Source: Gemmatimonadota bacterium
GTDB taxonomy: Bacteria; Gemmatimonadota; Gemmatimonadetes; Gemmatimonadales; Gemmatimonadaceae
Length of the DNA: 64,000 nucleotides
Assembly (NCBI GenBank): GCA_026387915.1
Contig: JAPLKS010000014.1
Location: 186,001 to 250,000, forward strand
Direction: 5' to 3'
Shown here: one piece after another, positions 1 through 64,000 of the stretch
Layout of the letters: every line of letters starts with the position of its first letter
Position numbering within the stretch: position 1 is the stretch's first letter
Translations under genes and position numbers: made by a program
Notes under the pieces: generated by a model
Seen by the model: only the letters and a program-made list of their open reading frames with translations
The model's database searches: none
What the model was told of the DNA's origin: nothing

Positions 1-1
1 G

Positions 2-1126
2 TGGAAGTTTCCCGAGACGTTCGAAACGCTCGCCGCCGATGGCGTGACGAGAATCTTTGGCAATCTGTGGAAGCCATTCGACTTCGACTCCACTAAGAAG
101 TACCCGGTGATTGCCAATGTGTATCCGGGGCCGCAGACCGAATCGGTCAACGGAACCTTCAATGCCACGGCAGCGCCCCAACAGTTGGCGCAGTTGGGCT
201 TCATCGTCATCCAAATCGGGAACCGCGGCGGCACGCCCGCGCGCTCGAGCATGTATCAGGACTTTAGCTACTTCGACATGCGCGATTACGCGCTCGCCGA
301 TAAGAAAACCGGCATCGAACAGCTCGCCTCGCGCCATAAATGGATCGACCTCGATCGCGTGGGCATCTTTGGCCACTCGGGCGGCGGCTTCCTGACGGCA
401 GCCGCATTGCTGCTGCCGCCGTACAACGAGTTCTTCAAGGTGGGCGTCAGCGAATCGGGCAACCACGACAACAACATCTACAACAACAACTGGTCCGAGC
501 AGTACCACGGCCTGAAGTGGGTCGCGGCATCGGACACGGCGCGTCTCACCGCAGAAGCACGCTCCAAGGGACGTTCCGCCGACTTCGCGGCAGGCGCCGC
601 CATCGTCACCACGGAACTTGGGGGGCGCGGAGCTGGGGCTGGTCGTGGTGGCGTCGGCACGGGTGGCCGAGGAGGCGTGGGGACAGGAGGTCGCGGTGTG
701 GTGACCGGCGGGAGAAGTGGTGGCACCGGGGGCACCGGGGGCACCGGCGGAGCCGCAGGGCGTGGAGCGACCGTCGCGGACACCACGGCGACGCGTGCAG
801 CCGGCGCACCCGTTGCAGCACCAGACAGCGTGTTCTGGATCTACGTGCCCACGAACATCGACATTGCGAACAATCTCAAGGGCAAGCTGCTCCTCGAGAC
901 GGGCGATGAAGACAACAACGTGAGCCCCAGCAACACGATCCGCCTGATCAATGCGCTCATTCTGAGTGGCAAGCGGTTCGACTTTATGCTCTATCCTGGC
1001 CAGCCGCATGCGTACGGTCCGATGGCGCCATACGCATTTCAGTTGCAGGCGGAGTATTTCGCGGAGTTCCTGCTCGGCGATCGCAGTTTCCGTATGAGCG
1101 CGGATTTCAAGAAACACACGCCCTAA
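2..1126 (+). CDS. S9 family (DPP IV-like) serine peptidase, C-terminal part
   Basis: The reading frame is open from base 2, so the gene begins upstream of the window; 374 codons are visible. They form the alpha/beta-hydrolase catalytic domain of a prolyl-oligopeptidase/DPP IV family enzyme. The triad is readable: Ser in GHSGGG (codon at 377), Asp in GDEDNNV (codon at 911) and His in GQPHAYG (codon at 1007). Family members are usually secreted or periplasmic and release dipeptides from peptide N-termini. Between Ser and Asp lies a Gly/Arg/Thr-rich low-complexity insertion (about nt 617-766) that I do not recall in canonical DPP IV. The start, signal peptide and beta-propeller are outside the window. 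A strong hairpin follows the stop. Confidence 0.85.
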   Translation, partial: WKFPETFETLAADGVTRIFGNLWKPFDFDSTKKYPVIANVYPGPQTESVNGTFNATAAPQQLAQLGFIVIQIGNRGGTPARSSMYQDFSYFDMRDYALADKKTGIEQLASRHKWIDLDRVGIFGHSGGGFLTAAALLLPPYNEFFKVGVSESGNHDNNIYNNNWSEQYHGLKWVAASDTARLTAEARSKGRSADFAAGAAIVTTELGGRGAGAGRGGVGTGGRGGVGTGGRGVVTGGRSGGTGGTGGTGGAAGRGATVADTTATRAAGAPVAAPDSVFWIYVPTNIDIANNLKGKLLLETGDEDNNVSPSNTIRLINALILSGKRFDFMLYPGQPHAYGPMAPYAFQLQAEYFAEFLLGDRSFRMSADFKKHTP

Positions 1127-1184
1127 CCATCCGTTCCGCGTCCGAGGACGAGGCGCGGGACCGGAAACTTCTATAAGGCTGTTC

Positions 1185-1218
1185 GAAAACGGGCGATTCC
1201 TCAGAATCGCCCGTTTTC
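1185..1218. terminator. Perfect 15-bp hairpin after the S9 peptidase gene
   Basis: GAAAACGGGCGATTC and its exact reverse complement flank a CTCA loop. The A/T ends of the stem supply a short T stretch on either strand, so it can act in both directions. It separates the peptidase from the two-component operon. Confidence 0.75.
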
Positions 1219-1329
1219 TCGTATTATGGCGGCATCGGTCATCTTGTCCGATCCGACGTTCAGGCCTAGCTTCTTTACAGGTAAGGCGGCTGTTCGCCGC
1301 GCCTCCCTTTCCGTGCGAGCCAGCGCCCT

Positions 1330-2907
1330 GTGAGTCCATCGGCCACCTCATCGTCGCATCCGGGCGGAGCTCCCGCCGGCGCATTGCCAGCGCTGGTTGA
1401 GATGATCTCCGAGCTGGCCTCGAGTCGGTCACTCGAAGCCAACGTGGTGCGTTGCCTGACGATCCTCAGCAACGCATTGTCGGCGACTGAGGCAACCGTG
1501 TGGCTCCGCGCGGGTGACGCGCTGGTGCGCGCGTGGGGCGTCGGGGAAAGCTCGCTCGACGTCGACACCGTCATTGCTGCGCTGCAACCGGCGTCCGGCG
1601 ATGTGTTGGTGCGTGCGCTCTCCATTGGCGAGACCGGTCATGCGGGCGCCGACGACGCCGTAACGGCGGGTTTGCTCGCCGTGCGAACACCACGCCCGCT
1701 GACCACGGACGAGGTCGTACTCATGACGGCGCTGGCCAATCTGCTGTGGCCTGCGCTGGCCCATGCGGAACGCAGCCGGATGCTCGAGGTTGAGGTCGAG
1801 GCGCGCACCGCCGAAATCGAACGCGAACGGCGCTTTACCGAAAAGATCATCGACGCGCTGCCGGTGGGCTTGTACGTGATCGACCGCGAATACCGAATCC
1901 AAGCGTGGAATCGCAAACGCGAAACGGGGATGCAGGGTGTGAGCCGCGAGGAGGCCATCGGCCGCACCATCTTTGAAATTCTCCATCGCCAGCCGTCCGA
2001 GATGTTGCGTCGCGAGTTCGACGACGTGTTTACTACCGGCCGAATTCAGGAATACCAGATGGAGTCGCTCGCCACGGGCGAGCTTCGCACGTATCGCATC
2101 ACCAAAATTCCGATGCGCCTCGGCAGCTCGACGGTGACGCATGTCATCACGACCGGCGAAGACGTCACCGATTGGAAAGAAGCACAGCTGCGATTTGCAC
2201 AGGCCGAAAAACTCGCCGCCATTGGTCAGCTGGCCGCCGGCGTGATGCACGAAATCAATAATCCGCTCGCCACGATCGCCGCCTGTGCCGAAAGTTTGGG
2301 GTTCAAGCTCGACGATGTCAAAAAAGCGGGGAGCGCGATTCCTGCAGACGCCGCCGAGTATCTCCAGATCATCGACAACGAAGTGTCGCGCTGTAAGCAG
2401 ATCGTGGACGGCCTGCTCGACTTTAGCCGGCCCAAGCAGGCGTACAAGGAACGGGTCGACCTCAACGAGGCCATCGATCGCACGCTGTTGTTGCTCAAGC
2501 ACCACGTGCGGTTCAAGCGGCTCACCGTGAACACCGAACTCGACCGCACGATTTCGCGTATCCCGCAGGCCAATGCGGAGCAGCTCGTGCAGGTGTTCAT
2601 GGCGCTACTGCTGAATGCGATGGATGCGATGGGCGATCGCGGTGTCGTCACCATCCGCACGCGTCGTGGCGCGAGTGTCGAAGAGGGCGCCATCGCCGAG
2701 GTGGTGGACCAGGGTCACGGGATTGCGAGGTCCGAGCTCTCAAAAATTTTCGAACCATTCTATACCACCAAGGCGCCGGGGCGTGGCACCGGGCTCGGCC
2801 TGTCCATTTGCTATGGCATCATGCACGAACATGGCGGGCGCATCGAAGTCGATAGCGTCTTAGGGCAGGGGACCACCTTCCGTCTGATCTTGCCGACGGT
2901 TGCCTGA
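1330..2907 (+). CDS. PAS-domain sensor histidine kinase (NtrB/AtoS-like)
   Basis: A 525-residue protein with a GTG start and no clear Shine-Dalgarno. An N-terminal GAF-like region (about 10-150) leads through a charged helix into a PAS domain (about 175-285), then a HisKA dimerisation domain with phospho-acceptor His307 in GVMHEINNP, and a HATPase domain with DQGHGI and GTGLGL boxes. No membrane segment is apparent, so it is probably cytoplasmic. Its stop overlaps the start of the NtrC-like regulator by one base, which makes that regulator the likely phosphorylation partner. The H-box type with an NP after the His is typical of NtrB/AtoS kinases. The signal sensed is not evident. Confidence 0.85.
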   Translation: MSPSATSSSHPGGAPAGALPALVEMISELASSRSLEANVVRCLTILSNALSATEATVWLRAGDALVRAWGVGESSLDVDTVIAALQPASGDVLVRALSIGETGHAGADDAVTAGLLAVRTPRPLTTDEVVLMTALANLLWPALAHAERSRMLEVEVEARTAEIERERRFTEKIIDALPVGLYVIDREYRIQAWNRKRETGMQGVSREEAIGRTIFEILHRQPSEMLRREFDDVFTTGRIQEYQMESLATGELRTYRITKIPMRLGSSTVTHVITTGEDVTDWKEAQLRFAQAEKLAAIGQLAAGVMHEINNPLATIAACAESLGFKLDDVKKAGSAIPADAAEYLQIIDNEVSRCKQIVDGLLDFSRPKQAYKERVDLNEAIDRTLLLLKHHVRFKRLTVNTELDRTISRIPQANAEQLVQVFMALLLNAMDAMGDRGVVTIRTRRGASVEEGAIAEVVDQGHGIARSELSKIFEPFYTTKAPGRGTGLGLSICYGIMHEHGGRIEVDSVLGQGTTFRLILPTVA

Positions 2908-4277
2908 TGACGCACGCGGAGACACCGATCAAGATCCTGATTGCCGAGGATGAGACGCCGCTCCGGGATGTCTTGCAGGACTATCTCGTAGGGCGCGGCC
3001 ATAAGGTGACGGTGTCGGCCGACGGTCGCGAGGCCCTGCGCGCATTGCGAAGCCAGCCGTTCGACGTGGCACTCCTCGACATCGTCATGCCCGAGCTGGA
3101 CGGGCTCGACGTGCTACGGCTCGTACGCGAGGATCCGACGCCACCGGAGTGCATCATCACCACCGGCAACGGCACCATCGATACCGCAATCGCGGCGATG
3201 CGATTGGGGGCATACGATTACGTGTCGAAGCCATATCGCATGGCAGAACTCGACGTGCTGGTGCGACGGGCGTTTGAGAAACGGCAGCTCGCGGGCAATC
3301 AGCGGCGACTCGTCACGCGGCTGTCACACCTCGACCGTCCGCATGAAATGACCACGGTGTTCGCGCCGCTCCAAGCGGTGCTCGCCGCGGCGCGTCGTGC
3401 GGCCGCGGGTGATCAGCCAGTGTTGATTATCGGCGAAACGGGCACCGGCAAGACGGCACTCGCCCGCCTGCTGCACGCGCATTCGTCGCGGCCCGACGGT
3501 CCCGTGCTGGAGGCGTCCTGTTCGGCCATGCCGTTCGGGCGTGCCGAGGTGGAGCTGTTCGGCGTCGAGCGCGGCGCTGCGGAACTCTCGGCGCCGCCGA
3601 CGTCGGGATGTGTGGAGCTCGCGGCGGGCGGCACGTTGATTCTCGAGGATATCGGGCAACTCGAGTTGGCGGCGCAGCCGCTGCTCACCGAAGCGCTCGT
3701 GCAGCGCACCTTTCGGCGGGTGGGATCGCGCGTCCGCATTGAGATGGAAGCGCGCGTGGTGGCAACGTCACGCATGGAGCTTGCTCACGCGATTGTCGGT
3801 GGGTCGCTTCGCACCGATCTCGTCGCGGCGCTCGCCCACGTGACGTTACGGCTGCCGCCGCTCCGTGATCGCCTCGTCGATGTGCCGCTCCTCGCGCGCG
3901 AGTTTGTGTCGGAACTGGGCGGCGCGCGCGGCCCCACGATTGCTGACGAGGCGATCAGTACGCTGCAACGGTACAGCTGGCCCGGCAATCTCAGCGAGTT
4001 ACGCAATGTGCTTGAGCGCGCCGTATTGCTCGCCGGCGGCGGTATCATTCATGCGCACGATCTGCCGCTCCCGCCGGACGTGCTGCAGGCGACGACGGCG
4101 GATGACGCCCCACTCGCCCTCGCGGAAGTCGAGCGCCGACACATCTTAGCCGTGCTGCAACGCGCGGGCTGGCATCAGGGGCGGGCCGCGCAGCTGCTCG
4201 GTCTGTCGGTGAAGACGCTCTATCGCAAGATTCGCGAATACGGGTTTGAACGCCCCCATTCCGGAACGTCCGCGTGA
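2907..4277 (+). CDS. NtrC-like response regulator with AAA+ and Fis domains but no GAFTGA loop
   Basis: A 456-residue protein: receiver domain (about 9-125) with phospho-acceptor Asp58 in LLDIVMP, AAA+ domain (about 150-370) and a C-terminal Fis-type helix-turn-helix. Walker A is GETGTGKT (176-183). Where sigma-54 activators have GAFTGA, this protein has GAAELS (223-228). The Walker B acidic pair is E-D (247-248) instead of D-E. In this family GAFTGA contacts sigma-54, so the protein may regulate sigma-70 promoters or work without remodelling (inference). It overlaps the kinase before it by 1 nt and the next regulator by 4 nt. Confidence 0.88.
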   Translation: MTHAETPIKILIAEDETPLRDVLQDYLVGRGHKVTVSADGREALRALRSQPFDVALLDIVMPELDGLDVLRLVREDPTPPECIITTGNGTIDTAIAAMRLGAYDYVSKPYRMAELDVLVRRAFEKRQLAGNQRRLVTRLSHLDRPHEMTTVFAPLQAVLAAARRAAAGDQPVLIIGETGTGKTALARLLHAHSSRPDGPVLEASCSAMPFGRAEVELFGVERGAAELSAPPTSGCVELAAGGTLILEDIGQLELAAQPLLTEALVQRTFRRVGSRVRIEMEARVVATSRMELAHAIVGGSLRTDLVAALAHVTLRLPPLRDRLVDVPLLAREFVSELGGARGPTIADEAISTLQRYSWPGNLSELRNVLERAVLLAGGGIIHAHDLPLPPDVLQATTADDAPLALAEVERRHILAVLQRAGWHQGRAAQLLGLSVKTLYRKIREYGFERPHSGTSA

Positions 4278-4942
4278 AAGTACTCGTGATTGAGGACGAC
4301 CCCACGGTTGGGCAGTTCGTCAAACGTGGGCTCGAAGAACAGCGCTGGAGCGTGGATCTCGTTGCCAATGGCGAGGAAGGCGAAGCGCTGGCGCAGTCGC
4401 AGCCGTACGACCTCGTGGTGCTCGATATGCGACTGCCAGGGCGCTCGGGAATCGACGTGTTACGCAATCTCCGCGCGCGTGGCTTTGAGCGCCCCGTGCT
4501 CGTGCTCACCGCGCAGGACGCCATTGACGCCAAGGTCGAGACGCTCCGCGCCGGCGCCGATGACTACGTCACCAAGCCGTTTGCCTTTGAGGAACTGCTC
4601 GCCCGCGTCGAAGCGTTGGCTCGACGCCCGCGCGCGATCGTGGCCCCCGTGCTGAAGGTCGCCGATTTGCAACTGGATCTCGACGCACGCGAAGTGCGGC
4701 GCGGCACCACGTTGGTGGAATTGACCCCCAAGGAATACCTCGTCCTGGAATACTTGGTGCGCCACGCGGGTCGCGTGATGAGTCGGACGCTGATCACGGA
4801 GTACGCGTGGGGGTATCACTTCGACCCCGGGACCAACGTGGTGGACGTCGTCATCAACCATCTGCGAAAAAAGATCGACGTAGGGCACGGCAAGAAGTTG
4901 ATCGCCACGGTGCGCGGCGTCGGCTACGTGATCAAGGCGTAA
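4274..4942 (+). CDS. OmpR/PhoB-family response regulator
   Basis: A 222-residue protein with a GTG start overlapping the previous stop as GTGA. The receiver domain carries Asp51 in VVLDMRLPG and the conserved Lys in VTKPF. The C-terminal half is a winged helix, with ELTPKEYLVLEYL and GVGYVIK as typical landmarks. It is a DNA-binding transcription factor whose partner kinase is almost certainly the HAMP kinase 10 nt downstream. CusR/QseB-type regulators have this length and layout. Its targets cannot be read from the sequence. Confidence 0.92.
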   Translation: MKVLVIEDDPTVGQFVKRGLEEQRWSVDLVANGEEGEALAQSQPYDLVVLDMRLPGRSGIDVLRNLRARGFERPVLVLTAQDAIDAKVETLRAGADDYVTKPFAFEELLARVEALARRPRAIVAPVLKVADLQLDLDAREVRRGTTLVELTPKEYLVLEYLVRHAGRVMSRTLITEYAWGYHFDPGTNVVDVVINHLRKKIDVGHGKKLIATVRGVGYVIKA

Positions 4943-4952
4943 GGCGTCTCCC

Positions 4953-6413
4953 GTGAGATCGATTCGCACGCGCATTAGTATTGCCTTCACCCTCGCGCTC
5001 GTCGGCACCCTAGGCGCGATGACGTTGATCGTGCGGTCGCAGCGCAAGAGTGTGGTGGAGGAAGACCTGCGCGAGCGCGCGCACGTGTACGCGTCGATCG
5101 CCATTGAAGTCCTGTCGGGCTCGGGGATCGGCGACTCACCGGTCTTTCTGTATAACATGACGCGATCCGGCAGCCAGCAGATTGCCGTGGGTTCGCTCAG
5201 CCCCCGCGTCAAAGTGCTGCTCGAAACGCTGCCGGCGTATGTCATCGTCACCGATTCCGATCACGTGGTGTTCGCCTCTCAGCGCGTCATGCGACTCCGT
5301 GACCGCGAGCGCGAGGACCAACTCTTCCGGAACGCTCCGCTCATCTCGCCCCGGCTCAAGCCCATCGTGCCGCTCGACAGCGACGTGGTGCTGCTCGCCG
5401 AGCGCATGGATGTTCCGCGTCAGGGGCAGGCGCGACGCTCGGTGATCGTGGGCATGTCGTTGAAGCCGGTGGAGGACGCGACGCGCGAGGTGGTGCGTTC
5501 GATGACGATGAGTGGCGCGGTGATCCTCCTCTTGTCGCTGGTCATTGCGTGGATGATCACCGGCCGCTTGCAGCACATTGATCGCATGGTGGACGACGTG
5601 GAAGCCATCAGCGACGGGCGCTCGTTGCACCGGCGAATCCCCGTGGAGCACGACGGCGATGAAATCGGCCGCCTCGGCACCACGCTTAACGCCATGATTG
5701 CGCGCCTCGAAGTGTCGTTCGCGGCATTGCGCCGCTTTACGGCGGACGCCAGCCACGAGTTGAAGACGCCGCTCACCGTGCTGCGTGCCGACATCGAACG
5801 CGCCATGACCGCGCCGGCCAGGGGCACCGAGCAACTCGTGGCGCTCGAGGAAGCGCTACAGGAAACCACGCGTATGGCCGACCTCGTGGAATCCTTGCTC
5901 ACGTTGGCACGAGCGGACGAAGGGCGTTTTGATCTTCACCGCGAACCGGTGGAACTCGATGCGCTCGCGCGCGACGTCGGCGAAACTGCGCATATCCTCG
6001 GCGAGACCGGGGGTCACGAGGTGCTGACCACCAACTTCGTGCCCGTGACCGTGCTCGGCGACCGCGTGCGCTTGCGGCAGCTTTTTCTGAATCTCATCAC
6101 CAACGCCATCAAGTACACGCCGAAGGGTGGGCAGGTGGAACTCGTGCTTGAGGTTCGAGAGGGGATGGCAGCGTTTAGTGTTCGCGACACCGGTATTGGC
6201 ATTGCCGGCGCCGATCTGCCCTTCATTTTTGACCGGTTTTGGCGCGTGGACCGCGCGCGCTCTCGGACAGAGCGCGGCGGGGTCGGGCTCGGATTGGCGA
6301 TTAGTCAGTACATCGCGCAGGCGCACGGCGGTTCGATCACCGTGGCGTCGCGAATGGGGCGCGGGAGCACCTTTACCGTGAGCATTCCGGTCGCCCCGAG
6401 TCCTGAGGCGTAG
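4953..6413 (+). CDS. Membrane HAMP-domain sensor histidine kinase
   Basis: A 486-residue protein with a GTG start. Membrane segments at about 10-30 and 180-202 enclose a periplasmic sensor loop. HAMP follows (about 205-255), then HisKA with His268 in DASHELKTP and a HATPase domain with DTGIGI and GVGLGLAIS boxes. The order matches CusS/QseC-type kinases paired with OmpR regulators. It is the last gene of the four-gene signalling operon. A weak inverted repeat (6475-6506) follows, but no convincing T-tailed terminator. Confidence 0.9.
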   Translation: MRSIRTRISIAFTLALVGTLGAMTLIVRSQRKSVVEEDLRERAHVYASIAIEVLSGSGIGDSPVFLYNMTRSGSQQIAVGSLSPRVKVLLETLPAYVIVTDSDHVVFASQRVMRLRDREREDQLFRNAPLISPRLKPIVPLDSDVVLLAERMDVPRQGQARRSVIVGMSLKPVEDATREVVRSMTMSGAVILLLSLVIAWMITGRLQHIDRMVDDVEAISDGRSLHRRIPVEHDGDEIGRLGTTLNAMIARLEVSFAALRRFTADASHELKTPLTVLRADIERAMTAPARGTEQLVALEEALQETTRMADLVESLLTLARADEGRFDLHREPVELDALARDVGETAHILGETGGHEVLTTNFVPVTVLGDRVRLRQLFLNLITNAIKYTPKGGQVELVLEVREGMAAFSVRDTGIGIAGADLPFIFDRFWRVDRARSRTERGGVGLGLAISQYIAQAHGGSITVASRMGRGSTFTVSIPVAPSPEA

Positions 6414-6816
6414 GCACGCCGACCGTCGTCGCTGAATCCGGCGCGGCGCAATCAAAGCGTAATCCGCATGACAGGAGAACCTCACGCACTCCGGTGTGGA
6501 GTTCTCATCTGCGTTGTGTATCGTCTAGTAGCACCTCGTCAAGCACCTCGTCAAGCACCTCGTCAGGAGGGCAACGAACATCGAGCTGGAGGGCGAGTTC
6601 AGCGTTATGAGGGGGTCCGCGCGTAGGACAACTCGTGGACAAGCCGTGAGAAGGGCCGTTTTGGAATAAGGGTTACTGCGCGAAGGCCGGGGAATGCTAA
6701 CGCCCACTTAAGGAATTCTTAATGTTGGCCTATTTCCGTCCGGCTGGCCCTTATGGTAGCTTCTCCCACCGTGGGCACTGTATGATCGGTTCACTCGACT
6801 AGTCAGGGGTCGCATC
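6414..6816. other. 403-bp non-coding stretch upstream of the TonB operon
   Basis: No credible gene is seen. It holds an imperfect inverted repeat GAGAAC...GTTCTC (6475-6506), a 12-bp tandem repeat (6530-6565), an AT-rich near-palindrome around TTAAGGAATTCTTAA (6709-6723), and a -10-like TATGAT (6781-6786) about 30 nt before the TTG start of tonB. No good -35 accompanies that -10. It probably contains the TonB operon promoter. Confidence 0.5.
6530..6565. repeat. Three perfect tandem copies of a 12-bp unit
   Basis: The unit AGCACCTCGTCA occurs three times head to tail with no spacer. It lies in the non-coding region between the kinase and tonB. There are too few copies, and they are too close, for a CRISPR array. 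Confidence 0.95.
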
Positions 6817-7530
6817 TTGCTCAACAACCTGCTGGAGTCAAAGCCGCAAAAACAGAAGAGCACCGGCGGTACTATCGCCAGTGTGATTCTGCACACCGTG
6901 ATGATCATCTTCGGGGCGTACGCAACACTGAACGCCGGCAAAATCAAGGAAAAGCTTGAGCAGAAGATTGATTTCATGGAAGTGAAGAAGGACGAGCCGC
7001 CTCCGCCAAAGGACGAGCCCAAGCCGCCGCCACCCGATGTGACGGCAGCGCCGCCGCCGCCGAAGGGGTTCCAGGTGCTGACCGCGCCGGTGAACATTCC
7101 TGACGTGCTGCCGGAAATCGATCTCACCAAGAAGATGACGAACGAAGCGGACTTCACCGGCAAGGGTGTGGCCGGTGGCCGCGAAAAGGGTGTGGCCGGT
7201 GGCGTCGCGCAGGCGATCAACAACGATCAACCGTTGTTTGAGTTCCAGGTGGAAAAGCCGGTCATGCAGGCGCCGGGATCAGCGCAGCCGCGCTACCCCG
7301 ACATCCTGAAATCGGCCGGTGTCGAAGGCGAAGTGTTGGCGCAGTTTGTCGTGGACACGTTGGGACGTGCCGAAGTGAACACCTATAAGGTGCTCAAGAC
7401 GTCGCATGAGTTGTTCGCATCGGCAGTGCGCAACGCACTACCGAACATGAAGTTCCTGCCGGCCGAAGTGGGCGGGCGCAAGGTGAAGCAGCTCGTGCAG
7501 CAGCCGTTCGTCTTCGCGATTTCCAAGTAA
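6817..7530 (+). CDS. tonB: TonB-family energy transducer
   Basis: A 237-residue protein with a TTG start. One N-terminal transmembrane helix (about 22-45) is followed by a Pro/Lys/Glu-rich periplasmic linker (about 55-80) and a C-terminal TonB domain (about 150-237) containing QPRYPDILKSAGVEGEV. Its role is to carry proton-motive energy from ExbB/ExbD to outer-membrane TonB-dependent receptors. A short internal duplication of GKGVAGG occurs near residues 112-125. ExbB and two ExbD genes follow immediately, so all four form one operon. No TonB-dependent receptor gene is in the window. Confidence 0.9.
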   Translation: MLNNLLESKPQKQKSTGGTIASVILHTVMIIFGAYATLNAGKIKEKLEQKIDFMEVKKDEPPPPKDEPKPPPPDVTAAPPPPKGFQVLTAPVNIPDVLPEIDLTKKMTNEADFTGKGVAGGREKGVAGGVAQAINNDQPLFEFQVEKPVMQAPGSAQPRYPDILKSAGVEGEVLAQFVVDTLGRAEVNTYKVLKTSHELFASAVRNALPNMKFLPAEVGGRKVKQLVQQPFVFAISK

Positions 7531-7563
7531 TCTTCCGTCGTTCCAACGTTTTCTGAGGCTCAA

Positions 7564-8301
7564 ATGAATCTCTCCCTGATCGAGCTCTACAATCAGATGG
7601 GCGGCTTCGCCAAGGGCATCGTGTACGTCCTGGCGATCATGTCGATCTACTCGCTGTCCATCATGCTCCAGAAGTGGTGGTACCTGAAGAGCGCGCAGAC
7701 CGAGACGCGGAAGTTCGCGCCCGAGTTCTCGCAGTTCCTCGAAGAAGACAACCTCACCGAGGCGATCAACCTCGCCGTCGGCTACAAGAAGTCGCACGTC
7801 GCTCGCGTGCTGGGCAACGCGCTCTCCGAAATCAAGCCGCTCATTCAGGACGGCTCGGTGACGGTCGCCGACATCAACTCGGCCGAACGCGCCATTGAAC
7901 GTGAAATGCTGATGACGCTCGTGCTCATCAAGCGCGGCCTGGGCGTGCTCGCGACGGTTGGCGCCACGGCGCCGTTCGTCGGTCTGCTCGGAACGACGAT
8001 GGGTATCGTGAATGCCTTCACGGGCATGGCCGCGGGCGGCGGTGGTGGTATCGCCTCGATCGCCGGCGGTGTGGCCGAAGCCCTTATCACGACCGCGTTC
8101 GGTCTGCTCGTGGCCATTCCGGCGGTGTGGGCGTACAACTACTTCCAGACCAAGATCGATAACATCACGGCCGAAATGACGTATTCGTCGAAGGAAATGA
8201 TCGACTACCTCATCAAGGGCGTCTCGGGCGAGTTCGGCCGTAGCCGCTTTACCCGTGAGTTCAATACCGCCGCGCAGAACGCCGGCAAGTCCGCGGTCTG
8301 A
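7564..8301 (+). CDS. exbB: MotA/TolQ/ExbB proton channel protein
   Basis: A 245-residue inner-membrane protein. One N-terminal helix (about 17-37) is followed by a cytoplasmic region and two helices (about 120-145 and 170-195). The GATAPFVGLLGTTMGI segment and a Gly-rich stretch ahead of the last helix mark the ExbB/TolQ family. It forms the proton-driven motor with ExbD to energise TonB. It lies 33 nt after tonB and 32 nt before the first exbD. Confidence 0.93.
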   Translation: MNLSLIELYNQMGGFAKGIVYVLAIMSIYSLSIMLQKWWYLKSAQTETRKFAPEFSQFLEEDNLTEAINLAVGYKKSHVARVLGNALSEIKPLIQDGSVTVADINSAERAIEREMLMTLVLIKRGLGVLATVGATAPFVGLLGTTMGIVNAFTGMAAGGGGGIASIAGGVAEALITTAFGLLVAIPAVWAYNYFQTKIDNITAEMTYSSKEMIDYLIKGVSGEFGRSRFTREFNTAAQNAGKSAV

Positions 8302-8333
8302 TCTAGCCCCAATTCCTCCACGGAGAATATCCG

Positions 8334-8807
8334 ATGGCGATGTCGATGGGTGGGGGCGGAATCAAGGCCGAACCGAACGTGACGCCGATGATCGACGTGA
8401 TGCTCGTGTTGCTGATCATCTTCATGATCGTAATCCCGCAGATCAACGCGGGCTTCGCCGCGATTCCGCCGCAAGGCGCGAATTTGAAACCGCATCCGGA
8501 AGAGGATAACGACCAAATCCTCGGCCTCGATGCGGAGGGTCACTACTACCTGAACAAGAAGCCGATCAAGACCGAGGACGTCGCGACCGCCGTCAAGGCG
8601 ATCTATGACGTACGCACCATCGACAAGATCATGTACGTGAAGGCCCATAAGGACCTCAAGTACGAAAAGGTCATCGATGCCCTCGATCTCATCTCGCGCA
8701 ATGGTGTGCGTGTGACGGGCTTCATCACGGATCAGAAGCCAGGCACCTCTTCGGTCGTGCCAGGGGATAACCTCTCTGAAATCATGAAGAAGAAGGAGAC
8801 CCCCTAA
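8334..8807 (+). CDS. exbD: ExbD/TolR family protein, first copy
   Basis: A 157-residue protein with a short cytoplasmic N-terminus and one transmembrane helix containing PMIDVMLVLLIIF. The Asp in that helix is the conserved protonatable residue of ExbD. A periplasmic domain follows. Its stop TAA overlaps the ATG of the second exbD by one base, so the two are translationally coupled. Confidence 0.92.
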   Translation: MAMSMGGGGIKAEPNVTPMIDVMLVLLIIFMIVIPQINAGFAAIPPQGANLKPHPEEDNDQILGLDAEGHYYLNKKPIKTEDVATAVKAIYDVRTIDKIMYVKAHKDLKYEKVIDALDLISRNGVRVTGFITDQKPGTSSVVPGDNLSEIMKKKETP

Positions 8808-9250
8808 TGTCTATGTCCGCAGGCGGCGACGCGGGGCTGACCAACGAGCCCAACGTCACTCCAATGATCGACGTGCTCCTCGTACTGCTCATCATTTTCA
8901 TGATGATCATCCCGATGAGCCGGAAGGCGATCGACGTGCAGCTGCCGGACCCGACGCCCGCTGTGGCGCCGGCCAACTCGGTGTCGAATCAGATCGTCCT
9001 CGAAGTGTTGCCCGGCGCCACCGGCGCCGAGTATGCCGTCAATCGTGAAAAGGTGGCGGCTGACAAGCTGCAGTCACGGTTGAAGGACATTTACGATCCG
9101 CGCCCTGAGAAGATCATTTTCATCAAGGGCGATCCCGAGGTGACGTTCCAAGACGTGATCTTCGCGATGGATGCCGCGCGTGGCGGCGGCGTGAAGGTTA
9201 TTGGTGCGGCTCCCAAGGACGCGGCAAAGGACGCTGGCAAGAAGAAATAG
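8807..9250 (+). CDS. exbD: ExbD/TolR family protein, second copy
   Basis: A 147-residue paralogue of the preceding gene, with the same NVTPMIDVLLVLLIIF helix and conserved Asp but a divergent periplasmic part (about 50-147). Tandem exbD genes are known in several phyla; the products may form heterodimers in the ExbB pore (inference). A perfect hairpin follows 23 nt after the stop. Confidence 0.92.
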   Translation: MSMSAGGDAGLTNEPNVTPMIDVLLVLLIIFMMIIPMSRKAIDVQLPDPTPAVAPANSVSNQIVLEVLPGATGAEYAVNREKVAADKLQSRLKDIYDPRPEKIIFIKGDPEVTFQDVIFAMDAARGGGVKVIGAAPKDAAKDAGKKK

Positions 9251-9273
9251 CGCAGCATCCGTATTTTTTGACG

Positions 9274-9305
9274 CGGCGGGCGAACCTTTTTGGGTTCGCC
9301 CGCCG
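9274..9305 (+). terminator. Perfect 13-bp hairpin after the exbD pair
   Basis: CGGCGGGCGAACC pairs exactly with GGTTCGCCCGCCG around a TTTTTG loop. It ends 18 nt before the next start. There is no T-run after it on the plus strand, so it may attenuate transcription rather than end it. Confidence 0.55.
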
Positions 9306-9323
9306 TATCATTATCTGACCCTC

Positions 9324-10139
9324 ATGACCGAAACCTCTACTCCCGCTCGACGGCCCTACCGGCCGTACCGGCCGCCCGTCGGCATTCCGCTGCCGCGCGA
9401 AAATCGCGCCGGCAGCGCCGTGGCGTCGCTGTTTTTTCACCTGATGATCATCTTCCTGCTCATCGGCCCCTTCTGGGTGCACGAACTGCTCGTCCCTGAG
9501 GAACATGGGGCTGGCGGGGCGGGGCCACGCGGTGGCGGTGGTGGCGGCAATGGCGGCACCGGTGGCGTGGTGCAGGAACGCGTCCGTTACATGCAGGTCG
9601 CGCCGCCTCCGCCGCAGCCAACCGCTGTGCCGGTGCCAGTGGTTCCGCCCCCAGTGATCAAACCACCGGAGCCCGAAAAGCCGAAGCCAGAGCCCCCGAA
9701 GGCGCAGCCACAACCCGAGGCGACCAAGGACGCGTCGCTGGTTGCCGGCACCGGGGGCGGAACTGGCCACGACGGCACCGCCGGAACTGGCCCCGGAACC
9801 GGAGGTGGCGTCGGCTCGGGGGTTGGAACCGGGCGCGGGTCAGCCAACGGCCCTGGCACGGGCGGGGGCGACGGGCGCGTGTTCCCACCGCAGCTGGTCC
9901 AGCTTCCGTTGCTCCCGCTCCCAGTGCCGTCCAAGGTGCGTCCGTACCATCTGGTGGCCAAGTTCGAAATCGACGAAAAAGGAAACGCGCGTCTCCTCGA
10001 CTGGAATCCCAGCAAGGATTCCGATTACAACAAGAAGGTCAAGGCGATGCTCGAGGACATGCGCTTTCGCGCCGCCGTGAAGCCAGACGGAACGCCGGTG
10101 AAAGACATTTACTACGTCACCGCGGACGCTCCCGCGTAG
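9324..10139 (+). CDS. TonB/TolA-like protein with Pro- and Gly-rich linker
   Basis: A 271-residue protein. ATG 9324 is preferred to in-frame upstream starts because those would run through the hairpin and the exbD gene. One transmembrane helix (about 32-52) follows a basic N-terminus. Then come a Gly-rich stretch, a Pro/Lys-rich stretch (about 90-135), a second Gly/Thr-rich stretch (about 140-190) and a compact C-terminal domain of about 80 residues (KFEIDEKGNARL) resembling the TonB C-terminal fold. It probably works with the ExbB/ExbD complex as an alternative transducer or a TolA-like span. The long linker would reach across the periplasm. Confidence 0.7.
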   Translation: MTETSTPARRPYRPYRPPVGIPLPRENRAGSAVASLFFHLMIIFLLIGPFWVHELLVPEEHGAGGAGPRGGGGGGNGGTGGVVQERVRYMQVAPPPPQPTAVPVPVVPPPVIKPPEPEKPKPEPPKAQPQPEATKDASLVAGTGGGTGHDGTAGTGPGTGGGVGSGVGTGRGSANGPGTGGGDGRVFPPQLVQLPLLPLPVPSKVRPYHLVAKFEIDEKGNARLLDWNPSKDSDYNKKVKAMLEDMRFRAAVKPDGTPVKDIYYVTADAPA

Positions 10140-10296
10140 CTGACGATTTCTGGATCCGCTGCGGCCTGTTCCGGCGGAGTATTTGTGAATGCCGAGGCCC
10201 CGGCTCAGCGGGTCGAATTGGGCTGTGGCGGTCTGGCCTAACCCGCGCCCGTGCAGTAACTTCCGACGATTATTCCGGAACCTTTTCGGGCACAAA

Positions 10297-11763
10297 ATGA
10301 CCAAGCCTGCAGGCGGTAGCGGCGAGTTCGTCAAGGCCATGACGCTGACCGACGCGACGATGCTCGTCGCGGGGTCGATGGTCGGCTCCGGCATCTTCAT
10401 CGTTTCGGCTGATATCAGTCGAACGTTGGGATCGCCGGGCTGGCTGCTGATTGCCTGGGCACTCACCGCCGTGATCACGGTGCTCGGTGCGCTCGCGTAT
10501 GGCGAGTTGGCGGCGATGTATCCACGCGCCGGCGGGATGTACACCTTCCTCCGCGAATCCATGGGCCCGCTTATGGGCTTTTTGTACGGATGGACGCTGT
10601 TCCTCGTGATTCAGACGGGAACCATCGCGGCCGTCGCCGTCGGGTTCGGCAAGTTCTTGGGTGTGTTGCTCCCCGCCATCTCGCCGGAACGCTTCAGTTG
10701 GTTCCCGCAGGCGAACATCACGGTCGGCGGATCAACGGTTGAACTCGGTCTTTCCACACAGCGCCTGATGGCGTTGGCTTCCATCTGGGTGCTGACGTGG
10801 ATTAATCTGCGCGGCGTGAAGCAGGGGAAGATGGTGCAGACGACGCTCACGTTTGTCAAAACGGCGTCGTTGGCGTTGCTGGTGCTTCTGGCCGTCACCA
10901 TCGGCCGGAACAGCGAAGCGATCGCCGCCAACTTTGGCCCTGGCAAGTGGTTCGCTGGGACGCCGGCCTGGAGCGCGCTCTTCGTCGTGACGTTCGGCTC
11001 GGCGCTCACGGGCTCGCTGTTCTCCGCCGATTCGTGGCATAGCCCGACGTTCGCCGCCGCTGAGGTGCAGAATCCGCAGCGCAACCTCCCGCTCGCGATG
11101 CTGTTGGGAACGGGCATGGTCATGTTGCTCTACGTGCTCACCAATGTTGGGTATTTGAGCGTCCTGCCCATTCATGGTGTGGCCGATGGTGCCACGGTCA
11201 TGGCGCGCGGCATCGACCACGCGTCGCAGGATCGCGTGGCCACGGCGGTCATGGAAAGCATGTTTGGTGTTGGCGGCGGCATGGTGATGGCGGTCGCGAT
11301 TCTCATCTCCACGTTTGGCTGCAACAACGGGCTCATCCTGAGCGGCGCGCGCGTCTATTGGGCGATGGCCAAGGACGGGCTCTTTTTTGCCAAGGCAGGT
11401 GACCTCAGCAAGAATGGCGTGCCGGCCTACGCCCTCGTGTTGCAGTCGGTCTGGTGCAGCATTCTGTGCTTGACGGGCACCTACAACCAGTTGCTGGACT
11501 ATGTGGTGTTTGCGGCGCTGCTCTTCTATGCGTTGACCACGATCGGCTTGTTTATTCTGCGCGTGAAGCGTCCCAATGAAGCGCGACCGTACAAGGCCAT
11601 CGGCTATCCAGTGCTGCCGGCGCTCTACATCCTGCTGGCGTCCGGCGTGGCGGTGACGTTGCTCATGGCCGACAAGACGCGCCTGCAGTCGCTGGCGGGG
11701 CTCGCGATCGTATTGCTCGGCGTCCCCGTGTACCTGTTGTGGCGGAAACCCTCCGCCGTGTAG
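10297..11763 (+). CDS. APC-family amino-acid permease
   Basis: A 488-residue integral membrane protein with about 12 predicted helices. The N-terminal GSMVGSGIFIVSADI segment is the APC unwound-helix 1 motif. ATG 10297 is chosen because homologues start shortly before MTLTDATMLVAGSMVG; an upstream in-frame ATG (10189) would add a 36-residue Arg/Pro-rich tail unlike this family. It imports or exchanges amino acids; the substrate is not identifiable. The 157 nt before it contain no gene. Confidence 0.85.
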   Translation: MTKPAGGSGEFVKAMTLTDATMLVAGSMVGSGIFIVSADISRTLGSPGWLLIAWALTAVITVLGALAYGELAAMYPRAGGMYTFLRESMGPLMGFLYGWTLFLVIQTGTIAAVAVGFGKFLGVLLPAISPERFSWFPQANITVGGSTVELGLSTQRLMALASIWVLTWINLRGVKQGKMVQTTLTFVKTASLALLVLLAVTIGRNSEAIAANFGPGKWFAGTPAWSALFVVTFGSALTGSLFSADSWHSPTFAAAEVQNPQRNLPLAMLLGTGMVMLLYVLTNVGYLSVLPIHGVADGATVMARGIDHASQDRVATAVMESMFGVGGGMVMAVAILISTFGCNNGLILSGARVYWAMAKDGLFFAKAGDLSKNGVPAYALVLQSVWCSILCLTGTYNQLLDYVVFAALLFYALTTIGLFILRVKRPNEARPYKAIGYPVLPALYILLASGVAVTLLMADKTRLQSLAGLAIVLLGVPVYLLWRKPSAV

Positions 11764-11830
11764 TTCTGTCCCGCGGGCGGGCGCATTGTGCGCTCGTCGG
11801 CATTGTTGAATCCCCTTACTGCCTCATGTA

Positions 11831-14011
11831 ATGCCTTCGCAGTCAACCTTGCTGATGATCATTCTGGGCGTGTCGGTCGGCGCCCTCGTGTTCGCCGTCG
11901 GGCTCGCGCGCTGGGTGCTCGCGCGTAGCACCGGCACGCCGGAGATGCGGAAGATCTCCGATGCCATCCAGACGGGCGCCGAAGCCTATCTACGGCGCCA
12001 GAACAAGACCATCGCGATGCTCGCGGTGCTGGTGGCCGCCGTCCTCGCCATCGGCTACGGCGTGCTTCGTTCGCACGTCGAATCCGATCCGGTGAGTGAC
12101 CCGAAAGTCTTCGCGGTCTTCATCACCCTCTCCTTCCTCTTGGGCGCGCTGAGCTCCGGCATTGCGGGCTACATGGGAATGTGGGTGTCGATCCGCACGA
12201 ACATTCGTGTGGCCGCTGCGGCGACCACGTCGCTGAACGCGGCGCTGCAGACGGCGCTGCGCGGCGGTGCGGTGTCGGGGCTCTTCACCGTCTCGATGTC
12301 ACTGCTCGGCGTGGGCGGACTGTTTGCCATCCTGACGTTCTTTGCGCCGGCTGGCACGGACGTCTCGGTGTGGGCGACCAAAATTCCGTTCCTCATCGTC
12401 GGCTACGGTTTCGGCGCGTCGTTCGTTGCGCTGTTCGCACAGCTGGGTGGCGGCATCTACACCAAGGCCGCTGACGTCGGCGCGGACCTCGTGGGCAAGG
12501 TCGAAGCCGGCATTCCGGAAGACGATCCGCGCAATCCGGCGGTGATCGCCGATCTCGTGGGCGACAACGTCGGCGATTGTGCCGGCCGCGGCGCCGACCT
12601 GTTCGAGAGCACCGCTGCCGAAAACATCGGCGCGATGATTCTTGGCGTGCTGCTGTTCAAGTCGTTCGGCGTGGCGGGCATCCTGTTCCCGCTCGTCATT
12701 GGGTCGCTCGGCCTCGTGGCGTCGATCATCGGCGTGATGTCGGTGAGCACCACCGAAGACGCGGATCCGATGGCTGCGCTGAACCGTGGCTACTACATCA
12801 CGGCGGCACTGGTGAGTGTGGCGATCTTCTTCGCCTGCAAGTGGCTGCTCGTGACGCCCGACGCACCCGATGCGTGGTGGCACTACTTCATCTGCGCGAT
12901 GATCGGCGTGGCCACGTCGATCGCCTTTGTGTTCATCACGCAGTACTACACGGAATACCGCTATCGCCCGGTGCTCTCGATTGCCGAGGCCTCGCAGACC
13001 GGTCCGGCGACGAACATCATCATGGGCTTGTCGGTGGGCATGGAGTCCACGGTGTTGCCGGTGTTCACGATTGCGATTGCGCTCGTGTCGAGCTTCATGG
13101 TGGGCCGCGCAAGTGGCATCATGATCGACGGCGTGGCTGCCGGTGGCCTGTTCGGCACCGCCGTGGCCACGATGGGCATGCTTGGCACCGCCGGCTACAT
13201 CTTGGCGATGGACGTGTTCGGCCCGATCACCGACAATGCCGGCGGCATCGTCGAAATGTCGAAGCAGCCGCCTGAGATTCGTGACAAGACGGACCGACTC
13301 GACTCGGTGGGCAACACCACGAAGGCGTTGACGAAGGGCTACGCGATTGGTTCGGCCGCACTGGCCGCCTTCCTGCTCTTTTCGGCGTACCTCGACGAAG
13401 TCAAGAACTACACGGGGCAGCCGCTGCATGTTGACCTGAGCAAGCCGCAGGTGTTTGTGAGCGCGCTCATCGGCGGCATGTTGGTGTTCTGGTTCTCATC
13501 GCTCGCGATGACGGCGGTGAGCAAGGCCGCGCAGAGCGTGATCACGGAAGTGCGTCGTCAGTTCAAGGAACGCCCGGGCATCATGCTGGGCACCGAAGAG
13601 CCGGATTATGCCGCGTGCGTGGACATCGTGACGGTGGGCGCCCTCAAGGCGATGGTGTTGCCTGGCTTCCTCGTGCTGGCGTTCCCCATCGGCGTGGGCT
13701 TGATCTTCAAGTTCCTCGGCGGACCGACGGAGCATCTTGGCGCTGAAGCGGTCGCCGGCTTCCTGATGATTGCGACGGTGGTTGGCATTTTGATGGCCGG
13801 CTTCCTGAACAACGGTGGCGGCGCGTGGGACAATGCCAAGAAGTACATCGAGACCGGCGTGTACGGCGGCAAGAAGTCCGACGCCCACAAGGCGGCGGTC
13901 GTCGGCGACACGGTTGGCGATCCGTTCAAGGATACCGCCGGGCCGTCGCTGCACGTGCTCATCAAGCTGCTCTCGACCATCACCCTCGTTCTCGCCCCGC
14001 TGTTCATTTGA
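11831..14011 (+). CDS. hppA: K+-independent H+-translocating membrane pyrophosphatase
   Basis: A 726-residue integral membrane protein of about 16 helices. The PPi-binding motifs GADLVGKVEAGIPEDDP and GDNVGDCAGRGADLFES are intact, with a C-terminal VVGDTVGDPFKDTAGP motif. It hydrolyses pyrophosphate while pumping ions across the inner membrane. The residue separating the two subclasses is Lys498 in GNTTKALTKG; K+-dependent enzymes carry Ala there. This points to a K+-independent proton pump. It is flanked by two amino-acid permeases. A perfect inverted repeat follows its stop. Confidence 0.95.
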   Translation: MPSQSTLLMIILGVSVGALVFAVGLARWVLARSTGTPEMRKISDAIQTGAEAYLRRQNKTIAMLAVLVAAVLAIGYGVLRSHVESDPVSDPKVFAVFITLSFLLGALSSGIAGYMGMWVSIRTNIRVAAAATTSLNAALQTALRGGAVSGLFTVSMSLLGVGGLFAILTFFAPAGTDVSVWATKIPFLIVGYGFGASFVALFAQLGGGIYTKAADVGADLVGKVEAGIPEDDPRNPAVIADLVGDNVGDCAGRGADLFESTAAENIGAMILGVLLFKSFGVAGILFPLVIGSLGLVASIIGVMSVSTTEDADPMAALNRGYYITAALVSVAIFFACKWLLVTPDAPDAWWHYFICAMIGVATSIAFVFITQYYTEYRYRPVLSIAEASQTGPATNIIMGLSVGMESTVLPVFTIAIALVSSFMVGRASGIMIDGVAAGGLFGTAVATMGMLGTAGYILAMDVFGPITDNAGGIVEMSKQPPEIRDKTDRLDSVGNTTKALTKGYAIGSAALAAFLLFSAYLDEVKNYTGQPLHVDLSKPQVFVSALIGGMLVFWFSSLAMTAVSKAAQSVITEVRRQFKERPGIMLGTEEPDYAACVDIVTVGALKAMVLPGFLVLAFPIGVGLIFKFLGGPTEHLGAEAVAGFLMIATVVGILMAGFLNNGGGAWDNAKKYIETGVYGGKKSDAHKAAVVGDTVGDPFKDTAGPSLHVLIKLLSTITLVLAPLFI

Positions 14012-14045
14012 ACGGCAACAGCGAGTAGGCCGTAGACCGTATACC

Positions 14046-14088
14046 GTAGACCGTTCACGTAGCCAGCAGTTCTACGTGAACGGTCTAC
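14046..14088. terminator. 17-bp perfect inverted repeat downstream of hppA
   Basis: GTAGACCGTTCACGTAG and its exact complement flank the loop CCAGCAGTT. Just upstream, CCGTAGACCGT occurs twice as a direct repeat (about 14029-14055), and CTGTCTAC follows. There is no T-run, so this may be a dispersed repeat element rather than, or as well as, a terminator of hppA. Confidence 0.6.
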
Positions 14089-14147
14089 TGTCTACCAGGC
14101 ACCGCCTCCTGCTGTTGGAGTAGCCCTCACAACCGGCTCTGCACCGC

Positions 14148-15650
14148 ATGCGATCTCTCTTCAAGCGCAAGCCCATCGCCGAGATGGTGGCCGACACCGA
14201 GCATTCGGGGTTGCGCCGTACGATGGGGACCGTCGATTTGGTGATGTTGTCCATCGGCGCGGTGATCGGGGCGGGCATTTTCTCATCGATTGGCACGGCG
14301 GCGGCGGGGCAACTCGCCGCCGATGGTACCACCGTCGTGCGGTATGGCGCCGGTCCGGCGCTGGTCGTCTCGTTCGTGTTGTTGGGCGCCGTCTGTGCGC
14401 TGGCCGCGCTCTGCTACGCCGAACTCGCCGCCATGATTCCGCAGGCGGGTAGTGCCTATGCCTACTCGTACGCGACCCTCGGCGAGCTGGTGGCGTGGAT
14501 CATTGGCTGGGATCTGATTCTCGAGTACGCGGTCGGGAATGTGGCGGTCGCCATTAGTTGGAGCGGCTATTTCGTCTCACTCCTTTCTGGGATTGGGGTG
14601 AATCTCCCCGAGTGGATGGTGCACGGTTACCGCGAGGTGATCCTCGCGCCACCCGACTCGCCGCTCCGCGCCCTCGTGCAGAGCGCACCGCATATCGGTG
14701 GCACGCCGGTGCTACTGAACGTGCCCGCGTTTGTGATTGTCGGACTCATTACGTGGTTGTTGGTGATTGGCGTGCGCGAAAGTACGCGGGTCAATAACGT
14801 GATGGTTGGCGTGAAGCTCGCGGTATTGGCGCTCTTTGTGATTGTTGGCGTGCAGCACATCGACACCGCGAACTACCATCCGTTTGCGCCCAACGGATTC
14901 CGCGGCATCCATCAGGGTGCGGCGATTGTGTTCTTTGCGTACATCGGGTTTGACGCCATTTCCACCGCGGCGGAAGAGACCAAGGATCCGCAGCGCACCA
15001 TGCCGCGCGGAATCCTGATGGGGTTGCTCGTCTGTACCATCATCTACATCGTCGTGGGTGCGGTGGCGACGGGGTTGGTGCCGTATCAGCAGCTGCTTGC
15101 CAACGACCCGTTGTCGGAAGCGTTCAACCGCGCGGGTTTGCAGCGCTTTTCGTGGATTATTTCGCTCGGTGCCGTGGTGTCGATGAGCGCCGTGTTGTTG
15201 GTGTTTCAGTACGGTCAGCCGCGCATCTTCATGGCGATGGCGCGCGATGGCCTGTTGCCGCGGTTTGCCGCCAAGATTCACCCCAAGTTCCGCACGCCGC
15301 ACATCACCACGATGATCACCGGCGCGTTCGTGGCCACGTGGGCGCTGATCGGTGATGCGGGCGAGACGTACGATCTCACCAACATTGGAACGCTGTTCGC
15401 CTTTGTGCTGGTCTGCATCGGCGTGCTGGTGCTACGGAAGACGGATCCCGATCGCCCGCGCCCGTTCCGCGTGAAGTTCGTGTGGCCGGTGGCGTTGGGC
15501 GGTGCCGCCGCGTGCGTTTTTGTTATGCGCGGTTTGCCGCCGGTGGCGTGGGAGCGGTTTGGATGGTGGCTAGTGATTGGTCTCGTGCTGTACTTCGCGT
15601 ACGGATACAGAAACTCCACGCTTCGCAGCGGCTCGCCGCAACGGTCATGA
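14148..15650 (+). CDS. APC-family cationic/neutral amino-acid permease
   Basis: A 500-residue membrane protein with about 12-14 helices. The IGAVIGAGIFSSIG motif near the N-terminus and the YAYSYATLGELVAWIIGWDLILEY region resemble the CAT/YhdG-type branch of the APC superfamily. Its stop overlaps the ATG of the next transporter by 4 nt (ATGA), so both are probably made from one transcript. Substrate unknown. Confidence 0.87.
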   Translation: MRSLFKRKPIAEMVADTEHSGLRRTMGTVDLVMLSIGAVIGAGIFSSIGTAAAGQLAADGTTVVRYGAGPALVVSFVLLGAVCALAALCYAELAAMIPQAGSAYAYSYATLGELVAWIIGWDLILEYAVGNVAVAISWSGYFVSLLSGIGVNLPEWMVHGYREVILAPPDSPLRALVQSAPHIGGTPVLLNVPAFVIVGLITWLLVIGVRESTRVNNVMVGVKLAVLALFVIVGVQHIDTANYHPFAPNGFRGIHQGAAIVFFAYIGFDAISTAAEETKDPQRTMPRGILMGLLVCTIIYIVVGAVATGLVPYQQLLANDPLSEAFNRAGLQRFSWIISLGAVVSMSAVLLVFQYGQPRIFMAMARDGLLPRFAAKIHPKFRTPHITTMITGAFVATWALIGDAGETYDLTNIGTLFAFVLVCIGVLVLRKTDPDRPRPFRVKFVWPVALGGAAACVFVMRGLPPVAWERFGWWLVIGLVLYFAYGYRNSTLRSGSPQRS

Positions 15651-16903
15651 CTAAACCGCGCATTAGTGCCACGCAGTGGATCGCGATCTCGATGGTCCTG
15701 GGCATCGCCCTCGGCTACTTCCTTCCGGCTGCCGACCATCCGACCGTCGCGATGGTCGAGAAGGCGACGTCATCGGTGTTCCTCCGCATGATCAAGTCGC
15801 TCATTGTGCCACTGCTCTTTAGCACGCTCGTGGTCGGGATTGCGGGACATGGCGACGACATGAAGAAAGTCGGGCGCCTCGCATTCCGGTCCATTCTCTA
15901 CTTTGAAGTGGTCACGACGCTGGCGCTCGTGGTAGGCCTGTTGGCGGTGAACATCATTAAGCCAGGTGTTGGCGTAAATCTCGCGGCGGCGACAGCCGAT
16001 AAGGGCGCGGAGTTCGCGAAGACTGAAGTGTCGTTTGCGGGCGTGATCGAGCACATGGTGCCGCAGAGTTTCTTTGAGGCGGCCACGCACAACGAAGTGC
16101 TGCAGATCGTCTTCTTCTCCATTCTGTTCGCCGTGGGCCTCTCCCGCGTGCAGGGGAAGCCGAAGCAGGTGATGCTCGACTTCTGCGAATCGCTGTCCGA
16201 GGTGATGTTCAAGTTCGTCGGTATTGTGATGGCCTTCGCGCCGTTTGGTATTGGTGCGGCCATTGCGACGACCGTCGGGGCGAGTGGGCTGGGCGTGCTC
16301 AAGAACCTGTTTATTCTCGTCGGTACGCTGTACGGGGCCCTCATCGTATTTGTGCTCTGCGTGCTGCTTCCCATCGCGCTGCTGGCGCGGATTCCGCTCC
16401 GCGCCTTCTGGAGCCAGGTGCGGGAGCCGTGGCTGATCGCATTCTCCACGGCCTCGAGCGAGGCCGCTCTGCCGCGCGCCATGCAGGCATTGGAGAAGTT
16501 CGGCCTGCCCAAGCGCATTATCGCCTTTGTGCTTCCCACGGGCTATTCGTTCAACTTGGACGGCTCGACGCTCTATTTGGCAGTCGCGAGCATCTTCGCC
16601 GCGCAGGCCGGCGGCATCGACATGCCCATTGGGAGCCAGCTGTTGATGATGCTGACGCTCATGCTCACGTCGAAGGGCGTCGCGGCGGTGCCACGTGCGT
16701 CGCTCGTCATTCTGTCCGGCGCGCTGGCGATGTTTGGCCTTCCGCTCCAGGCGGTTGCGGTGATTCTCGGCGTGGACGCGCTGATGGATATGGCGCGAAC
16801 GTCGATCAACCTCCTTGGCAACTGCCTCGCGACGGCCGTGATGGCGCGTTGGGAAGGGGAGTTCCCCGAGCACCCGGTGTCGGCGAGCGGCGAGATCGGC
16901 TAA
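15647..16903 (+). CDS. Dicarboxylate/amino acid:cation symporter (DAACS)
   Basis: A 418-residue protein. ATG 15647 overlaps the upstream stop; in-frame upstream starts would lie within the permease gene. Family motifs are clear: STASSEAALPRAM (hairpin 1), VLPTGYSFNLDGSTLY, and MARTSINLLGN in the last core helix. Members import glutamate/aspartate or C4-dicarboxylates using Na+ or H+. aspA, about 19 kb away, would interconvert aspartate and fumarate, but no direct link is shown. A long hairpin follows. Confidence 0.9.
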   Translation: MTKPRISATQWIAISMVLGIALGYFLPAADHPTVAMVEKATSSVFLRMIKSLIVPLLFSTLVVGIAGHGDDMKKVGRLAFRSILYFEVVTTLALVVGLLAVNIIKPGVGVNLAAATADKGAEFAKTEVSFAGVIEHMVPQSFFEAATHNEVLQIVFFSILFAVGLSRVQGKPKQVMLDFCESLSEVMFKFVGIVMAFAPFGIGAAIATTVGASGLGVLKNLFILVGTLYGALIVFVLCVLLPIALLARIPLRAFWSQVREPWLIAFSTASSEAALPRAMQALEKFGLPKRIIAFVLPTGYSFNLDGSTLYLAVASIFAAQAGGIDMPIGSQLLMMLTLMLTSKGVAAVPRASLVILSGALAMFGLPLQAVAVILGVDALMDMARTSINLLGNCLATAVMARWEGEFPEHPVSASGEIG

Positions 16904-16946
16904 GGCGTTTAGCGGGGGCTACGGCCTCCGCGGCGCAGGAGAAACG

Positions 16947-16986
16947 AGCGGTTGGTGCACGCGACATGTCGCGCGCACCAACCGCT
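16947..16986. terminator. 40-nt hairpin between convergent genes
   Basis: AGCGGTTGGTGC pairs with GCACCAACCGCT; inside, CGCGACATGTCGCG is itself a perfect palindrome, leaving a single A/C mismatch. It sits between the plus-strand symporter and the minus-strand kinase and could stop both. Confidence 0.7.
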
Positions 16987-16995
16987 TCTCGCTGC

Positions 16996-17922
16996 TTAGG
17001 CGCGGGCCAGCATTGCCAGCGCGTCGCGCACGGCGCCACGCACGGGGACCACGTCATCGGCGCGGAGCTGGGTGCCTGGCACGGCGGACTTGAGTCGCAG
17101 CTCCACCAGTTTGCGGAGGTAGCTGCCGCGGCGCATCAGGCCGCCCGCGAGCGCCACTGGGGTCGCGGCGCGCTCGTCCACAAACAGTTGGCGTGACAGC
17201 GTGCGGATGTGCAGCACGAGTTCCTCAGCGGCGAGTGCGCACAGCGAGTTCGCGCGCAGATCGCCGTTCGCGGCACACTGCATCACCGGAGCCGTGAGCG
17301 TCGCCAAATCGGCTGGCGTCGCTTTCGCAGCCCACGCCACGAGTTCGTCGGGCTGCTCGAACTGTAAATGCGTCAGGATCACGCCGAGGAGCGCGGTACT
17401 CGGCTCGCGCTCATCGGACGCACCGGTGACCACGCTCAGCGCGCGTCGCCCAATCCATGACCCGCTGCCTTCATCGCCGCAAACAGGCCCCCAGCCGCCA
17501 CAGCGGGCCATCTTGCCCCCCGGTGCGCGTCCATAGGCCACGGATCCCGTGCCAGCGATCAGCAGGATGCCAGAGTCGTCGCCAAAGGCGTCGGCAAAGG
17601 CAATCATTGCATCGGGGAGGACCACGAGGTCTTCGGCCAGATTCCGGCGCGTCATTTCCGCCAGAAAGGCGGAATACTCGGCGTCGCGGCCTACGCCGGC
17701 CACACCAATGCAGAGTGCAGCAGGCGTTTCATCAGACTTGCCCGCCTGATCCAGTGCCGCCACGATCAATTCTTCGATGACGTCGGCTGACTGCTCGGCG
17801 CCGCCGGGGCGTACGGCGCTAGCCGAACCCGTGATCGAGGCGAGCTCCACACCGGCATTATCCGCGACAACCACCGTGGTCTTGGTGCCGCCGCCATCCA
17901 CTCCAATTACAAATGAACTCAT
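16996..17922 (-). CDS. BadF/BadG-type ATPase, probable N-acetylhexosamine kinase
   Basis: A 308-residue protein of the sugar kinase/actin fold. The phosphate-1 motif is GVDGGGTKT at the N-terminus; IAGTGSVAYG and CGDEGSGSWIG are the phosphate-2 and adenosine regions. Homologues include eukaryotic NAGK and bacterial MurNAc/GlcNAc kinases. It starts 10 nt after the symporter stop and is the third gene of the minus-strand operon, so phosphorylation of an amino sugar brought in by that symporter is the likely job. GlcNAc versus MurNAc cannot be told from the sequence. Confidence 0.82.
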   Translation of the reverse strand: MSSFVIGVDGGGTKTTVVVADNAGVELASITGSASAVRPGGAEQSADVIEELIVAALDQAGKSDETPAALCIGVAGVGRDAEYSAFLAEMTRRNLAEDLVVLPDAMIAFADAFGDDSGILLIAGTGSVAYGRAPGGKMARCGGWGPVCGDEGSGSWIGRRALSVVTGASDEREPSTALLGVILTHLQFEQPDELVAWAAKATPADLATLTAPVMQCAANGDLRANSLCALAAEELVLHIRTLSRQLFVDERAATPVALAGGLMRRGSYLRKLVELRLKSAVPGTQLRADDVVPVRGAVRDALAMLARA

Positions 17923-17932
17923 AGTCGGAAAA

Positions 17933-19444
17933 CTAGCGGGTGGGAGACGGTGGGGAAGCGTGCGTGAGCGACGAGAGTGAACCCGTGGTCATCGTGATCG
18001 TGAGGCCGATGAGCACATACCAGGGCCACGCCACATTGGCGAAGGGGCCAAGCAGCGACGCAAACGACGGGTATGAGGCCACGAGCGGTTTGGCAAAGAC
18101 GATGCCGGCCATGGTCAGAATGCCCACGGACATCCCTAGGATCACGTCGCGTTGGTTGGCGCGACGATTGGCCATACCGAGGAAGAACGCGCCCAAGAGC
18201 GCACCCTGCGTGAAGGACGCAATGGAGAGCGCGATCACCACCACTGGTGTGCGTCCCTCGGGAAAGAGCAGCGCGCCCACCGTCAGCACCACACCCCAGC
18301 CAAGGGCAAACCACCGACCCATGCGGAAGGTGCGGGCTTCGTCGGCGCCGTGGCCGGTGAGCGGCAGGTAAATGTCGTGCGTCGTCGTGGCGGCCAGCGA
18401 GTTGATGGCGCCAGAGTGGGTGCTCATAGTGGCGGCGAGAATCGACGCCACCAGTAAGCCCACCAGGCCATGCGGCATGCGTTGGAAAATAAACGTCGGG
18501 AAAATCGTATCCGGCGAGTTGAACTGCGCGCCGTTGAAGTACGTCCAGAGCCCAATGCCGACGGTGAGGAACAACGTCATCAGCACGAGCACGGCAATGC
18601 CGCTCCCGATGATCGCGCGTTGGGCGTCCTTAAGTGACCGAGCGGACAGCATCCGTTGCACGATCGTCTGATCCGCTCCGTGCGAGGCCATCGTCAAGAA
18701 CGCACCGCCGATGACGCCAGCCCAAATCGTGTGCGGGCGATCGAGGCCCAAGTAAAAATCGAACACCCGGAGTTTGTCGGCCGCGCGAGCCCCGTCAAGA
18801 ATCGTCGTCCAGCCACCGTCCACCGACTGTCCGAGCAGGACGATTGCCGAGATGCCGCCCGTGGCGTAGACGCCAGCTTGGAGCAACTCCGTCCAGACCA
18901 CCGCGCGCATGCCGCCGCGATATGTGTACACGATCGTGAGAATGCCGAGTAAAAGAATGGCCGCGGGCATCACCCATTGCTTGGGCATGGAGGGGCCGAT
19001 GATCAGCGCAATGGGAATGGCCGACGCAAAGACGCGCACGGAGTCGGCCATCGCACGCGTGGCCATAAACACGATCGAGGTGAATCGGCGCGCGCCGAGC
19101 CCGAAGCGTGTTTCGAGGAGTGCGTATGCGGTGACCAACTCACCTTGGAAGTAGCGGGGCAGCAATACGTACGCCACCACGAACCGGCCGATGATGTAGC
19201 CGAGGCACACCTGCAGAAATCCGAAGTTTCCGACAAACGCGAGTCCGGGGACGGAGATGAAGGTGAGGGCGCTCGTTTCGGCCGCGACAATAGAGAACAT
19301 CACCGCCCACCAGGGCAGGGAGCGGTTCGCGACGAAATAGTCGCGTGAGTTCTGCTGGTTGCGTCCGAGCCAGGTACCGAGCGCGACCGTGCCGCCCAGG
19401 TACACGACAATGACGACGATATCGAGCACTCCGAGTCTACTCAA
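17933..19444 (-). CDS. Sodium:solute symporter family (SSS) transporter
   Basis: A 503-residue integral membrane protein with about 13 helices. The N-terminal YFVANRSLPWWAVMFSIVAAETSALTF region is the SSS signature. The frame begins with TTG overlapping the stop of the upstream fusion gene by 8 nt; a GTG five codons further in (19429) is an equally good start. Context between a NagB-like/PIG-L enzyme and a hexosamine kinase suggests uptake of an amino sugar such as MurNAc or GlcNAc. Similar MurNAc/sialic-acid transporters exist in this family, as far as I recall. Confidence 0.85.
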   Translation of the reverse strand: MSRLGVLDIVVIVVYLGGTVALGTWLGRNQQNSRDYFVANRSLPWWAVMFSIVAAETSALTFISVPGLAFVGNFGFLQVCLGYIIGRFVVAYVLLPRYFQGELVTAYALLETRFGLGARRFTSIVFMATRAMADSVRVFASAIPIALIIGPSMPKQWVMPAAILLLGILTIVYTYRGGMRAVVWTELLQAGVYATGGISAIVLLGQSVDGGWTTILDGARAADKLRVFDFYLGLDRPHTIWAGVIGGAFLTMASHGADQTIVQRMLSARSLKDAQRAIIGSGIAVLVLMTLFLTVGIGLWTYFNGAQFNSPDTIFPTFIFQRMPHGLVGLLVASILAATMSTHSGAINSLAATTTHDIYLPLTGHGADEARTFRMGRWFALGWGVVLTVGALLFPEGRTPVVVIALSIASFTQGALLGAFFLGMANRRANQRDVILGMSVGILTMAGIVFAKPLVASYPSFASLLGPFANVAWPWYVLIGLTITMTTGSLSSLTHASPPSPTR

Positions 19445-21290
19445 CGACGTACGCCTCCATCGCGAAGTACTCGGCCAGTCCTAGGCGGTCGAGCATCGCG
19501 GCTGTGTCCTTGTTGCGCGTTTCGACGCGCTGCCAGAATTCGCGGTCGTCGTGCCCCGGGAACGGAGCGGAATCCTTCTGTGACTGGTGCTTGAAAATCG
19601 CTTGGATCTTCAGGCGCAGTTCCTCTTGCGCCATCGGTACGAGCCAGGTGGCGTCCGTGACGGGCCATTCCTGCCAGGCACCGCGATACAGCCACACTTC
19701 AGGACGCCCCGGTGCCTTGGCCGTGGGCCAGAGCTGCGCACGCGCTTCGTCGATGGCTTCCTTGCACATGCGGTGCGTGCCGTGCGGATCGGACAAGTCG
19801 CCGGCCACAAAAATCAGCTCCGGCTTCTTTTCCTCGAGCAGGGCACGTACGATCGCCACATCAGCCGGGCCGATCGGATCCTTCTTCACTTTGCCCGTTT
19901 GGTAGAACGGCAGATTGAGGAAACGCGCGGACTTGGCGTGCAGCCCCGACGTTTCAATGCCGCTCACCGCTTCCGCTTCGCGAATGATGCGCTTGAGATC
20001 TTGAATATCGGAGATGTCGACGTCGCCCGGTTTTTTCGAGGCAAGGAAGGCGCGCGCGCGCTCGGCGAACCCGCTCACCTTTGCCGCGTCAATGCTCCCG
20101 CTGGCGGCCAACCGTTCGAGGACGTCAATGTAGCGGCGCACGTCGTGGTCGAACACGGCGATGTTGCCGCTCGTCATGTACGCGACGGTGATGTCGTTGT
20201 CGTTGAGTGCGAGCTTGTGCAAGATGCCGCCCATCGAGATGACGTCGTCGTCCGGATGCGGCGAGAACACAATGATGCGCTTGCCGCGGGGCAACTTGGA
20301 CCGGCCACGGATTTTGGCGCCGAGGATGTTGAACACTTCGCCGTTCGCCGCGCCCGGCGATCCGCGTTGTGCAACAAGCGACGAGAGATGGTGCTCGGCG
20401 TAGTCTTGCTGTGTCAGCTTGAGAATGGCGGTGCCCGTGGTGAGCGAGAGCCACACGACCGCGCGCAGGGTGAGCTCCGGCGTCCACGCCACTTCGTCCA
20501 GCACCCACGGCGTGGCGATGCGCGTGAGGTCCGCGGCAGCCGCCCCGTCCACATAGAACGTGGTGTTGGGGTGACGCTGCAAAAATGTGGCGGCGACTTC
20601 CACGCTGATGTCGCCTTCCACTGCGCGGCGCACGATGCGCGACTTGTGTTCGCCGGTGGCGAGAATCGCAATCTCGCGCGCCTCGAGAATGGTCGCGACG
20701 CCCATCGTAATCGCTTCCTTGGGGACAAACTCCTCGCCAAAGAAATCCGCGGCCGCGTCGCGGCGCGTGACGTTATCGAGGTGAATGAGGCGCGTGCGGC
20801 TCCCGGCACCAGACCCCGGTTCGTTAAAACCGATGTGTCCCGTTTTTCCGATGCCGAGGAGCTGAAAATCGATACCACCCAAATCGCGAATGGCCTGCTC
20901 GTACGCGGCACAGGTCCGCTCCACATCGGCCCGCGGCGTCATCCCGCTCGGGATGTGGACGTTCTTGGGATCGATGTCCACCTGGGAAAAGAGATTCTCC
21001 CACATGAAGCGGTGATACGAGTGGATGCTCTCGGGCGGCATCGGCCAGTATTCGTCGAGATTGAACGTCACGACGTTCCGAAAGCTCAGCCCCTGCTCCC
21101 GGTGCATGCGAATGAGTTCGCGATACACGCCGATCGGTGTCGATCCGGTCGCGAGCCCGAGGACGACGGGGCGGTTCGAGCCCTCGCGTTCACGGATGAG
21201 CGTGGCGATCCGTTCCGCCACCACGCGAGCGAGGTCGTTGTGCGCGTCCACCGCGACCGTGGTGATTTTTTCGAGTGCGCTAGAAGACAT
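19437..21290 (-). CDS. Glucosamine-6-phosphate deaminase-like / PIG-L deacetylase fusion
   Basis: A 617-residue two-domain protein. Residues 1 to about 290 match NagB: GLATGSTP, FNLDEYW, and GIGKTGHIGFNEP. At the position of catalytic Asp141 of E. coli NagB stands Thr150, while His152 and Glu157 are kept. Residues about 330-617 are a PIG-L/LmbE zinc deacetylase with SPHPDDD (His345, Asp347-349). Bacteroidota have fusions of this layout. The PIG-L half may remove the acetyl group and so stand in for NagA, with the NagB half acting on the product (inference). It is first in a three-gene operon with symporter and kinase. No Shine-Dalgarno is evident. Confidence 0.85.
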   Translation of the reverse strand: MSSSALEKITTVAVDAHNDLARVVAERIATLIREREGSNRPVVLGLATGSTPIGVYRELIRMHREQGLSFRNVVTFNLDEYWPMPPESIHSYHRFMWENLFSQVDIDPKNVHIPSGMTPRADVERTCAAYEQAIRDLGGIDFQLLGIGKTGHIGFNEPGSGAGSRTRLIHLDNVTRRDAAADFFGEEFVPKEAITMGVATILEAREIAILATGEHKSRIVRRAVEGDISVEVAATFLQRHPNTTFYVDGAAAADLTRIATPWVLDEVAWTPELTLRAVVWLSLTTGTAILKLTQQDYAEHHLSSLVAQRGSPGAANGEVFNILGAKIRGRSKLPRGKRIIVFSPHPDDDVISMGGILHKLALNDNDITVAYMTSGNIAVFDHDVRRYIDVLERLAASGSIDAAKVSGFAERARAFLASKKPGDVDISDIQDLKRIIREAEAVSGIETSGLHAKSARFLNLPFYQTGKVKKDPIGPADVAIVRALLEEKKPELIFVAGDLSDPHGTHRMCKEAIDEARAQLWPTAKAPGRPEVWLYRGAWQEWPVTDATWLVPMAQEELRLKIQAIFKHQSQKDSAPFPGHDDREFWQRVETRNKDTAAMLDRLGLAEYFAMEAYVVE

Positions 21291-21307
21291 ATGGGGGATT
21301 GTGAAAC

Positions 21308-21337
21308 GGCCCGCGATCCCCTTGGGAATCGCGGGCC
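21308..21337 (-). terminator. Hairpin terminator downstream of erpA
   Basis: GGCCCGCGAT pairs with ATCGCGGGCC, with CCC/GGG extending into the loop. On the minus strand it is followed by GTTTC. It lies between erpA and the NagB-like fusion, separating two minus-strand units. Confidence 0.65.
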
Positions 21338-21402
21338 TCGTTCGATGACGTCACCGGGACGAGCGCGGCATCAAGCGCAGCGGCCCGCGGTGGAACGCAG
21401 TC

Positions 21403-21759
21403 TCAGGCGTTGAACGAGCTACCGCAACCGCAACCACCGGTGGCGTTGGGGTTCTTGAACGTGAAGCCTGAGCCTTGCATGGAGGTCACGTAGTCAATCG
21501 TGACGCCGCCCAGGTACTGCATCGAGAACGGATCGACGAAGAGACGGAAGCCGTTGAGCAAGACGATGGCGTCGTCCTCAGCGGGTTTGTCTTCGATGAG
21601 CAGGCTGTACTTGAAGCCGGAGCAACCGCCCGGCTGCACGGCGACGCGCAGGCCACCAACATCCGGCGACACGTTTTCTGCCGCCATGAACTTCTGAACC
21701 TCGACACCCGCCGCATCGGTCATCACGACGGCGACTTCGGGCTGATTAATTGTGCTCAC
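21403..21759 (-). CDS. erpA: A-type iron-sulfur carrier protein (ErpA/IscA family)
   Basis: A 118-residue HesB-family protein that donates Fe-S clusters to apo-enzymes. The three conserved cysteines are present: one in QPGGCSGFKY and two in the C-terminal GGCGCGSSF. The GTG start is set by an AAGGAG Shine-Dalgarno six nt upstream. A TATATT -10-like element (minus strand, about 21810) lies upstream, shared with the divergent gene. No isc/suf genes are adjacent. ErpA, IscA and SufA cannot be separated firmly. Confidence 0.88.
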   Translation of the reverse strand: MSTINQPEVAVVMTDAAGVEVQKFMAAENVSPDVGGLRVAVQPGGCSGFKYSLLIEDKPAEDDAIVLLNGFRLFVDPFSMQYLGGVTIDYVTSMQGSGFTFKNPNATGGCGCGSSFNA

Positions 21760-21820
21760 GGGAATCTCCTTAAGACGGGGGTGCCAGCACGACGCCGCAC
21801 CACGACATAAATATAGGGCA

Positions 21821-22399
21821 ATGGGGAACCCCTCTCAAGGATACCGCACCATCAGGCGCTGGGCGCGGGAGTTGGTACCGGCGCTCGGGCTTGCCGGCCT
21901 CCTCTTCGGAAGCGCCGCGGTGGCCTGGAAGCTGCTCACGCGGCCCGCGCCCAAGGCGGCGCCCATTGTGGTGGACGTCGACCGAAACGCTCGGCCCTAC
22001 CTCTCAGTGGCCGCGGCCGCGGTGGATTTGGAGCTTATTGCCCCTGACGGGCGCCGCGCCGTCACCGCCAGTTCACTTGAGCTTGCCAGCCGGGTGCCCC
22101 TCTCAGATGCTGGGGTGGACTGCGGCGGGTATGGTCGCGAAAAGGAATCGGAATCGGCCTGCACGGCGAGCATCGTCGTCCATGAGCCCATGCACGGCAC
22201 CTGGCGTGTTATCGTGACCTCAACCGACTCAACCCGAGGCGAAACACTGAATATCGGGTTTGGCGGCCAAGGGTTTCGACGCTCTGGTGGCTTTCCCGTT
22301 CGACTCATGGTCGACGCGCACCAGTCGGTGGAGTTCACCATTGGCGTGATGCCGGAAGGCGTCAGCCAAACCTCGCGCGTGAACCCCAAGGCCCGCTAA
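21821..22399 (+). CDS. Membrane-anchored protein of unknown function
   Basis: A 192-residue protein. ATG 21821 is preferred; an earlier in-frame start would overlap erpA on the other strand. A basic N-terminus precedes one transmembrane helix (about 20-38), and the rest appears extracytoplasmic, with a predicted beta-rich domain containing two cysteines (VDCGGY and SACTAS) that could pair. The ATG lies just after TATAGG, so the transcript may have almost no leader. I do not recognise the family. It is convergent with the NagZ fusion across a bidirectional hairpin. Confidence 0.6.
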   Translation: MGNPSQGYRTIRRWARELVPALGLAGLLFGSAAVAWKLLTRPAPKAAPIVVDVDRNARPYLSVAAAAVDLELIAPDGRRAVTASSLELASRVPLSDAGVDCGGYGREKESESACTASIVVHEPMHGTWRVIVTSTDSTRGETLNIGFGGQGFRRSGGFPVRLMVDAHQSVEFTIGVMPEGVSQTSRVNPKAR

Positions 22400-22409
22400 C
22401 TCGCTGGCC

Positions 22410-22450
22410 GACGGGACGAAGTTGCCAGTCGTCGGCAACCGCGTCCCGTC
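22410..22450. terminator. Bidirectional hairpin between convergent genes
   Basis: GACGGGACG/CGTCCCGTC is the outer stem and GTTGCC/GGCAAC the inner stem, with a 2x2 internal loop and a 7-nt apical loop. It lies between the stop codons of two convergent genes. Confidence 0.7.
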
Positions 22451-22462
22451 CCCGGTCCGTGC

Positions 22463-25400
22463 CTACTTCGCTGGCTGCGGCGGGCGGGTAGCCCCAGTGC
22501 CAAGCCGCATCACGAGATCGGCCACCGCCTGCCGTACGCCGCCGATTTTCGTGTTGGCGCGCGTCGGGTTCACGCGGTTGGTGAGCAGCAGCACAAACAA
22601 ATCGTTGGCGGGGTCCACCCAGAGCGAGCCGCCCGTGAACCCCGTGTGGCCAAACGCGGGGCGCTGCATCAGATGGCCAGCGGAGTTGGTGCCATTCGGC
22701 GTTTCCCAGAGCAGGGCACGGGCCGAGAAGGTGGAATCCGCCACTGTCGTGAACCGTCGCACCGTGGCATCACTCGCAATGCGCGCCGCGCCGAGCTGCC
22801 CGCCGTTGAGGTACATCTGTGCATAGCGCGTCATGTCGTGCGCCGTGCTGAACAGTCCGGCGTGCGAGGACACGCCGCCAAGCGCAAAGGCGTTTTCGTC
22901 GTGCACTTCGCCGCGCAGATGGCGCTGACGCCACGGATCAATTTCCGTTGGCGCAATACGTGCCAAGAGCGACGCCGGCGGATTGAATCGCGTGTCGGTC
23001 ATGCCGAGCGGGCCAAAGACATGCTCCGCCGCATAGGCGTCAATGCGCTGGCCCGTGATGCGCCGCAGAATCTCACCCAGCAGAATCGCATTGAGATCTG
23101 AGTAGACCATCCGCACACCAGGCAGGGTGTCGAGCGCGGTGGCATAGACGAGCGCCATCGCCGAATCTGGTGAGTTCGCTTCCTTGTACAGCGGGCGCCA
23201 TGCTGGCAACCCAGAACTGTGCGTGAGGAGATGGCGAATCAGCACGAGTTCTTTGTTGCGCCCTGTCCACTCGGGGAGATACCGCTGCACGGGAGCCGTC
23301 GGATCGATTTTTCCGGATTCCACCAACTGCATCACCGACGGCGCGAGCGCGGTCACCTTGGTGAGCGAGGCCATGTCCCACAGCGTGTTCGCGTCTGGGC
23401 GTGGCGAGTTCTTCCCGTCGAGATGCCCGGCGCCATACTCGGCGAGCACGCGGTCTTTGCGACCCACCACCACGTATGCGCCAGGGAAGGCGCTGTCAGC
23501 CACGGCGCGGTCGAGCAGGGCGCGCAACGAATCGCTGAGCAGTTTCGGTAGCGTGTCCACCGCGATCACCTCGTGTCCGGAATCATTGCCGCTTGCAAAG
23601 GGGCGGGGGAGTCCGTCGCCGCGCGCAAAATATCCCGGAAGTGAAATCGGGGCGCGTCCGCCGATGGGCGCGCGGCCGGTGATGGCGAGCGCGGCGGCCC
23701 GTTCGAGTGCGGGGCCGCGACCGTACGTGACGAGATAACTCCCCACATGTGGGAACTCGCGGATCACATACGGATTGCCATGCGCGGCCACGATGACGGG
23801 GCGCGTCGCGGCCACACCGTCGAGCCAGCGCGCAATGTGTTCGGCGACGGCAAAGTGGCCCTCCCCTTCGATGGTGCGAACGTGCGTGCTGAGGATAATC
23901 CGCTCGCGGGGGCGCAGCAGCGAATCGAGCGCAGCGTGCGTCCAGCGCGGCGAAATGCGCACCGCGCGCGCGCGCGGCAGGCTCTCGCGAATCGTGCTGG
24001 CGAATGTGCGGCCGGCTTCCACGTCGGCTTCGGACGTGTAGGTGAGCACAAGCGTGGGGCTGTCGTCGTGCAGCGGCACGAGGGCGCGTTCGTCACGCAG
24101 AAGCGTGATGGCTTCGCCCGCGATGCGTTCCGCCAGCGCGCGGTGTGGAGCGGCGCCGACAATCTCGCGCAGCGAGTCGAGCGCGACGATCGGGTGCTGC
24201 ACGGCCCCCGTGCGGAGTTTGAGTTCTAGGAGCCGGCGCACGGATGCATCAATGCGCGCGGGTGTAATTTCTCCCGCTTCGACGGCCGCGACGACGGCGT
24301 TGATCGCGCGCTGCGTGTCCGTGGGCTTGAGCAACACGTCGGCACCGGCGAGCACCGCGAGTACCGTGCTCCGCTCGACGGTGTACCCCTTGCCGACGCC
24401 CTCCATGGAGAGTGCGTCGGTCACGGTGAGGCCGCTAAACCCAAGCGAGTCGCGGAGCAGCGCCGTCACGATCGCTGGGGCGAGCGTGGCAGGAACGCTG
24501 TCGTGCTGCACTGCGGGAAGCGCGATGTGCGCCGTCATAATTCCCGTGATACCGGCCGCAATCACCGCGCGGAAGGGCACCAACTCGGTGGTGTTCAGAT
24601 GCGCGCGGTCGCCGCGCACCACGGGCAGGGCGTTATGCGAGTCGGTATCGGTGTCGCCGTGGCCAGGAAAATGTTTGGCCGTGGCGGCAACGCCTTCACC
24701 CTGCACGCCGCGCACGAACGCCGCCGAGAAGCGCGCCACCTGATCAGGGTCTTCGCCAAACGACCGGGTGTTGATCACGGGGTTGGCGGGATTGTTATTC
24801 ACGTCCACCACCGGCGCATACGCCATGTGAATGCCAACCGCGCGCGATTCACGACCAGTAATGATGCCGGCGAGTTCCGCGTTTGATTCTTTGCCCGTGG
24901 CGGCGATCGCCATTTCACTTGGCAGAATCGTCGCGCTCCCGGCGCCGTACGTATTGGGTGCGAAGACGCCTCCCTCGAGCCGTCCAAGTCCGGGCTCGAC
25001 GTCGGACGTCACCAACAGCGGCACGCGGGCGAGTTTCTGCAGGTCGTTCACCTTCGCGGCGACTTCAATCGGCGAGCCGAGCGACATCACAAGTCCACCG
25101 ACGCCGTCCTCTTGCACCCAGCGGCGCACTTCTTCGTACGCGGGGTCGGTGGTGCTGGTGTAGTCGCCCAGCAGCCAGACGGTGACCATTTGCGCCACGC
25201 GTTCGCGCAACGAGAGACTCAACAGCGTTTGGTCGATCCATCGCCGTGCGGCGTCGTTGAGCGGAGCGGTGAGCGTCGGTTCAAAATCCGGCGCGGCGAG
25301 CGCGCGCCGCCGACGTGCGGTGCCGCTCGTGGAGGCGTCGGTTGCTGCGGCAATCGCCGTTGAGGCACCCGCGCTCGCCGGTACGGCGGCGGCCGGCGGA

Positions 25401-25576
25401 GTGGCGACGCCGGATGCCGCCGCGGCGCTGGGCTCCCGCGGGGCGGGTGCCGGTGTGACCTTTGACGGAGCGGGAACCGGAATGCGTCGCACCGGCTGCG
25501 GGCTTCGCGCAGCACACGACGCGACAACGGGGAGCGCGCAGCAGAGAATCGCACGGCGAAACATGGGCATCGTCAC
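22463..25576 (-). CDS. nagZ: GH3 beta-N-acetylglucosaminidase (NagZ-like) fused to a beta-lactamase-type serine hydrolase; lipoprotein
   Basis: A 1037-residue protein. The N-terminus is a lipoprotein signal with lipobox VASC, so it is membrane-anchored outside the cytoplasm, unlike cytoplasmic E. coli NagZ. A Pro/Ala-rich tether (to about 95) leads to a GH3 domain (about 100-430) with KHFPGHGDTDTDSHN and the nucleophile Asp in VTDALSMEG, then the GH3 C-terminal alpha/beta domain. Residues about 660-1037 are a class C beta-lactamase/DD-peptidase fold with SLTK (SxxK), YSD and HTG. It likely removes GlcNAc from wall fragments; the second domain may act on the peptide or ester part. The first codon is GTG; ATG codons at 25570 and 25564 are alternatives. 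Confidence 0.88.
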   Translation of the reverse strand: MTMPMFRRAILCCALPVVASCAARSPQPVRRIPVPAPSKVTPAPAPREPSAAAASGVATPPAAAVPASAGASTAIAAATDASTSGTARRRRALAAPDFEPTLTAPLNDAARRWIDQTLLSLSLRERVAQMVTVWLLGDYTSTTDPAYEEVRRWVQEDGVGGLVMSLGSPIEVAAKVNDLQKLARVPLLVTSDVEPGLGRLEGGVFAPNTYGAGSATILPSEMAIAATGKESNAELAGIITGRESRAVGIHMAYAPVVDVNNNPANPVINTRSFGEDPDQVARFSAAFVRGVQGEGVAATAKHFPGHGDTDTDSHNALPVVRGDRAHLNTTELVPFRAVIAAGITGIMTAHIALPAVQHDSVPATLAPAIVTALLRDSLGFSGLTVTDALSMEGVGKGYTVERSTVLAVLAGADVLLKPTDTQRAINAVVAAVEAGEITPARIDASVRRLLELKLRTGAVQHPIVALDSLREIVGAAPHRALAERIAGEAITLLRDERALVPLHDDSPTLVLTYTSEADVEAGRTFASTIRESLPRARAVRISPRWTHAALDSLLRPRERIILSTHVRTIEGEGHFAVAEHIARWLDGVAATRPVIVAAHGNPYVIREFPHVGSYLVTYGRGPALERAAALAITGRAPIGGRAPISLPGYFARGDGLPRPFASGNDSGHEVIAVDTLPKLLSDSLRALLDRAVADSAFPGAYVVVGRKDRVLAEYGAGHLDGKNSPRPDANTLWDMASLTKVTALAPSVMQLVESGKIDPTAPVQRYLPEWTGRNKELVLIRHLLTHSSGLPAWRPLYKEANSPDSAMALVYATALDTLPGVRMVYSDLNAILLGEILRRITGQRIDAYAAEHVFGPLGMTDTRFNPPASLLARIAPTEIDPWRQRHLRGEVHDENAFALGGVSSHAGLFSTAHDMTRYAQMYLNGGQLGAARIASDATVRRFTTVADSTFSARALLWETPNGTNSAGHLMQRPAFGHTGFTGGSLWVDPANDLFVLLLTNRVNPTRANTKIGGVRQAVADLVMRLGTGATRPPQPAK

Positions 25577-25591
25577 AAAGGATGGCGGGTG

Positions 25592-26878
25592 ATGAATCGA
25601 ACAGTGGCACTGGCGCTAGCCACCTTAATCTGCACACTGGGAGCCGAGGCACAATCGCGCGGCGATACTCGGCGGCCTGAGCGCGTCCGTCCGGGCATCA
25701 CGGTGCTCCTCGACGAACAGATCGGACTGGTGCAGAATCGCCGTGTGGCGCTCCTGACCAACCAGACGGGAATCGACGAGCACGGGACGTCCGACATTGA
25801 CCTCCTCATGCAGGATGTCCGTGCCCGCAAAGCGCGCGTGCAGCTCGTTGCGCTCTTTGCCCCGGAGCACGGCGTGCGCGGGACAGAAGACCACCCCGAC
25901 GTCGACGACGAAAAGGATGCGCGGAGCGGCCTCGTCGTGCACTCCCTGTATAAGATGGGGACGATCGCACCGCCGGACTCCTTGCTTCGCGGCGTGGACG
26001 TGCTCGTGGTGGACCTACAAGACAGCGGGACGAGAACCTGGACGTATATCGGCGTCATGCTCTATGCCGTCCGCGCCGGCGCGCGGCTGCACATTCCCGT
26101 GGTAGTCCTCGACCGTCCAAACCCCATCACGGGGACGCGGCTTGAGGGGCCAATGCTCGACAGTGCCCTCGCCGACGATGCCGATCCGGTCCCCGGACGT
26201 AGAGGGAAGGCGCACGCCATCTACCCCCTGCCGCTGCGACACGGCATGACGATGGGGGAGCTCGCGTTGCTCTTCAATGGCGAACTTTCGCTGCAGGCCG
26301 ACCTTCACGTCGTGCCGGTGCGCGGTTGGAAGCGCGCGCAGTGGTTCGACGAAACGAAGCTCCCCTGGGTTCGCCCCTCGCCCAACCTGCCGTCGCTCAA
26401 GAGCATGTTGATGTTCCCAGGTACGGTGATGTTTGAGGCCACCAACCTTTCCGTAGGCCGAGGCACGGGCGAGCCGTTTCAGCGCGTGGGTGCGCCTTGG
26501 CTTAAGAGCCGCGAGGTCGTGGATTTGTTGCGCGAACGGTTGCTCCCGGGGGTGAAGTTCGAAGCGGAGCGATTCACCCCCAACAATCCCACCGATCACA
26601 AACACTCGGGCGTGACCGTGCCCGGTGTGCGCATCATTGTCACCGATCGCGACGCCGTGAGCCCAACCAGAGTGGGGGCGGCGCTCTTGTGGGCGATTGC
26701 CAAAACGTCTGGCGACTCCCTGACCCTGCGGCAGCCGCGATTTGACGAACTCTTTGGCTCCACAGCAGCGCGCGAGGCAATCCTCCGCGGCGATGACCCG
26801 GATAGCGTGCTCGATCAGCAACTGCCGCTGGTGCTGGCGTGGCGCGATCGGATGCGTCGGTATCAACTCTATCGCTAA
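25592..26878 (+). CDS. namZ: Exo-beta-N-acetylmuramidase NamZ (DUF1343 family)
   Basis: A 428-residue protein with a cleavable signal peptide (about 1-20, ending LGAEAQS). DUF1343 landmarks are LLTNQTGID, LFAPEHGVRG, VVDLQDSGTRTWTYIG and VVLDRPNPITG. The characterised Bacillus member removes MurNAc from the non-reducing end of peptidoglycan fragments. ATG 25592 is chosen over the adjacent in-frame GTG. It is divergent from the NagZ fusion, whose start is only 15 nt away, so the two promoters must lie within each other's coding sequence. Together the two enzymes could degrade glycan chains to monosaccharides. Confidence 0.9.
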   Translation: MNRTVALALATLICTLGAEAQSRGDTRRPERVRPGITVLLDEQIGLVQNRRVALLTNQTGIDEHGTSDIDLLMQDVRARKARVQLVALFAPEHGVRGTEDHPDVDDEKDARSGLVVHSLYKMGTIAPPDSLLRGVDVLVVDLQDSGTRTWTYIGVMLYAVRAGARLHIPVVVLDRPNPITGTRLEGPMLDSALADDADPVPGRRGKAHAIYPLPLRHGMTMGELALLFNGELSLQADLHVVPVRGWKRAQWFDETKLPWVRPSPNLPSLKSMLMFPGTVMFEATNLSVGRGTGEPFQRVGAPWLKSREVVDLLRERLLPGVKFEAERFTPNNPTDHKHSGVTVPGVRIIVTDRDAVSPTRVGAALLWAIAKTSGDSLTLRQPRFDELFGSTAAREAILRGDDPDSVLDQQLPLVLAWRDRMRRYQLYR

Positions 26879-27017
26879 TCCGTCCGGTTACCGCGCAGAC
26901 GCGGGTGGCACGTACCTTTGACGGGGCCATTGTTCACGGGCATCGGCCTCGTATTATGTTACACCACAAGCAGTTAGGCCGTATTGGCCTCGTGCTGATC
27001 CCGCACCCATTGCCGCA

Positions 27018-27644
27018 ATGCTGACCCTCTGGAGAGCGATTACCGCTGGCTATCTGCGGCTAATAGAACCACTGGCCGACGCGCTGGTGCGGCGGCGAGT
27101 AAACCCGAACACCATCACCACGCTCGGCACCCTCTGCATGGTGGTTTCGGGCGCCCTCTACGCGACGGCGCATATCCACCTCGCGGGATGGGTGCTGGGT
27201 CTCACCGCGTTTTTTGATGTGCTCGACGGGACTGTCGCCCGCCGTACGGGGCAGGCGACCGATTTCGGCGCTTTTTACGATTCCACCTTGGATCGCATTG
27301 CGGACGGGGCGGTCCTTGGCGGTCTCACGCTGTTTTGGTCTACGAACGGCCCCTATCACAGCGTGCCGATGGTCGCCGTCAGCCTTGCGGCGCTGATCGG
27401 GACCTTTCTTACGTCCTACACGCGTTCGCGTGCCGAGCTCATTGGCGTGGATGCCAAAGTCGGCTGGATGCAGCGCCCCGAGCGGGTGGTGCTGCTCTCG
27501 GCGCCCCAGGCGTTTTTTGGCCTCGCGCTCGGCGGGTGGGTGTTGGGCGGCGTCGTGACGCTCCTTGCGGTGACGGCGTGGATTACCGCGATTCAGCGCA
27601 TGCTGTTCGTACGAGATGCCACGCGGTCGCGGCTGCCGCACTAG
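27018..27644 (+). CDS. CDP-alcohol phosphatidyltransferase
   Basis: A 208-residue membrane protein with about 5-6 helices. The family motif D-x2-D-G-x2-A-R-x8-G-x3-D-x3-D is complete (FDVLDGTVARRTG...GAFYDSTLD). It joins a CDP-diacylglycerol or related CDP-alcohol to an alcohol in phospholipid synthesis; the length and motif resemble PgsA or archaetidylinositol-phosphate-synthase-like enzymes, but the alcohol cannot be told. A TATTATG box lies in the 139-nt upstream gap. Confidence 0.87.
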   Translation: MLTLWRAITAGYLRLIEPLADALVRRRVNPNTITTLGTLCMVVSGALYATAHIHLAGWVLGLTAFFDVLDGTVARRTGQATDFGAFYDSTLDRIADGAVLGGLTLFWSTNGPYHSVPMVAVSLAALIGTFLTSYTRSRAELIGVDAKVGWMQRPERVVLLSAPQAFFGLALGGWVLGGVVTLLAVTAWITAIQRMLFVRDATRSRLPH

Positions 27645-27886
27645 CGCCGCAGCAGTGGGGTGGAGTGCTCTCCGCACCTGGGTGGCGGGGCGAACTGAAA
27701 GATTTTTGTGCGCTGAGGTGTGAAGGGCATTCAAGAGTCGTTAAGCTTCTATTACAAATCGCTGATGGCCGCTGCGGGGCTCCAATCCGAGCACAATCTT
27801 TTTGTGCAGATGACGACACGAGTGCATGCCCGTCGTCACGTGCTGGGAGCGGCGCAGAGTACCCACTTCGGCCTGGAGTTCTGACC
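27645..27886. other. 242-nt intergenic region with two small hairpins
   Basis: No gene is seen. GCACAA/TTGTGC (27791-27807) and TGACGAC/GTCGTCA (27811-27838) can form consecutive stems in the leader of the next lipoprotein gene. A TATTAC box occurs at 27750-27755 without a good -35. No riboswitch class is recognised. Confidence 0.4.
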
Positions 27887-28333
27887 ATGACCCTCTCGCT
27901 TCGTTTTTGCTGGATGCCGTTGGCAGCCGCTCTCGTGTTGGGCGGCTGCGGCCCGTCGCAGCCGGTCACCGACCAGCGCGGGTGGACCGACGACTTCGAT
28001 ATTCGCATTCACGCCGACGTCATCCCGCCGTTCGCCGAAGAACCGACGCACTACACCGTCACGGTGCGTGACAAAAAGACGCGGCAGCCGATCGTGAGCG
28101 GGCAGGGGCGCATTTTTGCGACGAATGCCGACCGTCACTCGATTTACGACGGGTTTGTCTACGGCCCCGAGGTGGGGACGTATCATGCGACTCTCACGTT
28201 TCTCACAGCAGGTGAGTGGGCGATGGGAGTCCAGTTTCGCGCTGATTCGACGCAGCCGTTGCAGCGGACGCTCGATTGGCGACAGCTCATCCGTCCGGGG
28301 CAGGAACCCGGCGCTACCGAGAAAAAACCGTGA
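27887..28333 (+). CDS. Lipoprotein with YtkA-like domain
   Basis: A 148-residue protein. The signal peptide ends in lipobox LGGC. The mature part has the layout of a YtkA/FixH-like beta-sandwich: FDIRIHADVIPPF, THYTVTVRDKKTRQPI, and GPEVGTYHATLTFLTAGEWAM. Such domains occur in metal- or cytochrome-related periplasmic proteins, but the function here is unknown. An upstream in-frame start is rejected because it would run through the CDP-alcohol transferase gene. The stop overlaps the next start (GTGA). Confidence 0.65.
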   Translation: MTLSLRFCWMPLAAALVLGGCGPSQPVTDQRGWTDDFDIRIHADVIPPFAEEPTHYTVTVRDKKTRQPIVSGQGRIFATNADRHSIYDGFVYGPEVGTYHATLTFLTAGEWAMGVQFRADSTQPLQRTLDWRQLIRPGQEPGATEKKP

Positions 28334-28641
28334 AGCACTTTCATCGCACCAGTGTGATGCCCGACGCCGTCTTGGCCGACGCCGACATTTTCTTTCCGAT
28401 GATCGGGTTGCGCAAAACGCAGTCCGCCGCGCGGAGTCGGACCTTTGAAGGCGTGGTCGGCGCGCCCGAGGAAGTCCACACGCTGACGCTGACCGTCAAG
28501 ATGGAAGGTGGGCACTACACCTTCGTCGAAGCACACACCTCGGCACAGGGTGAGAGTCGGCTCGACCGCAATGTGAAGAAGTTCTTTGTCCGCCTGCACC
28601 GGCAGGTGGACGCTCGGCACGCTTCCACCGCCGCGTACTAG
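28330..28641 (+). CDS. Small conserved-looking protein of unknown function
   Basis: A 103-residue protein starting at GTG 28330, which overlaps the upstream stop by 4 nt. It has no signal peptide or membrane helix. The centre (VHTLTLTVKMEGGHYTFVEAHT) looks beta-rich and the C-terminus helical and basic. I do not recognise a family. Tight coupling to the YtkA-like lipoprotein and to a small membrane protein suggests a shared role. Confidence 0.6.
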   Translation: MKHFHRTSVMPDAVLADADIFFPMIGLRKTQSAARSRTFEGVVGAPEEVHTLTLTVKMEGGHYTFVEAHTSAQGESRLDRNVKKFFVRLHRQVDARHASTAAY

Positions 28642-28645
28642 GCGA

Positions 28646-28942
28646 ATGACCGGTCCGGAGAGTGCCGCTGACGGACAAGCGGAGGCGCCCCGCGCCCCGC
28701 TCGCGCGTCGCGTGTTCGTGGGGTGCTTTACCGCCTGGCTCGGTCTCTTCAGTGGGGCGATGGTCTTCGCGTTCCTGTCGAAGATGGTCGCCTACCTGAC
28801 GCATACGCAGGCCTGCTCGGGCGTTCCGGCGTGCAACTGGTACATTTATGCGATGGTCGGCGGTGCCTTGGGCGCCGTGAGTCTCCCGGTGCTCGTGATC
28901 CGGGCGATGTCGAAACCGGCTAAACGCCCGCAATCAGACTAG
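28646..28942 (+). CDS. Small membrane protein with two predicted helices
   Basis: A 98-residue protein. Two hydrophobic segments (about 22-47 and 66-88) flank a short loop with two cysteines (QACSGVPACNWY). It starts 5 nt after the preceding stop and ends 12 nt before the E2 gene. Family not recognised. Confidence 0.55.
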   Translation: MTGPESAADGQAEAPRAPLARRVFVGCFTAWLGLFSGAMVFAFLSKMVAYLTHTQACSGVPACNWYIYAMVGGALGAVSLPVLVIRAMSKPAKRPQSD

Positions 28943-28953
28943 AGGAACGATCG

Positions 28954-30291
28954 GTGGCTCGCGTAGACGTGATTATGCCCCAGATGGGGGAGTCCATTGC
29001 CGAGGGGACGGTGTCCCGTTGGCTCAAGAAGGTCGGTGACGACGTCAAGCGCGACGAGCCGATTTTCGAAATCTCCACCGACAAGGTGGACGCTGAGATT
29101 CCGGCCCCCATCGCGGGTGTGCTGGCGGAGATCATCATCAAGGAAGGGACGACGGTCGGCATCAACACCGTCGTGGCCCGAATTGAAACAGAAAAAGGTG
29201 CTGCGCTCACCGCGTCGGTTGCCGCGCCCGCACCAGTGGCCGCAGTGGCAGCAGTTGCCGCGCCCGTCGCGAGTTCGGCGGCGAGCGTCTCCGCGGCCGC
29301 GCCGCGCACACCGGCGGCTCCGAGTGCACCGAATGGCAGCTTCGAGGAACGCGTGCGCACCAAGAGTTCGCCGCTCGTGCGTCGCATTGCCGCCGACAAG
29401 GGCATCGCGATTGCCGCGCTCACCGGAACAGGGATCGCCGGACGCGTGACCAAGCGTGACCTCGAGCACTTCATCGAGAGCGGCGCGCCAATGCCAATGG
29501 TTGCGCAGGCCGGCATGATCAGCGGCGCGCACGCCGTGCCCGCCATGGATCTGTCCGCGTCGCCAGTGGCAACGGCTTGGCCGGGCGACGTGGTGGAGCC
29601 GATGTCCAAGATGCGCCGTCTGACTTCTGACCACATGGCGCAGGCGCGCCGCGTGGCGGCGCATGTGACGACCTTCTTTGAGTTCGACTTCACGCGTGTC
29701 GCCCGTGTGCGCACGGCGTTGCGCGGCGATTTTGAAGCGCAGAACGGGCAGAAGCTCACGTATCTCCCGTTCATCATTCAGGCGACGGTGCAGGTCCTCA
29801 AGCGTCATCCGTTGATGAACGCCGCGGTCAACGGAACCGAGATCATTCACCGGAAGCGCTACAACATCGGTCTCGCCGTGGCGCTCGAGCCGTCGGGTCT
29901 CATTGTGCCAGTCATCAAGCACGCCGAGGATCTTTCGTTGAGCGGACTCGCGAAGGCCGCTGGCGACCTCGCGTCACGCGCGCGTTCCAAAAAGCTCGGC
30001 CCGGCCGACGCTCAAGACGCCACGTTCACCATTACGAACCCAGGCACGTTCGGTTCGCTGACCGGCACACCGATTATTCCGGTGGGCACTACCGCGATCC
30101 TCTGCCTCGGCGCCATCGAAAAGCGGCCCAAGGTCATCACGGGTCCGGACGGGGAAGACACCATTGCGATTCGTACCTGCGCGTATGTCTCGCTCTCGTT
30201 CGATCACCGGGTGGTGGACGGCGCCGACGCAGATCGTTTTATGTCGGATCTCAAGCGCACGCTCGAAACGATTCCTGAGCGCGGCTGGTAG
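28954..30291 (+). CDS. 2-oxoacid dehydrogenase E2 (dihydrolipoamide acyltransferase)
   Basis: A 445-residue protein; GTG start with AGAGGA 7 nt upstream. The N-terminal lipoyl domain has the lipoylation site STDKVDAEIP. An Ala/Pro-rich linker (about 85-125) leads to an E3-binding domain (SPLVRRIAADKGI...GRVTKRDLEHF) and a C-terminal catalytic domain (about 205-445) with the active-site DHRVVDGADADRF. It transfers acyl groups to CoA in a pyruvate, 2-oxoglutarate or branched-chain complex; which one is uncertain. E1 and E3 genes are not nearby. Confidence 0.93.
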   Translation: MARVDVIMPQMGESIAEGTVSRWLKKVGDDVKRDEPIFEISTDKVDAEIPAPIAGVLAEIIIKEGTTVGINTVVARIETEKGAALTASVAAPAPVAAVAAVAAPVASSAASVSAAAPRTPAAPSAPNGSFEERVRTKSSPLVRRIAADKGIAIAALTGTGIAGRVTKRDLEHFIESGAPMPMVAQAGMISGAHAVPAMDLSASPVATAWPGDVVEPMSKMRRLTSDHMAQARRVAAHVTTFFEFDFTRVARVRTALRGDFEAQNGQKLTYLPFIIQATVQVLKRHPLMNAAVNGTEIIHRKRYNIGLAVALEPSGLIVPVIKHAEDLSLSGLAKAAGDLASRARSKKLGPADAQDATFTITNPGTFGSLTGTPIIPVGTTAILCLGAIEKRPKVITGPDGEDTIAIRTCAYVSLSFDHRVVDGADADRFMSDLKRTLETIPERGW

Positions 30292-30318
30292 CCGCACACT
30301 GCCTCTAGTCCCGACGAG

Positions 30319-30579
30319 ATGCCGCGCGCCCTCTCTCTGCAGCGATCGATCGTGCCGGCCGGCGAGCGGGCCAAGTATTTTGAAAAACTCAAGGTGCGTC
30401 AGGCGCACTATGAGCGGGCGCAGTGTCGCTTTTGGGTGTTTGAAGAAGCCGCGTTGAGCGGTGCCTTTATTGAGTTCACGGAGTCTGCCGACGCGCGCAC
30501 ACTGGCCGCGGCGCACGCTACCGCGCCGGATCGCGTCCTGGATCCCGCGCGCATTTACACTGAAGTGGAGTTCGGGTAA
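30319..30579 (+). CDS. Small protein of unknown function
   Basis: An 86-residue protein, ATG start, no signal peptide. It has a mixed alpha/beta pattern with ERAQCRFWVFEEAALSGAFIEFTE in the centre, reminiscent of small ferredoxin-fold proteins, but no firm match. Its stop overlaps the next ATG (TAATG). Confidence 0.6.
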   Translation: MPRALSLQRSIVPAGERAKYFEKLKVRQAHYERAQCRFWVFEEAALSGAFIEFTESADARTLAAAHATAPDRVLDPARIYTEVEFG

Positions 30580-30845
30580 TGCCGAGTCGCATGATTGAAA
30601 TCGATGGTGCCCGCTGGCAGGTGTATCCGTCGGGCTACGTGACGCAGTACGACGGTGATGAGTTTGGGCTCATCTTCGTGACCGGGACTGGTGATGAACG
30701 CACGGTGCGTGTCACGCGGTACTCGCCACGCGGCGAGCGTGGGCGCGACGCGGCGCTCGCAGGGCTGAGCGACGCTGAAGTGCGCGCGCTGTTCGCGACC
30801 TCGCAGTCGAGTGAGCGGTCGCCCGAGGCCGGCTACGCATCGTGA
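30579..30845 (+). CDS. Small protein of unknown function
   Basis: An 88-residue protein, translationally coupled on both sides (TAATG before, GTGA after). A predicted beta-sheet part (IEIDGARWQVYPSGYVTQYDGDEFGLIFV) is followed by a helix. It resembles small uncharacterised beta-barrel-like proteins; no function is proposed. Confidence 0.6.
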   Translation: MPSRMIEIDGARWQVYPSGYVTQYDGDEFGLIFVTGTGDERTVRVTRYSPRGERGRDAALAGLSDAEVRALFATSQSSERSPEAGYAS

Positions 30846-31735
30846 CCGACGGCCCCAGCGCTGAGGGCGTGTCGTATACGCGCGTGGCGCTGACCATCGC
30901 CGGCTCGATCGACCTGCACTCGCACACGACGGCATCCGACGGAGCGCGCACGCCGTCGGACTCTGTGACCAATGCCGCCGCGGCCGGACTGGCCGCGCTG
31001 GCGATTACCGATCACGACACCGTCGCCGGCGTGGCTGAAGCGCGCCTTATGGGTGACCAGCTCGGCGTCCGCATCATCGCCGGCGTGGAACTCAGCGTGT
31101 TTGAGGGCGATCGCGAAGTGCACTTGCTGGGGCTGCACCTTGACCGGCCCGCGCATATGGAAAATGCGTTGACCGAGGTGCGGCATGCACGTCGGGAGCG
31201 AGCGATTTCGATTGTCGCAAAGCTCAATGCGCTTGGCGTCCCCGTGACGGTGGAGGCCGTGCTCGCGGAAGCGGCCGGCGGTGCCATTGGCCGTCCCCAC
31301 GTCGCGCGCGCCATCATTGCTGGCGGTTGGGTCAAGGATCAACGCGAGGCGTTTGATCGCTACCTCGGCGCCGGACGTCCAGCGAATGTCGAAAAATCGC
31401 GGCTCACCGTGGCAGACGGCGTACGACTCGTGCACGAAGCGGGCGGCATTTCGGTGTTCGCTCACCCGGGTGGCGATGGTCGACGCGAGCTAATTGAGTC
31501 GTTGGTCGCGCAGGGGCTCGACGGCATTGAGATTCGCCATCCGAGTCACGGCGGCGAGGACGTGCGCCGCCTGGCGGCGCTGACGCAGCACTTTGATCTC
31601 GTCCCCAGTGGCGGCTCGGACTGGCACGGGGCCGCGTCGGGCCCACGAGTCATTGGATGCCAGTGCGTGCCGAGTGAGTGGCTTGAGATTCAGGAAGCGC
31701 GCGTCGCGCAGCGTCGCGCGCAACGCACGGCGTGA
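30842..31735 (+). CDS. PHP-domain phosphoesterase (RNase AM / YciV-like)
   Basis: A 297-residue protein, GTG start overlapping the upstream stop. The metal-binding motifs of the PHP family are visible: IDLHSHTTASDG, ITDHDT, GVELSV and, further on, FAHPGG and SDWHG. This architecture matches YciV/TrpH proteins, which act as 3',5'-nucleoside bisphosphate phosphatase and 5'-3' exoribonuclease in E. coli. It is cytoplasmic. The next SDR gene overlaps it by 4 nt. Confidence 0.87.
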   Translation: MTDGPSAEGVSYTRVALTIAGSIDLHSHTTASDGARTPSDSVTNAAAAGLAALAITDHDTVAGVAEARLMGDQLGVRIIAGVELSVFEGDREVHLLGLHLDRPAHMENALTEVRHARRERAISIVAKLNALGVPVTVEAVLAEAAGGAIGRPHVARAIIAGGWVKDQREAFDRYLGAGRPANVEKSRLTVADGVRLVHEAGGISVFAHPGGDGRRELIESLVAQGLDGIEIRHPSHGGEDVRRLAALTQHFDLVPSGGSDWHGAASGPRVIGCQCVPSEWLEIQEARVAQRRAQRTA

Positions 31736-32472
31736 GGTCCGACGCACTGCTCGGCCGCGTCGCGCTGGTGACGGGCGCGGGGCGCCGCGTGGGACGTGCG
31801 ATCGCGCTGGCGCTTGGAGAGGCTGGCGCGCAGGTGGCGGTGCACCATCACGCCTCGTCTGATGGCGGCCGAGAGACCGTCGACGCCATCGTGGCCGCCG
31901 GCGGAACGGCCGTGGCGTTCGCCGCTGATTTGCTCGACCCCGCCGGGCCGGCACTCCTCGTGGCCGCGGTCGAGCAAGAGTTCGGCCGGATTGATCTCTT
32001 GGTCAACTCCGCCGCATCCATGCACCGAACGCCACTCGCCACGGTCACGCCCGCGCAGTGGGACGAAATATTCGCGCTCAATCTGCGCGCGCCATTTTTT
32101 ATGGCGCTGGCCGCGTCGCGCGCGATGGGACTCGCCGGCGGTGTCATCGTCAATATCAGCGACCACATGGGTTTTGAGTCGTGGCCGCAGTTTGTGCCGC
32201 ACGGGGTGGCGAAGGCCGCCGTGGCCGATATGACTCGCGCGCTTGCCGCAGCGCTGGCACCCCGCGTGCGCGTCAATGCCGTAGCGCCCGGTACCGTGCT
32301 CGCCCCTGAGGGGTGGCCGGCCGCCGAACAGGCAAAGGCGGCTGCTTCTACTCCGCTTCGGCGTCTTGGGACGCCGGAAGATGTTGCGCGGGCCGTGCTC
32401 TATCTGGCGACGGCCGAGTATGTGACGGGCGAGACCTTGTTCGTCGACGGCGGCCGACACGGCGCCCGATAG
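31732..32472 (+). CDS. Short-chain dehydrogenase/reductase with His replacing the catalytic Tyr
   Basis: A 246-residue Rossmann protein with the NADP-type TGAGRRVGRAIA motif, NSAA (NNAG equivalent) and a C-terminal TGETLFVDGG. Overall it looks like a pteridine reductase/FolM-type SDR. The active-site YxxxK is HGVAK: His157 stands where the proton-relay Tyr should be, and Lys161 is kept. The Ser-bearing strand reads VNISDHMG. Such a change may alter or abolish reductase chemistry. The GTG start overlaps the PHP gene. Confidence 0.82.
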   Translation: MRSDALLGRVALVTGAGRRVGRAIALALGEAGAQVAVHHHASSDGGRETVDAIVAAGGTAVAFAADLLDPAGPALLVAAVEQEFGRIDLLVNSAASMHRTPLATVTPAQWDEIFALNLRAPFFMALAASRAMGLAGGVIVNISDHMGFESWPQFVPHGVAKAAVADMTRALAAALAPRVRVNAVAPGTVLAPEGWPAAEQAKAAASTPLRRLGTPEDVARAVLYLATAEYVTGETLFVDGGRHGAR

Positions 32473-32618
32473 CGCCGCACCGTACGCAGTCTGCGGGTGC
32501 GACGGCGATACGCCGATCCACTTTCCGGACCATCTGCGATAATCACGAATTTCCTCGGACTCCTACACAACGGGGCGCCGACTAGCGAAATTGCAGAATC
32601 ACACACAGGAACGAATGC

Positions 32619-33602
32619 GTGGCAACGTTTGACTACGACGTAGTAATCATTGGCGCCGGTCCCGCCGGACTGTGCGCCGGCATGTATGCGGGCCGCTCGA
32701 TGCTCAAAGCCGCCGTGCTAGAGCAGGGGCTCCCGGGCGGTGAGCTGCTCAATACCGAAGTGATCGAAGATTACATCGGCTTCGAACACGTCCTTGGGAG
32801 CGAACTCGCCGAAAAATTTCATAGCCACGCGGTCAAATTCGGCGCCGATGTGCAGACGTTTGTGCGCGTCGAAAAATCCCGGAAGGTGGCCGATGGCACC
32901 TTCGAGACGCTCTGCGAGAGCGGCGATATCTACCGCTCGCCGACCGTGATCGTCACCGCGGGCGGTACGCCAGTCAAGCTGGATGTGCCGGGCGAGATCG
33001 AGTACGCGGGCAAGGGCGTGTCGTACTGCGCCATTTGCGACGGAGCCTTCTTCAAGGGGCACACGATCGTGGTGGTGGGCGGCGGCGACGCGGCCGTGGA
33101 AGAGGCGGACTTTCTCACGCGGTACGCGGCAAAGGTGTACCTCATTCATCGTCGGAGCGAGTTTCGCGCGTCGAAAATCGCGCAGCAGCGCGCCTTCGCA
33201 AACCCGAAAATCGAAGTCATTCGTGACACGGTCGTCGAGGAGATTCGCGGGGAAGGCGGACTCATGACGCACGTGGCGCTGCAGGATCGCGTCACGGGGG
33301 AGCGTCGCAACCTCGACGCGACCGGCATCTTTGTGTTCGTGGGTTTTCGTCCGAACACCGGCGTGATCGATGGCCACTTCGAACACGATGCGGCGGGCTA
33401 CATCCTCACCGACACCTCTATGCAAACGTCGATCGCTGGGCTGTACGCCGCCGGTGATGTGCGTGTGCAGCTGACGCGGCAGGTCACCACCGCAGTTGGT
33501 GACGGCACAACGGCAGCGATCGCGGTGGAGAAGTATCTCACGGCGCGCAAAAACGGACATCCGGCGCCCGTGGCCGTCCCGTCACTCGTGCGCCACGACT
33601 AA
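32619..33602 (+). CDS. trxB: Thioredoxin reductase
   Basis: A 327-residue flavoprotein. FAD-binding GAGPAGLCAGMYAGRS is at the N-terminus, the redox-active CAIC in the NADPH domain, and the NADPH-binding GGGDAAVEEA follows. The C-terminal GLYAAGDVR closes the FAD site. It reduces thioredoxin with NADPH. The start is GTG 32619; an ATG at 32616 belongs to a short blocked frame. AGGA lies about 9 nt upstream, and an extended -10 (TGCGATAAT, 32535-32543) lies about 75 nt upstream. Confidence 0.95.
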   Translation: MATFDYDVVIIGAGPAGLCAGMYAGRSMLKAAVLEQGLPGGELLNTEVIEDYIGFEHVLGSELAEKFHSHAVKFGADVQTFVRVEKSRKVADGTFETLCESGDIYRSPTVIVTAGGTPVKLDVPGEIEYAGKGVSYCAICDGAFFKGHTIVVVGGGDAAVEEADFLTRYAAKVYLIHRRSEFRASKIAQQRAFANPKIEVIRDTVVEEIRGEGGLMTHVALQDRVTGERRNLDATGIFVFVGFRPNTGVIDGHFEHDAAGYILTDTSMQTSIAGLYAAGDVRVQLTRQVTTAVGDGTTAAIAVEKYLTARKNGHPAPVAVPSLVRHD

Positions 33603-34243
33603 TGCAGGTGCACTGCATGACGGTCGGCCCGTTTCAGGAAAACACATATCTCGTCGTCGACGAACCATCGCGCGACGCGGTACTCATCGATCCCGGTGAC
33701 GAGGGCGGGCGATTGGTGGCCGAGGTCGAGCGGGCGAAGGTGCAGTTGCGCGCGATTTGGGTCACGCACGGGCACCTCGATCATATTGGCGGCATCGCCG
33801 CCGTGAAGCGGGCGTGGAATGTCCCAGTGCTGATGCACCCACTTGATCGGCCGCTGTACGACATCGGCCACCAACAGGCGGCCACCTACGGCCTCCCGTT
33901 TGAACAGCCGGAGGCACCCGACGGCGAACTCGCGGAGGGCGATGCGCTCCAGCTTGGGGCGCTGCGGTTCAACGTGTGGCATGTGCCCGGGCACGCACCG
34001 GGGCATGTCGCGTTTATCGGGGAAGGCGCCGTGTTCGGCGGCGATTGTCTTTTTGCCGGTTCCATCGGCCGTTCCGATTTACCGCTCTCAAACCCCGCGG
34101 CGCTCGCGGCGTCGCTCGAGCGGCTCTCCACATTGCCGGCGGCGACGGTGGTCTACTCCGGACATGGTCACGTGACGACGATCGGCGCGGAACTCGAGTC
34201 TAACCCGTTCCTGAACGGTATCGCGCGGATTCCTCGGCAGTGA
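33602..34243 (+). CDS. MBL-fold metallo-hydrolase (glyoxalase II-like)
   Basis: A 213-residue protein; its ATG overlaps the trxB stop. The metal-binding signature THGHLDHIGG is complete, followed by HVPGHAPGHV and GDCLFAGSIGRSDLP, and a final His in YSGHGHVTT. These are typical of small YcbL-type hydroxyacyl-thiol hydrolases. The substrate is unproven. Coupling to trxB suggests a thiol-related role (inference). Confidence 0.88.
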   Translation: MQVHCMTVGPFQENTYLVVDEPSRDAVLIDPGDEGGRLVAEVERAKVQLRAIWVTHGHLDHIGGIAAVKRAWNVPVLMHPLDRPLYDIGHQQAATYGLPFEQPEAPDGELAEGDALQLGALRFNVWHVPGHAPGHVAFIGEGAVFGGDCLFAGSIGRSDLPLSNPAALAASLERLSTLPAATVVYSGHGHVTTIGAELESNPFLNGIARIPRQ

Positions 34244-34710
34244 CCACGAGCGCCAAGCGTCTGACCGCGGCCTTACTGCTGGCGGCCTGGATCGGTGCTG
34301 CGCTCATTACGGTGGCGGTGGTCGCACCAGGTGCTTTTGCGGTGTTGCCCTCGCGCACGATGGCGGGGCAGATGGTTGGCGCGGTGCTACCGGCCGTCTT
34401 TCTCTCTGGGATCGTGATTGGACTCGTCACCGTTGCGCTCATGGGCCTCGCCCGTGACCGTTACGTGCCCGCCATCACGGCCCTCTGCTCAGTGGCCGCG
34501 TGCAGCGTTGCACAGTTTTTGATCAACCCGAAGATTGCCCGACTTCGTGACGAAATCCACGGTCCCGTGGACGCCCTTTCCCCCGACGACGTGCGGCGTG
34601 TAGCCTTTGGGCTGCTTCACGGGTATAGCGTAGCGGGGCTCGGCGTCGCGATGCTGGCGTCCATGCTCTCGCTTGCTTTCATTCTGTATAGTCCGCGCCA
34701 GACGTCCTGA
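34240..34710 (+). CDS. DUF4149-like integral membrane protein
   Basis: A 156-residue protein with four predicted helices (about 8-30, 45-70, 78-95 and 125-150) and a GTG start overlapping the previous stop. The spacing and the NPKIARLRDEIHG loop before the last helix match DUF4149/YebZ-like proteins. Function unknown. Confidence 0.7.
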   Translation: MTTSAKRLTAALLLAAWIGAALITVAVVAPGAFAVLPSRTMAGQMVGAVLPAVFLSGIVIGLVTVALMGLARDRYVPAITALCSVAACSVAQFLINPKIARLRDEIHGPVDALSPDDVRRVAFGLLHGYSVAGLGVAMLASMLSLAFILYSPRQTS

Positions 34711-34730
34711 CCGGCGCGCCCACCCGAACG

Positions 34731-35525
34731 GTGCTATCGATGCTTCGACTCAACCGGATTCTGCTCGCCCTTGTCCCGCTCGCCACGCTCACGGCGTGTC
34801 TCAGCACTTCGCCGACGGAGGGCTCCTCGATCGCCCTCATCACGATGAACGCGCGCGTGAAGGGCGCCGGTTATACCACGGCGCCGGTGGCAAATTTTTA
34901 CAAGGCGAGCTCCATCACCTTCGCGTCGTCAGGCGCCGCTACGGACACCTGTCAGGCGGGAGCGTACTCGTCCGCAGTGACCCCAACGACTGCGGCTGTG
35001 ATTTCAGGCGGCGCGAACATCGCCGTCAAGCTCTCTGGAAAGAGCGATACGCTCCGCAAGGTCTCCACCACTGACTTGTCGTATAAGCTGGCGTCCGCAG
35101 CGGGCATAACGTACACGCCGGGCGACAGTGTGACCTTCACGAACTCCGGCGACGTGACCGGATTTTTCTCGACCACGTTCTCCGGAAAGACCGCCGAGGC
35201 CTTCACCGCGAGCGCCATCACGGCGCCGGCGGCGGGGCAGCCATTGGCCCTCACTTGGTCCGCCGCCACCGACGGTAACTCCGCAATGATCGTGTCGTTG
35301 CGGTATAACGACGGCACGGGCAGCGGAGTCAACGCGCAGATCTTTTGCGATTTCCGCGACGACGGCGCCGGAACGGTTCCCGCCGCGCTTGCGGCTAAGT
35401 GGGCTGCCAGCACCGAGCGCTCCACGGTGATGCAGCGTCTGCGCACGGCGGTCATTGTCACGACCTCCACGCAATACATCAACCTCATTTCGACGTTCGA
35501 GCTGCCGACCCCGACCTCGCCCTGA
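34731..35525 (+). CDS. Lipoprotein of unknown function
   Basis: A 264-residue protein. The signal peptide ends in lipobox LTAC. Translation begins at GTG 34731 or at ATG 34740 three codons later. The mature part is Ser/Thr/Ala-rich and probably all-beta, with a pair of cysteines (DTCQAG and IFCDFRD). I recognise no family. The stop overlaps the aspA ATG (TGATG). Confidence 0.65.
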   Translation: MLSMLRLNRILLALVPLATLTACLSTSPTEGSSIALITMNARVKGAGYTTAPVANFYKASSITFASSGAATDTCQAGAYSSAVTPTTAAVISGGANIAVKLSGKSDTLRKVSTTDLSYKLASAAGITYTPGDSVTFTNSGDVTGFFSTTFSGKTAEAFTASAITAPAAGQPLALTWSAATDGNSAMIVSLRYNDGTGSGVNAQIFCDFRDDGAGTVPAALAAKWAASTERSTVMQRLRTAVIVTTSTQYINLISTFELPTPTSP

Positions 35526-36952
35526 TGCCGCGCACGCCGGAACCTTCGGTGCGCATGGAGCGCGACCCGCTTGGCACCCGCGAGGTGCCGGCTGGCGCGC
35601 TCTACGGCATTCAGACGCTACGCGCGCTCGAGAATTTTCCGATCAGCGGACTCAAGCCGCTCCCGGCCTTCGTGGATGCCGTCGTGCAAATCAAGCGGGC
35701 GGCTGCATTGGCCAACGGCGAGAGCGGTCGGCTCCCGCGTGATCTCGCCGACGCTATTATCGCGGCTGCCGACGAGGTGCTGGCCGGCGCGCATCGCGAC
35801 CAGTTCGTGGTGGACGTGTATCAAGCGGGAGCGGGCACGTCGCACAACATGAATGTCAACGAGGTGCTCGCCAACCTCGCCAACGAACGGCTCGGCCACG
35901 CGCGCGGCACCTACGCCCCCGTGCATCCGAATGATCACGTCAACATGGCGCAGTCCACCAATGACGTGATTCCCACGGCCATCCGGCTCGGCGTGCTCAC
36001 CGAACTCACGCCATTCGCTCAGGCGGCCAAGGCCCTCGCCACCGCGCTCACCGACCAAGGCGGTGCGTTCGACCACATCATCAAGGCCGGGCGCACCCAT
36101 TTGCAGGACGCGATGCCCATTCGGCTCGGGCAAGAGTTCGCCGCGTGGGGGCACACCATGACGCGTGCGCTCCAGCGCGTCCTACAATCGGCGGATTTTC
36201 TGCGCGACCTCGGCATCGGCGGCACGGCCGTCGGAACTGGCGTCAACGCGGAGCGCTCGTACCCGTCACGCGTCATCGCACACCTCAAACAGTCGTGTGG
36301 CTTCGCGTTGCGCGAGGGCACCGACCGCGTGCAGCTGATGCAGTCCATGGGGGACGTCGCGGCGTTCAGTGGAGCACTGCGGGCCTTTGCGTTGGATCTC
36401 TCAAAGATCGCCTCTGATCTTCGTCTGCTCGCGAGTGGGCCGCGCACCGGCCTTGCCGAAATCGTGCTCCCCGCGGTGCAGCCTGGTTCGAGCATCATGC
36501 CGGGCAAGGTGAATCCGTCCGTGCCGGAGATGGTCAACCAGGTCTGCTTTCAGGTCATGGGAAACGACGCCGCGGTGGCTATTGCCGCCGAGCACGGTCA
36601 GCTCGAACTGAACGTGATGATGCCCGTCATTGCCCATAACGTCCTCTTTTCGATGGAGATTCTCCGGCGTGCCGTCGAGACACTCAACGTCCGCTGCGTG
36701 CAGGGAATCGCGGCCGATGAGGCGATGTGCGCCTACTGGGTCGAACGGTCGGCGGCCCTCGCCACGGCGCTGGCGCCGAGCATCGGTTACGCCCGGGCGG
36801 CGGAGCTGTCCAAGGCCTCGGTGGCCAGCGGGGAGTTGATTCGTGACCTCGCGGCTCGGGAACAGGTACTCCCGCCGAACGAGTTGCGGGAGATGCTCGA
36901 CCTCCGGCGCCTCACGGAGCTGGGCGTCCCAGGCCAGCCAGACAAACCGTAG
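35525..36952 (+). CDS. aspA: Aspartate ammonia-lyase
   Basis: A 475-residue fumarase/aspartase superfamily enzyme. DPLGTREVPAGALYGIQTLRALENFPIS matches aspartase rather than fumarase C. VYQAGAGTSHNMNVNEVL, the catalytic loop GSSIMPGKVNPSVPEM and HLQDAMP are all present. It interconverts aspartate with fumarate and ammonia in the cytoplasm. ATG 35525 is coupled to the preceding lipoprotein; an upstream in-frame start would lie deep in that gene. Confidence 0.88.
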   Translation: MPRTPEPSVRMERDPLGTREVPAGALYGIQTLRALENFPISGLKPLPAFVDAVVQIKRAAALANGESGRLPRDLADAIIAAADEVLAGAHRDQFVVDVYQAGAGTSHNMNVNEVLANLANERLGHARGTYAPVHPNDHVNMAQSTNDVIPTAIRLGVLTELTPFAQAAKALATALTDQGGAFDHIIKAGRTHLQDAMPIRLGQEFAAWGHTMTRALQRVLQSADFLRDLGIGGTAVGTGVNAERSYPSRVIAHLKQSCGFALREGTDRVQLMQSMGDVAAFSGALRAFALDLSKIASDLRLLASGPRTGLAEIVLPAVQPGSSIMPGKVNPSVPEMVNQVCFQVMGNDAAVAIAAEHGQLELNVMMPVIAHNVLFSMEILRRAVETLNVRCVQGIAADEAMCAYWVERSAALATALAPSIGYARAAELSKASVASGELIRDLAAREQVLPPNELREMLDLRRLTELGVPGQPDKP

Positions 36953-36970
36953 GGCAAACGCCCTCCGTCC

Positions 36971-36999
36971 TTGTTCGAATGGGCGGAGTTTCGTATTGT
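36971..36999 (+). promoter_or_regulatory. Promoter of the Rrf2-type regulator
   Basis: TTGTTC and TATTGT are separated by 17 nt. The ATG of the regulator begins 6 nt after the -10 ends, where transcription should start, so the message is probably leaderless. Confidence 0.6.
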
Positions 37000-37004
37000 G
37001 TGGC

Positions 37005-37460
37005 ATGCGCATTACCACGTGGGCTGAGTACGGTGTCATCTGCGCGATCCACCTCGCGCGACGGGCGAACGACGGGCCGGTCACCGGACGAGAGATCGCG
37101 ACAACGGAGCATCTCCCCGCGGATTACGTGGAGCAGATCCTCCTCCGCCTGCGTCGCGCCGACATCGTGCACAGCACGCGTGGCGCCAAGGGCGGGTACG
37201 CACTCGCGCGGCCCGCGACCGAAATCACGGTCAAAGACATCCTTGCCGGTGCGGAACTTGGCACCTTCGACATTCAGTGTGACCGCCACCCTGTGAGCGA
37301 AGAACGCTGTTCGGCCTCCGGTGACTGCAGTGTGCGTCCCGTGTGGCAAATGCTGCAGCGCCGCATTGAGGACGTCCTGGAGAGCGTGCGGCTGAGCGAT
37401 CTGCTCCAACCAGAAGCGGTTGTGCGCGCACAGGTCGGCCTTCCTGTGCTCAGCGACTGA
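37005..37460 (+). CDS. Rrf2-family transcriptional regulator with potential Fe-S ligands
   Basis: A 151-residue protein with an N-terminal winged helix-turn-helix (MRITTWAEYGVICAIHLA; RGAKGGYALARP wing). Three cysteines follow at 92, 102 and 108 (C-x9-C-x5-C), at nearly the positions of the IscR/NsrR cluster ligands (C-x5-C-x5-C in IscR). It may sense iron-sulfur status or nitric oxide (inference). ATG 37005 is supported by the promoter right before it; an earlier in-frame start would overlap aspA. Confidence 0.85.
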   Translation: MRITTWAEYGVICAIHLARRANDGPVTGREIATTEHLPADYVEQILLRLRRADIVHSTRGAKGGYALARPATEITVKDILAGAELGTFDIQCDRHPVSEERCSASGDCSVRPVWQMLQRRIEDVLESVRLSDLLQPEAVVRAQVGLPVLSD

Positions 37461-37474
37461 GTGCGCGCGGTACC

Positions 37475-38041
37475 ATGCTGATCCCCCTAACGCGCGCGTG
37501 GCGCGTGGACCGTGATCGTCGTCGCCGCGCGACGGGCTATCTCATTGCGCTACGGCGCGAGCCCGAGGCCGCTGATGTCCGGTGGCTCACCGACGCGGCG
37601 GCAGCTGGAGACGCAGACCACGCGCAGTGGGAACTGCGGTACGCGCGCCTGGCGCTCGGCGTGCTCACGGCCCAACGCGATGCGCTGGACGATCAGACTG
37701 GCTCCGACGTGGTCGCGGCGCTCGACGGGTCATGGAACGACGATGCCCGGATCGCTGAGGGGATGCATGCGCTCGTGGCGAGTCAGTTCAACGATCGGCT
37801 TGGCGCGTACCGCGAGGCGCTCGCGGCGCGCGGTGGTGCGGTGGGCGCGAGCGAACGTCTCGGGCGCGTGCTGTTGGCCTTTGCCTCGGATGGCGCACGC
37901 AGCGCCGGCGCACCGCTCCCGAGGGCCATCGCGCTCTTATCGCAGTATCTCGGCGATGCGAGTGAAGCGCTGCGCGCCAATTATGGCGCGGCAAAACTAC
38001 CCGAGCACCTGCCGCCGTCGGAGATGGCCGCTAAGGCTTGA
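37475..38041 (+). CDS. Protein of unknown function, helical
   Basis: A 188-residue Ala/Arg-rich soluble protein predicted mostly helical, lacking signal peptide and membrane helices. It begins 14 nt after the Rrf2 stop and overlaps the end of a convergent gene by 11 nt. I find no motif to assign it. Confidence 0.55.
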   Translation: MLIPLTRAWRVDRDRRRRATGYLIALRREPEAADVRWLTDAAAAGDADHAQWELRYARLALGVLTAQRDALDDQTGSDVVAALDGSWNDDARIAEGMHALVASQFNDRLGAYREALAARGGAVGASERLGRVLLAFASDGARSAGAPLPRAIALLSQYLGDASEALRANYGAAKLPEHLPPSEMAAKA

Positions 38042-38879
38042 CCCGTATTGGGCGCAGCACGTCAGGGTCTGGGGGGCGGGGCGTGCGGGTTCCGTCCGTC
38101 GTGCGACCGAGCGATGCCGCGGTCGCTTCGCGAGGATCCATCTTCCGGCACTCCATTTTGAACCCGCCCGCGCCGCGGGTGAGGTAGGTCATCGAGATCG
38201 CCGTACACACGGTGCCTCCGGAAAGCGATCGCACTTTCAGAAACCAGTGGCTGTCGTCCGCCGTGGAGGTGAGCACCTCGTACTGGGGGTCGAGCAGCAT
38301 CGCGATCCCTTCATCGCGGATAAAGTGCGCGGGGTCGATGTAGTTCCCCGTCTGCCGCAGCACTTTTTCTTCGGCGTCAAACAGATCCTTGTAGCCCTGC
38401 GTCATCCGCTCGGTGGTCTTGCTCGCGGCCAACCGCTTTGGCACCGTGCGCACGAGGATCGGCGTGGTGATCGCTACGGCGGCGATTACCACCACCACCC
38501 AAATGATCACCTGTAAATCACCCAGCCATTTGACGTCGAGTGGCGCCGTGAGCGTGGCCCACCAGCGAGCGAGCGGATGCAGCAGACGGCGCCGCGGGCG
38601 CGCACGGAGGCGTGGCGCGTCGGCGACAAGAATCGGACGATACGGCACCGGCGCCGCGCTCGCCGGTGCCTCGACCGGGATGGCCTTGATCGGGAAGCGC
38701 GGCGTCGGCGCGGCGTACTTGGTCTTCGTCTGGCCCGGGGCCACGGGCACCGTGTAGTGCGTGGCCGGCTTTGGCATCGCACCCACCATGACTTGGCTCC
38801 ACGACGGCGCCTGCTCGGCGTCCTGCGCGGCTTTTTTCATGTCAACGGTGAGGTACAACGAGCGCGACGGCTTCTTCAT
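38031..38879 (-). CDS. Single-pass membrane protein of unknown function
   Basis: A 282-residue protein starting at ATG 38879 (MKKPSRSLYL). The frame is open further upstream, but that would run through the tRNA-Leu gene, so it is rejected. A long basic, Pro-rich N-terminal part is followed by one strong helix (about 150-172, VIIWVVVVIAAVAITTPIL) and a C-terminal domain of about 110 residues with two cysteines (GTVCTAIS and KMECRK). The family is not recognised. Confidence 0.6.
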   Translation of the reverse strand: MKKPSRSLYLTVDMKKAAQDAEQAPSWSQVMVGAMPKPATHYTVPVAPGQTKTKYAAPTPRFPIKAIPVEAPASAAPVPYRPILVADAPRLRARPRRRLLHPLARWWATLTAPLDVKWLGDLQVIIWVVVVIAAVAITTPILVRTVPKRLAASKTTERMTQGYKDLFDAEEKVLRQTGNYIDPAHFIRDEGIAMLLDPQYEVLTSTADDSHWFLKVRSLSGGTVCTAISMTYLTRGAGGFKMECRKMDPREATAASLGRTTDGTRTPRPPDPDVLRPIRVKP

Positions 38880-38964
38880 CTTGAGGTCAGCGGGGAGCCT
38901 ATGGCGGTGCCGGAATACACCATCCGAACAGAGTATCGGCGCCATAGGCCACCCGCTTGAGACA

Positions 38965-39007
38965 AAACACACACGCCACCGAGCGAGGCCCGGTGGCGTG
39001 TGTGTTT
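38965..39007 (-). terminator. Terminator of tRNA-Leu
   Basis: AAACACACACGCCACCG and its perfect 17-nt complement surround a 9-nt loop; on the minus strand TTTTGTCTC follows. It lies 15 nt beyond the tRNA 3' end. Confidence 0.85.
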
Positions 39008-39022
39008 GAAGCAATCTTCCAG

Positions 39023-39106
39023 TGCCGAAGGGGGGACTCGAACCCCCACGGGCTTGCACCCACTGGCTCCTGAAGCCAGCGCGTCTACCAGTTCCACCAC
39101 TTCGGC
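39023..39106 (-). tRNA. tRNA-Leu (CAG)
   Basis: The acceptor arms GCCGAAG/CTTCGGC pair fully. The anticodon arm is CTGGC-TTCAGGA-GCCAG with anticodon CAG, a long variable arm is present (class II tRNA), and the T arm is GGGGG-TTCGAGT-CCCCC. The 3' CCA is not encoded. It decodes CUG. Confidence 0.96.
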
Positions 39107-39116
39107 ATGGACACGC

Positions 39117-39145
39117 AACATAACGACTTGGCGCGCGATACCCAA
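39117..39145 (-). promoter_or_regulatory. Promoter of tRNA-Leu
   Basis: On the minus strand TTGGGT and TATGTT are separated by 17 nt, ending about 10 nt before the tRNA 5' end. Confidence 0.6.
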
Positions 39146-39207
39146 GGGTGCGGCCGGTCGTCTGTTGTCGTGAGGCAAAGTCTCAGCGTAGCTTGCAGTT
39201 GAACCCT

Positions 39208-39711
39208 GTGCCCGACATTGTGTCCAAACCAGCCGCTCCCCAATCCAAGGACGATCCCAAGGCCGTAGAGCCGATCGCGCGCAACAAGCGCGCTCGGTTC
39301 GAATACGAGATCTTGGATACCTGGGAAGCGGGCATCGTTCTGACCGGCACCGAGGTGAAATCGCTGCGGGCTGGCAAGGCCAACATTACCGACGCGTACG
39401 GCATCGTGAAGGACGGCGAGCTCTGGCTGCTCAATGCCAACATCGCCCAGTACGAAATGGGGAATCGTTTCAATCACGAAGCGACCCGCACCCGGAAGTT
39501 GCTTCTCCACTCCCGAGAAATCAGTCGGCTCATTGGAGCGGTGGAGCGTCAGGGGCTCACCCTCGTCGCGCTCGACCTCTACTTCAAGGGCGGACGTGCC
39601 AAAGTCAAAATTGCCCTCGCCCGAGGCAAGAAGCTTCACGATAAACGCGCCGACCTCCGCGAAAAGGACGACAAGCGCGACATGGCGCGCGCGATGAAGG
39701 TGCGCGGATGA
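39208..39711 (+). CDS. smpB: SsrA-binding protein
   Basis: A 167-residue protein. The SmpB core is clear: [35 protein letters not shown]-like [12 protein letters not shown], and the C-terminal helical tail [14 protein letters not shown]...MKVRG. It brings tmRNA to stalled ribosomes. GTG 39208 is chosen as the start; a TTG five codons upstream is possible. tmRNA itself is not seen in this window. The stop overlaps the amidase ATG (ATGA). Confidence 0.95.
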
Positions 39712-40982
39712 CCGTCGGCCTCGGATTCCTCCTCTCGCTCGGCGTGCTCGCACAGTCCGATTCCATTGCCGTGCGTTCAGCCACGCGCGATACGGCCGTC
39801 GCGGCAGTCGCGACGGCATCGGGTCCGGCGCTCCGCGCGGCGCTCGCACTTCCGGTTGTTGGTGTGCGCGTCACGGCTGACGGGCAAGGGCGCTGGAAAC
39901 TCTCGCACGGAACCAGTGTCGTGACCCTGGTGGACGGGGTTCCGTTCGCGTCCGATGGGACATCCAACTTTCCGCTGGCTGCGCCTCCGGTGATGCGCAA
40001 CGGAGAACTGTTGCTCCCGCTCTCGACACTCACTGCGCTCGTGCCTAAGCTTGGTGCCGACGTGCATTGGAGCGCCGAGCGTCGTGAGCTTCGCTCGGGC
40101 GCCGTGCGCGACGTGCGCGACGTGCGCGACGTGCGCGCCGTTGCGGCCGCCGCGCCGCCACTCGCACCAGCGACGCTCCCCGCGCCTGAAAAAGTTGTTC
40201 CGCCGGTCACCAATGCCGTCACCCCGCGAAAGACGCCGCGTGCTGCTGCGCAGCACCGGGTGGTGGTGGACGCCGGCCACGGCGGCCCGGACAACGGCAT
40301 GAAGGGTCCACTCGGCGGACGCATCACCTTGTACGAAAAAGACATCACGCTCGCGGTCTCAAAAAAACTGGCGGGGGAACTCGAGGCACGTGGCATCGAG
40401 GTCATCATGACCCGCTCAACCGATACGCTGATCGCGCTGTCCGATCGCGGACGCATCGCGAATCAACGGCATGGTGACCTGTTTATCTCCGTGCACGTGA
40501 ACGCCGCGAATCCCGGTTGGAAGGACCCCTCGGGAGCACGAGGTTTTGAGACGTACTTCCTCTCGGATGCAAAAACCGAGGATGAACGCCGCGTGGCGCA
40601 AATCGAAAATTCATCGGAACGCTTTGATTCCGACGGCGAGACGGGGAAGGCGGATCCGCTCGGATTCCTCATTGCCGACATGAAGCAGAATGAATACTTG
40701 CGCGAGTCCAGCGATCTCGCCTCGCTCATTCAGGCCCGCTTGCGGAAGTCGCACCCCGGGCCGAGTCGTGGCGTCAAGCAGGCGGGGTTCCGCGTGTTGG
40801 TCACCTCGTTTATGCCGTCGGTGCTCGTGGAAATCGGATTTGGTTCCAACCCCACGGAGGCGGCCTTTATCTCGAGCGCCGAGGGGCAACGCGAACTCGC
40901 GGCCGCCGTTGCTGATGCGGCGGTGGAGTATCTCGCGCATTACGAGCGTCGCGCCGGTGCCTCGCCCGGAGGACGTAAGTGA
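39708..40982 (+). CDS. N-acetylmuramoyl-L-alanine amidase (Amidase_3)
   Basis: A 424-residue secreted protein with a short signal peptide (about 1-16, ending VLAQS). The N-terminal half carries a copper-amine-oxidase-like substrate domain (about 50-125), then a Pro/Ala-rich linker, then the zinc amidase domain (about 184-415): [25 protein letters not shown], and [12 protein letters not shown] hold the metal ligands, and [11 protein letters not shown] the catalytic Glu. It cuts the MurNAc-L-Ala bond of peptidoglycan. Three tandem 9-bp repeats (40104-40130) encode repeated VRD. Confidence 0.9.
40104..40130. repeat. Three tandem GTGCGCGAC units inside the amidase gene
   Basis: Three perfect 9-bp units encode VRD-VRD-VRD, followed by a degenerate fourth, at the start of the linker between the two domains. 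Unit gain or loss would keep the frame. Confidence 0.9.
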
Positions 40983-41914
40983 GCGACACAACGTCGGTGC
41001 TCTCCGTTGCTGCGTGTGGTCTGCAGTTCCAGAATCCCGTCATGCTCGCCGCCGGCACGGCCGCGTACGGCCGTGAACTGAACGATGTGGTGCAACTCGA
41101 AGCGCTTGGTGGGCTGATCACGAAAGCCGTGAGTCTCGAACCGCGGCACGGGAATCCCGCGCCGCGCGTGGCGGACTTCGAGGGCGGCATGATCAACGCC
41201 ATCGGGCTCGCCAATCCCGGCGTGGACGAGGTGCGTGCGCACGATCTCCCGTGGCTCGCGCAGTCGGTGCAGCGGGCCCGTGTGCTGGTGAACGTGGTTG
41301 GCCGCGCGGTGGAAGAGTTCGGCGAAGTGGTGGCGCGTCTTGACGATGCCGCGGGTTTTCAAGGATACGAGCTGAATGTGAGTTGCCCGAACACGCGCGC
41401 CGGTGGCCTGGAGTTCGGCGCTGACCCCGTGGCGCTCAAGGATGTGGTGTCGCGGGCGCGTGCGGCCACACGCAAGCCGCTCTTTGTGAAGCTGTCGCCG
41501 ACGCTCCCTGATATCGCCGCCATCGCCGCCTGCGCGGTGGATGCCGGCGCGGATGGCATCACCGTGATCAACACACTTCCCGGATTAGTGATTGACGTCG
41601 CCGCTCGTCGGCCGGCACTGGGATTCGGATCCGGCGGCGTGAGCGGTCCTGGGCTGCGTCCCGTTGGGGTGCTGGCCACTTGGAAAGTGCGTCGCGCGGT
41701 GAAGGTTCCCATTATCGGCGTCGGCGGTGTGTCCACCGCTGAAGATGCGCTGCAGTATCTGGTCGCCGGCGCGACCCTCGTGGCCGTCGGCACCGCCGCA
41801 CTCGCCAATCCCCGTGTTCCGGAGCGCATCGTGCGCGATCTCACGCGTTGGTGTCGTGCGAATCAGGTGCCGCGGATCACAGATATCATCGGTTCGCTCG
41901 AGTGGCCCTCGTGA
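40979..41914 (+). CDS. pyrD: Dihydroorotate dehydrogenase, class 1B type
   Basis: A 311-residue FMN enzyme; GTG start overlapping the amidase stop. YELNVSCPNTRAGG carries the catalytic Cys of class 1 enzymes, and the C-terminal GVGGVSTAEDALQYLVAGATLVAVGTA is the phosphate-binding part. It oxidises dihydroorotate to orotate. Class 1B enzymes normally use NAD+ through a PyrK partner; no pyrK is adjacent. pyrF follows with a 4-nt overlap. Confidence 0.92.
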   Translation: MSDTTSVLSVAACGLQFQNPVMLAAGTAAYGRELNDVVQLEALGGLITKAVSLEPRHGNPAPRVADFEGGMINAIGLANPGVDEVRAHDLPWLAQSVQRARVLVNVVGRAVEEFGEVVARLDDAAGFQGYELNVSCPNTRAGGLEFGADPVALKDVVSRARAATRKPLFVKLSPTLPDIAAIAACAVDAGADGITVINTLPGLVIDVAARRPALGFGSGGVSGPGLRPVGVLATWKVRRAVKVPIIGVGGVSTAEDALQYLVAGATLVAVGTAALANPRVPERIVRDLTRWCRANQVPRITDIIGSLEWPS

Positions 41915-42612
41915 GTGTATCTCCTCTGACACCGCAGCCCATCGTAGCGCTCGATGTGCCAACCCTCGTGGACGCGCAGCAGTTGGTCGCGCGACTCGGC
42001 GACCGCGCCGACTACTACAAGGTCGGCTTGCAGTTGTTCACTGCCGTGGGGCCGCGAGTGGTGGAGTGGCTGCGCTCGCAGGACAAGCGCGTATTTCTCG
42101 ATCTCAAACTGCACGACATTCCGAACACCGTGCGCGGCGCCGCCGAGAGCGCGGCGCATTCCGGCGTGTCGTTGCTTACCGTGCACGCGCACGGTGGCGA
42201 GGCGATGGTGCGCGCGGCTGTTGAGGGGGCGGGGGAGCACACGGGGATTCTTGCGGTCACGGTGCTGACGTCCATGGACGCTCCTGCGCTGGGGACAGTG
42301 CTCGGGCGTGAGGTCGATGTCGCGGCCGAAGTGTTGCGCTATGCGGGGGTGGCCTCTGCGGCCGGCGCGCATGGGGTGGTTTGCGCTGGGAGTGAGTGCG
42401 CGGCGGTACGCGCTCGGTATGCAGATCTTCGTCCGTTAGTGCCCGGCATTCGCGCCGCGGGGGGCGCGACGCACGATCAAGCGCGCGTCGTCACACCGCG
42501 CGAAGCGTCGCGTGCCGGAGCGGCGTACGTCATCTTCGGCCGAGCCGTCACGGCGTCTCCGGATCCAGCAGCGGCCTACGCCGCGTTGACCGCCGAACTG
42601 GCATCGGCGTAG
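41911..42612 (+). CDS. pyrF: Orotidine 5'-phosphate decarboxylase
   Basis: A 233-residue TIM-barrel enzyme that makes UMP from OMP. The catalytic DLKLHDIPNTV tetrad, the N-terminal VALDVP Asp, and the PGIRAAGGATHDQARV and FGRAVT phosphate-binding motifs are intact. GTG 41911 overlaps the pyrD stop; an earlier in-frame start lies within pyrD. Confidence 0.95.
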   Translation: MSVSPLTPQPIVALDVPTLVDAQQLVARLGDRADYYKVGLQLFTAVGPRVVEWLRSQDKRVFLDLKLHDIPNTVRGAAESAAHSGVSLLTVHAHGGEAMVRAAVEGAGEHTGILAVTVLTSMDAPALGTVLGREVDVAAEVLRYAGVASAAGAHGVVCAGSECAAVRARYADLRPLVPGIRAAGGATHDQARVVTPREASRAGAAYVIFGRAVTASPDPAAAYAALTAELASA

Positions 42613-42693
42613 TGCCTAGTTCGAGCGGACCCCGTTGTTGATGAGCTGGGTGCCAATGCGATTTGCCGATCGCCTCTATTTGGGAGAGACCTG

Positions 42694-43269
42694 ATGCGCC
42701 GTCTGTCACTGCTGTCACTGCTGTCACTGCTGTCACTGCTGTCGCTCGTACTCGCCGCCGGCTGCGCGTCCACGGGCTCCACCGCCGCGAACACGACGGG
42801 GATGATGTCGACGACGCGCGTGACGACCGGCGGCGGCGGCTCAATGAACATTCAAAGCGGCGCAGGGAGCGTCGGCGCCACGGGGTGGGTGCCGGTGAAA
42901 CCCGATTCGGCGTTCGCGCTCCTCCAGAAGGCCTATACGGACCTTGAGGTTCCGCTCACCACGCTGGTGAGCGCCGAGCGCACGCTAGGGAACTCGAATC
43001 TGAAGGTCCGCCGAAAGCTGGGCCGCCTGCCCATGCAGAAGTACCTCGACTGCGGCATCAAGGAAGGGATCCCGAACGCCGAGACGTACGAGATCCAGAT
43101 GAACGTGCAGAGTTGGGTGAGCGCCGACCCCAAGGGTGGGGCGTCCATCACCACGCGGGTGCAGGCGATTGGGAGCGATCCGGCGCATGGTCGGGGGAAC
43201 AACACCAACTGCACCTCGACTGGGGAGATCGAAATCCGCCTCCTGAAGTGGGTGCAGGAGCACTCCTGA
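42694..43269 (+). CDS. Lipoprotein of unknown function with repeat-encoded signal sequence
   Basis: A 191-residue protein. The hydrophobic core of its signal is a run of Leu-Ser-Leu encoded by a 9-bp tandem repeat, ending in lipobox AAGC. The mature domain (about 60-190) contains two cysteines (YLDCGI and NTNCTST) and looks alpha/beta. No family is recognised. It is the last gene before the terminator that precedes the ribosomal operon. Confidence 0.7.
   Translation: MRRLSLLSLLSLLSLLSLVLAAGCASTGSTAANTTGMMSTTRVTTGGGGSMNIQSGAGSVGATGWVPVKPDSAFALLQKAYTDLEVPLTTLVSAERTLGNSNLKVRRKLGRLPMQKYLDCGIKEGIPNAETYEIQMNVQSWVSADPKGGASITTRVQAIGSDPAHGRGNNTNCTSTGEIEIRLLKWVQEHS
42703..42738. repeat. Four tandem CTGTCACTG units in a signal-peptide coding region
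   Basis: Four perfect 9-bp copies, then a degenerate fifth (CTGTCGCTC). Each unit adds Leu-Ser-Leu to the hydrophobic core of the lipoprotein signal. Confidence 0.95.
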
Positions 43270-43306
43270 GCAGGGGATTCCCCTCTGAGGGGCCGGCAAG
43301 AGGGTG

Positions 43307-43339
43307 ACGGGGGCGGACCTGCGGGTTCGCCCCCGTTTT
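43307..43339 (+). terminator. Intrinsic terminator before the alpha operon
   Basis: ACGGGGGCGGACC pairs with GGTTCGCCCCCGT (one G-U) around a TGCG loop and is followed by TTT. Confidence 0.85.
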
Positions 43340-43379
43340 GTGCAGATTTGAGTGGTTCGGTACACGTCGGTCCTGCCCC

Positions 43380-43408
43380 TTGTGTCAAGGGGTGCAGTCG
43401 ACTATGCT
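43380..43408 (+). promoter_or_regulatory. Promoter of the alpha ribosomal operon
   Basis: TTGTGT and TATGCT are separated by 17 nt, about 90 nt before the rpmJ start. The intervening leader is GC-rich. Confidence 0.55.
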
Positions 43409-43501
43409 TGGTGTCTGCCCCAAAACAGGTCCCCCATCTCGGGGTCTGGGGCGCGGTCACTGGGGCCGCGCAGGGGAGTTCCGTCCGACCGGAGTCCGTC
43501 C

Positions 43502-43618
43502 GTGAAAGTTCGCACGAGCGTCAAGCCGATTTGCGAGCACTGTAAGGTGGTCAACCGCCGCGGTGTTACTCGCATCATCTGCAAGCGCAATCCAAAGCAC
43601 AAGCAGCGACAGGGCTAA
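43502..43618 (+). CDS. rpmJ: 50S ribosomal protein L36
   Basis: A 38-residue protein, the usual L36 length. GTG start, [17 protein letters not shown] and the zinc ligands CEHC, IICK and NPKH are present. It heads the operon, as in many bacteria. Confidence 0.95.
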
Positions 43619-43621
43619 TCC

Positions 43622-43999
43622 ATGGCGCGTATTGCAGGCGTCGATCTCCCCCGCGAGAAAAAGGTCGAGATCGGACTCACTTACATCTACGGCATTGGTC
43701 GCGTGACCAGCCGTCGGATCCTCGAGGCTGCGGGTGTGAACCCGGAGCAGCGCGTGAAGGATCTTTCCGACTCCGACGTGAATAAGCTGCGTCAGGAAAT
43801 CGAAAAGACCTATCGGGTCGAAGGTGCTTTGCGCACTGAGATCGCGATGAACATTAAGCGCCTGATGGACATCGGGTCGTATCGGGGCATTCGCCACCGC
43901 CGCGGTCTGCCGGTCCGTGGGCAGCGCACGCACACCAATGCGCGCACAAAGAAGGGTCCGCGCCGCGCAATCGCTGGTAAGAAGAAGGTGACCAAGTAA
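43622..43999 (+). CDS. rpsM: 30S ribosomal protein S13
   Basis: A 125-residue protein beginning [19 protein letters not shown], with the basic C-terminal [20 protein letters not shown] motif. It starts 3 nt after rpmJ, and its stop overlaps rpsK by one base. Confidence 0.97.
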
Positions 44000-44376
44000 T
44001 GGCTATCGGAAAGAAGTCCAAGCGCGTGGTGGATGCCGAAGGCATCGCCCACGTCAGCGCAACGTTCAACAACACGACCATCACGATCACCGACGCACAT
44101 GGCAACGCCGTGGCGTGGGGTTCGTCCGGCAAGGCGGGCTTCAAGGGTTCCAAGAAGTCCACGCCGTTCGCCGCGACGGTTGCCGCCGAGCAGTGCGCTC
44201 GCGAGGCGATGACCGCTGGTGTGCGCCGCGTACATGTGAAGGTGCAGGGCCCGGGCTCTGGTCGCGAAAGCGCGATCCAGGCGCTCGCCGCCGCCGGCCT
44301 GCAGGTCAAGTCCATCAAGGATGTGACGCCCATCCCCCACAACGGCTGCCGTCCGCCGAAGCGTCGGAGGGTCTAA
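43999..44376 (+). CDS. rpsK: 30S ribosomal protein S11
   Basis: A 125-residue protein with [16 protein letters not shown] and the C-terminal [17 protein letters not shown] typical of S11. Coupled to rpsM. Confidence 0.97.
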
Positions 44377-44379
44377 CTC

Positions 44380-45015
44380 ATGCGTTATACAGGTCCCAGC
44401 TGTCGTCAGTGCCGCCGCGAAGGCACCAAGCTGTTCCTCAAGGGCACCAAGTGCTTCACCGAGAAGTGCCCGGTGGAACGCCGTCCGTATGCGCCGGGCC
44501 AGCACGGTCCGAACGCCGCCGGTCGCCGTCGCAAGGTGAGCGAGTACGCCAAGCAGCTTCGTGAGAAGCAGAAGATTAAGCGCATCTATGGCGTGTCGGA
44601 GAAGCAGTTCCGCAACACGTTTGAGAAGGTGAGCGGGTTGCCGGGTATCACCGGTCACAACTTGCTGGCCGCGCTCGAAAGCCGCCTCGATAACATGGTG
44701 TACCGTATGGGTTTTGCCGCCAGCCGTAAGGCCGCGCGTCAGCTCATTCGCCACCGTCACATCGAAGTGAATGCGAAGACGGTGGACGTGGCGAGCTTCA
44801 ACGTGCAGCCGGGGCAGGAAATCCGGATGCGTCAGAAGTCGCGCGAACTCGTCATCGTCGCGGCCGCGCTCGAGCAGGCGGCACGCGGAGCCACGCCGAG
44901 CTGGTTGGCCGTGGACAAGGGCTCGTTCAGCGGGCGGATGCTGGAACGTCCGCAGCGCGCAGCCATTCCGATTGCCGCGCAGGAACAGCTCGTCGTCGAA
45001 CTGTACTCGAAGTAA
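44380..45015 (+). CDS. rpsD: 30S ribosomal protein S4, zinc-binding form
   Basis: A 211-residue protein. The N-terminus carries four cysteines (SCRQC, KCFTEKC), so this is the C+ zinc form. The S4 RNA-binding domain (LDNMVYRMGFAASRKAARQLI) follows. In other bacteria S4 represses the alpha operon by binding its leader. A structured gap follows before rpoA. Confidence 0.97.
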   Translation: MRYTGPSCRQCRREGTKLFLKGTKCFTEKCPVERRPYAPGQHGPNAAGRRRKVSEYAKQLREKQKIKRIYGVSEKQFRNTFEKVSGLPGITGHNLLAALESRLDNMVYRMGFAASRKAARQLIRHRHIEVNAKTVDVASFNVQPGQEIRMRQKSRELVIVAAALEQAARGATPSWLAVDKGSFSGRMLERPQRAAIPIAAQEQLVVELYSK

Positions 45016-45122
45016 GTAAGGTCGGGGCCCTGACCCCTCTACGGGTCTGCCGCGCGTCAGGGGCGGGGCAGGGCGTAGGCCGCGCACCATGCGCGGCCTG
45101 ACCATCACCAGGATTCTTACGA
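45016..45122 (+). other. Structured rpsD-rpoA intergenic region
   Basis: It holds a perfect 10-bp hairpin with a 3-nt loop (AGGCCGCGCA/TGCGCGGCCT, 45077-45099) and an upstream CCCTGAC/GTCAGGGG pairing. No T-run follows, so RNA polymerase should read through. It could be a processing or S4-binding site, but that is not shown. Confidence 0.5.
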
Positions 45123-46193
45123 ATGGTTCAAGCAATCGATCTCCGCGGGCTCGTCCGTCCGCAGCTCGTCGAGGCGACGAAGCGCGAGGACAACCCGAAC
45201 ATCGCCGAGTTCCGTCTGCAGCCGCTCGAGCGCGGCTTCGGTCACACCCTCGGCAACGCCATGCGTCGCATGCTGCTGTCGTCACTGCGCGGCTCTGCCG
45301 TGTGGGGCTTCCGCATTGACGGCGTGCTGCATGAGCACCAGACGATCGTTGGCGTCTCTGAGGACGTGCACCAGATCATCGGTAACCTCAAGACGCTCGT
45401 GCTCGCCCTCGACAACGAAGTCGAAGAGACCATCCTTCGCATCAACGTTAAGAAGGCCGGCCCTGTGACCGCGGGCGACATTGAGTCGACCGGCGGCTGC
45501 AAGATCGTCAATCCCAAGCACCATCTGTTCACCATGCAGGACGACAAAGATCTTTCCGTCGAACTGTACGTGAACCGTGGGCGCGGCTATGTCGAGTCGG
45601 ATCAGCACCCGACCGACCGCTCGCTCCCAGTCGATCTCGTTCGCATCGACTCCATTTATTCGCCGGTCAAGCGCGTGAACTTCTCGGTCTCCGAGACCCG
45701 CGTTGGCCAGCGCACGGACTACGATCGCCTTGTCCTTACGGTCGAGACGGACGGGACTGTGACCCCCGAGGAAGCGGTGAGCTATGCCGCGGCCCTCGCG
45801 CAGACGCACTTTCAGTACTTCGTGGGCTTTGGCTCGCACAGCGCGGCCCCGGTGGCCGGCGGTGAGTACAACGGCTCCGATGCGGCCCGCTTGGCGGCGT
45901 TGTTCAAGACGCCGATCGACGACCTCGAGCTGTCGGTCCGCTCGGTGAACTCGCTCAAAAACCACAACGTCCGCACGATGGGCGATCTGGTGCAGCTCAC
46001 CACCAAGCAGTTTGGTGAGGTGCGGAATTTTGGAAAGAAGTCGCTGCAGGAGATCGCCGATCTCCTCGAGCGTGAAGGGCTTAACTTTGGGATGCGGTTT
46101 GAGGATACGGGCGATGGCGTGCGCGTGAGCGATTGGGGCACGCCGCCGAAGGAAGCCGTCGCCGCCGCGCCTGACGACGTCAACGAGGAATAA
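45123..46193 (+). CDS. rpoA: DNA-directed RNA polymerase subunit alpha
   Basis: A 356-residue protein. The N-terminal assembly domain has RGFGHTLGNAMRRMLLSS, and the C-terminal domain has DDLELSVRSVNSLKNHNVRTMGDLVQLT for UP-element and activator contacts. A C-terminal acidic tail follows. rplQ starts on the next base. Confidence 0.98.
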   Translation: MVQAIDLRGLVRPQLVEATKREDNPNIAEFRLQPLERGFGHTLGNAMRRMLLSSLRGSAVWGFRIDGVLHEHQTIVGVSEDVHQIIGNLKTLVLALDNEVEETILRINVKKAGPVTAGDIESTGGCKIVNPKHHLFTMQDDKDLSVELYVNRGRGYVESDQHPTDRSLPVDLVRIDSIYSPVKRVNFSVSETRVGQRTDYDRLVLTVETDGTVTPEEAVSYAAALAQTHFQYFVGFGSHSAAPVAGGEYNGSDAARLAALFKTPIDDLELSVRSVNSLKNHNVRTMGDLVQLTTKQFGEVRNFGKKSLQEIADLLEREGLNFGMRFEDTGDGVRVSDWGTPPKEAVAAAPDDVNEE

Positions 46194-46550
46194 ATGCGGC
46201 ACCGTAAGGTTGGCCGGTCTCTGCGCCGGACGAGCGAGCAAAAACTCGCCCTGATTCGTAACCTCGCCACGTCGCTCATCGAGCAGGGCGCGATCGAGAC
46301 GACGGAAGCGAAGGCGAAGGAACTCCGTCCCTTTGTCGAGAAGCTCATCACCAAGGCCAAGGCCGGCACGCTCCACGCGCGCCGTCTGGCTGGCAAGCAC
46401 GTCACCAAGCGCGGCGCTGCGGACAAGCTCTTCCAAGAGCTCGGTCCCAAGTTCGCCAAGCGGGCGGGCGGCTACACGCGCATTCTCAAAACCGGCCACC
46501 GCAAGGGTGACGGGGCTGAGATGGCGCGCATTGAACTGATGGAGGGCTGA
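46194..46550 (+). CDS. rplQ: 50S ribosomal protein L17
   Basis: A 118-residue protein beginning MRHRKVGRSLRRTSEQK with the usual L17 length and the C-terminal YTRILKTGHRKGDGAEMARIEL. It directly follows the rpoA stop. Confidence 0.97.
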   Translation: MRHRKVGRSLRRTSEQKLALIRNLATSLIEQGAIETTEAKAKELRPFVEKLITKAKAGTLHARRLAGKHVTKRGAADKLFQELGPKFAKRAGGYTRILKTGHRKGDGAEMARIELMEG

Positions 46551-46553
46551 TCC

Positions 46554-46790
46554 ATGGCACCCATTGCCCGTAACGTCTGCTACAGCTGCCAGAAGGGGGT
46601 CGCCTTCGGCAACAATGTATCGCACGCCAATAACAAGACTCGTCGTACCTGGAAGCCGAACCTTCAGGTCGCTCGCATTGTTCGCGACGGCAAGACCATC
46701 AAGATCAAGGTCTGCACGCGCTGCCTGAACGCGGGCAAGATTCAGCGCGCTCCTCGTGGAGCCGCCCGAATCGCCGCCGGCATCTCCTGA
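46554..46790 (+). CDS. rpmB: 50S ribosomal protein L28
   Basis: A 78-residue protein with [29 protein letters not shown], the L28 signature. Its place at the end of the alpha operon is unusual; elsewhere it often pairs with rpmG. It starts 3 nt after rplQ and ends before a clear terminator. Confidence 0.95.
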
Positions 46791-46818
46791 GTTCCCGTAC
46801 GACCGACGCACCAAAACA

Positions 46819-46842
46819 GGGAGCCTCGCGGCTCCCTTTTTT
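46819..46842 (+). terminator. Intrinsic terminator of the alpha operon
   Basis: GGGAGCC/GGCTCCC stem, TCGC loop, then six T. Confidence 0.92.
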
Positions 46843-46894
46843 GCGCCGGTCGGCGTCGCACCAGTTGGGGCAGCTAGCCGCTCCAACGGAGTGA

Positions 46895-47932
<1,038 letters not shown>

Positions 47933-47933
47933 C

Positions 47934-48899
47934 GTGACCGTTCGGCGCGCACTCGTCACGGGAGCCGGCGGTTTCGTCGGGCAATGGCTGTGCCGTGAAC
48001 TCGCGCGCCACGGCTGGGGCGTGACTGGGGCATCCCTCGAGGGTGATCCTGGTGTGGACGTCCTCAGCCCAGAAGATCACGCGCTGATCACCTGGCGTCG
48101 CGACGACGTCACCGATCCCGAAGTCGTGCGCGCCATGCTCGACGCCTCGCAGCCCGATGCGATTTTCCACTTGGCCGCCATGGCGTTTGTGCCGGCCGCG
48201 AGTGAGGACCCGCGGCGTGCGTTGGCGGTGAATGTTGGGGCCGCCATGACACTCCTCGGTGACGTGCGTGAGCGCCGCGCGGCTGAGACGCTGGATCCGG
48301 TAGTGCTGCTGGTGGGAAGCGCCGAGCAGTATGGACGCCACGATTGGGAGGCGATGCCGCTCACCGAGACATCGGAATGCCGGCCTCGCACCCGCTATGC
48401 GGCGACCAAAATGGCGCAGGAAGTGTTTGGCCTCGAGGCCTATCGGGCGGACGGCGTCAAGGTGATCTGTACCCGCAGTTTCAATCACAGTGGACGAGGG
48501 CAGCACTCGAGTTTCCTGCTCCCGTCGCTGGTGCGCCGAGCGCTCGATGCACGGGCGCGTGGCGAACGGGCGATCTCGATTGGAAACACCACCACCGTGC
48601 GTGATTTTCTGCACGTCGAGGATGTCGTGCGCGCCTATGCGCTCCTCGTGGAGCATGGACTCGCTGGCGAGGTGTACAACGTGAGTTCGGGGGCGGGCAC
48701 GACCGTGGAGACGGTGGCCACCGAGGTGCTGGAGGCCGTTGGGCTCAGCGCAACGCTCACCGGCGATGCCGCACTCAAGCGCGTGGTTGACGTACCGTTT
48801 CTCGTGGGCGCGAACGATAAGCTCCGCTCCGATACCGGCTGGGTGCCGCAGCGCACTCGGGCCGACATCATTCAGGACCTGATACATGCCGCGTCGTAA
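47934..48899 (+). CDS. rmd: GDP-4-keto-6-deoxy-mannose reductase-like SDR
   Basis: A 321-residue extended SDR with [10 protein letters not shown] and catalytic YAATK. Context right after gmd (1 nt gap) and the RMD-like FNHSGRGQ motif suggest reduction to GDP-D-rhamnose; GDP-6-deoxytalose would be an alternative. Its 3' end overlaps carB by 14 nt. Confidence 0.82.
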
Positions 48900-51800
48900 C
48901 GACATTCATCGCATTCTGCTCATCGGTTCCGGCCCTATTGTCATTGGACAGGGGGCGGAGTTCGACTATTCGGGAACTCAGGCGGCCAAGGCGCTGCGCG
49001 AAGAGGGGTACGAGGTGATCCTCGTCAACTCCAATCCGGCGACGATCATGACCGATCCGGAAATCGCCGATCGCACGTACATCGAGCCGGTGACGCCGGA
49101 GTTCGTGGAGCTGATCATCGCCCGCGAGCGGCCGGACGCATTGCTGCCCACGATGGGCGGTCAGACGGCTCTCAATGTGGCGATGGCGCTACACGAGAAT
49201 GGTGTGCTCGCCAAGTACGGCGTGGAGCTCATTGGCGCCAATGCGCGCGCCATTGCCGTGGCTGAAGACCGCAAGCTCTTTGGCGAAGCAATGGAGAAGA
49301 TTGGGCTCACCTGTCCGCAGGGGCGCATCGCCACCACATGGGAAGAAGCGCTGGCGATCGTGGAGTGGACGGCCTTTCCGGCGATTATCCGTCCGGCGTT
49401 CACCCTCGGCGGTTCGGGCGGCGGCATTGCCTATAATCGCGAAGAGTTCGAGGCCATTGTGCGGCGCGGCCTCGCCGAGAGTCCCATTTCGCAGGTGCTC
49501 ATCGAAAAGTCGCTGCTCGGGTGGAAGGAGTACGAACTCGAAGTGATGCGCGACAAGGACGACAACGTCGTCATCGTGTGCTCCATTGAGAACATCGATC
49601 CGATGGGCGTCCACACCGGTGACTCGATTACCGTGGCGCCCGCGATGACGCTGACCGACCGTGAATATCAAGTCATGCGTGATGCCGCGATCAAAGTGAT
49701 TCGCGAGATCGGCGTGGATGCGGGCGGCTGCAATATTCAGTTCGCGGTCAACCCGGCGAACGGCGACATGGTCGTGATCGAGATGAATCCGCGCGTCTCG
49801 CGGTCCTCGGCGCTGGCATCGAAAGCCACGGGTTTCGCGATTGCGCGCATCGGCACGAAGCTCGCGGTGGGATATCGCCTCGACGAATTGCCCAACGACA
49901 TCACGGGCACCACGCCGGCGAGCTTTGAGCCGGTGCTCGACTACGTCGTGGTCAAGTGTCCGCGTTTTGCTTTTGAGAAATTCCCCGCCGCCGATCCGGT
50001 GCTCACCACGCAGATGAAGTCGGTGGGTGAGTCGATGGCTATCGGCCGCACATTCAAGGAAGCGTTGCAGAAGGGGCTCCGCGCCCTCGAGTCGGGACGC
50101 AACGGGTGGACGACGGCCGAGCGTCTTATTGACGATCGCTTGGCGGATGATTCGCTCGAGACGTTGTGCGATGCGCTCGCGACGCCGACGCCGGAGCGCA
50201 TCTTTCAGATCAAGCGCGCGTTCGAGCGCGGTCTTGATGTGGCGGAGATTAACCGCATTACCGCAGTGGACCCTTGGTTCCTGCAGCAAATGCAAGAGCT
50301 CGTCGAGGCGGAGCGTGAGTTCGCCGCGCTGGGCGACGTGGATGCTGAAGCACTGCTCGCGATGAAGCGCATGGGCTTTGCCGATGTGCAACTCGGCCAG
50401 TTGCGCGGCGAAACCGAGACGCAGATGCGCGAGCGCCGTTGGGGGATGAACCTTCGCCCCGTGTACAAAATGGTGGACACCTGTGCCGGTGAGTTCCCCT
50501 CGAATACGCCGTATTTGTATTCGACGTACGACGAAGAAAGCGAAGCGCCACGCTCGGGGCGCAAGTCGGTCGTGATCCTCGGCTCCGGTCCGAATCGCAT
50601 CGGGCAGGGCGTGGAGTTCGACTATTGCTGCGTGCGTGCCGCGCTCGCCCTGCGTGAGCAGGGTTATGAAACGATCATGGTCAACTCCAATCCCGAGACG
50701 GTTTCTACGGACTGGGATACGAGCGACAAGCTGTACTTTGAACCGCTCACACTGGAGCACGTGCTGGAGATCGTGCAGCGCGAGCAGCCGGTTGGTGTGA
50801 TTGTGCAGCTCGGCGGCCAGACGCCCCTCAAACTGACGCGACCGCTCGAAGCGGCCGGCGTGCGCATTCTCGGCACGAGTCCGGATTCGATTGACGAAGC
50901 GGAAGATCGCCGTCGTTTTGAGGAAATCGCGCGGCGCTTGGGTGTGGAGCAGCCGCCCAATGGCACGGCGACGAGCGTAGACGGCGCCGTGGAAATCGCT
51001 GATCGCATTGGGTACCCGGTGCTGGTGCGCCCGAGTTATGTGCTGGGCGGCCGCGCGATGGAGATCGTGTACGACGAAATCAGCCTGCGCGACTATTTTG
51101 CGCGTGCGGTGCGGGTGTCGGAGGATCGGCCGGTGCTTGTGGATTCTTTCCTCGAGGATGCGTTCGAGGCCGACGTCGACGCGCTCAGCGACGGGCATCA
51201 AGTGGTGATTGGCGGCGTGATGCAGCACATCGAGAACGCCGGTATCCACTCGGGCGATTCCGCGTGCGTGCTGCCGCCGTATCTCATTGGCGCCGCCGAA
51301 CAACAGGTGATGCGCGACCACACGGTGGCGTTCGCCAAAGCGCTCGGTGTGGTAGGGCTCATCAATGTCCAATACGCCATCAAGAATGGCATCGTGTATG
51401 TGATTGAGGTCAATCCGCGGGCGAGTCGCACGGTGCCGTTTGTATCGAAGACCATCGGCGTGCCGCTCGCGAGCTATGCCGCGCGCGTGATGCTCGGTGA
51501 GACGCTGGCCGATCTCGGCTTCACGAAGGAAGTCATTGCGCCGTACGTTGCCGTAAAGGAAGCGGTGTTTCCCTTTTCGAAGTTCCGTGAATTCGACCCG
51601 ATCCTCGGCCCAGAGATGCGTTCGACGGGCGAAGTGATGGGCGTGTCGGACAGCTTCGGCACCGCCTTTGCCCGTGCAGAGTTAGCAGCGGGCAACGGGT
51701 TGCCACTCGAGGGCGCGGTGTTCGTGACGGTCAACGATCACGACAAGCCTACGGCCGTTGGTGTGGCGCGTCGCTTTCACGAGATGGGATTCAAGGTGAT

Positions 51801-52116
51801 CGCCACGGACGGCACGGCCAAGTACCTGCGGGAGCGCGGCGTGCCGTGCGATCAAGTGCATAAGGTGAGCGTGGCGCGCCCCAATGGCATTGACCTTATC
51901 AAGAATGGTGAAGTCCAGTTGTTGATCAACACGCCGCTCGGCAAGCGTGCGCAGAAGGACGACTATTCGCTTCGGCAGGCTGCGATTTCGCACCGCATTG
52001 CGTACACGACCACGCTCAGTGCAGCCAACGCCGCCTGCGACGCGATTATTTCACTCAAGTCGCGCGCGCCGAGCGTGCGATCCATTCAAGAGTGGCAGGA
52101 GACCATCGTCCGATGA
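48886..52116 (+). CDS. carB: Carbamoyl-phosphate synthase large subunit
   Basis: A 1076-residue, full-length protein. Two homologous synthetase halves are visible: [17 protein letters not shown] near residue 12 and [17 protein letters not shown] near residue 566. Each is followed by an ATP-grasp domain, and the C-terminal MGS-like allosteric domain follows (about 940-1076). It makes carbamoyl phosphate for pyrimidines and arginine. carA is not adjacent. It overlaps the GDP-sugar gene before it and the acetyltransferase after it, so it is co-transcribed with nucleotide-sugar genes. Confidence 0.97.
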
Positions 52117-52694
52117 CTGACACGCCCTGGGTGCACGAGTCTGCGTATGTCGATGACGGGGCCGTGATCGGCGCCGGCACGAAGGTGTGGCACTTCTGTC
52201 ACGTCATGAGCGGCGCGAAGATCGGCGCGCACTGCTCGCTCGGGCAAAACGTGGTGGTGATGAACGGCACGGTGATTGGCAACAACGTCAAGATTCAGAA
52301 TAACGTCTCGATTTACGAGGGCGTGGAGCTGGAGGACGACGTGTTCTGCGGGCCGTCGATGGTGTTCACCAACGTCATTAATCCGCGCAGCGCGGTGAGC
52401 CGAAAGCACGAATACCGGCGCACGCTCGTTGGGCGCGGCGCGTCAATCGGCGCCAACGCGACCATCGTGTGCGGGGCGACCCTCGGCGCATACAGTTTCG
52501 TCGGGGCAGGGGCGGTCGTCACGAAGGATGTACCGTCTCATGCGCTCGTCGTTGGCGTGCCGGCGCGGCGAGTCGGCTGGATGTGCGAGTGCGGGGTGCA
52601 GTTGGAGGAGGGGCTCATGGAGCTCACGTGCCCGTCCTGCGGCAAGACCTACACGCGGCGCGGTGAGACTGTCACGCGCGCCGAAGAGGAATAA
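52113..52694 (+). CDS. WbpD/WlbB-type hexapeptide N-acetyltransferase
   Basis: A 193-residue left-handed beta-helix protein ([30 protein letters not shown]) with a C-terminal zinc-ribbon-like tail CECG...CPSCGKTY. Family members acetylate the 3-amino group of UDP-2-acetamido-3-amino-glucuronate. ATG 52113 overlaps the carB stop. The oxidoreductase and aminotransferase of the same pathway follow. Confidence 0.86.
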
Positions 52695-53734
52695 TGACCG
52701 TCCAAAAGTCGCTTCGCGTTGCCCTCGTGGGCTGCGGCCGCATCTCCAAGAATCACTTTGACGCCATTGCCAAAGTTGACGGGCTCGAGGTGTCGGCCGT
52801 CTGCGACATCGTGGAGTCTCGGGCGCAAGAAGCCGGCGCTGCGCTGGGCGTGCCGTACTTCACGTCGTACGACAAAATGTTGCGCGAGGCGACCTGCGAC
52901 GTGGTGACGGTCGCCACGCCGAGCGGGCTGCATCCGGAGCATGGCATTGCCGCCGCGCGTGCTGGCAAGCACGTGGTGAGCGAGAAGCCGATGGCGATCT
53001 CGCTCAAGGGCGCCGATGCGCTGGTGAAGGCCTGTGATGACGCCGGGGTGCAGCTGTTTGTCGTGAAGCAGAATCGACTCAATCCGTCGATCCAGCTGTT
53101 GCGCCGCGCCATCGATAAGGGGCGCTTCGGGCGCATCTACATGGCGAATGCCACCGTCCGTTGGGCGCGGCCGCAGGAGTACTACGATCAAGCGCCGTGG
53201 CGTGGCACGTGGGAGTTTGACGGTGGCGCCTTTATGAATCAGGCGTCGCACTACGTGGACCTCGTGCAGTGGCTTGTGGGTCCCGTGGAGAGCGTGATTG
53301 CCAAGACGGCGACCCTCGCTCGGCGTATTGAGGCCGAGGATAGTGGTGTGGCCGTGCTCAAGTTCCGCAGCGGGGCGCTGGGCTGCATCGAGGTGAGCAT
53401 GCTCACCTATCCGAAGAATCTCGAAGGGTCCATCACGATCCTCGGAGAGACTGGGACGGTGAAGATTGGCGGCACCGCCGTGAACAAAGTGGAGACCTGG
53501 CAGTTCGCGGACTACGATGACGACGATAAGACCGTGGATGCCGCCAGCACGAGCCCGCCGAGCGTCTATGGCTTCGGGCACGAGGGGTATTACCGGAACG
53601 TGCTGGAGGTCCTGCGGGGCGGGGCCAAGGCCGACACGGACGGGCGTGGGGGACGGAAGTCGCTGGAGCTGATTCTCGGGATTTATGAGTCGGCGCGAAC
53701 AGGGGCTGAGGTGCCGTTGCCGCTCAAGGGATAG
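52694..53734 (+). CDS. Gfo/Idh/MocA oxidoreductase, WbpB/WlbA-type
   Basis: A 346-residue protein with the Rossmann VALVGCGRISKNHFDAI motif and the catalytic EKPMAISL. In the WbpB pathway it oxidises C3 of UDP-GlcNAc-uronate with NAD+. Coupled to the acetyltransferase (TAATG). A T-tailed terminator follows. Confidence 0.86.
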   Translation: MTVQKSLRVALVGCGRISKNHFDAIAKVDGLEVSAVCDIVESRAQEAGAALGVPYFTSYDKMLREATCDVVTVATPSGLHPEHGIAAARAGKHVVSEKPMAISLKGADALVKACDDAGVQLFVVKQNRLNPSIQLLRRAIDKGRFGRIYMANATVRWARPQEYYDQAPWRGTWEFDGGAFMNQASHYVDLVQWLVGPVESVIAKTATLARRIEAEDSGVAVLKFRSGALGCIEVSMLTYPKNLEGSITILGETGTVKIGGTAVNKVETWQFADYDDDDKTVDAASTSPPSVYGFGHEGYYRNVLEVLRGGAKADTDGRGGRKSLELILGIYESARTGAEVPLPLKG

Positions 53735-53756
53735 GGGTCGGTGACCGACGGGCTGA

Positions 53757-53791
53757 CGGCGGGGTTCTCAGAGGAGAATCCCGCCGTTTTT
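53757..53791 (+). terminator. Intrinsic terminator inside the nucleotide-sugar region
   Basis: CGGCGGGGTTCTC pairs with GAGAATCCCGCCG (one G-U) around AGAG, followed by five T. TTGACT right after it (53794-53799) is a possible -35, with no good -10 at 17 nt. Confidence 0.9.
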
Positions 53792-53928
53792 CGTTGACTT
53801 ATCCTCGACTTCCGGCGAGCTTTAACAGTTGTCTGGAGGTGGGTTTTGGCCGGTTTGAGGGAGCGAAAGTTCTCTCGGCGGACCCGTCTCCAGTCGCCCC
53901 TTTCCGAATCCGATCCAACATCACAAAT

Positions 53929-55041
53929 ATGCCAGTCCCTCTGCTCGACCTGCGCGCCCAACACGCCCTGATCAAGGATGCCGTGATGCAGGCGCTGATG
54001 CCGGTCATCGATGACCAGGCGTTTATTCTCGGGGCACCCGTCGCTAGGCTTGAGGCCGACGTCGCGGCGCTCTCCAACACCAAGCACGCCATCGGCTGTG
54101 CGAGCGGCACGGATGCGATTCTCCTCGCGCTTCGGGCGCTCGATATTGGCGCTGGCGACGAAGTAGTCACCACGCCGTTCACGTTCTTTGCGACCGCCGG
54201 CACCATCCACAACGTGGGCGCGACGCCCGTGTTTGTGGACATCGACCCCAAGACGTTCAACATCCGCCCCGACCTTGCGGCCGCGGCGGTAACGTCAAAG
54301 ACCAAGGCCGTCGTGCCGGTGGATCTGTTTGGACAGATCGCCGCCATCGAAGAAATCCGCCGCTTGTTGCCCACGATGCCGATCATTGAAGATGCGGCGC
54401 AGTCGATTGGGGCGCGCCGCAAGATCGATGGAGCGTGGACGATGGCCGGCCAGACGGCCACCATCGGCACCTTCTCGTTCTTTCCGTCCAAGAACCTCGG
54501 CGGCTACGGTGACGGCGGCATGATGGTCACGCAGGATGACGCCATTGCCACGCGCCTGAAGCGTCTGCGCGTGCACGGCGGACTGCAGACCTATCTGCAC
54601 GAAGAAGTCGGTTACAACTCGCGCCTCGACGCCCTGCAGGCCGCGGCGTTGATCGGCAAGCTCCCGTACCTCGGTGGCTGGAGTGCGAAGCGTCGCGAGA
54701 ACGCCGCGTTTTACGACGCCGCGTTCGCGGACATCGCCGACATCACGACACCGTTTATTGACCCGGCCAACGAGAGCATCTTCAACCAGTACACGTTGCG
54801 CGTGCAGCGCCGCGATGAGTTGAAGCAGCACCTCGCGGCGAAGGGGATCGGTCACTCCGTGTACTATCCGCTCCCGCTCCATTTGCAGCCGTGCTTTTCG
54901 TACCTCGGGTACAAGGTGGGGAGCTGCCCCGAGTCGGAGCGCGCCGCCCACGAAGTCGTGTCGCTCCCGATTTATCCTGAACTCACGCGCGCACAGCTGG
55001 ATGAAGTAGTCGCGGCGGTTCGTAGCTTCTTCGGACGATAG
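53929..55041 (+). CDS. DegT/DnrJ/EryC1 aminotransferase, WbpE/WlbC-type
   Basis: A 370-residue PLP enzyme. The PLP-binding Lys lies in FSFFPSKNLGGYGDGG; DLRAQHA near the N-terminus and the IEDAAQSIGA Asp are family marks. It would transfer an amino group to C3 of the 3-keto intermediate made by the oxidoreductase upstream. ATG 53929 is chosen; an earlier in-frame start would lie in the 5' leader just after the terminator. A second transcription unit probably begins here. Confidence 0.87.
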   Translation: MPVPLLDLRAQHALIKDAVMQALMPVIDDQAFILGAPVARLEADVAALSNTKHAIGCASGTDAILLALRALDIGAGDEVVTTPFTFFATAGTIHNVGATPVFVDIDPKTFNIRPDLAAAAVTSKTKAVVPVDLFGQIAAIEEIRRLLPTMPIIEDAAQSIGARRKIDGAWTMAGQTATIGTFSFFPSKNLGGYGDGGMMVTQDDAIATRLKRLRVHGGLQTYLHEEVGYNSRLDALQAAALIGKLPYLGGWSAKRRENAAFYDAAFADIADITTPFIDPANESIFNQYTLRVQRRDELKQHLAAKGIGHSVYYPLPLHLQPCFSYLGYKVGSCPESERAAHEVVSLPIYPELTRAQLDEVVAAVRSFFGR

Positions 55042-55049
55042 GCCGCGCG

Positions 55050-56384
55050 ATGACATCGCAGATGAAACAGCAGCTACTCGGGCGCATCAAGGACCGGACC
55101 GCGATCTCCGGTGTGGTGGGGCTCGGGTACGTCGGACTGCCGTTGGCGATGGAGTTCTGCGAGGCAGGGTTCCGCGTGGCGGGCTTCGATGTGAGCGAGT
55201 CGGTGTGCGCGGGGCTGATGGCGGGGCGCTCGCACATCATGGACGTGCCCGCTGAACAGTTGGCGCGCCACGTGAAGAGCGGCAAGTTCGTGGCCAGCAC
55301 CGACGAGTCGGCGCTCAAGGTTGCCGACGCTATCTCGATTGCGGTGCCCACGCCGCTGGCCAAGACGCGCGATCCGGATATGTCGTACGTGATTGCCGCC
55401 GCCGAGACGGTGGTGCGTCAGGCGCACGCCGGTATGTTGGTGGTGCTGGAGAGTACGACGTACCCCGGCACGACGCGCGACGTGATGCAGCCGCGGCTCG
55501 AAGCCCTCGGGTACACGATCGGTGACGACGTGTTTCTAGCGTTCTCCCCCGAGCGCGTCGATCCGGGCAATGCCAAGTGGCACACCAAGAACACCCCCAA
55601 GATCATTGGCGGCATTACGCCGGCGTGCAACGAAGTGTCGATGGCGCTGTACGCCACCTGCATTGACACGATTGTGCCGGTGTCGTCGCCTGAGGCCGCG
55701 GAGTTGGCCAAGCTGCTCGAGAATACCTTCCGCTCGGTGAACATCGGGCTCGTCAACGAAATGGCGATCATTTGCGATCGCTTGGGCGTGGACGTGTGGG
55801 AAGTGATCGATGCGGCGGCCACCAAGCCGTTTGGGTTTATGAAGTTCACGCCGGGCCCTGGTATCGGCGGACACTGCATTCCCCTCGACCCGCATTACCT
55901 CGCGTGGAAGATGCGCACGCTCAACTACAAGACGCGCTTCATCGACCTCGCCAGCGAGATCAACTCGGCGATGCCCGATGTGGTGGTTGAAAAAGTGTCG
56001 CGCGCGCTGAACGACGCGAGCAAGCCGGTGAAGGGAAGCCGCGCGCTCGTGCTCGGTGTCGCGTACAAGAAAGACATTGACGATATGCGCGAGAGCCCAG
56101 CGTTCGACGTCATTCGACTGCTCGAGGAGCGGGGCGCGCACGTCGTGTTTCACGACTCCTACGTGGCCTCGTATCAGGAAGAGGACGAGACACGCGTTGG
56201 GGTTGCGCTCACGGACGCCGAGCTCGCCAAGGCCGACGTCGTGGTGATTGTGACGGACCACAGCAATGTGGACTACCAGCGTGTGGTGGATCAGGCGTCG
56301 CTGATTGTGGACACGCGCAACGCGCTGAAGGCCACGCGGCCGTCGAAGGCGCGCATCGTCTCCTTGTCGGCGCTGCACGCATGA
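55050..56384 (+). CDS. Nucleotide-sugar 6-dehydrogenase, UDP-GlcNAc type (WbpA-like)
   Basis: A 444-residue UDP-glucose/GDP-mannose dehydrogenase family member with GVVGLGYVGLPLAMEF and the catalytic Cys in GIGGHCIPLDP. The PLDPHYLAWKM context is typical of enzymes acting on UDP-HexNAc rather than UDP-glucose. It would make the uronate that starts the WbpB/E/D steps. The stop overlaps the next dehydrogenase gene. Confidence 0.87.
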   Translation: MTSQMKQQLLGRIKDRTAISGVVGLGYVGLPLAMEFCEAGFRVAGFDVSESVCAGLMAGRSHIMDVPAEQLARHVKSGKFVASTDESALKVADAISIAVPTPLAKTRDPDMSYVIAAAETVVRQAHAGMLVVLESTTYPGTTRDVMQPRLEALGYTIGDDVFLAFSPERVDPGNAKWHTKNTPKIIGGITPACNEVSMALYATCIDTIVPVSSPEAAELAKLLENTFRSVNIGLVNEMAIICDRLGVDVWEVIDAAATKPFGFMKFTPGPGIGGHCIPLDPHYLAWKMRTLNYKTRFIDLASEINSAMPDVVVEKVSRALNDASKPVKGSRALVLGVAYKKDIDDMRESPAFDVIRLLEERGAHVVFHDSYVASYQEEDETRVGVALTDAELAKADVVVIVTDHSNVDYQRVVDQASLIVDTRNALKATRPSKARIVSLSALHA

Positions 56385-57688
56385 ACGTCACGGTCGTTGG
56401 TTCCGGCTATGTAGGCCTCGTCGCGGGTGCGTGCTTCGCCGAGACGGGCGTGGCGGTGACGTGCGCCGATGTCGATCAAAAAAAAATCGACGGACTCAAG
56501 CAGAACATTCTCCCCATTTATGAGCCTGGGCTCGATTCGCTCGTCGAACGCAATCAGGCGCAGGGGCGCCTGCAGTTCACGACCGACGTGCCGGCCAGCG
56601 TGCGTAGCGCGACGGTGGTATTCATCGCGGTCGGCACACCGCCCGATGAAGATGGGTCGGCGGATCTTTCGCACGTGCTCGCGGTGGCCGAGACGATTGG
56701 TCAGCACATGGCGCACGAAACCGTCGTGGTGACGAAGTCCACCGTTCCGGTGGGCACGGCCGCTCGAGTACACGCGGCCGTCGCTAAGCACGCCAAGTTC
56801 CCCTTCCACGTTGTCTCCAATCCGGAGTTCCTGAAGGAAGGCGCGGCGGTGGACGACTTTCTCAAGCCCGATCGCGTGGTGCTCGGCGTCGACAGCGACT
56901 TTGCGCGGAGCGTGATGGCTGAGCTCTATGCGCCATTCGTGCGCACGGGCAAGCCGATCATCTTCATGGACGTGCCGTCGGCTGAAATGACCAAGTACGC
57001 CGCGAACGCCATGCTCGCCACGCGTATCTCGTTCATGAATGAGATTGCGAATCTGTGTGAGAAAGTCGGCGCGAATGTGGACTTGGTTCGCAAAGGCATC
57101 GGCAGCGACTCGCGCATTGGGCCGTCGTTCTTGTTTCCGGGGCCTGGCTACGGCGGCTCGTGCTTCCCCAAGGACGTAAAGGCGTTGCTGCACACGTCCG
57201 AGGAGCGCGGCGCGCCGATGCAGGTGTTGGCGGCGGTGGAAGCGGCCAATGACTTCCAGAAGCATCGGTTGTTTGAAAAACTCAAGGCGGCCTTTGGCGG
57301 CCCGCTCAAGGGAGCGCGCATTGCGGTGTGGGGGCTCGCCTTCAAAGCGCAGACCGACGACATGCGCGAGTCGCCGGCGCTCACGCTCATTGAGGCGCTA
57401 TTGGCGGAAGGGGCGACCGTCGTCGCGCACGATCCTGCCGCGATGCACGAGGCGGAGCGCCGACTCGGCGCCCGTATTGGGTATGCGGCGACGAACTATG
57501 ACGCATTGACCGGCGCCGATGCGCTGGTGATTGTGACCGACTGGAACGAATACCGCTTTCCTGATTTCGCGCGCATCAAGGCGGCGCTCAAGCGCCCAGT
57601 GGTTGTGGATGGTCGCAATCTGTACGATCCCGCGAAGATGGAGCAGTTCGGGTTCACCTATCGGTCGCTCGGTCGAGGCACCGCATGA
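56381..57688 (+). CDS. ugd: UDP-glucose 6-dehydrogenase
   Basis: A 435-residue protein with [15 protein letters not shown] and the catalytic Cys in [10 protein letters not shown]. It oxidises UDP-glucose to UDP-glucuronate. An A9 run at 56478-56486 (DQKKID) is unusual in this GC-rich gene. It directly precedes UDP-xylose synthase, overlapping by 4 nt. Confidence 0.93.
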
Positions 57689-58638
57689 GAGTCTTGATTA
57701 CCGGTGCGGCTGGTTTCCTCGGTTCTCACCTGTCGGAGCGTTTTCTTGCCGACGGGCATTCGGTGGTGGGGCTCGACAACTTCATCACCGGCCATCCCGA
57801 CAATATCGCGCATTTGATTGGGCACGAACGGTTCTCGTTCATGCGGCACAATATCTCCGAGTACACGTACGTCGCCGGGGATCTCGACGGGGTGCTGCAC
57901 TTTGCGAGTCCGGCAAGCCCCATCGACTATCTCGAGCTCCCCATTCAGACGCTCAAAGTGGGTTCGTTGGGTACGCATAATGCGCTCGGCATTGCGCTCG
58001 CCAAGAAGGCGCGCTTCTTCATTGCGTCGACAAGTGAAGTGTACGGCGATCCGCTCGTGCACCCGCAGCCGGAGAGCTACTGGGGCAATGTGAATCCGAT
58101 TGGCCCGCGCGGTGTGTACGATGAGGCCAAGCGATTCGCCGAAGCGCTTACGATGGCGTATCACCGCTTTCACGGGGTGGACACGCGCATCGTGCGCATT
58201 TTCAACACGTATGGCCCGCGCATGCGGCCGCGCGACGGCCGCGTGGTGTCGAACTTCATCGTGCAGGCGCTGTTAGGTGAGCCACTCACGATTTACGGCG
58301 ATGGCTCGCAGACGCGTTCGTTCTGTTTTGTGGACGATGAGGTCGAAGGGATTTATCAGCTCTTTCTGCGCGGCGACGCCAATCCCACGAATATCGGCAA
58401 CCCGGTGGAGTACACCGTGAAGCAGCTCGCCGAGATCGTGGTGGAACTCACCGGCACCGCCGCGCCCATTGTCTATAAGCCGCTTCCCGAGGATGACCCC
58501 AAGGTGCGACAGCCCGACATCACCCGTGCCCGCACGATGCTCGGCTGGGAGCCGAAGGTCGACGTACGCGAAGGCGTGCAACGGACCATTGACTATTTCA
58601 AAACGCTGGTCGGATCGTCGAGGATGGCGCCCCGATGA
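57685..58638 (+). CDS. uxs: UDP-glucuronate decarboxylase (UDP-xylose synthase)
   Basis: A 317-residue extended SDR with [10 protein letters not shown], catalytic YDEAK in [11 protein letters not shown], and [18 protein letters not shown]. It turns UDP-glucuronate from the preceding enzyme into UDP-xylose. Its stop overlaps an in-frame ATG of the next gene. Confidence 0.93.
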
Positions 58639-58697
58639 CTCTTTCGTCGCTCCGGCTCGCGCGTCGAACACGGACCTCCCCTTCGGGTATCACCCGC

Positions 58698-59534
58698 ATG
58701 ACTGCACGCACCCGCGCTACTGTCGTTGTCTCGCTGCTCCTGTTGGCCGCCTGTAACCGCGGCTTTCAGTTGCGCAAATATCCCACGAACGCCGGACTGT
58801 TCAAGGCGTCGATGGCCGAGTTCCAGGCCAAGAAGTGGGAGAATGCGATCACCGGCTTTGAGAAACTCACGCTCGATCTCTCCGCACGCGACACGTTGTT
58901 GCCGTTGGCGCACTACTACCTCGGCAAGTCGCACGAGAATCGCGAGGAGTTTCTGTTGGCAGCGCAGAGTTATGCCCGCCTAGCGGAGTCGTTCCCGGAC
59001 GATTCGCTCGCGGCATCGGCGCTGCTCTCCGCTGGCGACTCGTACCTGAAGATGTGGCGCGACCCGTCGCTCGACCCCACGTATGCGACGATGGCGCAGA
59101 CGCAGTATCGGTTGCTCGCGAGCGTCTATCCGGAATCCCCGCTGAAGGTACAAGCCGAGAAGGGTGCGCAGAAAATCGAGGAGTTGCTGGCGACGAAGGA
59201 TTATGAAACGGGGATGCACTATGTGCGTCGTCGCGCCTTTGACTCCGCGCTGATTTACCTCAAGGACGTGGTGCGCAACTTCCCGAACTCGGCGAAATCG
59301 CGGGATGCGATGCTCCGTATTGTTGAGGTGTATCGTCGCCCCGAGATGAACTACAAGGACGAAGCCAAGGAGATGTGCGTCGCGCTCAATGGTGCGTATC
59401 CGCGCGACACGGATGTGGCCAAATTGTGCCCTGAGGAAGTGGCCGCTGACTCCACGGGATCAAAGGCAAAACTGCCGATGCCTAGCCTGCCGCTGCCCAA
59501 GAAGCCGGGCGCGGTCTCTCCGTTCTCGCGCTAA
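58698..59534 (+). CDS. bamD: Outer-membrane assembly lipoprotein BamD
   Basis: A 278-residue lipoprotein with lipobox LAAC. ATG 58698 gives a standard signal peptide; an in-frame ATG at 58635 (ATGA overlap with the upstream gene) would add a 21-residue Arg-rich extension. The mature part is TPR-like helical repeats (FQAKKWENAITGFEKL, HYYLGKSHENREEFLLAAQSY). BamD helps fold outer-membrane barrels with BamA, which is not in the window. Confidence 0.85.
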   Translation: MTARTRATVVVSLLLLAACNRGFQLRKYPTNAGLFKASMAEFQAKKWENAITGFEKLTLDLSARDTLLPLAHYYLGKSHENREEFLLAAQSYARLAESFPDDSLAASALLSAGDSYLKMWRDPSLDPTYATMAQTQYRLLASVYPESPLKVQAEKGAQKIEELLATKDYETGMHYVRRRAFDSALIYLKDVVRNFPNSAKSRDAMLRIVEVYRRPEMNYKDEAKEMCVALNGAYPRDTDVAKLCPEEVAADSTGSKAKLPMPSLPLPKKPGAVSPFSR

Positions 59535-59564
59535 GCGCGAACCTGGGGGAGGAGGAGCGGGTTG

Positions 59565-60131
59565 ATGCGCATCGGAGTGTTTGGCGGAACGTTTGATCCT
59601 CCGCACATCGGGCACCTGTTGGCCGCGACCGATGCGTGTGAGGCGCTGGCGTTAGATCGGCTGGTGTTCATCCCAGCCGCCGAGCAGCCGCTGAAAATGG
59701 GGACGGTGGTGGCGCCGGCGCATCATCGCTTGGCGATGGTGGAGCGGCTCATCGAAGGGGATTCGCGGTTCGCTGTCGATGCCCTCGAAATCGACCGGGG
59801 CGGGTTATCTTACACGGTTGATACGTTGCGGGCGTTGCGCAGTCGCTGGGCCGGTGATGTGGCACCATTCCTGCTTTTGGGGAGGGATGCGGTGGCCGCT
59901 CTGCCGAAATGGCGCGAGCCGGAGGCAGTGATGTCGTTGGCGCAGGTCGTCGTGCTCACGCGCGCTGGTGAGTCGGCGGAGTTGCCGGCCGGTGTTCGGG
60001 CGCTTGCCACGCGCCGGGTGGATGTGTCGTCCACCGAAGTACGCGCGCGGGTGCGGGAAGGAAAGTCGATTCGAGGATTCGTGCCGGATGCGGTGGCGAC
60101 CTATATCGCCGCTGTCGGCTTGTACCGATAA
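59565..60131 (+). CDS. nadD: Nicotinate-mononucleotide adenylyltransferase
   Basis: A 188-residue nucleotidyltransferase with GGTFDPPHIGHLL and SSTEVRARVREG. It makes deamido-NAD in NAD synthesis. ATG 59565, with GGAGGAG about 10 nt upstream, is preferred to the TTG just before it. Confidence 0.94.
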   Translation: MRIGVFGGTFDPPHIGHLLAATDACEALALDRLVFIPAAEQPLKMGTVVAPAHHRLAMVERLIEGDSRFAVDALEIDRGGLSYTVDTLRALRSRWAGDVAPFLLLGRDAVAALPKWREPEAVMSLAQVVVLTRAGESAELPAGVRALATRRVDVSSTEVRARVREGKSIRGFVPDAVATYIAAVGLYR

Positions 60132-60147
60132 AGGAGCTCTGTAGGAC

Positions 60148-63100
60148 ATGCTGAAAGCGCTATTGTCGACCGTGTTTGGAACACGCCATGAGCGCGAGCG
60201 AAAGCGCGTGCAGCCGATCGTCGACGAAATCAACGAAGAGTATGCCAAGCTCGAGGCCTTGTCGGATGAGGCGCTCAAGGCACAGACCGACAAGTTTCGG
60301 GCGCTGATTGACGAGCGCACGGCGGAGTTGGCTGGGAAGATCGAAGCGCTCAAGGATGCGAAGCGCACGGCCTCCGACGCCGAAGAACGCGAGCGCATTG
60401 ACGGTGAGCTGGGCGGTGCGGACGGTATGGGCGGCCTTGAGCGCGACTACCGCGGTCTACTTGCCGATGTGCTCGACGAGATCCTCCCGGAAGCGTTCGC
60501 CACGGTGCGTGAGGCGGCCCGCCGTTTGGTCGGCACCACGGTGTCGGTGACGGGGCAGGACATTGTGTGGGACATGGTGCCATACGATGTACAGTTGATT
60601 GGTGGCATTCAGCTGCACCTCGGTCGCATTGCGGAAATGGCGACGGGCGAAGGCAAAACGTTGGTCGCCACGCTCCCACTGTACTTGAATGCGCTCCCGC
60701 GGCGCGGCGCGCACCTCGTCACGGTCAACACGTATCTTGCTCGGCGCGACTCGCAGTGGATGGGGCACCTGTTCGGCTATCTCGGGCTCACCGTCGGGTG
60801 TATTGACGACACGGAGCCGGGCACCGCGGAGCGCGTGGCCGCATATCTCTGCGACATTACCTACGGCACCAATAACGAGTTCGGCTTCGATTACCTCCGC
60901 GACAACATGGTGGTGTCGCTCGACCAGCGCGTGCAGCGCAAGCACGTGTACGCGATTGTCGACGAAGTGGACTCCGTGCTCATTGACGAAGCGCGGACGC
61001 CGCTCATCATCTCGGGTCCGGTGGGGAACGAGAGTGACGCGGAGTACGCGTTGCACAACGCCGCCGTGGCACGCGTGGTGCGTAAGCAGACCGAACTCGC
61101 CAACGATCTCGTGGCGCAGGGCGAGAAGGCGATGGAGGCCGGCGACGAGCACGCGGCTGGCCTCGCCTTCTACAAGGCGCAACTGGGCAATCCCAAGAAC
61201 AAGCGCCTGATGAAGGCGCTGCAGGAGCAGGGCGTCAAGCAACTCGTGCAGAAGATGGAACTCGAGCATCTGGCGGACCGCAAGTTGCCCGCGGCCAAGC
61301 AGCTGTATCGTGAGGTCGAGGAAGACTTGCTGTTCGTGCTCGACGAGAAGGGGCACAGCGTGCACCTCTCCGACCGTGGCGTGGACTTCGTGTCGCCCGC
61401 GGATCACGAGGCCTTTGTGCTGCCGGATATTGCGGGCGAGATTGGTCGTATTGACGCCGATCATGACGCGACGCCGGAAGAGCGACTCGCGAAGCGTAAC
61501 GCCATTGAACGGGAGTACGCGCTGAAGAGCGAGAAGCTCAACATCGTGCACCAGCTGCTGAAGGCGCACGCGCTGTACGAGAACGACGTCAACTACGTCG
61601 TGCAGGAAGGGCAGGTGCTCATCGTCGATGAGTTCACGGGCCGCACGATGCCGGGACGCCGTTGGAGCGAAGGGCTCCATCAGGCCGTCGAGGCCAAGGA
61701 AGGGGTGCAGGTGAAGGGGGAGACGCAGACCCTCGCCACCATCACCATTCAGAACTATTTCCGCATGTACGAAAAGCTCGGCGGTATGACGGGCACCGCC
61801 GAGACGGAGGAGACGGAGTTCTTCCAGATTTACGGACTGGAAGTGTCGGTGATTCCAACGAACCGCGACATCATCCGCGACGATCGGCAGGATCTCGTCT
61901 ACAAGACGCGCCGTGAGAAATACAACGCGATCGTGGAAGAGACCAAGCGCCTCACGGGGCTCGGCTATCCGGTGCTCGTCGGCACGACGAGCGTCGAAGC
62001 ATCCGAGACGCTTGCCCGCATGTTCCAGCGGGCGAACATTGTCCATAATGTGCTGAACGCCAAGTACCATCAGCGCGAGGCGGAAATCGTTGCGCTTGCG
62101 GGCCAAGGCAACGCCGTCACGATCGCCACGAACATGGCCGGCCGTGGCACCGACATCAAACTCGGTGCGGGCGTCAAGGAATCCAAGCCGTCGGTGATCA
62201 AGGATCCCGACAACAAGGACATCGAGGTTGAGGAGTGCGGTGGGTTGCACATCATTGGCTCGGAACGCCATGAGTCGCGCCGCATCGACCGCCAGTTGCG
62301 CGGGCGCTCCGGCCGTCAGGGTGATCCGGGGGCCTCGCAGTTCTTTTTGTCGCTCGAAGACGATCTCATGCGTCTCTTCGGTTCCGACCGCATTGCCAAG
62401 CTGATGGATCGTATGGGCGCGCAGGAAGGGGAGATGCTCACGCATCCGCTCATCACGCGCTCCATCGAACAGGCACAGAAGCGCGTGGAGTTACAGAACT
62501 TTCAGAGCCGTAAACGGCTGCTGGAGTTCGATGACGTGATGAATCAGCAGCGCGAGGTGATCTACTCGCTGCGGTCGTTCGCGCTTGAGGGTGGCGAGGA
62601 GCTGAAGGGCGAAGCCGTGCGCATGGTGGAGCAGGCCGTGGCGCGCCGTATCGAAACGGCGCTCGCCGCGGAGATGGATGCCCTGCAGTGGGACGTGCCG
62701 CTCGTGCGCCAGGATCTCCTGATGCACTACCTGCTGCGCGTTGATTGCTTTGAAGAAAACGGCACACGCCCGGCGACGATCACCGAAGCCAAGGAGTTGG
62801 GGAGCGCCGCTGGTACGGTGGCGTTCAACGCAAAGTTCGGATCGCTCGGCGAATATGCCTCGCAGGTACTCGCGTTGGTGATGCTCAACGTGCTCGACGA
62901 GAAGTGGAAGGACCATCTCTACGATCTCGACCAGCTGCGGAACGCCATCCACTATCGCTCGTGGGGGCAGAAGGATCCGCTCCTCGAGTACAAGCAGGAA
63001 GCGTACGTGATGTTCGTGGACCTGATGCACGACGTGCATCACACGTTCACCGAGCGGTTCTTGCGTGTGCAAATCGATCTTGGCGGTCCGCCGCCGGCAC

Positions 63101-63381
63101 CGGAACCGCCGCCGGCCGTGAAGAAGCGCTTCAATGCGCTTGGCATGGCCGAGGACGTTCCGGCGGGTGAAGACGGGGCCTACGATGTGGGCCCGGATGA
63201 GGCACCGAAGGCGACGTCTGCCGTGCGTCAGGATCCGACGATCGTCGGCGCCGGTCGTGGCGTGCGCTCGTTGTCCGGTGAACGCGCGGAGCCTGTGGAC
63301 TGGGCCAGCGTGGGTCGCAACGATCCCTGCCCATGCGGCAGCGGGAAGAAATTCAAAAAGTGCCACGGGGTCAACGCGTAA
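60148..63381 (+). CDS. secA: Preprotein translocase ATPase SecA
   Basis: A 1077-residue protein, longer than the usual ~900. AAAGGAGC lies about 10 nt before ATG. Walker A is [11 protein letters not shown] and the DEAD motif [12 protein letters not shown]. An insertion after the first ATPase part (about 300-400) explains the extra length and resembles large Bacteroidota SecAs. The C-terminus has the zinc motif [13 protein letters not shown], which binds SecB or lipids. It drives protein export through SecYEG. Confidence 0.97.
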
Positions 63382-63417
63382 TTGATCCGTTCGGCATCGC
63401 TTCGATGACAGAACGGG

Positions 63418-63445
63418 CACGCGCCGGCGATATCGTCGGCGCGTG
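63418..63445. terminator. Hairpin after secA overlapping the radC start region
   Basis: CACGCGCCG pairs with CGGCGCGTG; the loop contains the CGATATCG palindrome, which lengthens the stem. TCTATTAAT follows. The right arm includes the GTG at 63443. Confidence 0.6.
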
Positions 63446-64000
63446 TCTATTAATCCTGCCCCATCGCTCCGCGAAATGCCGCGTACGGAACGGCCGCGTG
63501 AGCGGCTGAAGTCGCTCGGCGCGCATGCGCTGAGCGCCAGCGAACTGCTGGCTATTCTCATCGGAACGGGGTGTGCGAACCGATCGGCGCTCGCCGTGGC
63601 GCACGATGCGCTGGCGCGGTCAGTCGGCTCGCTGCGACATATGTCGCGCCAGCCAATCGCGGCGCTGTCGGCGGTACCTGGGCTCGGTAGCGCGAGGGCG
63701 GTGGCCATTCACGCGGCACTTGAGCTCGGGCGCCGACTCGCGGCGGAGTCTCGCGACGACGGCGCCCCGCTGCGCTCCCCACGCGACGTCTGGGCGGTCT
63801 TTGCACCTCGCCTTGAGGATCTTCCGGTCGAGGAGTTTCACGTGGCGGTGCTCGACGCGCAGCACCGTCTGGAGCGGGACATCACGGTCACGCGGGGTAT
63901 TCTCAACTCCTCGCTCGTCCACCCGCGCGAGGTCTTTCGTGAGGCCATCGCCGAACGCGCGGCGGCGATCGTGCTTGTCCACAATCACCCCAGCGGCGAT
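63443..64000 (+). CDS. radC: DNA repair/JAB-domain protein RadC, truncated by the window end
   Basis: 186 codons are visible in an open frame running off the window. A helix-hairpin-helix N-terminus (RPRERLKSLGAHALSASELLAILIGTG) leads to the MPN/JAB domain, which ends with HNHPSGD at the last bases. The N-terminus of RadC usually begins a few residues before ERPRERL, so GTG 63443 fits; ATG 63476 is an alternative and escapes the hairpin. The biochemical role of RadC is unsettled. Confidence 0.9.
   Translation, partial: MSINPAPSLREMPRTERPRERLKSLGAHALSASELLAILIGTGCANRSALAVAHDALARSVGSLRHMSRQPIAALSAVPGLGSARAVAIHAALELGRRLAAESRDDGAPLRSPRDVWAVFAPRLEDLPVEEFHVAVLDAQHRLERDITVTRGILNSSLVHPREVFREAIAERAAAIVLVHNHPSGD

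Follow-up and report, generated by a model that had tools for sequence, protein, structure and literature searches.

In the murQRP-amiE-nagZ-ybbC(namZ) cluster of B. subtilis, an exported NagZ works with an amidase and a protein of the NamZ family to free MurNAc extracellularly, with MurQ acting inside the cell (PMC5061867). Tannerella forsythia murTKQ encodes a transporter of the sodium symporter superfamily (MurT) adjoining a PF01869 kinase (MurK), followed by MurQ (PMC5790795, PMC10465942). RmNag3 of Rhodothermus marinus is an exported GH3 beta-N-acetylglucosaminidase with a C-terminal 'beta-lactamase' domain, reported to lie beside unrelated intracellular genes (PMC6987092). In E. coli, yfeW is the third gene of murQ-murP-yfeW, which ties a YfeW/PBP4B-type serine hydrolase to MurNAc catabolism.

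Parts of these systems recur in the locus described here, which lies in a 64,000-nucleotide stretch of a Gemmatimonadota genome (hereafter the window). It shares with B. subtilis an exported NagZ, the NamZ family and, as we propose, a MurQ step inside the cell, but has an SSS symporter and a BadF-type kinase where B. subtilis has the MurP PTS; moreover, NagZ is fused to a serine hydrolase, murQ lies elsewhere, and a NagB/PIG-L fusion would replace NagA. The analogy to the Tannerella transporter and kinase drawn in a preliminary description of this DNA holds at the family level (SSS; PF01869) (PMC5790795); however, the operon here includes the fusion and lacks murQ, and its kinase, without the S-P-L loop of MurK, resembles NAGK and 8zo3. 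The architecture of RmNag3 is matched, but with NamZ and the operon as neighbours, and in loci related to this one S12 is often encoded by a gene of its own. A YfeW-like hydrolase is shared with E. coli, where in contrast transport is by a PTS, NagA and NagB are separate, and YfeW is not fused to NagZ.

The NagB/PIG-L fusion has relatives of the same two-domain architecture in Bacteroidota, the NF002557 'glucosamine-6-phosphate deaminase-like' proteins, with 44-51% identity over the full length. Where seen in clusters, these are accompanied by MFS transporter, GH18/GH20 and ROK-family genes of a GlcNAc/chitin type, whereas NamZ, the SSS symporter and the BadF kinase accompany the fusion here; no annotated nagA was found in the Bacteroidota fusion stretches. 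The PIG-L half resembles archaeal diacetylchitobiose deacetylase (PDB 4xm2, 8bgo) in its fold, its metal-site motif and, putatively, in the de-N-acetylation of an amino sugar, but the archaeal enzyme is stand-alone, is named for an unphosphorylated sugar and is only about 18% identical to it.

Gene order and exported enzymes

Profile scores place all five genes named in the preliminary description where it had put them, and in the families it had given. NamZ, an exo-beta-N-acetylmuramidase with a signal peptide, is encoded on the forward strand (25589..26878, with a likely ATG start at 25592). Both of its domains score above cut-off (PF07075, 219.5 bits; PF20732, 135 bits), and a cleavable signal, AEA-Q, is read directly from the translation. 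Divergent from it, on the reverse strand (22463..25576), lies a lipoprotein gene joining a GH3 NagZ domain (about 24224-25210; PF00933, 266 bits) to an S12 serine hydrolase domain of the YfeW/PBP4B branch (about 22550-23527; PF00144, 208 bits). Its lipobox, VVAS-C, is likewise read directly from the sequence. The NagZ domain contains the Asp-His dyad motif KHFPGHGDTDTDSH and scores 152 bits, under the cut-off of 207, against the NCBIfam beta-N-acetylhexosaminidase model; the S12 domain contains SLTK, YSD and HTG motifs.

The lipidated, divergent fusion is therefore present as had been described, but its 'beta-lactamase' part is closer to YfeW/PBP4B. Among NCBIfam models the S12 part scores best on PBP4B (164 bits), with only 42 bits for the class C beta-lactamase model, and it shares 32% identity with E. 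coli YfeW; a resistance beta-lactamase was rejected on this basis. Because the domain is closer to YfeW than to class C beta-lactamases, we regard a MurNAc-peptide hydrolase as likelier than a resistance enzyme. Reading it as a hydrolase that likely serves cell-wall salvage bears on the annotation of resistance genes.

The NagB/PIG-L fusion (19437..21290; NF002557, TIGR00502, PF02585), the SSS sodium symporter (17933..19444; TIGR00813, 203.6 bits, above cut-off) and the BadF/NAGK-type amino-sugar kinase (16996..17922; PF01869, 137 bits), all on the reverse strand, form a tight operon ending at a terminator-like hairpin with an 18-bp stem directly 3' of the kinase (16947..16986, reverse strand; the probable operon end). 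The fusion and symporter genes share 8 bases at this locus, and a 4-base overlap of symporter and kinase genes occurs in 31 of 46 loci. NagZ is outside this transcription unit here, since an IscA/ErpA-type Fe-S biogenesis gene (21403..21759, reverse strand; PF01521, 70.8 bits), probably unrelated, and an opposite-strand ORF (21752..22399, forward strand) intervene; the earlier placement of NagZ beside the operon stands as a conserved neighbourhood rather than as direct adjacency. The ORF encodes 215 aa with a hydrophobic segment and no Pfam or NCBIfam match, is outside the proposed pathway, and has relatives only in the related loci L021 and L022. An Rfam scan of the whole window returned one tRNA and nothing else.

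Synteny was counted in 39 related loci with sufficient flank. The fusion, symporter and kinase are found together in 26 of these, NagZ/S12 lies upstream in 25 and a divergent NamZ in 21, and the complete set of parts co-occurs in 19/39. This conserved gene neighbourhood is not due to chance. A further observation is that the fusion occurs without symporter and kinase in 12/39 loci; a comparison of the neighbours of these lone fusion genes for a functional hint revealed no common partner.

Proposed route of peptidoglycan-sugar salvage

Extracytoplasmic salvage of peptidoglycan sugars, as suggested previously, is well supported by the signal peptides, the NamZ, NagZ and YfeW-like parts and the synteny. 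We posit that the locus probably serves a route in which glycan is trimmed outside, the sugars are imported and phosphorylated, and the fusion replaces NagA; the substrates, the direction of flow and the deacetylase role of the PIG-L half are our inference. NagZ, acting outside the cytoplasm, would remove GlcNAc, the YfeW-like S12 domain would trim the peptide part (an AmiE-like role), and NamZ would release MurNAc. Free MurNAc and/or GlcNAc would then be taken in by the SSS symporter and converted to the 6-phosphate by the BadF-type kinase. MurQ, encoded elsewhere beside AnmK, would turn MurNAc-6-P into GlcNAc-6-P, which the PIG-L half of the fusion may deacetylate in place of the absent NagA, before deamination by the NagB half to fructose-6-phosphate. 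Against this route count the IscA-type gene that parts NagZ from the operon here, the loci that have the fusion but neither symporter nor kinase, and the lack of the MurK loop in the kinase.

The nearest solved structure to the kinase is the MurNAc/GlcNAc kinase 8zo3 (137 bits). Of the NCBIfam models the kinase matches N-acetylglucosamine kinase alone, under cut-off, and it shares with human NAGK the sugar-site motif GGW. The MurNAc-specificity loop of Tannerella MurK (S133-P134-L135) is absent; the equivalent residues, derived via human NAGK numbering, are G142-G143-W144, which are nearly invariant across 46 kinases. These features fit a 6-kinase for GlcNAc or a dual one (GlcNAc and possibly MurNAc). 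The other four BadF matches in the genome are clustered away from the locus, at C18:159915-175438. For the symporter, the nearest solved structure is the sodium:solute symporter 5nv9 (148 bits), and we propose it as the MurNAc/GlcNAc importer.

That murQ had not been seen is correct for the window, but the genome encodes it elsewhere (TIGR00274, 356 bits, cut-off 302), overlapping anmK. The MurNAc branch is therefore ordinary at the MurQ step; for the NagA step, the fusion is offered as a replacement. A full classical recycling set is encoded only in part: the genome has murQ and anmK, but no AmpG scored above cut-off (best 27.7 vs 350 bits).

The NagB/PIG-L fusion and the NagA step

The fusion scores 888 bits against NF002557 (cut-off 384). 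Its NagB half (residues 18-256) matches TIGR00502 with 258 bits (cut-off 237), and its PIG-L half (residues ~330-617) matches PF02585 with 59 bits, above cut-off. D79, H152 and E157 of the NagB half are invariant in 81/81 fusion copies; T150 stands at what we take to be the position of E. coli NagB D141. By sequence profile and by fold, the closest solved relatives of the PIG-L half are the archaeal diacetylchitobiose deacetylases, and its fold matches solved PIG-L enzymes with E ~1e-6. GlcNAc-6-phosphate deacetylase appears to be its likeliest activity, and one protein would therefore cover the NagA and NagB steps.

This proposal was absent from the preliminary description, which had only noted that nagA was not seen. 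On balance we favour the view that the widespread NF002557 proteins of Gemmatimonadota and Bacteroidota, annotated only as NagB, are bifunctional GlcNAc-6-phosphate deacetylases/GlcN-6-phosphate deaminases, the PIG-L domain being a second, evolutionarily unrelated solution to the NagA step that is wired here to extracellular peptidoglycan salvage. A literature search, with most subscription journals outside its reach, found no described NagB/PIG-L bifunctional enzyme. If true, this offers a testable answer to how a mostly NagA-less phylum could use cell-wall amino sugars, probably with a single two-headed enzyme in place of the separate NagA and NagB of most bacteria, and it suggests that many 'nagB' annotations may conceal a second enzyme.

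NagA is absent genome-wide, with no full-length NagA-like match among 58 candidates, all of which were scored. Since searches with TIGR00221 and NF008371, under the limits applied, had missed the control from B. subtilis, a broader profile was built from 11 proteins including Bacillota. The outcome was unchanged except that all four f9 genomes were now recovered, and an overlooked NagA was rejected as an explanation. With the broad profile, NagA occurs in 4/150 Gemmatimonadota genomes, all of one lineage (f9) with stand-alone NagB, and in 0/97 fusion-bearing genomes, all 97 of which have murQ. This complementarity represents few independent events, because it is based on one lineage split (f9 vs rest). 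Neither NagA nor the fusion is found in 49/150 genomes, 44 of which have murQ, so the absence of NagA alone does not demand a fusion.

These 44 genomes indicate that a NagA-free route may exist, and they favour a reading, which we consider unlikely, in which the PIG-L half acts on another substrate (free GlcNAc not yet phosphorylated, a derivative of MurNAc or an intermediate of a thiol pathway), while GlcNAc-6-P goes straight back into UDP-GlcNAc. The naming of the archaeal relatives for unphosphorylated diacetylchitobiose points the same way. However, the PIG-L domain is fused to a GlcN-6-P deaminase, and the active sites of both are invariant, which argues for consecutive steps; the operon also encodes an amino-sugar kinase, and two other PIG-L proteins encoded in the genome could take other substrates. 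The F. johnsoniae chitin locus appears to count against the bifunctional reading: NagA is assigned there besides NagB (named by assignment, domain architecture aside), and deletion of nagB in this locus had no effect, with three more nagB-like genes in the genome (PMC5127042).

Use of GlcNAc only, from chitin or the cell's own wall, is a lesser possibility, in which symporter, kinase and fusion would handle GlcNAc and the MurNAc branch would run separately via AnmK and MurQ. The GGW motif and the sub-cut-off N-acetylglucosamine kinase match agree with it, as do the chitin/GlcNAc-type clusters of the Bacteroidota relatives and the fusions found without the other parts, but the conserved NamZ and YfeW-like neighbours favour peptidoglycan over chitin, and the top structural match of the kinase is named for MurNAc as well as GlcNAc. 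That the PIG-L half is non-catalytic or regulatory, with deacetylation left to an amidohydrolase that escaped detection, seems highly improbable. The genome does hold 38 amidohydrolase-type matches, but 0/5 amidohydrolases scanned match a NagA model, in line with the 58 candidates above. Nor does the PIG-L half look like a decayed appendage: its HPDD and HGTH motifs (H345, D347, D348, H506) are invariant in all 81 fusion copies.

Layout and conservation of the probable salvage locus

In Gemmatimonadota the locus represents a conserved variant of peptidoglycan sugar salvage outside the cell, with substrates and direction that we infer, and its most interesting part is a predicted fusion enzyme that probably replaces NagA (GlcNAc-6-P deacetylase). 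All five genes of the preliminary description were recovered by family match, with the positions and families it had assigned. The NagB/PIG-L fusion (19437-21290, minus strand) joins a GlcN-6-P deaminase half to a PIG-L de-N-acetylase half and is followed, on the same strand, by the SSS symporter (17933-19444; 8-base overlap) and, after a 10-base gap, the BadF-type kinase (16996-17922), with a terminator-like hairpin (18-bp stem, 16947-16986) 3' of the latter. NagZ-S12 (22463-25576, minus strand), a GH3 NagZ domain fused to an S12 serine hydrolase, and NamZ (25589-26878, plus strand) are divergent, their listed ORFs 12 bases apart. NagZ had been placed next to the operon, which is correct for the neighbourhood, but an IscA/ErpA-type gene (21403-21759, minus strand) and an opposite-strand ORF (21752-22399, plus strand; 215 aa, containing a hydrophobic segment), neither mentioned before, intervene, so that NagZ and the fusion operon are neighbours rather than a single operon in this genome. 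This window ORF is without a family match, and its conservation is limited to L021 and L022, the two nearest relatives.

Gemmatimonadota names are attached to 77 of the 80 retrieved fusion relatives and Kuenenia to one; one retrieved relative is 98% identical to the fusion of the window. The contig of a related locus (L062, CALQGY020000081.1), titled Candidatus Kuenenia stuttgartiensis, displays the Gemmatimonadota fusion-SSS-kinase-APC-HppA synteny and is probably mislabelled or mis-binned. Flanks of at least 6.5 kb upstream and 3.2 kb downstream were available for 39 loci; among these, fusion, symporter and kinase occur in that order in 26, a NagZ/S12 gene lies upstream in 25, and NamZ is divergent in 21, with all three features together in 19. 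In 31/46 loci the symporter and kinase genes share 4 bases. Where an upstream NagZ/S12 match was visible (32 loci), the S12 part was present in 32/32 and the GH3 NagZ part in 12/32, a single continuous match spanning both in 9/32, which makes the serine hydrolase the more constant of the two partners.

The NagB/PIG-L fusion and the distribution of NagA

The NagB half exceeds the TIGR00502 cut-off (258 bits), the PIG-L half carries HPDD and HxxH motifs, and the motifs of both halves are invariant in 81/81 fusion copies. An AlphaFold model of the whole fusion (mean pLDDT 80) matches NagB structures first, then related 6-phosphogluconolactonases and, after these, Pyrococcus diacetylchitobiose deacetylases through its PIG-L half. 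A separate model of the PIG-L half (pLDDT 82) matches these deacetylases first (E ~5e-7, TM ~0.5, 17-18% identity), and a sequence profile also finds them first (E 7e-8), over ~70 residues around the metal motif. The simplest reading is a predicted one-protein NagA plus NagB. Bacteroidota fusions are 44-51% identical over the full length and are annotated, if at all, only as glucosamine-6-phosphate deaminase. In Hymenobacter and Fibrella the neighbours are an MFS transporter and GH18/GH20, with ROK-family genes in Hymenobacter, and the PLSDB gene tables, which are incomplete, hold no nagA annotation in the stretch.

That nagA had not been seen holds genome-wide, as TIGR00221 gave fragmentary matches only, the best at 35 bits, with all 58 candidates scored. 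Of 150 Gemmatimonadota genomes surveyed, each at least 90% complete, 97 have a fusion match over the cut-off. Among the best 11-12 candidates per genome (all candidates in the genome under study), NagA was over the TIGR00221 cut-off in 0/150 genomes, while a broader profile built from 11 proteins found it in 4/150, all of one lineage (f9), and in 0/97 fusion genomes. murQ is present in 97/97 fusion genomes. In the four NagA genomes neither fusion nor murQ was found; they encode a stand-alone NagB of ~260 aa (280-287 bits; identity confirmed for one). This distribution fits a replacement of NagA by the fusion (NagA against fusion, Fisher p 0.014, 150 genomes, lineages not independent), and because of that non-independence we read the association as consistent with replacement, not as proof. 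Neither NagA nor fusion was present in 49/150 genomes, 44 of which contain murQ. Within f9, the only Gemmatimonadota lineage with NagA, locus L105 of genome G007 carries two tandem NagA-type genes (2941-5307), for which NagA is the best NCBIfam match, yet under the curated cut-off.

Candidate substrates and the MurNAc branch

The closest solved structure to the kinase is the MurNAc/GlcNAc kinase 8zo3 (137 bits), followed by a probable GlcNAc kinase. Whereas Tannerella MurK has an S-P-L loop, the window kinase has G-G-W there, like human NAGK and 8zo3. The residue preceding the catalytic Asp in these kinases is mostly Ala, Pro or Thr and not Asn, which the authors of MurK tied to other sugar kinases. 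Loop and pre-Asp residue are compatible with either MurNAc or GlcNAc as the substrate. The other four BadF matches of the genome are grouped on contig C18. For the symporter, the closest solved structure is 5nv9 (148 bits), a sialic-acid transporter.

murQ, reported as not seen, is absent from the window and present on another contig of the genome (356 bits, cut-off 302). Anhydro-MurNAc kinase and ampG had been suggested as genes to seek elsewhere; the former is found as anmK, overlapping murQ (425 bits, cut-off 387), and AmpG has no match over cut-off in this genome. With murQ and anmK, MurNAc-6-phosphate is therefore convertible to GlcNAc-6-phosphate; imported MurNAc or anhydro-MurNAc would be its source and GlcNAc-6-phosphate the product.

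Among NCBIfam models, the S12 part matches PBP4B best (164 bits) by a wide margin; AmpH reaches 77 bits and class C beta-lactamase 42. It is 32% identical to E. coli YfeW over 358 aligned columns (E 5e-48), and in E. coli K-12 yfeW lies downstream of murQ and murP. The amidase AmiE of Bacillus subtilis presumably belongs to the same fold family. The likeliest reading, by inference, is that the serine hydrolase helps to free MurNAc from peptide. RmNag3 of Rhodothermus marinus shares the NagZ-lactamase architecture with NagZ-S12 (PMC6987092).

Elsewhere in the window, with no link to the salvage locus, an Amidase_3 N-acetylmuramoyl-L-alanine amidase is encoded at 39708-40982 (plus strand), with a tRNA gene just upstream (39023-39106, minus strand). 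Two more NamZ paralogues of the genome lie away from the salvage operon (C7:249961-250557 and C22:236535-237149). The neighbours of one are DUF6259 and aldolase/aldehyde dehydrogenase genes, those of the other cytochrome oxidase and P450 genes.
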